A DNA stretch of 24,964 nt. Source: a virus. A program made the translations under genes and the position numbers. Below are positions 1-24,964 of the stretch, in pieces; positions within the stretch are counted from its first letter, which is position 1, and each line of letters starts with the position of its first letter. The notes under the pieces are model-generated. The model worked only from the letters and a program-made list of their open reading frames with translations, was not told the DNA's origin and did not search any database. The stretch covers positions 1 through 24,964 of the IMG/VR virus record IMGVR_UViG_3300037170_000012, one strand, 5' to 3'.

Positions 1-544
1 TTGCGCCCGAGGTACCAGCCGCACCGGTTGCACCAATAGCGCCCGAAGCGCCAACCGCACCGCTCGCACCTAAAGGGCCAGTTGCGCCAGTAGCACCGCC
101 AGGCGAGCCTGAGGCACCAGTAGCACCAGTGGCGCCACCATCCACAGCGGCAGGTATGACGAGGCCATTTTGATTAGCCTCAAAGACTATGTCCCCATCA
201 TCGTTAAAGATTTGGATGCCGAAGTACGGCCGACCTAGACTCTGAAAATGCGGAGATTCAACACCCGAGGCGCCAGTTGAGTATGGAGGGTTCTCGGTTG
301 GGAGGTTGTCCGGTAACTGTCCTACAATCATGACGGTATTGTCTTGTGAACTAGATCCACCTACCCCTATAGCGCCAGAGGCACCCGTAGCGCCAGAGGC
401 ACCAGTTGCGCCGCCATCTGTACCATCCGCACCAGTACCGCCAAGGCCGCCAGTACCACCAGGACCGCCCGGCATGGCCCATGCGCCTGTTGCGCCTGTT
501 GCGCCTGTTGCGCCCGTAGCACCCGTACCGCCTACACTAGACAT
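1..544 (-). CDS. Collagen-like tail fibre protein, partial (C-terminus beyond window)
   Basis: I translated this frame from the minus strand: 181 codons are open from ATG at 544 to the left edge with no stop, so the gene is incomplete. Residues about 5-65 and 135-181 are Gly-X-Y repeats dominated by GAT and GAS triplets, which is the collagen triple-helix pattern. A non-repetitive segment at about 66-134 (QDNTVMIVGQLPDN, then FGIQIFNDDGDIVFEANQNG) interrupts them and looks like a small beta-rich trimerisation or spacer domain. The start overlaps the stop of the propeller gene by 8 bases. Collagen-like stalks are common in phage fibres and usually carry a receptor-binding tip at the C-terminus, which is not visible here. 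The role as a host-contacting fibre is inferred from composition and from position at the end of the tail-tip genes. Confidence 0.8.
   Translation of the reverse strand, partial: MSSVGGTGATGATGATGATGAWAMPGGPGGTGGLGGTGADGTDGGATGASGATGASGAIGVGGSSSQDNTVMIVGQLPDNLPTENPPYSTGASGVESPHFQSLGRPYFGIQIFNDDGDIVFEANQNGLVIPAAVDGGATGATGASGSPGGATGATGPLGASGAVGASGAIGATGAAGTSGA
482..517 (-). repeat. 9-bp in-frame tandem repeat in fibre gene
   Basis: The unit TGCGCCTGT (plus strand) occurs three times perfectly and a fourth time with one change. On the coding strand it encodes Gly-Ala-Thr triplets. Because the unit is a multiple of three, gain or loss of copies would change the length of the collagen-like stalk without breaking the frame. 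Confidence 0.85.
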
Positions 545-1577
545 GGTAGCAGGCGATTCCATAGGGGCCAGCGCCAACTGCGAGGTCCGAACCTACTGTA
601 GTGAACGTCGAGAGATTGATTTTGGTTACAGTGCCAGCACCATTGTTAGTAACGTAAGCATAGGTGTTAGTGGAGTCGATAGCGATTGAACAGGGGTTGG
701 TGCCCACCGCCAGCGCTGAGCCAACTGTAGCGAACGTTGAGAGATTGATTTTGGTGACGGTACTGTCATCATAGTTTGCAACGTAAGCATAGGTGTTAGT
801 AGAGTCGATAGTGATTCCATAGGGGCCTGAGCCAACTGCGAGGTCCGAACCTACTGTAGTGAAAGTGCTGAGGTTAATTTTGGTGACACTGCCAGCACCA
901 TTGTTAGTAACGTAAGCATAGGTGTTAGTGGAGTCGATAGCGATGCCCCAAGGGTATGGGCCAACTGCGAGGGCCGAACCTACTGTAGTGAAAGTGCTGA
1001 GGTTAATTTTGGTGACACCGCCATCACCATTGTTAGTAACGTAAGCATAGGTGTTAGTGGAGTCGATAGTGATTCCATAGGGGTCGGTGTCGACAGCTAG
1101 GGCCGAGCCGACGGTAGTGAAAGTACTGAGGTCGATCTTGGTGACAGTACTGTCACCATAGTTAACGATGTAGGCATAAGTATTAGTGGAGTCGATAGCG
1201 ATTGAAGAGGGCTCGTCTCCCACCGCTAGCGCTGAACCAACTGTAGTGAAAGTGCTGAGATCGATCTTGGTGACAGTATTGTCAAGATAGTTTGCAACGT
1301 AAGCATAGGTGTTAGTGGAGTCGATAGCGATTCCATAGGGTCCTAAGCCGACAGCTAGGGCCGAGCCGACGGTAGTGAAAGTACTGAGGTCGATCTTGGT
1401 GACAGTATTGCCTCCAACATTAGTAGCGTAAGCTGGAATAATAATAGGTGAAGGTGAAGGACGAGTCCAGTCCTGCAGTATCCAGCACTGACGCTGTGAT
1501 AGATCCCTACGTGTCTTAGAGATCTCTCCAATGCTGTCCCACATCTTGTCATTAGGATTAGGGGTAGTTTTGGGCAT
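537..1577 (-). CDS. YVTN-type seven-bladed beta-propeller protein
   Basis: A 346-residue protein. After about 48 non-repetitive residues (MPKTTPNPNDKMWD...) it consists of seven nearly identical 43-residue units, each with the pattern VTKI(D/N)LSTFTTVGS, then AVG..P.(G/S)I.IDSTNTYAYV. Units begin near residues 59, 102, 145, 188, 231, 274 and 317. The pattern matches the YVTN/NHL-like beta-propeller repeats of surface proteins. The last unit stops after GPYGIA, while a half-unit YATNVGGNT precedes the first, so N- and C-terminal strands would jointly close one blade, the usual closure of a seven-bladed ring. It starts 10 bases after the tail hub stop, with AGAAAG upstream. As it lies between the hub and a collagen fibre, a tail-tip adhesin or glycan-binding role is likely but inferred. 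I see no catalytic motif. Confidence 0.85.
   Translation of the reverse strand: MPKTTPNPNDKMWDSIGEISKTRRDLSQRQCWILQDWTRPSPSPIIIPAYATNVGGNTVTKIDLSTFTTVGSALAVGLGPYGIAIDSTNTYAYVANYLDNTVTKIDLSTFTTVGSALAVGDEPSSIAIDSTNTYAYIVNYGDSTVTKIDLSTFTTVGSALAVDTDPYGITIDSTNTYAYVTNNGDGGVTKINLSTFTTVGSALAVGPYPWGIAIDSTNTYAYVTNNGAGSVTKINLSTFTTVGSDLAVGSGPYGITIDSTNTYAYVANYDDSTVTKINLSTFATVGSALAVGTNPCSIAIDSTNTYAYVTNNGAGTVTKINLSTFTTVGSDLAVGAGPYGIACYHV
540..1430 (-). repeat. Seven tandem 129-bp repeats encoding propeller blades
   Basis: The same 129-base unit recurs about seven times; for example the segment GTGTTAGTGGAGTCGATAG (plus strand) returns every 129 bases with one or two substitutions. Nucleotide identity between units is high, including synonymous positions, which suggests recent duplication or ongoing gene conversion. 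Confidence 0.9.
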
Positions 1578-1587
1578 CGTATACTTT

Positions 1588-3039
1588 CTATACTATAAGG
1601 GTAGGGGATTGACGGTTCTCACCCTGTTGTGGAGGAGTGTCAAGAGTGAATGAGATTAGGCAGTCACCTGCATCTGCCACTGTGGCTGAGTATGAAACGA
1701 TCCTCCACTCATTCCATAGGCCACCTGGAAACCTAGGATCAAACACATTCCCATCCTGGTCCCTACTGGGTAGGATAACTAGAGCGTCCTGCCCAACAAT
1801 AAACTGCCCTAGCCCACACTCCGGGTCAAACATATCTACCGTAATCACTGGGGCTACCGGCGGCCACGAATACAGATTCAAGTCAGAGGACGCCATACGC
1901 TGAAGTAGGAGCGTAGGATTAGGCGAGTTCATATTAGCCACATTGGTGACCTTCTCGGTATTGATATAGCCTCCATACGGCTCGCCGTGCTCGGTATAGA
2001 TGTTCTCAAGCGCCACGATGTCCTGGTTACCGCCAGTCTCGAAGTCCACGTTAGCTTGCGCAGTACCATCCTCTGGGAATGTCCAATCGTGCGCCTTACC
2101 ACAGTCTATATAAAGCGTGCTCGCCGGCCCATAAGCTTGGTTGTAGTTAAGCACACCACCCCGGCGTGGATAGCTGAAGTTGAGCGTAGCGTTGATCTTC
2201 GAGTACTTGCCGGCGCTATACGCAAAATCCACAGCAGCATCGAAGCCAACACCGAAACCAAGTGCTGTGTACTGTGACAGGATGTTAGATAGGGTCTGTA
2301 GTGACGTATAAGGAAAGTTAATCGAAACGTAGCTATTGAGCGGAGTCCTAAGACCAGTAGTTGGCTCACCGGTCAAGTTGAATGCCATCTCGTCCTGCAG
2401 CAAATACTCGTAGCCGGAGTCCCCGCCATCGGATCCATTCCAGACCTCAATGCCGTTACAACAGATAGCCATATCGCCGCCCCAGATACCGTAGTTACTA
2501 CTGGACGAATATTTATCCGCCACTATCTGCGCAGCCATTAGCATTGGGTCCCAGATATACGGCTGGCTGCCATAGGGAGGTCCCATGTTCGTAGCCCCAG
2601 CCCCAAGCTGCAGGAACGGCTTATTCCATATAGGCATGCCAGAACCGGCAATACCGGTAATGCCAGAGTACGGGGGCGAGCTATAGTCCGTTGCCTGTAC
2701 CCAGTGAGATAACCACGAGTACCCCTCCATCGCATCTAAAGCAAATGTAAATCCTTGCTCATTGAATGCTGGCTTACGCCCGGTAACAGGACCAGCAAAG
2801 ACAATCTGACCATTAAGGTCTACTACGAGCGTGGCCCAGTTCGGTTTGGTAGATTGTCCCCAGTTCTTACTCTGCAATCCAACATCTGATAGGTCAAAGT
2901 TACCCGACCACGAGCCGGCCTGATTCACGGGGCCACCAGAGAAAGTAACCCCCGTAATAGGCAGGCTCTCTATGTACTCGCCGGTAGCGGTATTATAGAA
3001 AAGATACTCTAGTTGAGGAGTAGCATCCGCCATCGACAT
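1588..3039 (-). CDS. Tail hub / minor tail protein (Gp37-like)
   Basis: 483 residues from ATG at 3039; an upstream in-frame ATG at 3051 is possible but lies inside the previous gene. I chose 3039 because it forms the TAATG stop-start overlap used repeatedly in this operon. The N-terminus (LEYLFYNTATGEYIESLPI, then TGVTFSGGPVNQAGSWSG) matches the opening of actinophage tail hub or tail-associated proteins, related to the siphovirus Gp37-like family, whose members form the ring below the distal tail protein. The region FALDAMEGYSWLSHWVQATD and the later beta-rich part fit that fold. It follows the distal tail protein and precedes the propeller, as expected for a baseplate hub. No peptidase or lysozyme motif was seen. 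Confidence 0.75.
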   Translation of the reverse strand: MSMADATPQLEYLFYNTATGEYIESLPITGVTFSGGPVNQAGSWSGNFDLSDVGLQSKNWGQSTKPNWATLVVDLNGQIVFAGPVTGRKPAFNEQGFTFALDAMEGYSWLSHWVQATDYSSPPYSGITGIAGSGMPIWNKPFLQLGAGATNMGPPYGSQPYIWDPMLMAAQIVADKYSSSSNYGIWGGDMAICCNGIEVWNGSDGGDSGYEYLLQDEMAFNLTGEPTTGLRTPLNSYVSINFPYTSLQTLSNILSQYTALGFGVGFDAAVDFAYSAGKYSKINATLNFSYPRRGGVLNYNQAYGPASTLYIDCGKAHDWTFPEDGTAQANVDFETGGNQDIVALENIYTEHGEPYGGYINTEKVTNVANMNSPNPTLLLQRMASSDLNLYSWPPVAPVITVDMFDPECGLGQFIVGQDALVILPSRDQDGNVFDPRFPGGLWNEWRIVSYSATVADAGDCLISFTLDTPPQQGENRQSPTLIV

Positions 3040-4295
3040 TACAGGATCCAACTATCCGCATAGTAAACGTACCCATAGCAGTTTTCGGACCAAATGGTAT
3101 TGCCGTACGTTGTCTCTCCTGAGGCAGTAGGAATGAACACACCCCATTCACTACCAGGCTGAAGCCCGGCAGAGAATGGCGAGGTAGTAAACGGACCCTG
3201 CATGATAGATCCTTCGCTAACAAGATTTCCCCCAGGAGTAGAGGCATCAATTGCTCCAGAGACAATGTTAACACCAGTGAGTGTAGCATCCCCAACCCCA
3301 AAGCCTGTGTAGCTCAATACGGCTAGACTGCCGTTACCGGTCTGCACAGTTACTTGTCCAGGAGATTCCGGGCTAGCAGCATCGAAGCCACCAAAGCCGG
3401 CGGTGTATGGACCTGTATTGTCGCACTCCAATACACCATCTATAAAGTCATTTACGTTATAGCCATCCTGTGCTGAGTTTTGCGGCACCCAGTTGGTCGG
3501 TCTAGTTATCACCGTAGTCTTGTTATAGAGATCAATTGTTAACCACGTAAAAGGAGGGAGATCATACCCACTACCGCCCCATGTGAGAGTGTTGCCATTG
3601 ATGTTTAGGGAAGGGGTAAAGACACCCGCTGAAGTGGCTGGACATTGCAGCACCACAATAGGACGGCAATCAAAGTTGCCGTTGTTCGGACAATAAACTA
3701 TGTCACTTACGAACGTCTTCAGATTAGTAGGATATCCGTATAGCCTCGGGTCAGTAGCATGCACCAGTAGCTGTATGTCCTGAGCCAACTGGCCATTAGA
3801 GAATGTAGGATCAATCTTCCATGAGCGATTACGTGGTCGTACCATAGATGTTATGATGGGAGGATCCCTCAGCGACGACGGACCAGTGGCCCCATGAACT
3901 ATGTTGTTCATATAAGATGCCATTAGATTCGGCAAGTAAAAGTACATCGCACTCTCTACATTTGATTGCGGCAGAAAAGCCGACGAGAGAGTGTTCAAGT
4001 TCTGTACCGTAGTCCACACGCTAGGAGGGCCACCCGGGGACACATCACCCTTGAACGTGATGTCTCTCCCACCGAGAAAGTCATACCCGGCAAACTCTCC
4101 TTGATCACGAGGCCGACCAGAATCGCCAGTGCGCATCCCAGAAATGTCTAAGCCGTCTATCTCTTTCCAGTTGACACCATTGATGCCCATACCAAATCGA
4201 AAGTCGGTATAGAGAATGCAATAAGGCAGCAACTCATCAAGAAGACCTATAGTCCCTGCATCTTGTGTAGGATCTAGGAAGGTGGGTGTACTCAT
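3039..4295 (-). CDS. Distal tail protein (Dit-like) / minor tail protein
   Basis: 418 residues. The N-terminal part contains TDFRFGMGINGVNWKEIDGL, then GRPRDQGEFAGYDFLGGRDITF, the arrangement seen in Dit-type proteins of siphoviruses (an N-terminal tail-tube-like beta barrel that caps the tube). The remainder is beta-rich and resembles the carbohydrate-binding-like or galectin-like C-terminal part of such proteins, without a diagnostic motif. Its ATG overlaps the tape measure stop (TAATG) and its stop overlaps the hub start. Placement directly after the tape measure is the standard location for Dit. Family assignment rests on N-terminal pattern and gene order. Confidence 0.75.
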   Translation of the reverse strand: MSTPTFLDPTQDAGTIGLLDELLPYCILYTDFRFGMGINGVNWKEIDGLDISGMRTGDSGRPRDQGEFAGYDFLGGRDITFKGDVSPGGPPSVWTTVQNLNTLSSAFLPQSNVESAMYFYLPNLMASYMNNIVHGATGPSSLRDPPIITSMVRPRNRSWKIDPTFSNGQLAQDIQLLVHATDPRLYGYPTNLKTFVSDIVYCPNNGNFDCRPIVVLQCPATSAGVFTPSLNINGNTLTWGGSGYDLPPFTWLTIDLYNKTTVITRPTNWVPQNSAQDGYNVNDFIDGVLECDNTGPYTAGFGGFDAASPESPGQVTVQTGNGSLAVLSYTGFGVGDATLTGVNIVSGAIDASTPGGNLVSEGSIMQGPFTTSPFSAGLQPGSEWGVFIPTASGETTYGNTIWSENCYGYVYYADSWIL

Positions 4296-7200
4296 TATTT
4301 CGGAACCTTCGTCCTCATTGCCCAGCTAGTAGCAGAGGCTACAGCGTTTGCGTCAGTAGGATTGACACCAGTTATTTCTATGTGAACACCCGAACCAGCG
4401 AACTCGGTATTGGCCTTTGCCTGCTCGATAGAGATAAGCGCATTCTGCTTAGCCTCGGCTACCTTAGCCGCATTTTGTATAGCAGCCAAACGCCGCTGCG
4501 CCAGCTCATTGTTCTTGTTAGCGTTATCCTGCGCCTGCTGGTATGCACGATCAGCCTTGTCTAGCAAGAGAGCTTGGTTCGCCTGCGCACCAGTCAATCC
4601 AGTCTGCGCTTTCAACTGACCAAGAGAGGTAGACCCTACCTGAGCCATATCCTCTATCTTTTGCATAACGCCAACGGAAAGATCCGATGATTTCTGAAGC
4701 TTATCCTGGTGCAGCTTGGCAGCGTTTACAGCAGTGTCACCAGCCTTCTGCGTTCTAGCAATGACCACGGACTGCTTGTCTGCAGCTGCCGTATATCCCA
4801 ACGTCATCTTGTCCAGGCTTACCTTCATTTCCTGAGCGACAAGATTAAGGCCATAGAGCCCACGCTCACCAAGAGTGTCAGCGGCGAGAGTAGCTTGTGC
4901 CGTTATAGTGTCAGACGTTTGCGTAGCCTTCGCAGTAGCTACGGCTACAGAGTCCGTTATATTCTGCACGAGCATCGTGGACTTCTGAGAAATGATAGCC
5001 GTTTGGTCAGCGTACTGTGTAGCCTGATTCTGCACCTCGGCATTGATACCAGTCTGTGTCATGTTGGCCTCTAGCTGACCGTAATACTTCAGCTCGGCGT
5101 TATACGTAGCTACGATCTGATTAGCCAAAGAGGTAAGATGCACAGAATAGAGGTGCTGAATCTCGATAGCCATTTTATTGAACCCAGCGTTACCAGTACC
5201 CAAAGCTGCTGTAGCTGCAGCCTCACCAGTACCGAGTGAGGCGCCGCCAGTTGTGCCGCCGTGCTGCATATACGGCTCCAAGGACTGAACAGTACCCGAC
5301 TGTAAAGCCGCCTGCATTTGTTGCAGCATAGCATTACCAGTCGCCCGCGTAGTGCTAATGGTAGTACCGGCATTAGGACTACTAGAACTAGAACTAGGCT
5401 TACCAGAAGTGTCCTTATTCTTAGAGTCTGCCAAAAACTCCTCAGATAGTATCTTTGCCTGTGCGGCTGCGGCGGCCCCAGCTGACGTAGTCTGCTGATA
5501 GTTTATCGCTGACGCTATATCATGGGCAAACTCCTTAGGATCAGTCTTAGATAGGCTTGCTGCGTGCTTCTCTCCTATATACTCAGCATTCGCTTCGTTC
5601 CATTGAGCAGAAGCCGGAGATGCTGCCCGGTGTTGTGCGTCATAGCCTGCTCTTTTATCTTTCGGAAGCTTGTTATACTCTGCCGATGTAAGAGTTTCTG
5701 TTCCGGCGAACCCTGCTCTTTTATCATAAAATGTACTCCCTGCAACAGCACCCTGCTGCTGGTTCCTGTATGCCAGTGTTTGGGCTATGTCAGCATTTAG
5801 ACCTTTCATAAGATTAGCTCTAGAGGTGGGCACAAACTTGCCCATAGCGTTGTAGCTGCCGCCGCCAAGAGTTGCTTGAAACTTATCATTCAAACCGGCT
5901 ACTGGTGTCTCAGCTGCTGCCGAAGCCTGCCCAGCCTTATCCACCTCATCAAATACCAGCAATAATGCGGAGAGTCCCATCATTACAAGTCCGATTGGAC
6001 CCATCAGTCCGTCGATAGCAGTACCAATAGAATCCAAGGCGGGCACAGCAACGGCAGAAGCTGCAGGAACGCCGGTCGATATCGCCTCAGTCAAGCCATC
6101 GGTACTGAGCGTAGCTGCTTGAACTTGGTTGCTCAGCTCCTCAGCGGAAAGCTGTAGATCAGTGACAGGACCAACAGCCCCTTGTGCTGCCTTACCTACT
6201 GCTGCAAGATTAGTTTTAGCTTCCAAAAGTTGAGTATTCATGGTAGTCATATTACCATTTAGCGTGTCAATAGAAGCCTTCAGCGGATTTACTTGAGCAC
6301 CAGCGGCCTCAGCTTTCAATCCAAATGTATTGATGTGACCGCCCGCCGTTAAGAGATAGGTACCAATCCGGCCAAGAGTCTCAATAAGAGTAAACAGCAT
6401 ACCAACAATTATCGGACCACCAATGACAGCACCTAACAACACGGCAGCTATCTTAAACTTCTCGAACCAAGCAATAACTTTGGAGATAACTACTTCTATC
6501 TTCTCAATGTTATCTACTACGTCATGGCCAATGACCACACCAAAGTTATGCAGCTCTGCCCGAGCAGCCTGAATCTGGCCAGCGAACGTTTTAGAGAATG
6601 CCTCGGCGGCGCCATTAGTTCTATCCCTAAGAACAGAAAGGATCTTATTAATAGACTGGGCGGAAACAGCGTAGTTAGTATTAGCGTCCTTTAAGGCAAG
6701 CTGAGCAGCGCTCAAGGCCGTCGAGTACTGAGCACCAGATATAAGACCAGAGTTAAATCGCTCCTGCACATTAGCTACAGCCAAGTTTGCCTTTTGCACT
6801 GCCTGCATCTCTGTCTGCAATGAATGCAAACGGCCTGACGATACGTCGATGTTAATACCCCAGGTCATGAGAGTACGAGTAGAACCGCCATAGACGTGGT
6901 CCAAAGCGTCAGCAGCCGAAGCCAGTGACACGTTCTTATACCTAGCCAAGTCTTCGACCAGGCCCATATCAGCGAACGCCTTCTTAGTGCTACCAGTGGC
7001 CATAGTAAGGTTAGCCATAGACGATGCAACGTCTGTGTTATCAAAGCCCATCTTGGCCGCTGCGCCCTGTGCCTGGGTTAGTTGCTTAGAGAACTGACCC
7101 ATATTGGCGCCAGTGTTTCTGGCAACAGTATCTACAGCTACGAGAGACTTCTCGTAGCTGTCCCACATCTTAACGCCCTCGCCCACTACGGCAATGGCGC

Positions 7201-7537
7201 CGACGATGCCGACAGCCCAGGACACTTTACCGATAGATTCCAGGCTAATTCTAAGCGACCCTGCCTCCCCCTCAGCGGCAGACATCTGACTACCCATCTT
7301 AGTTAAGGCATTACCGAATGGCAAGCCCATATTTGACATCTCATTGCCAATGGATGTAAAGACGCCACCAAGACCTTTGGCCTTAGAGGTAAAACCTAGG
7401 GAAAGGCCTTCGCCCATCTTGGAGCCGGCCTCTGAGCCCTTGTTGCCCATCTCATCTAGAAGGGCGTCATTCTCGGCATACTTGGCCTTAAGGTCATCAT
7501 TATTGCCAAGAAAATACACAACTACTTTTGCGACCAT
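4295..7537 (-). CDS. Tape measure protein
   Basis: The longest gene in the window (1080 residues). It begins MVAKVVVYFLGNNDDLKAKY and is rich in Ala, Gln and Lys with long predicted helices (for example residues about 850-1040), as expected for the helical ruler that sets siphovirus tail length and is ejected on infection. Hydrophobic stretches occur near residues 365-395 (FKIAAVLLGAVIGGPIIVGM) and 515-530 (IGLVMMGLSALLLVF), plausible membrane-insertion segments. A Ser/Thr/Gly-rich low-complexity linker lies near 690-710. I see no peptidase or lysozyme domain. It starts with a TAATG overlap with the gp10-like gene and ends with the same overlap to the distal tail gene. Confidence 0.92.
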   Translation of the reverse strand: MVAKVVVYFLGNNDDLKAKYAENDALLDEMGNKGSEAGSKMGEGLSLGFTSKAKGLGGVFTSIGNEMSNMGLPFGNALTKMGSQMSAAEGEAGSLRISLESIGKVSWAVGIVGAIAVVGEGVKMWDSYEKSLVAVDTVARNTGANMGQFSKQLTQAQGAAAKMGFDNTDVASSMANLTMATGSTKKAFADMGLVEDLARYKNVSLASAADALDHVYGGSTRTLMTWGINIDVSSGRLHSLQTEMQAVQKANLAVANVQERFNSGLISGAQYSTALSAAQLALKDANTNYAVSAQSINKILSVLRDRTNGAAEAFSKTFAGQIQAARAELHNFGVVIGHDVVDNIEKIEVVISKVIAWFEKFKIAAVLLGAVIGGPIIVGMLFTLIETLGRIGTYLLTAGGHINTFGLKAEAAGAQVNPLKASIDTLNGNMTTMNTQLLEAKTNLAAVGKAAQGAVGPVTDLQLSAEELSNQVQAATLSTDGLTEAISTGVPAASAVAVPALDSIGTAIDGLMGPIGLVMMGLSALLLVFDEVDKAGQASAAAETPVAGLNDKFQATLGGGSYNAMGKFVPTSRANLMKGLNADIAQTLAYRNQQQGAVAGSTFYDKRAGFAGTETLTSAEYNKLPKDKRAGYDAQHRAASPASAQWNEANAEYIGEKHAASLSKTDPKEFAHDIASAINYQQTTSAGAAAAAQAKILSEEFLADSKNKDTSGKPSSSSSSPNAGTTISTTRATGNAMLQQMQAALQSGTVQSLEPYMQHGGTTGGASLGTGEAAATAALGTGNAGFNKMAIEIQHLYSVHLTSLANQIVATYNAELKYYGQLEANMTQTGINAEVQNQATQYADQTAIISQKSTMLVQNITDSVAVATAKATQTSDTITAQATLAADTLGERGLYGLNLVAQEMKVSLDKMTLGYTAAADKQSVVIARTQKAGDTAVNAAKLHQDKLQKSSDLSVGVMQKIEDMAQVGSTSLGQLKAQTGLTGAQANQALLLDKADRAYQQAQDNANKNNELAQRRLAAIQNAAKVAEAKQNALISIEQAKANTEFAGSGVHIEITGVNPTDANAVASATSWAMRTKVPK

Positions 7538-7980
7538 TAAACGGTTTCCTCATCTAACATTGCTTGCATTGATACCGAGATAACGAGATCAGCATCCCGT
7601 TCTACTTCCTCTACTGCCAGTTCAATAAATGGATGTGTGCGCTGTGTAGCCCAGTTCCACTGATTTCTTGGGATAGCATTACTAGCAAATACAGGGTGAT
7701 CAAAAGTAGATCCGATAGGTCCTCCTGGAACAGCACCCTTGCCAGCGTCATAAGCAGCCGGGCCACCCTCTGCCTTAACGTATGCGCCACGGCCATCTGA
7801 ACCAGATGCTATATCCTTACGATCCATATTGTGCGGCACATGAGCACGAGCAAGATCACGAGCATCCCTAACCATATCTCTCATGGCACGGTTAATAACA
7901 CGAGATGTATCTCGCTGTATACGCTTCTGATAATCCTCGGCCTCCCGAGAATCCACACGCATCATGCTTTTAGTACTCAC
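7537..7980 (-). CDS. HK97 gp10-like virion protein
   Basis: 147 residues beginning at GTG 7980, whose first base is the last base of the frameshifted chaperone stop (TAGTG). Residues 15-50 are a charged helix (EDYQKRIQRDTSRVINRAM). The second half has PAAYDAGKGAVPGGPIG, then HPVFAS.AIPRNQWNWATQRTHPFIELAVEE, the 'HPvFGn...W..Q..HPF' signature of HK97 gp10-like neck or tail-completion proteins. Such genes normally sit between the head connector and the major tail protein; here it lies between the chaperones and the tape measure. It may act in head-tail joining or tail completion. The family call is from the motif; the role is inferred. Confidence 0.6.
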   Translation of the reverse strand: MSTKSMMRVDSREAEDYQKRIQRDTSRVINRAMRDMVRDARDLARAHVPHNMDRKDIASGSDGRGAYVKAEGGPAAYDAGKGAVPGGPIGSTFDHPVFASNAIPRNQWNWATQRTHPFIELAVEEVERDADLVISVSMQAMLDEETV

Positions 7981-8830
7981 TACCGCACCTTACCCCCGCA
8001 CAGCGCAGGAAAGATTGAATCAAAGTACACATCCTCTATAAAATAGATCCAGGAGATATACTCTAGGAACGGTCGGCGCTCGGCTTCTTCCGGCCCGATG
8101 CCGAGAACGAGTGAGATGTAGGGCTGCCATCCCCAGATGTCGTCTGGATCCCCTCCGACGAGCTTTTTCCATCGGAGGGCTGCGGAGGGTCCTCTTTAGC
8201 CACAGCATCTCCTATAGTAGATAACCGTGTTTCAGGGATATCCGGCTCCTCTGGGGGCTCCGGCTCATCAAAGTCATACGAGTCTATTAGACCGCCCGCA
8301 GCAAGGTCAATCTGATTAGGAGTCTGAACGGTCTTATCAGTAGGGCCACCCCAGCAGATCCAGGCAATACAAGCCAAAGCGTCAGGATCTCCACGAAACA
8401 TACCTACCGTAAAGCGCACTAGCGAACCCAACGGCGGGTACCATTTCTTAATCTGCTTTAGTACCTTATGCGTAAGTTCCTTCTCGATGTCGAAAGTATA
8501 CTCCTCGCCATTAAGCATCAAACGGAGAGGAGGTACTTTGGCAACAGTACGCACCCCATCGGACGCAAAAGAGCCGACAACTTCGCCGATTGAAAAATCG
8601 GGAAAGTTGATCGGCTCTCGCACTTTCTTATTTCCAGCTTTCCGCTGAGCTATCCAAATGATACATGCCACAGCGTCAGGATCCCCTAGGGACGCTTGCA
8701 TGGTAAAGGTCTGATAGTCCCCTAGGTCGGGAAACCAAGCTTTAATGTGGCGCAGCTCAGAGATTCCAATATCCTGCTCTGGCGAGAAGGTAAGATCCTC
8801 ACCATTGAACTTAAATGTTGACTCGGGCAT
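7980..8830 (-). CDS. Tail assembly chaperone, -1 frameshift product (G-T type)
   Basis: The shorter chaperone frame (8830-8063) is joined by -1 slippage at an A5 run (8168-8164) to an overlapping frame that runs to a TAG at 7982-7980. The predicted product is 222 residues from frame 0 plus 61 from frame -1 (LVGGDPDDIWGWQPYIS, GPEEAERRPFLEYIS, then FDSIFPALCGGKVR). The extension ends exactly on the next start codon (TAGTG) and fills the otherwise empty gap 8062-7981, which supports its reality. Siphoviruses commonly make G and G-T chaperones this way, with G-T coating the tape measure before tail tube assembly. Frameshift efficiency cannot be judged here. Confidence 0.72.
8063..8830 (-). CDS. 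Tail assembly chaperone (G type) with duplicated domain
   Basis: 255 residues. Two copies of one domain are visible: residues about 5-67 (FKFNGEDLTFSPEQ, then LRHIKAWFPDLGDYQTFTMQ, then GDPDAVACIIWIAQ) and about 102-163 (LMLNGEEYTFDIEK, then LKQIKKWYPPLGSLVRFTVG, then GDPDALACIAWICW). The pattern of a beta strand, a helix and then GDPDA.AC..WI is that of actinophage tail assembly chaperones. The rest (about 165-255) is acidic, Pro/Ser-rich and probably disordered. It lies between the major tail protein and the tape measure, the standard position. The tandem duplication is unusual, as most relatives carry one copy. Start ATG has AAGGA about 11 bases upstream. Confidence 0.85.
   Translation of the reverse strand: MPESTFKFNGEDLTFSPEQDIGISELRHIKAWFPDLGDYQTFTMQASLGDPDAVACIIWIAQRKAGNKKVREPINFPDFSIGEVVGSFASDGVRTVAKVPPLRLMLNGEEYTFDIEKELTHKVLKQIKKWYPPLGSLVRFTVGMFRGDPDALACIAWICWGGPTDKTVQTPNQIDLAAGGLIDSYDFDEPEPPEEPDIPETRLSTIGDAVAKEDPPQPSDGKSSSEGIQTTSGDGSPTSHSFSASGRKKPSADRS
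8162..8171 (-). promoter_or_regulatory. Programmed -1 frameshift site
   Basis: On the coding strand the frame-0 codons are GGA AAA AGC, giving the slippery stretch TGGAAAAAGC. The Lys tRNA on AAA can slip one base back onto another AAA. The GC-rich segment just downstream (GGAGGGGATCC) could slow the ribosome, but I did not identify a clear pseudoknot. Frame -1 is open from here to 7980. Confidence 0.65.
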
Positions 8831-8866
8831 GTCGTTTTGTATCCTTCCGGGTATTGGATTATTGGC

Positions 8867-9955
8867 TTAGTATGTGGTATCCGCCGTAATGAGATTGAAT
8901 GAAGGACTGACTCCTGCGGCCGAAATAGTGGCCTTCAGGTTAATCGTGTTCTTCACGATGTCCAAGCCTTCCAGTGGCGCTTCGCCACCAGTCTGAATGT
9001 TCAACTCTGGCAGCTTTAGCGTGAATGTATCGTTATGACTAGACGCTCCGATCTCTCCGCCAACGGCCGAGATAACCGTAGCACCAAGGTTAGCGAAGTA
9101 CGGATAGGTTGGCTGAATGAATAGATCGAATATGTCAGACTTAGCTGTAGGCGTATAGTCCATGTCGAGCGCCACAGTGATCTCGATAAGCCCGTTAGTG
9201 ATAGGCTCCTCCTTGTACTGCTTACCAACATAGATACGGTCGGTAGCAAGTTTTGGCGTAAGTGTGACAGTAATCTTGCGACAACCATCGATGCTGTCTG
9301 CGCCCACTGTAAATAGGCTAGAGCTGTTTGGCATGGTGAAAGGAACGAACCCGGAGGGCTCCTCAAAGGTACTCGCTTGCACATCCGTCAAGACTACATA
9401 TGCGTAGTCCCAGTCATAAGAGAATGTAACAATGTTGTCTCTAGGAAACACCCATTCGGCCTTGGTCAACTTGCCGTTAATGTAGTCCTGGTAATGCACG
9501 ACACCACTCGTATCCGGCACGCCCAATTCCATATCTACCCAAGTGCCGTCCTGAACGTATAGGCCAGCAGGAGTAGCATCTGCGTCGGTCAACTGGTAAG
9601 CAGTCGTACTATCTAGCGCCGTCAATGCGATGGGATCAGCAATCGCCAATCCACCAAACACCTGAGCCACCATCAAAGCCATAGAAGTATTAATGAAGTC
9701 TCCGGACATAGCAACCTGAGCGTCTTGGTAGACGGCCACGTTTGCCGAGCCAAGGTCAATAACGCCGGATCCACCCTGATAACGGATGTACGGTCCACCC
9801 TGAACCTTATGCGGATTATATGTGCCCTTAGCTGACTTGACCGGCACAGCCCTCGTCGGGGCTACATAGTCAGCGATAACGGAGTATTCGTCTGCTGTAT
9901 TAGAGCCTTGAGCAATTGCACAAAAACCCCCGAGGCCAGAACCAATCCCTGCCAT
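8867..9955 (-). CDS. Major tail (tube) protein
   Basis: 362 residues. The N-terminus MAGIGSGLGGFCAIAQGSNT, followed by VIADYVAPTRAVPVKSAKGTYN and YQGGSGVIDLGSANVAVYQD, resembles actinophage major tail proteins, and the predicted fold is all-beta. The C-terminal part (residues about 300-362: LPELNIQTGGEAPLEGLDIV, then KATISAAGVSPSFNL) completes the tube domain. It has one of the strongest ribosome binding sites in the window (AAGGAG, 7 bases before ATG), in keeping with a highly expressed protein. It lies directly upstream of the chaperones. Confidence 0.85.
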   Translation of the reverse strand: MAGIGSGLGGFCAIAQGSNTADEYSVIADYVAPTRAVPVKSAKGTYNPHKVQGGPYIRYQGGSGVIDLGSANVAVYQDAQVAMSGDFINTSMALMVAQVFGGLAIADPIALTALDSTTAYQLTDADATPAGLYVQDGTWVDMELGVPDTSGVVHYQDYINGKLTKAEWVFPRDNIVTFSYDWDYAYVVLTDVQASTFEEPSGFVPFTMPNSSSLFTVGADSIDGCRKITVTLTPKLATDRIYVGKQYKEEPITNGLIEITVALDMDYTPTAKSDIFDLFIQPTYPYFANLGATVISAVGGEIGASSHNDTFTLKLPELNIQTGGEAPLEGLDIVKNTINLKATISAAGVSPSFNLITADTTY

Positions 9956-9978
9956 TATATTTCTCCTTAATCAGCCCT

Positions 9979-10488
9979 TTAGGCGGGCGCTATTAAACTC
10001 TTTAGGTCAATAGACCAACTCAGTGTACCCTGCCAACCGGCCTGCGCCCCGCCAATGTTGCCTGGCGAGTGGGTATAATTGCCCTTATGCACTTTCAACT
10101 GGTAGGGCCAAGGATACTCTGTAATGCCGAGGACTGGTATACCGTTCCCGCCTCGATTAGTGACTGCAGCGGCCATGATAATGTCAGTATAAATGGCATA
10201 AGTTTGTGTCATAACAGTGCCAGGAACAGTTCCTCCGTCCTGACCAGAGAAGGTTGAAATGTTACCTTCTATGCTAAAAGACTCGATGAAGGTGTAGCCG
10301 GTAGACTCGATGTCATACACATCGTCAAAAATACCTTCAACAATGATGTACGAGCCAGGCTGATACTCTACCAGCTCGGCTTGCGCCACAAAGATAGGCG
10401 GGCTATATGCAGCAGCAAGGGCAGCAATAAACCCGTAGTAAGCATTATAAGAAGCAGGTGCAGCAGAGGGCAAAGTGGTGCTAGTCAT
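9979..10488 (-). CDS. Probable tail terminator / head-tail joining protein
   Basis: 169 residues. The N-terminal helix (YNAYYGFIAALAAAYSP) followed by beta strands (YIIVEGIFDDVYDIE and YTFIESFSIEGNIS) matches the general plan of siphovirus tail terminators, which cap the tube and dock it to the head. It sits between the fused connector and the major tail protein, the expected place. It follows the connector stop by 6 bases. No catalytic residues are expected. The assignment relies on pattern and position; a generic connector is the alternative. Confidence 0.55.
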   Translation of the reverse strand: MTSTTLPSAAPASYNAYYGFIAALAAAYSPPIFVAQAELVEYQPGSYIIVEGIFDDVYDIESTGYTFIESFSIEGNISTFSGQDGGTVPGTVMTQTYAIYTDIIMAAAVTNRGGNGIPVLGITEYPWPYQLKVHKGNYTHSPGNIGGAQAGWQGTLSWSIDLKSLIAPA

Positions 10489-10494
10489 CTTCTG

Positions 10495-11862
10495 CTAGCC
10501 TACAGTATGTAGATAAAAGGATTCAAACACTTGAGCTATCTCATTTGGAACTCCGGGCCAAGTGTCGACCGTTGCAGACTGCCTAGGTGCTTCACCCTTA
10601 GTAAATGTTCTACTTGCTTGGTACCAATTACGCCACCAGAAGGCCACTAGATTAACAGTAGCCATCCATACGTTGTGCGGCACAGGATCGTATCCGCCGA
10701 CGTAAGTTACCTCGATGTTTCTTGAGCCCGGATAGAACGGCCGAGGCCATGAGTAGCCGGCGAACACACGCATAATCTGCCCAGTGCGGTAGTCTACTTG
10801 AACGCCCTCCACCGGACTCTGCGGTGTTGACTCTGGGAGCTGGATAAAGCCACCAGTAGATTGCCACTCTTGACATTGCACTAGCTGGATTATTGGAGAG
10901 TAATGAAGCTGTATGTACTCACCAGACCAGCCGTCGTGCCGCTCTTGGAAAGTCGTCGGGCATAGTGGGCGGTTGGCTATATCTTGAGCTATGCAGCACG
11001 CCGAGTCTATGAGGCGTTGTAACAGACCAGACTGATTCGATCCTGGCGCCGGAGCATCTGTGAACTGCAACCACGCTAAGACCTCTGGCATGTCTAGGTA
11101 GGTAGTCCATTGCACAGATCCTGAGGGGTTATTCTTGGTAGGATTGAATCCCCCAGGAGTACCAGGCATTAGGTCTGAAAGGTCGATAGTAGTGATCGGC
11201 TGTCCTAGGGCGAGATCCGCAACCTGCGTCCCCACGGATCCATTCGACTCTACATAATCGACAGCGAGAACTATAACTTGTCCTAAGATCGTATAACTAG
11301 TTACGTTGTAGATAGCATATGCGCCTTGGTTAGACACGCTATAAACGCAGACATTACCACCAACAAGACCGTCAACCCACGCTGCTACCGACTGCCCTAT
11401 AGAGTCTGTGACACTCACGAATAGCTCAGTAGCTCCAGAAGGAGCAACCGAGTTAATGCCGACAAGGCCAGGACCACAAGTGCCAGTAGTGGTGCCAGTA
11501 TTAAAAGTCCACAGGTACGGCGACTCGAACGCCGGAATCTGTATGGAGTAATCTCGCTGCTGACCCTGCGAAGACTCTGTGATGAACTGCTCAGTGATCT
11601 GGTACCACGCCCCACGATACGGAACGGTATCCAGGTCCAGATTAGCATAGAAGGTGATGCCGGGTACCAGGGTATCGCCTACTAGAGTAGAGATTTCCCC
11701 ATTAACGTCCAGCTCAATAACTCTTGAACTAGGGATAACAACTACCCCGCCATTGCTCATTACTTGGCTTAGCGACACAGTAATCGAACCCTGCATAGGA
11801 TTACCGGCACCGTCTAAAAATGGACCCGCAGTAAGCAAGACGCTAGTAAACACGAAGACCAC
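10495..11862 (-). CDS. Head-tail connector fused to an N-terminal beta domain
   Basis: 455 residues. Residues about 1-110 (TSVLLTAGPFLDGAGNPMQG, then VVIPSSRVIELDVNGEIS) look like a small beta domain of the kind found in phage fibres and decoration proteins. A central beta region follows. Residues about 255-455 (YLDMPEVLAWLQF, LLQRLIDSACCIAQDIANRP, then VDYRTGQIMRVFAGYSWPRP and IEVTYVGGYDPVP) match gp6-like head-tail connector or adaptor proteins. A stand-alone connector is usually 100-200 residues, so this is a fusion roughly twice the normal size. The start codon is GTG at 11862; a second GTG three codons later is also possible. The connector half is well supported; the role of the N-terminal half is unknown, perhaps surface decoration at the neck. 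Confidence 0.7.
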   Translation of the reverse strand: MVFVFTSVLLTAGPFLDGAGNPMQGSITVSLSQVMSNGGVVVIPSSRVIELDVNGEISTLVGDTLVPGITFYANLDLDTVPYRGAWYQITEQFITESSQGQQRDYSIQIPAFESPYLWTFNTGTTTGTCGPGLVGINSVAPSGATELFVSVTDSIGQSVAAWVDGLVGGNVCVYSVSNQGAYAIYNVTSYTILGQVIVLAVDYVESNGSVGTQVADLALGQPITTIDLSDLMPGTPGGFNPTKNNPSGSVQWTTYLDMPEVLAWLQFTDAPAPGSNQSGLLQRLIDSACCIAQDIANRPLCPTTFQERHDGWSGEYIQLHYSPIIQLVQCQEWQSTGGFIQLPESTPQSPVEGVQVDYRTGQIMRVFAGYSWPRPFYPGSRNIEVTYVGGYDPVPHNVWMATVNLVAFWWRNWYQASRTFTKGEAPRQSATVDTWPGVPNEIAQVFESFYLHTVG

Positions 11863-11903
11863 AGCTCTTTCTTTGGCAGGTACGAGTATGTGTTAGCGCC
11901 ATC

Positions 11904-12248
11904 TTACTCAGGCAAATCGTGGTCTTCTACTGCCCTCTGAACGCCACGAGTATGCTCTACCGTGCGCTCGACTCCCTTGTGCTTATCAGCCTCAGTGCGC
12001 TTAATCTCAACATCAATCTCTTTGGCACGGTTCGGATAGCGAGCCTTCTCAACCCGTAATGCAGCGAGATACGCTTCCGTTCTGTCGGCCACAAGTACTC
12101 CCTGATCGGTAGTCACTTCTGCGGGAACAGGCTGCGCCTTGTAATAGTCCAGCTCAATATCAATCAATCGGACATGCTCTTTATCGCTCTTATAGCGTTC
12201 ACGCTCAGTCTCAAGCCCCCTAATAATAGCTGATGGTTGTGACATCAC
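11904..12248 (-). CDS. Small charged helical protein of unknown function
   Basis: 114 residues from GTG at 12248, or 113 from the adjacent ATG at 12245. GAAGGGA lies 5 bases before the ATG and only 2 before the GTG, so the ATG is the likelier start. The protein is almost entirely charged helix (GLETERERYKSDKEHVRLID, ALRVEKARYPNRAKEIDVEI) and ends with a hydrophilic tail. I do not recognise a family. It lies between the major capsid protein and the connector. A small head-assembly or scaffold-like role is possible, but only from position. Confidence 0.6.
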   Translation of the reverse strand: MMSQPSAIIRGLETERERYKSDKEHVRLIDIELDYYKAQPVPAEVTTDQGVLVADRTEAYLAALRVEKARYPNRAKEIDVEIKRTEADKHKGVERTVEHTRGVQRAVEDHDLPE

Positions 12249-12273
12249 ATTCCCTTCGGTTGAAAGCGGAGCA

Positions 12274-12405
12274 GGGGATCAGACGTTGCCCGCCGCACGG
12301 ATCCCCTTGCCCCACACTTAGCCTTATCGAGTAACGATAAGGAGGATTGGTAAGCCCGGCTCTTCTATTGACAGCTTGCCGGACCTTAGCCCTGCTGCAA
12401 AGGGC
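12274..12405 (-). other. Intergenic region with three hairpins downstream of capsid gene
   Basis: The 165-base gap after the capsid gene holds three inverted repeats: GCCCT (12389-12393) with AGGGC (12401-12405); CCTTATCG (12322-12329) with CGATAAGG (12335-12342) around a 5-base loop; and GGGGATC (12274-12280) with GATCCCC (12300-12306). None is followed on the coding strand by a clear U-run, so a classical intrinsic terminator is not evident. They may partially attenuate transcription or protect the capsid mRNA 3' end. Confidence 0.6.
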
Positions 12406-12413
12406 CTCATAGC

Positions 12414-13988
12414 TTAGCTATTGAATACAGGCGTTACGAGTCCAGTGCCACTAACCACGAAGTTAGCGTTGGCATACCGAGCTGCGGTGAATGCGATGTA
12501 GCCATAGATCTGAAGCAACACAGAAAGCTGGTTACCATAGGTCTGTGGAAGCACCCTAGTCACAACAGGAGACTCGAACAAGTAGTTCTCTTCGAACCTA
12601 CCACCAAGGATAACAGATTGGTTATTAGCCGAACCAAGCTGTTGCGGAATGTTAGCATCCGCATAGGTGTCAAGCCCGAACAGACGAGTACCAGTAGGAC
12701 CTTCGGCCAAGTTAAGACCGGCATCCGTAGCCAGAGCTGCCGTGTTAAACGGACCCTGATAGGACGGCACAACCAACGGACGACCAACGCTGTCAAACTG
12801 AGCAGCGATAGATTCCCAATACGTAGGAGTCATAAAGGCGTGCGTGGACGGAAGGAACAACGTGCTAAACACGTCGGCCTTAGCCTGACCAAGCTGACCA
12901 TACAGGCCCTTAAGAGTCGGAGTGGAAGTGGTCCACGTAACGTTATTAATGCCGACGGTATTCAGAATACCGACAACGTCTGGTCCGTTATTGCTGGCGT
13001 AGAGCTGGAAGCTGTTGGAGCCATTGCCAGCGGCAACAGCATAGTCAACAGCCTGCGCATACGCTTTGCCAAGGTCTTGGAAGGCCATCTGGTCGAAAGC
13101 AATAGGCGAACGCTCAAGCAACTGCAAGGAGATGAGCTGCCCACCGGCCTTCAGCACAACCGGCAGAGAGACATACGCAGTCTGCAAGTCGACCTCAGGA
13201 ACGTTGGTATTCTCGCCGCCATACTGCGGACCAACTGCAGTACCACCAACAACCTTAGGGATGTTAATGTTCATAGTACCGTCAGGAAGAGGCTGCTTGT
13301 TCTGGCAGTCAGCTAGGGGGCGACCCGCACGCATGAAAGCAATCCACTCTAGAGTAGAGAACAAAGGCGGTACAAACTCGCCACCTGCGCCCTGAGAAAT
13401 ACTCAGCGCACGCTCTTGCACCGAACCGGCAAAGTCACGGTACGAATAAACGTGGCCGTGGTTATCTTCACGAGGGTTCTTGGCTTCTATCATCTGATCT
13501 AGGAAGTACTGCTCAGTGGAGCTACGAGTGACCTTTGCGTCGATCTCGGTAGCCACAATGTGGTTTTCCTGACCGTGACGCTGCAAGCGCTCAACTGCGC
13601 CAAAGTAGCGAGCCCCAAGGCCAGCGCCGAAACCGGCGATAGCTGCGTCCTGCAAGAACGAACGACCGTTGCCCTTTTCGTAGACACGGTGCTCGGACAG
13701 CTTCTCAAGCATACCGGTGCCGTTAGTCTGATACGGCAACCCGTAGAGCTGACGAGCCGAGACAGCTTTCGCTTCTTTCTTGGCGTCCGTACGGGCCTGC
13801 TTGGCCGCTGCAATAGCGTCCTCACGAGCCTGAATCTTGACCGTCAACTCACCACGAGAAAAGTTTTCCTCGGGGGTGAAATCACGAGTCTCCGTAGCTG
13901 CGGCATTGACCACAGCCTCCAACTCAGTCACGAGCGCTGCACGCTCTGCGACGAGTGCGGCAAGAGCCGCCTTCGTTTCCTTAGACAT
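12414..13988 (-). CDS. Major capsid protein (HK97 fold) with N-terminal delta domain
   Basis: 524 residues. Residues 1-80 form a charged helical segment (LAALVAERAALVTELEAVV, then REDAIAAAKQARTDAKKEA), the delta or scaffolding domain removed by the prohead protease in HK97-type phages. After a spacer, the mature capsid fold is recognisable from about residue 160 onward: GAGGEFVPPLFSTLEWIAFM, then RAGRPLADCQNKQPLPDGTM, then YADANIPQQLG near the C-terminus. The cleavage site is not obvious; it probably lies between residues 100 and 160. GGAGGG lies 7 bases before the ATG. Its position after protease and decoration genes is canonical. Confidence 0.93.
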   Translation of the reverse strand: MSKETKAALAALVAERAALVTELEAVVNAAATETRDFTPEENFSRGELTVKIQAREDAIAAAKQARTDAKKEAKAVSARQLYGLPYQTNGTGMLEKLSEHRVYEKGNGRSFLQDAAIAGFGAGLGARYFGAVERLQRHGQENHIVATEIDAKVTRSSTEQYFLDQMIEAKNPREDNHGHVYSYRDFAGSVQERALSISQGAGGEFVPPLFSTLEWIAFMRAGRPLADCQNKQPLPDGTMNINIPKVVGGTAVGPQYGGENTNVPEVDLQTAYVSLPVVLKAGGQLISLQLLERSPIAFDQMAFQDLGKAYAQAVDYAVAAGNGSNSFQLYASNNGPDVVGILNTVGINNVTWTTSTPTLKGLYGQLGQAKADVFSTLFLPSTHAFMTPTYWESIAAQFDSVGRPLVVPSYQGPFNTAALATDAGLNLAEGPTGTRLFGLDTYADANIPQQLGSANNQSVILGGRFEENYLFESPVVTRVLPQTYGNQLSVLLQIYGYIAFTAARYANANFVVSGTGLVTPVFNS

Positions 13989-14020
13989 AATATGCCCTCC
14001 AATAGGCTTGTAGGTTTATT

Positions 14021-14051
14021 CGGACATTGTGTCATGTGGACATATTGTCCG
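14021..14051. repeat. Inverted repeat upstream of the major capsid gene
   Basis: CGGACA at 14021-14026 pairs with TGTCCG at 14046-14051, and an inner palindrome GGACA-TAT-TGTCC overlaps its right arm. It lies in the 138-base gap (13989-14126) before the capsid gene, which also holds a 5-bp hairpin CTCTC/GAGAG. The gap has no gene that I can see and no convincing promoter hexamers. The repeat could be an operator or a 5' leader hairpin for capsid mRNA. Confidence 0.5.
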
Positions 14052-14126
14052 GTTTAGCTTACAAAGTGGTTCCCATCAGTCCGGCTCTCGGGCATTGAGA
14101 GTGGTACATCGGATCCGGCTTTATCT

Positions 14127-14480
14127 TTAATCTTCCTTGGTCTGCCATAACAGCCAGCAGGGGCAAAGGCCCTTAGCGGCTCGCAGATTTTCCTTACTAT
14201 TATCAAAGAGCATAGCGATATCGTTATCCTTAATCGCCTTTGCTTTGTTTACGTCGTGGGGCTTAGGCAGTACAATCAGCTTGAAATAGCTGCCTTTGCC
14301 GAAGCCCAGTCCAATGAGATAAGCCTCTTTGCTTGCGACATCTTCCTTGGTTACTGCGTCTTCCTCAACCCCAGTGATGATGTATACGTGATTGGCACCC
14401 GCCTGTAAGGACGAGCACAACGCCAGCATCTCGGCTGGGAATGCGTCGAGCACGCCGTCTATGTCGCAGGCAAAGTTCAC
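14127..14480 (-). CDS. HAD-superfamily phosphatase-like protein
   Basis: 117 residues from GTG at 14480, two bases after the decoration gene stop. All HAD motifs can be placed: motif I FACDIDGVL with Asp6 and Asp8, motif II IITG with Thr36, motif III Lys in VNKAKAIK near 79-81, and motif IV IAMLFDNSKENL with Asp93. The protein is short, with no large cap domain, like small phage or bacterial 5'-nucleotidase and polynucleotide phosphatase types. HAD enzymes hydrolyse phosphomonoesters through an Asp nucleophile (Asp6 here). The substrate cannot be told. It is unusual to find one between the decoration and major capsid genes. Activity is inferred from intact motifs. Confidence 0.72.
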   Translation of the reverse strand: MNFACDIDGVLDAFPAEMLALCSSLQAGANHVYIITGVEEDAVTKEDVASKEAYLIGLGFGKGSYFKLIVLPKPHDVNKAKAIKDNDIAMLFDNSKENLRAAKGLCPCWLLWQTKED

Positions 14481-14482
14481 GA

Positions 14483-14899
14483 TTAAACCGTGTACCAGTT
14501 CCCACCCTTAGATACGAACGTGTATCCAGAGTTGGCAGCAACGGCGGAAAGACCTGAGCCACCGGATGCGCCGTTAATGAGCGAACCGTCGGTCGTAATG
14601 ACCTTAGGATACGCTGCACCAGTAGCCCCAGCAATAGTACGTACAATGACTTTCACGTCATCGGCGTTGTTACCCTGCGGGAAGAATGGGCCAGACGCCC
14701 CAACAGGCGGCTGTTCTGCAACCAGAGGAAGCAAGCCAACAATCGTCGGAAGTGTAATGGTAACTGCAGGCCCGGTGGCCCCACCTTCACAAATCACAAC
14801 GTCATTAGCCTTCGCCGTATAAGCGGCCGCTGCCCCAGTAGCTGCAACAGGCACAAAGACAATACCTTGTGCGTAGTTTGGCAAACCAAAGGCTGGCAT
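14483..14899 (-). CDS. Probable capsid decoration protein
   Basis: 138 residues, Ala/Gly/Val-rich and predicted beta (VTITLPTIVGLLPLVAEQPP, DDVKVIVRTIAGATGAAYPK). It ends SGYTFVSKGGNWYTV, a closing pattern seen in small phage beta domains of decoration and fibre proteins. It is not an enzyme by any motif. It sits between the prohead protease and the capsid block, where head decoration or fibre genes are common. It has its own promoter-like sequence upstream and AGGAG 9 bases before the ATG, suggesting abundant expression. The decoration role is inferred from position and expression signals. Confidence 0.45.
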   Translation of the reverse strand: MPAFGLPNYAQGIVFVPVAATGAAAAYTAKANDVVICEGGATGPAVTITLPTIVGLLPLVAEQPPVGASGPFFPQGNNADDVKVIVRTIAGATGAAYPKVITTDGSLINGASGGSGLSAVAANSGYTFVSKGGNWYTV

Positions 14900-14922
14900 A
14901 ATAGTTGTCTCCTATTTTTCGT

Positions 14923-14940
14923 GAGGAGTGATTCCTCCTC
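14923..14940 (-). other. 5' leader stem-loop
   Basis: GAGGAG (14923-14928) pairs with CTCCTC (14935-14940) around a 6-base loop. It lies between the predicted promoter at 14949-14977 and the ribosome binding site of the decoration gene, so it would form near the 5' end of that transcript. Such leaders can stabilise abundant late mRNAs. Confidence 0.5.
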
Positions 14941-14948
14941 TATACTCC

Positions 14949-14977
14949 AACCTATCTTACTTTTATACAGTTGTCAA
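14949..14977 (-). promoter_or_regulatory. Promoter for decoration/capsid genes
   Basis: On the minus strand a perfect -35 hexamer TTGACA (14977-14972) is separated by 17 bases from TAGGTT (14954-14949), which fits the TANNNT form of the -10 element. Transcription would begin near 14942. It lies in the largest AT-rich gap of the operon (14900-15013), upstream of the decoration, HAD and capsid genes, which fits extra transcription of capsid components. Confidence 0.6.
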
Positions 14978-15013
14978 GTAGACCTAACTTAACCTGCATA
15001 TATACTAGATAGG

Positions 15014-16696
15014 TTATTTGATAGACCGCAAACGCAGTACCTCGGCCTGAGCCTTAGCAAGGCGAACAGCAAGAGGAATAGATCGCACTCCGGCACCGTC
15101 CGCAGGAAGTACAGGATTTCCATCGTTTAGCTTGCCGGTATCGAGGCCGCCGTTGTTACTGGCCTTAGTACCGCTTTCCTGCGGATCGCTATCCCCTAGG
15201 GTTGCACGAATGGCAGTAGCAGCTTCGGCATTTCCAGTAGCGGCCGTCTTGAGGCCATTAGCACCCTGACCGAGAGCGTCCAGTGCATCCTTTAGAAGCT
15301 GCTCGTTAGCGCTGGAAATTGTCTTGCCCTGACGAAGCTGCTCTATGCAGTTCACCACAGCGAAGGTACGAGCCCTACTGCAGTACATATACTGGCTCTG
15401 AGCTGTCATACGCTCATCCATAAACTTCAAGGCTCTGATAGCATCCTCGAAGACAGGCTCATCACCCTCAGCTAGAGAACGGACTTCAATGAACTGGCCA
15501 TACACAAGCTGAGCAGTTCGGAAAGTAGTGACACCTTCACGACCAATAATGTCTAGGACATCGGACCTGAGGCCCACGGCCGTCAGCTTATTAGCCGGCG
15601 ACTTCACTACCGATGCGTCGAATACCTGGCACTCAAGCACACTTCGCTTAGTGTATGCCTCGTTCCAATCCTCTTTGGTAGCCCGAAAGGCAAAGGACAT
15701 CTTCGAGTAATCCCCACGCTTTACCCCGGACACGAGGTTCCTACTAGAGGTATTCTCTATGATGTCTAGGTGCGCCTCAGTACGAAGGCCACGGCCGTCC
15801 TCGGCCATGTCCATAGTACGCCCAGAGTCCTGATGCCAGGACGCTAACACATCACCTTTGTGGTCCACGAGATATGGGATATAGTCCGACTCCTTGAGAG
15901 TCTTACCGAATGCCCCCGGCATGATTGTTTCGTCGTACTCACCCATCCAGTCCAGCACTGGGTACGCATCCCCGGTAGTCGAGGCCCACCCTACTAGGGT
16001 CGCCTCGGTAGCACCTTCATCGGCACGCACCTGGAAGTCAGCTACAGCGGGTGGATCAATCTCCCGCTGTGACCAATGTTTCTTTGGCACTGCCGGTATT
16101 GTCATCTCGGCTGACTTCTTCTCGACATAGCTAGTAACCCGCTCCACTTCCGTTTCCTTTCCAAAGTCCACCTTGTCTCCATCCACTGTATAAGACGCCT
16201 GAAAGCAGTCTCCGTTAACACAATAGATTACGGTGTCCTCATTGAAGTCACAGACATAGCAAAAGTCGTTTTTCTTACTAAACTCGTCGCATACAGCGCC
16301 ACTCAGCAAGTTGCTAAGATCGCTATTCCACATATCGTCCGAGTCGTCATCGTCATCCGTGACCGGGGTGATTTCCTTTTGACGCTCTTGCCAATTCAGC
16401 CAGAGTGCCGCTTTCTTGTCAGTAAGCGTGCCATCACTCGCCCAGTTCTCCGGTATAGACGCCGAAGCGCCGAGGGACTTTGCTCGTTTAATGATGTGCT
16501 TTCGTATGGCCGAATGGTCAGCGTTGCCACGGCCCACAGCCCGTATGGCATTTTTCAAATCCGCCTTATCTGCGATTGGGTAGGAGCCATCAGACATGGC
16601 CTCGCCGGACTTCGCCATTTCGTCCCGCTCAGCCTGAGTGTACTTAGCTCTTATCTGGTCTTCGTACCCGGCTAGGCGAGTCTCATAACTATCCAT
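15014..16696 (-). CDS. Prohead maturation protease with extra N- and C-terminal regions
   Basis: 560 residues. Residues about 35-85 (YPIADKADLKNAIRAVGRG, then IRKHIIKRAKSLGA) are a small helical domain often found in actinophage proteases. Residues about 130-190 hold a Cys cluster (Cys136, 146, 149, 159, 164). The protease domain is about 220-375: ATLVGWASTTGDAYPVLD, IMPGAFGKTL, YLVDHKGD with probable catalytic His279, and GDYSKMSFAF with probable catalytic Ser334, as in the HK97 prohead protease (U35) family. Residues 410-560 are helical and low in motifs, and could act as an internal scaffold. The enzyme cleaves the capsid delta domain and itself in the prohead. The start overlaps the previous stop by 8 bases. 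Confidence 0.88.
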   Translation of the reverse strand: MDSYETRLAGYEDQIRAKYTQAERDEMAKSGEAMSDGSYPIADKADLKNAIRAVGRGNADHSAIRKHIIKRAKSLGASASIPENWASDGTLTDKKAALWLNWQERQKEITPVTDDDDDSDDMWNSDLSNLLSGAVCDEFSKKNDFCYVCDFNEDTVIYCVNGDCFQASYTVDGDKVDFGKETEVERVTSYVEKKSAEMTIPAVPKKHWSQREIDPPAVADFQVRADEGATEATLVGWASTTGDAYPVLDWMGEYDETIMPGAFGKTLKESDYIPYLVDHKGDVLASWHQDSGRTMDMAEDGRGLRTEAHLDIIENTSSRNLVSGVKRGDYSKMSFAFRATKEDWNEAYTKRSVLECQVFDASVVKSPANKLTAVGLRSDVLDIIGREGVTTFRTAQLVYGQFIEVRSLAEGDEPVFEDAIRALKFMDERMTAQSQYMYCSRARTFAVVNCIEQLRQGKTISSANEQLLKDALDALGQGANGLKTAATGNAEAATAIRATLGDSDPQESGTKASNNGGLDTGKLNDGNPVLPADGAGVRSIPLAVRLAKAQAEVLRLRSIK

Positions 16697-16955
16697 TTGT
16701 CTCTCCTCCTAAAGGCGCCGGAGATACCGTGCCATTTGTAATCTCTATATTATGATGGGCAATGCCAAGAATCTCGGCCATCCAGTTCATCTCTCCATAG
16801 TCTTGATTCGTAGCTATTCCGAAGGCGCTAAATAAACGCTCTGTCTCAGCAGCATCCTCAAGTGTCACTACCATCTCTCGTATGTATGGCAGGTCTGGAA
16901 CACCAGCCCAGCTTAGCACTAAGAGATCAGATTCTATCTGTTCTGGCTTAACCAT
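16689..16955 (-). CDS. Small acidic protein of unknown function
   Basis: 88 residues from ATG at 16955 (MVKPEQIESDLLVLSWAGVP); an in-frame ATG at 16988 is less likely because AAAGGAGG lies 8 bases before the 16955 start. The protein is acidic with amphipathic helices (IREMVVTLEDAAETERLFSA) and ends in a Gly/Pro-rich tail. The composition is that of a small soluble protein. I do not recognise a family. It lies between the ADP-ribosyltransferase-like protein and the protease, overlapping the previous gene by 8 bases. Confidence 0.7.
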   Translation of the reverse strand: MVKPEQIESDLLVLSWAGVPDLPYIREMVVTLEDAAETERLFSAFGIATNQDYGEMNWMAEILGIAHHNIEITNGTVSPAPLGGETNG

Positions 16956-17172
16956 TAGGATTACCTCCTTTGAGGTACTCCACAGCATTTGCTTTAAGGC
17001 TAGCTGGCGCTGCTTTCCAACACGGAAGCGTAGTCCAATGTTCTATCACCGACCGGTTAAGCATCCCCATAGGACACAAACCCTCAAGGGTAGTAACTGG
17101 CTCGTGCGTGTAGGGATCCCTGACATCCCATGTTCCGACTTTAATCCAATCTTCATCGAAGTTATTATCCAT
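16948..17172 (-). CDS. Small protein of unknown function
   Basis: 74 residues (MDNNFDEDWIKVGTWDVRD). It overlaps the previous stop by 8 bases and the next start by 8 bases, so it is part of the coupled chain. It is Trp-rich for its size (W9, W15, W46, W52) with two Cys (33, 51), and ends in LKGGNPNG, whose codons also form the ribosome binding site of the next gene. I do not recognise a family. A role in head assembly or as partner of the preceding large protein is only positional inference. Confidence 0.72.
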   Translation of the reverse strand: MDNNFDEDWIKVGTWDVRDPYTHEPVTTLEGLCPMGMLNRSVIEHWTTLPCWKAAPASLKANAVEYLKGGNPNG

Positions 17173-19957
17173 GACGGTTTTCCTTGGTGTCTTCTATGGT
17201 CGCATTATTTACGTTACCAAGGACCACCATCTCATGCTCATTGAGACAACCAAACCCGGTACGAGGAGTAGATAGTATTTGAGAAGCTGGCACCTGAGCT
17301 GCCATCATCACATCGCCAAACTTAGAGGCCGAGGCATAAGACAATGACCACGATGACGCCGGTCGCATTTGGGCGGTGTTGGTACTAGGATTGTTCTGAA
17401 CCCCCGCTACAGGCGTATACGTAATCACTGGAGGAGGTTCACTCTGCCCTCGCTGTAGCTGTACACTGGTCACTCCCTGATCCTTGAGCATCTGCTGAGT
17501 ATCGTTGTATTGCGCCCGGACAAATGCCTGGAGAGTAGCACCATGCTCGGCGGTGATAGCTGCCTGTGCTGGACCCGCTTTCTGCCACTCTTTTGTATCC
17601 GTAAGACCAAACTCTTTCTTTACTGCTTCTTGCATAGCAAGGCTAACAGGGTCATGGTCATTTGAGGTTTGCGCCCACTGACCAATAAGCGTCGAAACAG
17701 CAGCTTCTCGCTCTTTACCTGCCGCCGATAGCTGCTCTATGGGGGGCACTGTAGAGCCCATAATTGGCCTATCTAATCCAGCCGCCGCAATTAGGTCCTC
17801 TGTACTAGCTGTACAGTTGGCAGATATCCTGGTAGCAACATCCGCTTTACAGTCCTTCTCTGACTTAGAACTGAATACCATATTGTCCGCTGCCCAACTA
17901 TATGCGCTAGGGTCGGTCTCGAACTCTTCGTAGCCCTCGCCGAAGACCTCGTTCGACGTGTCAGCTGGTTTATTGGTCGCTTTCTCTTGACTAGTAGTCT
18001 GTACGTACCCTAGCGCTGAGTCCTTTGGTCCTGCCTGAATAATAGCAAGAGCCTCCTGCAGATCGGTTACATCGTGCGGCTGCACGGCGGGCGTAAGAGG
18101 TGCCGGTAGCGGCGCTATGGTAGAAGCAACCGTGTCGTGTGTAGCGGACTGCTGAGACTGAGAGGTACCACCAGATCCAGCATTCGCTCCAGCCTTGTTG
18201 TCAATGTCATTAGCAAAGGTCATCGCCATAAACTCTATAGCGTTGATGTCGAGCCCTTGCTGGCTAGCAAACGAACCAGCAGCATCCTGCATAGCCTGTA
18301 CCGCCAACGGATATATGCCTTGCCCCACATAACCCTCAGCCTTAACGTCAGGACCGGACAGCATCATACCGTAGGTAACATCAGGCTTCATTGAGGGATC
18401 ACTTGACAGTACAGTTGACGCATGCGTGTCAATGGTAATAAACTGCGCCGCACTTGGATCTATAATGTTGTTGACGTAGTTACGCTCTTTCATTGCCCCC
18501 GTAGGAGACAGTATGGTGCTAGGGGTAACAAGCGTGCTCGAATCCCCAACTACATGCCCTAAGCCCAACTCGATAACTTTACCAGCACCGTCACTCCCAA
18601 AGGTGGCAGCGACAACACAGGGGTCCCCATTAGCCTTAGCGCCCCACGCAGTATTGCAGAGAACCTGATCTGCCTTCATCATGCCCATAACTGCGAAGGC
18701 AGCAGTTTTAGTATCGTCCTGCTGACTAAGGCGCAATCCGTTCTGGATGTTTATACCCTTGTCCGTATTGTACTGCTGGAGGATAGCGTCAGGAACACTG
18801 ACAACCGCATCACTCGTAGCCTTGCCTAGTATATACCGAGCAGCCGCCATGTTTGAGGCAATCTTTGTCTGTGCCGAGGTAGCTGCAATGGAGGCAGCAG
18901 CAACCTGAATGGTAGTGCCGGTCTTCTCTGCTATATCCTTAGCCTCATTGTGCGCCCTTCCATACCAGCAAAGCCCATAGGCAACTTGAGCTGCCGTCAT
19001 ATTCTGAGACTTGTCAAGGGCATTCTGCGCCATATGGGCCTCTGATAGGATACCAGGAATGGCCTCAGCTCTGACCTCCAATTTGTCCTGAACAGCCTGT
19101 GATAGACCTAGATCAGTAGGGTTAGACCCGTTCGTTCCTGGCTGATTAACGCTACCAGAGATAAGCGCATATACACCAGGATCCGGCCGGTAGTTCTCGT
19201 TCGCCTTACCAAAGTCCCCAGTACCAAACGTAGGAATACCAGGTAGCTCAAAACTTTTATCAGTCGGATTGCCATTAACATCTCTGGTGAAGATAGTTCC
19301 ATCAGGATTAACTCCGGTAGCCTCGGCTGCGCTTATGCGAGCATTCGCAGCGTTGTTCCATATCTCCTGCTGGTTACGGGTAACCCCTAAGTATGCGGCC
19401 GCAGCAACACCTTGTACGGTCTGAGAGGGTTCTACTACAAAGTTTCCCTGTTTATCCTGCCACCAGCCGATCTGCATATCAGACCTAGCATACAGATCCT
19501 TATTGGCGTTCAAATGATCCATTACTGTCTGAGCCATTACTGCTGGATCAGCACTATACGGTAGCTGCGCCTGAACACCAGCAACCTGATATCCAGTCTG
19601 AGGGGAGCTGCCATCACGAGGATTAACGGTTCCACCATCCGGCCGTTGCGCAAACATTTGCTGCAAGGATTCAACTGTCATAGGATCGCCAGAGGTGGCC
19701 CAAGTTGTATCGCTCGTATCGACAGGAGGCGGTCCAGTGTCTGCGCCAGCCCCTCCACCGCCGCTGGGAGCACCGCCCTCGTTACCGCCAAACTCTCCGT
19801 GGTATACATGGATCTGGGTCTTCTGTTCAGTCTCATCTACGTTAAGACGTTCCTGAATAGACCACGGTGGTTGTATTACCGCCCGCTCGTTGCTCTTAGG
19901 AGCAACGTATGGGACGAAATCTCCTCGTTCGCTTACCTTCCAAGGCAGCTTAGACAT
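17165..19957 (-). CDS. Portal-adjacent (MuF-position) protein with C-terminal ADP-ribosyltransferase domain
   Basis: 930 residues, starting at the portal stop (TAATG). Residues 60-85 are a Gly/Pro linker. Residues about 320-515 match a domain common in actinophage proteins: CWYGRAHNEAKDIAEKTG, VAAASIAATSAQTKIASNM, then FITIDTHAS. Residues 595-670 are a Ser/Thr/Pro linker. Residues about 740-920 carry the R-S-E signature of ADP-ribosyltransferases: Arg836 (VQLQRGQ), the Ser motif SSWSLSYASASKF (868-880), and the ExE motif NEHEMVVLG with Glu907 and catalytic Glu909. Arg/ExE enzymes transfer ADP-ribose from NAD+ to a target, usually arginine. Genes directly after the portal often encode MuF-type proteins packaged in the head and injected, some with toxin-like C-terminal domains. 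Packaging and target are inferred. No clear MuF core is visible in the first 320 residues. Confidence 0.75.
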   Translation of the reverse strand: MSKLPWKVSERGDFVPYVAPKSNERAVIQPPWSIQERLNVDETEQKTQIHVYHGEFGGNEGGAPSGGGGAGADTGPPPVDTSDTTWATSGDPMTVESLQQMFAQRPDGGTVNPRDGSSPQTGYQVAGVQAQLPYSADPAVMAQTVMDHLNANKDLYARSDMQIGWWQDKQGNFVVEPSQTVQGVAAAAYLGVTRNQQEIWNNAANARISAAEATGVNPDGTIFTRDVNGNPTDKSFELPGIPTFGTGDFGKANENYRPDPGVYALISGSVNQPGTNGSNPTDLGLSQAVQDKLEVRAEAIPGILSEAHMAQNALDKSQNMTAAQVAYGLCWYGRAHNEAKDIAEKTGTTIQVAAASIAATSAQTKIASNMAAARYILGKATSDAVVSVPDAILQQYNTDKGINIQNGLRLSQQDDTKTAAFAVMGMMKADQVLCNTAWGAKANGDPCVVAATFGSDGAGKVIELGLGHVVGDSSTLVTPSTILSPTGAMKERNYVNNIIDPSAAQFITIDTHASTVLSSDPSMKPDVTYGMMLSGPDVKAEGYVGQGIYPLAVQAMQDAAGSFASQQGLDINAIEFMAMTFANDIDNKAGANAGSGGTSQSQQSATHDTVASTIAPLPAPLTPAVQPHDVTDLQEALAIIQAGPKDSALGYVQTTSQEKATNKPADTSNEVFGEGYEEFETDPSAYSWAADNMVFSSKSEKDCKADVATRISANCTASTEDLIAAAGLDRPIMGSTVPPIEQLSAAGKEREAAVSTLIGQWAQTSNDHDPVSLAMQEAVKKEFGLTDTKEWQKAGPAQAAITAEHGATLQAFVRAQYNDTQQMLKDQGVTSVQLQRGQSEPPPVITYTPVAGVQNNPSTNTAQMRPASSWSLSYASASKFGDVMMAAQVPASQILSTPRTGFGCLNEHEMVVLGNVNNATIEDTKENRHG

Positions 19958-21351
19958 TAGGATCCGCCTGCAGGAGCAGGAGTCTTCGGCCCGCCATTCT
20001 GGGCCGAAGACTTAGGAGGCGGAGTACCCTCAGTTCCTGGCGGGGTATTGCCTGGCGATTTAGGAGCATTCTGTGCCGCCCCTGTGTCCGCTGCGGATTG
20101 TGTCGCTGCTAGAGCGCCACCACCCGAGATCATAAAGTCCGAGTGAGCCGAGTTAATCGGTCCCCATAGACTGTCCGCACCATCTTCTATAGATGGAGGA
20201 AGATGCAAGAACTCACGGCACTCATTCGGTGTAGCCACGGCAGCCATACGCAAAGCGTTTATGTATTCTCCGAGCATTTGGTCGTTCGTCTTAAACAGGT
20301 CGCTAACGTTTCTACGAACGTAGTAACCGGCTGGCAACAGGCTTGTGTAGAACCTGTCAGCTCTGCGGGTATAGCCGGAGAGAGAGAATAGGGCGAACCC
20401 CATAACCATCTCCTGAAGACCTTTACCATATACCTCTGAGCCCCCAGAGGAAGCGTCGCCAACAAGGTGGCCCGGAACACCATAAAACCCGCACAACTCA
20501 GCACGAGAGAACGCTCGGGCTTCGAGCAACTGTGCGGTCTGCGGGTTAACTGAGATCTGTTGCCACTTAGCATTTGAGTCCATGATGATCGGCGTATGGC
20601 TCTGTGCAAGACCACCGTGCCGGGTCAAGATCTCTTTGATGAGTCGCTCTTTATCGTCCTGTCGCATTGGCTTGTCGGTCGAGTAGATCCCGCTAGGACT
20701 CATACCCTGAGCGAAATAGCGAGAACCGTACTCTTGCATTGCTATTGGTAAACCGAAGCCCATAGCTCCGATCTCGATAGGATTAAGTCCAACAAGCCCC
20801 TGTGGCAGAGACATCCAAGGAATGTGAATGATGTCTCGGTTAGGCAGTACCGGTCCGATATCGGATCCAATCCGCACTACCCGAACACCCTTGATCATGT
20901 TTACCCGGATCTGCGCTGGGTTCAATATCTCAATCTGAGTAGGCATATCCAGTGGCCCAGAGCGATCAATAACATGGCCATAAGCATTTCCGGCCAGACC
21001 CCAAGAGGCCACGAGGTTAAAGTCCACCTGCTCCCTGTCGATGTCAGCACACGGAGACTCAACTACGTCGGGCGGATCTACTTCAGGATCCTTGTATGAG
21101 CGCTTATTGCCTTGCTGGCGATGTACATGAACTTGCAGTCCACCGACAGCATCCCCGAGGACACGGAGACAGGCGGCGACAGTCATGATTCCGAGGACAG
21201 AACGTTCGTTTACAATGACACCAGATACAGCTTGGTTATAGACCGATGGGGGAGGAATGGCGCTCGGGTCTGACATCCAGCCGCCCCAACCTCCTGCTGA
21301 GAGGGGCATTCCTCGCTGTTGTTCCATTGCCCTTTGTTGTCTTACAGTCAT
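19957..21351 (-). CDS. Portal protein (HK97 family)
   Basis: 464 residues. Typical portal features are present: GIMTVAACLRVLGDAVGGLQ near residues 54-73, LVASWGLAGNAYGHVIDR near 112-129, PNRDIIHIPWMS near 170, YGSRYFAQGMSPSGI near 208-222, and ELCGFYGVPGHLVGD near 286-300, the conserved AF.VP..L...D region. The C-terminus (400-464) is Gly/Pro/Ala-rich and disordered, as is usual. Portals form the dodecameric ring through which DNA is packaged and ejected. The ATG overlaps the preceding stop (ATGA) and the stop overlaps the next start (TAATG), so it is translationally coupled on both sides. Confidence 0.93.
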   Translation of the reverse strand: MTVRQQRAMEQQRGMPLSAGGWGGWMSDPSAIPPPSVYNQAVSGVIVNERSVLGIMTVAACLRVLGDAVGGLQVHVHRQQGNKRSYKDPEVDPPDVVESPCADIDREQVDFNLVASWGLAGNAYGHVIDRSGPLDMPTQIEILNPAQIRVNMIKGVRVVRIGSDIGPVLPNRDIIHIPWMSLPQGLVGLNPIEIGAMGFGLPIAMQEYGSRYFAQGMSPSGIYSTDKPMRQDDKERLIKEILTRHGGLAQSHTPIIMDSNAKWQQISVNPQTAQLLEARAFSRAELCGFYGVPGHLVGDASSGGSEVYGKGLQEMVMGFALFSLSGYTRRADRFYTSLLPAGYYVRRNVSDLFKTNDQMLGEYINALRMAAVATPNECREFLHLPPSIEDGADSLWGPINSAHSDFMISGGGALAATQSAADTGAAQNAPKSPGNTPPGTEGTPPPKSSAQNGGPKTPAPAGGS

Positions 21352-21617
21352 TGCTTACGCCTCTTAATGCGTCGTATGGGGTGTGGAGTCCTAGGTAACG
21401 TGACCATAAGTGGCGCCCCACCATACACAAACTCTGCAGCCACCACAAGAAACACTGCGCCCACCACCAGTGCTACGCCCAATCCAGCGATTATATATAC
21501 ACCCGTCGTACACATGGCAGCACCGAAAACCTCTAGCCACTGGCCGAGATTGATAGGTAACTTGTTGGAGGGGCGCTGAAAGTCAGGGAGCTTCAGCCAT
21601 TGCCTGAAGGTTAACAT
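21348..21617 (-). CDS. Small membrane protein of unknown function
   Basis: 89 residues with one long or two closely spaced membrane segments at about residues 32-64 (VFGAAMCTTGVYIIAGLGVA, then LVVGAVFLVVAAEFVYG), an amphipathic Trp-containing N-terminus and a very basic tail (RTPHPIRRIKRRKQ). GGAG, overlapping the terminase stop (TAAGGAG), serves as its ribosome binding site. The placement between terminase and portal is unusual for a holin, and there is no endolysin nearby, so a lysis role is not supported. Other options are superinfection exclusion or a scaffold membrane factor. I do not recognise a family. Confidence 0.72.
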   Translation of the reverse strand: MLTFRQWLKLPDFQRPSNKLPINLGQWLEVFGAAMCTTGVYIIAGLGVALVVGAVFLVVAAEFVYGGAPLMVTLPRTPHPIRRIKRRKQ

Positions 21618-21626
21618 ACGGGCTCC

Positions 21627-23246
21627 TTAGGTGAACTGATTTGGCGCACAATAGTCTGCTTCCGTAATGAGCTTTGGCTCTCGTATCCCACGCTGAGGTC
21701 CGTGGTCCTGTTCCTCGTAGTCTGTAAGAAATGTAACCTCTGCATACTCCTGCTCAAGGCCCAACTCTTTAGCTCTTTGCAGCGCCATCACGGTGGCAAC
21801 TGCAGCGTCCACATACCCAGTGGACTTCTGATTAACTTTGGTAATGCGGGGCTGCATCGGATCCTTTACCCAGGCGTTGGCCATATGCCGAGCTAGTTCA
21901 GGGTCACCATCATGGTCCAATAATCCCCGCTGTATGTCCTCATAAAGGCGCTGTGTAGACTCAATCATGAGCGCACCTCGCTGAGGAAACGTCACAATGG
22001 GTATTCCCTCGTCCTGAAGTACCTCTAGGTCCGACACCCATAGGGCCGGGTCGCACGCTACTTCGAGAACTTGGTAGTATCCGCACGTTTTACGAAGCTG
22101 ATTCATTACCTCTACCCGTGGTACCCGCCATGTGTCGTCCTTGTATGGTTTCTCCCACAGATGTACCATATGAACAAAGGGAACAGGCCGGTCCACAGTG
22201 ACAGCGATAAGGACAGTAGCGTCGCCATCATAGCTCCCATCGAACCCCAAAACGACACGATCATGGGCAGGAATATTGTACCCATCTTGGTTGACTAAAG
22301 AGGCCCACAATCCCTGCGGCAGCCAGCGCTCGATGTCCACGAGCACCACCTGATTGAAGTAGAAACGCTTAGCAACATACTCAGGAGTCTCAGGGTCTTG
22401 TATCTCCTGATACAGACGCTCTTCATCCACCCAGTAGGAGTCACCTTTGGCAGTCCTAATAGCCTTGGTAACCTCATCGTGGCTCGTTAAGTCTTGTACT
22501 TCCGGCGCCTCAAGGTTGTCGTACCATACTCCGTCGATCTCACCCTTCTCAGTGATGGCGGTGTATGTAGACTCAGCTACCGATCCTTCGCCGGGCTTAT
22601 GAGCGTTCGTAATCTCAAGTGTTCTGCCGGACCCGTCCCTAGCCTTTGCAATATTACGCCGGATGACTCGTGCCATCTCGACGCCTTCGTTGTTATGAAG
22701 CCAGTGGTGCGTTTCGTTGAGAATGCAGAAGCTCGGACGGGGACCTTCAAGCGCTCTTGGGCTAGATGTGACAGCTTTGATGACACCTTTACCACCTCGA
22801 ACGTATATGATAGTCTTACCGAGATCGACGTGAAACTCTTTCTTGAAAGACGTACTAATCATGCCGGGAAATAGACTAGTGGTGTTGCCGGTTTGCTCCT
22901 CGGATACCGCTGCAATCTGTATGAGTGGCATCGGATGTTGTATCCCAATAGGATACCCGTTGGCGTCCCAACCGCCAAACCGACAAGGACCACAAGCTTC
23001 TATTAATGAGAAAGTCGCCAACAGCGGATCTTTTCCCCAGCCTTTGCAACGGCGGATGACACCACGGCGATACGTAAACTTGCCGTTGTCATCTATCCCA
23101 TACCACACGAGGACCATTCTCGCTTGCTCTGGTGTGTACTTCCACGGAGTGCCAGCGTCCGGGCCGTCCGGCTGTAAAATCCAACGTGTGGCCCAGTCTA
23201 AAATACCCCAACCAAGGGTTCTGTTTTCAGCCGGCAACTGATACAA
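21627..23246 (-). CDS. Terminase large subunit
   Basis: 539 residues, the ATPase-nuclease that packages DNA into the prohead. A Walker A-like motif is RRCKGWGKD (residues 65-73). Walker B is PSFCILNETHHW (171-182) with Glu178 and an Asn in place of the usual Asp. The nuclease domain shows VVLGFDGSYDGDATVLI (331-347) with Asp336, VACDP (396-400) with Asp399, and GYVDAAVATVMA (477-488) with Asp480, the three metal-binding acids of the RNase H-like fold. The start codon is TTG at 23246 with AAAGGA just upstream. It follows the small collagen-like gene by 15 bases. Confidence 0.93.
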   Translation of the reverse strand: MYQLPAENRTLGWGILDWATRWILQPDGPDAGTPWKYTPEQARMVLVWYGIDDNGKFTYRRGVIRRCKGWGKDPLLATFSLIEACGPCRFGGWDANGYPIGIQHPMPLIQIAAVSEEQTGNTTSLFPGMISTSFKKEFHVDLGKTIIYVRGGKGVIKAVTSSPRALEGPRPSFCILNETHHWLHNNEGVEMARVIRRNIAKARDGSGRTLEITNAHKPGEGSVAESTYTAITEKGEIDGVWYDNLEAPEVQDLTSHDEVTKAIRTAKGDSYWVDEERLYQEIQDPETPEYVAKRFYFNQVVLVDIERWLPQGLWASLVNQDGYNIPAHDRVVLGFDGSYDGDATVLIAVTVDRPVPFVHMVHLWEKPYKDDTWRVPRVEVMNQLRKTCGYYQVLEVACDPALWVSDLEVLQDEGIPIVTFPQRGALMIESTQRLYEDIQRGLLDHDGDPELARHMANAWVKDPMQPRITKVNQKSTGYVDAAVATVMALQRAKELGLEQEYAEVTFLTDYEEQDHGPQRGIREPKLITEADYCAPNQFT

Positions 23247-23261
23247 TGCTTTCCTTTCGGG

Positions 23262-23549
23262 TTAAAATGTAAATAGCATAGATGAGTGTTGAGCCGGTGG
23301 TGGTGCAGTTAACCACCCCCCGCCTGAAGCACCCGTAGCGCCGGGAGGGCCAGAGGCACCCGTAGCGCCAGAGGCACCAGTTGTGCCGGCGCCGCCTCCG
23401 CCTCCGGCTGCGTCTACCCACTCAGTACCATTCCATTGGTATGTATTACTGTCCGCTGTAATAGCATATGCTGGTGTGCTGCTAAGGGGAGGAATCTCAA
23501 GCCCAGCCTTAACGGGAGCAGTGAACAGGTAGAGCCGATCTACTTCCAT
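23262..23549 (-). CDS. Small collagen-like protein
   Basis: 95 residues. The N-terminal half (VDRLYLFTAPVKAGLEIPP, then TADSNTYQWNGTEWVDAAG) is a small non-repetitive domain with a 'NTYQWNGTEWV' pattern seen in phage fibre-like proteins. Residues about 53-78 are Gly-X-Y triplets (TGASGATGASGPPG). The tail WLTAPPPAQHSSMLFTF is short and hydrophobic. AAGGA lies 5 bases before the ATG. It lies between the terminase subunits. It is probably a virion surface or fibre accessory protein. It shares a 34-base identical segment with the fibre gene at the left edge. Confidence 0.72.
   Translation of the reverse strand: MEVDRLYLFTAPVKAGLEIPPLSSTPAYAITADSNTYQWNGTEWVDAAGGGGGAGTTGASGATGASGPPGATGASGGGWLTAPPPAQHSSMLFTF
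23350..23383 (-). repeat. 34-bp direct repeat shared with fibre gene (375-408)
   Basis: The segment starting CCAGAGGCACCCGTAGCGCC (plus strand) is identical over 34 bases at 375-408 and 23350-23383, in the same orientation and in Gly-X-Y coding frames of two different genes. It points to shared origin or exchange of collagen-like modules. Confidence 0.85.
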
Positions 23550-23602
23550 TCAATCCTTCGAATCCAAAACCTGGCATTAGTTTGCCTTTCTACTCCGTTG
23601 CG

Positions 23603-24058
23603 TTACGCCGCCACTGGCGCAACAGGTACTAGTCGTAGTCCTTGGTAACTCTCTTGGATAGCTGCCTTAACAGCTTCCTCTGAATCAGTCTTTTCCAGCT
23701 CTATACGCATCCGGCGTCGGTCGCCCTCAGTTACTCCGAACCTAGCAAGCTGCGAGAGGCAAGCGTTAACTGCCGTGAAAGATATCTGGCCAGTCATATG
23801 ATTCTCTGAGCGCAGAGATAGGTCGAGTGTATCGAGAATAATAAAGGCCATAGCCCAGTCAGACGATGTGTAGTACTGCGCCATACCAGACTCAGCTAGG
23901 GATCCCCATAGGCGGATGACGGACTTAGTCCAACCAACCTTTGCCTCATATGGCAGCTCGACCTTACGGTCCTCTGTCTTCTCAATCTCAGCCTTATGAT
24001 TCCTGCGCCTCGTGGTATCTGAACGTCCAGGTACTGGGCCTCTAGTTGCTACGGTCAT
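23603..24058 (-). CDS. Terminase small subunit
   Basis: 151 residues from ATG at 24058, which forms a TAATG overlap with the preceding stop; an in-frame ATG at 24076 lies inside that gene and is less likely. The basic N-terminus (GRSDTTRRRNHKAE) suggests DNA binding. The core IRLWGSLAESGMAQYYTSSD, the helix ISFTAVNACLSQLARFGVTE and GDRRRMRIELEK match actinophage terminase small subunits. It recognises the packaging site and loads the large subunit encoded two genes downstream. Confidence 0.85.
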   Translation of the reverse strand: MTVATRGPVPGRSDTTRRRNHKAEIEKTEDRKVELPYEAKVGWTKSVIRLWGSLAESGMAQYYTSSDWAMAFIILDTLDLSLRSENHMTGQISFTAVNACLSQLARFGVTEGDRRRMRIELEKTDSEEAVKAAIQESYQGLRLVPVAPVAA

Positions 24059-24288
24059 TAGATTACCTGCGCCCAAGAGTCGGTCGCCCAGAAGGAGATA
24101 TGAGGTTCATTAGTAAAGCCCCAAGAGTTGTCTGGTACATCTGTTACTGGCAGATCATCCACAGCAGCGGCAAAGTAAAAGCCCGCCAGCGAAACTGGTA
24201 GAGAGTCCACGAATAGTTCAGGAGTATCCCAGGCATGAGCTGGGGTCCAAGCTCCACCACTAGGTAGTTCGTCTGTGTATAAGCTCAT
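24058..24288 (-). CDS. Small acidic protein of unknown function, downstream of pup
   Basis: 76 residues (MSLYTDELPSGGAWTPAHAW). It is acidic and aromatic, with repeated Asp/Trp/Phe residues and no Lys or Arg, and is predicted to be strand-rich. It begins one base after the pup stop (TAA followed directly by ATG). The Gly-Gly-Glu codons of pup (GGCGGAGAA) supply its ribosome binding site, so the two are translationally linked. It ends in a TAATG overlap with the terminase small subunit. I do not recognise a family. Co-location with pup makes a functional link possible but unproven. Confidence 0.7.
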   Translation of the reverse strand: MSLYTDELPSGGAWTPAHAWDTPELFVDSLPVSLAGFYFAAAVDDLPVTDVPDNSWGFTNEPHISFWATDSWAQVI

Positions 24289-24501
24289 TTATTCTCCGCC
24301 TTCTTGAACATAGGATTGGGCAAGTACTTCACATCCGTCCAATACGCTGTCAATCTCATCGAGCAGATCGTCCGTAAAGACCAACAAAGCACTGGCCTCT
24401 GGGGATCTTTGTGACCTTTCGAGCGCCGTAATTTCCTCGGGGGATGAACTAACAGTGTCCTGTACTGCCTGTTCTTTCTGCTCACGGATCAGTACCGTCA
24501 T
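24289..24501 (-). CDS. pup: Prokaryotic ubiquitin-like protein Pup (phage-encoded)
   Basis: 70 residues from ATG at 24501; an in-frame start at 24588 would add 29 residues that read as the antiphase of the zinc-ribbon gene, so the downstream start is chosen (AAGGGG 7 bases upstream, ATGA overlap). The C-terminal half is diagnostic: TDDLLDEIDSVL (43-54), then AQSYVQEGGE (61-70). Cellular Pup from Mycobacterium has DDLLDEIDDVL and AYVQKGGQ at the same places. Pup is ligated through its C-terminal Glu to target lysines by PafA and delivers them to the Mpa/ARC-proteasome. Here the end is already Gly-Gly-Glu, so deamidation by Dop should not be needed. The N-terminal half is low-complexity and disordered, as in Pup, with a single lysine (Lys9). 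One residue is missing before the final helix compared with the mycobacterial sequence, and its Phe54 is replaced by Leu. No ligase is encoded in this window, so host PafA would be needed. Confidence 0.9.
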   Translation of the reverse strand: MTVLIREQKEQAVQDTVSSSPEEITALERSQRSPEASALLVFTDDLLDEIDSVLDGCEVLAQSYVQEGGE

Positions 24502-24608
24502 GCCGGCGCCCCTTCGCAGCAAGATTCCTTGTACCCACATTCGGGACAGCGCCAGTGACACTTCGTGGCGTCGTATACATGCCCGCACAAGTCACAAGCT
24601 CGGATCAT
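24498..24608 (-). CDS. Small zinc-ribbon protein upstream of pup
   Basis: 36 residues, read directly from the sequence. It starts MIRACDLCGHVYDAT and continues CHWRCPECGYKESCC. Two CxxC knuckles (Cys5/Cys8 and Cys21/Cys24), plus Cys17, Cys30 and Cys31, form a rubredoxin-like zinc ribbon. Its ATG overlaps the stop of the HNH remnant (ATGA) and its TGA overlaps the pup start (ATGA), a strong sign of translational coupling. Very small zinc-ribbon proteins are frequent in actinophages and have no assigned role. No strong ribosome binding site is visible, so it is probably translated by re-initiation. Confidence 0.75.
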   Translation of the reverse strand: MIRACDLCGHVYDATKCHWRCPECGYKESCCEGAPA

Positions 24609-24759
24609 CGGTTACACTTTCTGCTATTACAAGAACCATGCATTAACTGGAAGTTCTCCATGAGATCAGGACCACCATTAGACAGTGTATCTCTCAGTCA
24701 TGGCGGGCACCATGGTCCTTTCGTATCTGAGTGTCAAACAAAGCTCTATGGTATCCAAA
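24605..24759 (-). pseudogene. Remnant of an HNH endonuclease
   Basis: The frame ending at 24605 reads SNGGPDLMENFQLMHGSCN then SRKCNR, the C-terminal half of a phage HNH nuclease (G-G, N-x2-Q and final H-x3-C-N elements). The preceding half is in another frame: FDTQIRKDHGARHD, a TGA at 24696-24694, then EIHCL, where a W-x-I-D/H-H segment is expected. A stop and a frameshift therefore separate the two halves, and a TAG also lies just upstream of 24759. No start codon with a ribosome binding site gives an intact protein. Either the gene has decayed or the sequence has errors here. Its stop still overlaps the next start. Confidence 0.6.
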
Positions 24760-24964
24760 CTAGATACAAACAATACCTTCTATGGTCTGTCCCCGGCCGG
24801 GCCCGCCAGGAGAGGACTGGCAGCGCCCTGACCAGGGGGAACGCTGCTCCTACTCAGGTGGCAGCGAACGGGGGTCAGAAATAATGGCCTCTGACCAGGA
24901 CTTATATAGCAAAACCGGTATCGACATTTAGAGGCCCTACAACCCGTATCCGATTGCTGGTGAG
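24610..24964 (-). other. Non-coding region with clustered hairpins
   Basis: Apart from the HNH remnant I see no gene here. Between 24792 and 24896 there is a run of inverted repeats: CCCGGCCGGG (24792-24801), GCCAG/CTGGC (24805-24809/24817-24821), CCCT/AGGG (24826-24829/24834-24837), CGCTGC/GCAGCG (24842-24847/24861-24866) and GGTCAGA/TCTGACC (24873-24879/24890-24896). The 9-mer CTGACCAGG occurs at 24828 and 24891. The right edge (24964-24902) is open for 20 codons to a TAA and may be the tail of an upstream gene, with low confidence. The segment is more GC-rich than its surroundings and could be a structured RNA leader or a packaging-site region. Confidence 0.5.

Follow-up and report, generated by a model that had tools for sequence, protein, structure and literature searches.

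The window, by which we mean the whole 24,964-nucleotide stretch of viral DNA analysed here, raises the question of what a phage would do with a gene for Pup, the bacterial counterpart of ubiquitin. The gene occupies exactly positions 24289-24501 on the minus strand and encodes 70 residues, MTVLIREQKEQAVQDTVSSSPEEITALERSQRSPEASALLVFTDDLLDEIDSVLDGCEVLAQSYVQEGGE, which end in Gly-Gly-Glu directly before a TAA stop codon. Its assignment draws on the translation, the Pup family profile PF05639, the selection acting on it and an identical copy in a second contig (L002). The earlier note had placed the product in the Pup family, and the profile bears this out: in hmmscan against Pfam, PF05639 scores 29.9 bits (E 1.1e-6; cut-off 27) and is the sole family at E up to 0.1, with profile positions 15-69 of 69 aligned to residues 19-70. 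The whole window record contains a single PF05639 match (28.1 bits, E 9.6e-8). Among PDB sequences, Pup chains alone match the protein (phmmer, E up to 0.01; four distinct, best E 1.9e-4), and the likeness of its C-terminal part to Pup, already pointed out from the letters, returns in their alignments, with DDLLDEID and YVQ.GGE aligned and one residue missing from the window Pup after VLD. No family was found for the protein in PHROGs, and PADLOC returned nothing for the gene.

The AF2 model of the window Pup is one long helix (residues 34-63; mean pLDDT 71.3); as a single chain with a low pTM of 0.40, it has no bearing on docking to PafA. Block means of pLDDT are 54, 54 and 62 over residues 1-30 and 93 for residues 41-50, and the N-terminal part, modelled at low confidence, is probably disordered. 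The last 34 codons and the stop (SALLVF...GGE; 24289-24393, minus strand) stand out in alignments with PDB and viral Pups and in the AF2 model, and the C-terminal helix is predicted to bind Mpa and PafA. With cellular Pup, as in Mycobacterium and Corynebacterium, the protein shares its length, the low-confidence N-terminal half, the DDLLDEID helix in the C-terminal half and a GG[E/Q] motif, here GGE, at the very C-terminus. It differs in its score (28-30 bits, against at least 65.1 bits for the full-length cellular Pups listed), in the deletion of one residue and in the absence of the canonical docking residues: counted back from the end, Phe(-11) is replaced by Leu, and Gln and Glu stand in place of the basic residues at -9 and -4. 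Nor is the locus the canonical cellular one, the window record, an incomplete genome, containing no pafA or dop. The gene's identity as a viral Pup has good support; that it is a true and functional one, we infer.

The gene stands among phage genes and adjoins those for packaging, in agreement with the earlier note. Reading on from Pup, the order is a 76-residue frame, the small and large terminase subunits, portal, head protease and capsid, and the terminase, portal, head protease and capsid genes rule out that the window is a mislabelled bacterial contig. Ahead of Pup, and overlapping its start through ATGA, lies the gene for a 36-residue cysteine-rich protein with two CxxC motifs and a CC (24498-24608, minus strand), for which Pfam gives merely weak rubredoxin-like matches below the cut-off; a similar frame precedes Pup in the related contigs L005 and L008. 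The 76-residue frame, without an assigned function (24058-24288, minus strand), follows the Pup stop directly (TAAATG). It is absent from L005 and L008, where the Pup stop overlaps the start of a TerS-like frame. The terminase small subunit (23603-24058, minus strand; start set at the ATG at 24058, the ORF listing having a TTG at 24076) matches PF25673 with 110.5 bits and phrog_226, 'minor tail protein', with E 5.4e-30; the Pfam name was preferred over that of PHROGs. The large subunit (21627-23246, minus strand) matches phrog_9 (E 3.8e-70) and has relatives in actinobacteriophages with up to about 41% identity.

Three other proteins of the window, all encoded on the minus strand, deserve mention. 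Between the portal and head protease genes, 17165-19957 encodes a 930-residue protein that contains DUF7178 and whose C-terminus weakly matches, below the cut-off, the ADP-ribosyltransferase family PF07357 (E 0.043); with R, SxS and ExE-like spots, which we take to be an ADP-ribosyltransferase motif, it is a possible capsid-borne ADP-ribosyltransferase. By eye, 537-1577 encodes a protein whose repeats look like those of a YVTN/beta-propeller, and 2-577 is a frame of collagen-like Gly-Ala-Thr repeats; both products are probably tail or fibre proteins.

Three phage species share this Pup, namely that of the window and L002 (identical), that of L005-L007 (mutually identical) and that of L008. Among these sister phages the C-terminal half of Pup is under purifying selection: over the last 34 codons, dN is 0.10 and dS 1.17 between L005 and L008, and pN is 0.24 and pS 0.83 (saturated) between the window and L005. 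The Mpa-type stretch TDDLLDEID is invariant in the three Pups. L005 (26.7 bits) and L008 (25.1 bits) score just below the PF05639 cut-off of 27. A chance or spurious open reading frame is ruled out by the profile match, the presence in three phage species and the dN/dS. The sisters also bear on the changes that the earlier note had seen near the PafA-binding helix. Replacement of Phe by Leu, the deletion and the loss of a Lys are real, and changes of the same kind occur in both sister species; the replaced Lys is not the penultimate residue but the fourth from the end, immediately ahead of GGE. Among viral Pups, Leu or Ile for Phe(-11) together with the one-residue deletion occurs in the window clade (L002, L005-L008) only.

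Relatives of the window phage do not all carry the gene. Seven further relatives by large terminase (L014, L015, L018-L022) gave no Pup match in their records, mostly fragments, and reading the region upstream of the terminase in six of them (all but L015; about 1.1 kb only in L020 and L021) revealed no Pup; L018-L021 are apparently one phage type. Pup is therefore an accessory gene of the window phage group. WhiB, which is characteristic of actinobacteria and their phages, is encoded in G002, the record of L005, and thus points to an actinobacterial host for the window phage. A WhiB gene is present in 13 of the 53 Pup-bearing viral records described below and in one of the seven relatives without Pup.

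To see how far viral Pup extends, IMG/VR was scanned five times with Pup queries, and cultured phages were searched by tblastn. Besides the window, 52 viral loci were found, on 51 IMG/VR contigs and in Streptomyces phage Dagobah; two of the scans, those with the window protein alone and with the window-clade alignment, gave no further Pup-bearing contig. PF05639 matches all 53 records and exceeds its cut-off in 49 (16/20 and 33/33), the four below it being the window sisters L005-L008; scores are 24-30 bits in the window clade and 35-77 bits in the remaining viral Pups. In PHROGs, nine of ten other viral Pups found no family, and the tenth, L029, gave a weak match to a family of unknown function (E 0.0066). 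Every one of the 53 open reading frames, window included, ends in GG[E/Q]; most were retrieved with core patterns in which the C-terminal end plays no part, though one scan also used an end pattern. The PafA/Dop profile PF03136 matches none of the 53 records, many of them fragments, so that the absence holds per record; as a control, the bacterial record MT835496 matches it twice. With no PafA or Dop in the viral records, the ligase PafA of the host is the candidate partner, and the suggestion that the phage feeds it, made for the window alone, gains from this wider set. By their sequences, viral Pups appear as a recurrent gene class without its enzymes, the window Pup being the most divergent found.

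The 52 loci fall into 17 gene-content groups, defined by at least two shared frames in the flanks. In six groups, a profile scan of neighbours, run without L012, L152 and L158, identifies genes for packaging, head or tail in the vicinity of Pup, and a seventh group is that of the cultured phage. Four more groups have Pup beside matches to phage families of primase, helicase, exonuclease or thymidylate synthase, and one has it beside a match to the ribonucleotide reductase family; the sole neighbour protein scanned for L173/L174 and for L147 matched nothing. The intact end in 53/53 records, the spread over 17 groups and the purifying selection speak against a host Pup that was acquired by chance and drifts unused; presence among relatives is patchy, as such a passenger would predict, and the window clade, at 24-30 bits, stays below the 65.1 bits of the lowest listed full-length cellular Pup, but we find this explanation barely credible.

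The neighbourhoods bear more directly on a role in assembly, in which the tag would be placed on scaffold, packaging or virion proteins, for proteasomal clearing or for marking the virion. Four of the 17 groups include members whose Pup lies upstream of terminase genes at a distance of about 0.4-1.5 kb; in a fifth group (L153) it is part of the head module, between the genes for the portal and the head protease. The region upstream of the terminase is, on the other hand, a usual place for accessory genes; other groups have Pup near genes of DNA metabolism (ribonucleotide reductase, thymidylate synthase, primase, helicase), as does L151 of the window's own group, and no Pup could be detected in some relatives of the window phage. 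A role in assembly thus seems quite improbable.

Some viral Pups are unusual in themselves or in their setting. Acidic helix segments are inserted or repeated ahead of the Pup core in L142, L162 (for example ...DDVLDEQIDEELLADIDDLLEEN...) and L123, the Dagobah locus, all three near primase genes. Nine linked contigs (L145, L163, L165-L171) carry similar Pups ending in GGE; neighbours in L145 belong by their matches with families of DNA helicases and SbcC-like nucleases, and are T4-like by reading. A large contig of low GC content (38%), IMGVR_UViG_3300005529_000024 (L012/L023, 174 kb), also carries a Pup.

Among cultured phages, tblastn with the M. tuberculosis Pup gave nothing at E up to 10; since this query missed even MT835496, despite its close Pup, we take the search as blinded by the low-complexity filter. 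The queries L011, L162 and L137 gave no matches, P0002, L028, L173 and L008 retrieved MT835496, and L028 and L173 retrieved Dagobah, whose own Pup matched only itself. Query L008 also matched the major capsid gene in two Gordonia phage NosilaM records (E 2) and, falsely, LR756508.1 (E 5), where the frame does not end in GG[E/Q]. MT835496.1, deposited as 'Bacteriophage sp.', is bacterial in this region: ATPase, Dop, Pup (locus L003, 43630-43716) and PafA can be read one after another, with ATPase and Dop as one long frame, and the record was excluded from every viral count. The count of one cultured phage with Pup is therefore a lower bound.

The Dagobah gene (MT711977.1, HUN42_00036) is already annotated in GenBank as 'ubiquitin-like protein Pup'. 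Like that of the window, it ends in GGE, is accompanied by no PafA or Dop in its record and lacks both basic residues (Asn at -9, Val at -4). Unlike it, the Dagobah Pup keeps the Phe and the full C-terminal spacing, and its gene directly follows that for endolysin and stands one gene before a primase/polymerase gene. The Pups of the 51 IMG/VR contigs resemble that of the window in the same two general respects, GG[E/Q] ends and records without PafA or Dop. With Dagobah they give 34 distinct C-termini, of which 31 keep Phe(-11); the deletion is confined to the window clade.

For a comparison with cells, 34 distinct viral C-terminal 26-mers, from 52 viral loci, were set against 106 distinct cellular ones, from 225 cellular records (one masked). 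The cellular sample consists of Actinomycetota, some Methylomirabilota/Rokubacteria and a few others, and its loci are the best 80 of 518 relatives, 110 of 162 further matches and 37 more, with some repeats; L210 and L307 were dropped for want of a readable Pup end, and L313, partly masked, stands outside the distinct set. A Pup match is present in 160 of 396 sampled Actinomycetota genomes, in 159 above the cut-off, and G111 aside, the lowest listed score of a full-length cellular Pup is 65.1 bits. Two genomes, G221 (C67, C73; one match partly masked) and G264 (C60, C274), have two Pup matches each, which could be duplicate contigs or prophage copies.

The Gly-Gly pair, Gln(-5) and Tyr or Phe at -7 are invariant in both sets. 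A Glu end, which the earlier note had set against the Gln end of many cellular Pups, is not distinctive: it occurs in 17/34 viral and 51/106 cellular C-termini, and in 78/176 distinct cellular C-termini when the last 45 residues are compared. What sets the viral Pups apart is the loss of basic residues. Lys or Arg is found at -9 in 14/34 viral and 100/106 cellular C-termini (20/34 against 6/106 without a basic residue) and at -4 in 25/34 and 105/106 (9/34 against 1/106 without), counts that, like the Fisher p-values, treat related sequences as independent. Glu at -13 is kept in 25/34 viral and 104/106 cellular C-termini, and Phe at -11 in 31/34 and 105/106, the three viral exceptions being the window clade. 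Counted by group, a non-basic residue at -9 occurs in one or more members of 10 of the 17 and in every member of eight. Both basic residues are missing from nine viral C-termini, seven ending in Glu and two in Gln; the other 25 comprise 10 ending in Glu and 15 in Gln (Fisher p 0.12).

Does such a protein act as a tag or as a blocker? As a decoy or saturator, abundant free viral Pup would occupy PafA, Dop or the Mpa coiled coils, pupylation would stall and phage proteins would be spared. A Pup gene overlapping or abutting packaging genes would fit the high late expression this calls for, and it is precisely in the docking segment that the window clade deviates from its cellular counterparts. 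The pathway may also be worth blocking: according to the available part of a study of Rhodococcus infected by phage WC1, proteasome subunits and an ATPase of the host are up-regulated 60 min after infection (PMC10986025). A blocker, however, needs no ligatable end, yet GG[E/Q] is kept in 53/53 viral frames, and losing binding residues is an odd way to a better competitor. The constancy of the end indicates that ligation matters and favours a tag over a plain blocker, which we consider an unlikely explanation without dismissing it.

We propose instead that the viral Pup is a ligatable tag that host PafA would use to redirect pupylation and that Dop would perhaps find hard to remove, a reading that we hold to be evenly poised between right and wrong. 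The Glu end, the Mpa-type helix and the absence of a ligase from the viral records are best explained by a substrate of host PafA. The protein would be made during infection, probably late, and PafA would join it to lysines of host (or leftover phage) proteins. As the available literature extracts describe it, PafA works by activating the side chain of the Glu at the end of Pup, and Pups ending in Gln need Dop first; with its Glu end, the window Pup would thus need no Dop step before ligation. Proteins carrying it would be degraded by the Mpa-proteasome of the host, and the phage would thereby raise or redirect pupylation for its own ends.

The boldest step in this proposal is that the changes in the docking segment (two basic residues lost, Phe to Leu and one deletion) may shift the balance between PafA and Dop, leaving tags that are poorly removed. 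In the available parts of two papers, the contacts of Pup are described as more extensive in Dop than in PafA, chiefly at the C-terminal residue (PMC8599861), and Dop is described as constraining the last four residues of Pup more (PMC5286830). The losses at -9 and -4 lie near this more tightly held end, which suggests altered use by Dop. The step is weakened by viral Pups that lack the basic residues but end in GGQ, since these still need Dop, and the lost Phe and deleted residue mean that host PafA may not accept the window Pup.

A cellular exception also calls for caution. G111 encodes a Pup of about 40 residues (L311, C2:325136-325219; 22.4 bits), the sole cellular one read in which Leu replaces Phe and both -9 and -4 lack a basic residue; 26 of 30 genomes of its order have an ordinary Pup above the cut-off. 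Like the window Pup, with which it shares 13 of 31 aligned residues, it ends in GGE; unlike it, it is chromosomal, shorter and without the deletion, and the C-terminal part of a PafA/Dop-like frame is read just behind it. A Pup of this type can therefore persist in a cell, presumably alongside a matching ligase. The exception warns against taking every viral change as tuning: together with two low-scoring cellular Pups that also lack the basic residue at -9 (L309, L310), it indicates that the losses may follow a divergent host PafA, or drift, instead.

The origin of the viral genes was approached with a tree built from 42 columns, with 35 viral rows and a random draw of 70 cellular ones; this length is too short for most forks to be resolved. 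It needs 15 changes between phage and cell, and none of 200 bootstrap trees has only one; well-supported branches force only three. The window clade has a branch length of 2.31. The best cellular match to the window Pup, among 14 genomes, has E 5.1e-6, and naming a host genus from the nearest cellular Pup was dropped, the window Pup having no close cellular relative. The Pup of L012 groups with that of Methylomirabilis (support 100/92), so capture may extend beyond one phylum, the Actinobacteria. The widest account would have phages of pupylating bacteria capture Pup repeatedly without its enzymes, the tag being attached by PafA, resistant to Dop and hence an irreversible, virus-directed mark for the proteasome; as a whole we think it doubtful.

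Takeover of ubiquitin pathways by viruses of eukaryotes is well established. Among the matches listed in the open literature, a search that takes in little of subscription papers and bioRxiv, there is no study of phage Pup and no parallel to a viral takeover of the Pup-proteasome system. The main text of the Dagobah genome paper does not mention ubiquitin, Pup, the proteasome, pupylation or the locus tag of the gene (PMC7650747), the available text of a 2008 paper on provenance mentions no phage or virus (PMC2588565), and a 2021 review of pupylation does not mention viruses, the 12 listed of its 23 'phage' letter strings belonging to the words macrophage, phagosome or phagocytosis or to Hfq's name (PMC8223512).

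One odd small frame has thus led to a recurrent viral gene class, with 53 records, 17 gene-content groups and one cultured phage, whose members show a clear and testable shift in sequence from cellular Pups. This suggests that viruses exploit the bacterial counterpart of ubiquitin. With Dagobah and its host S. coelicolor M600, the use of pupylation by a phage, and the targets of the tag, can be tested now.
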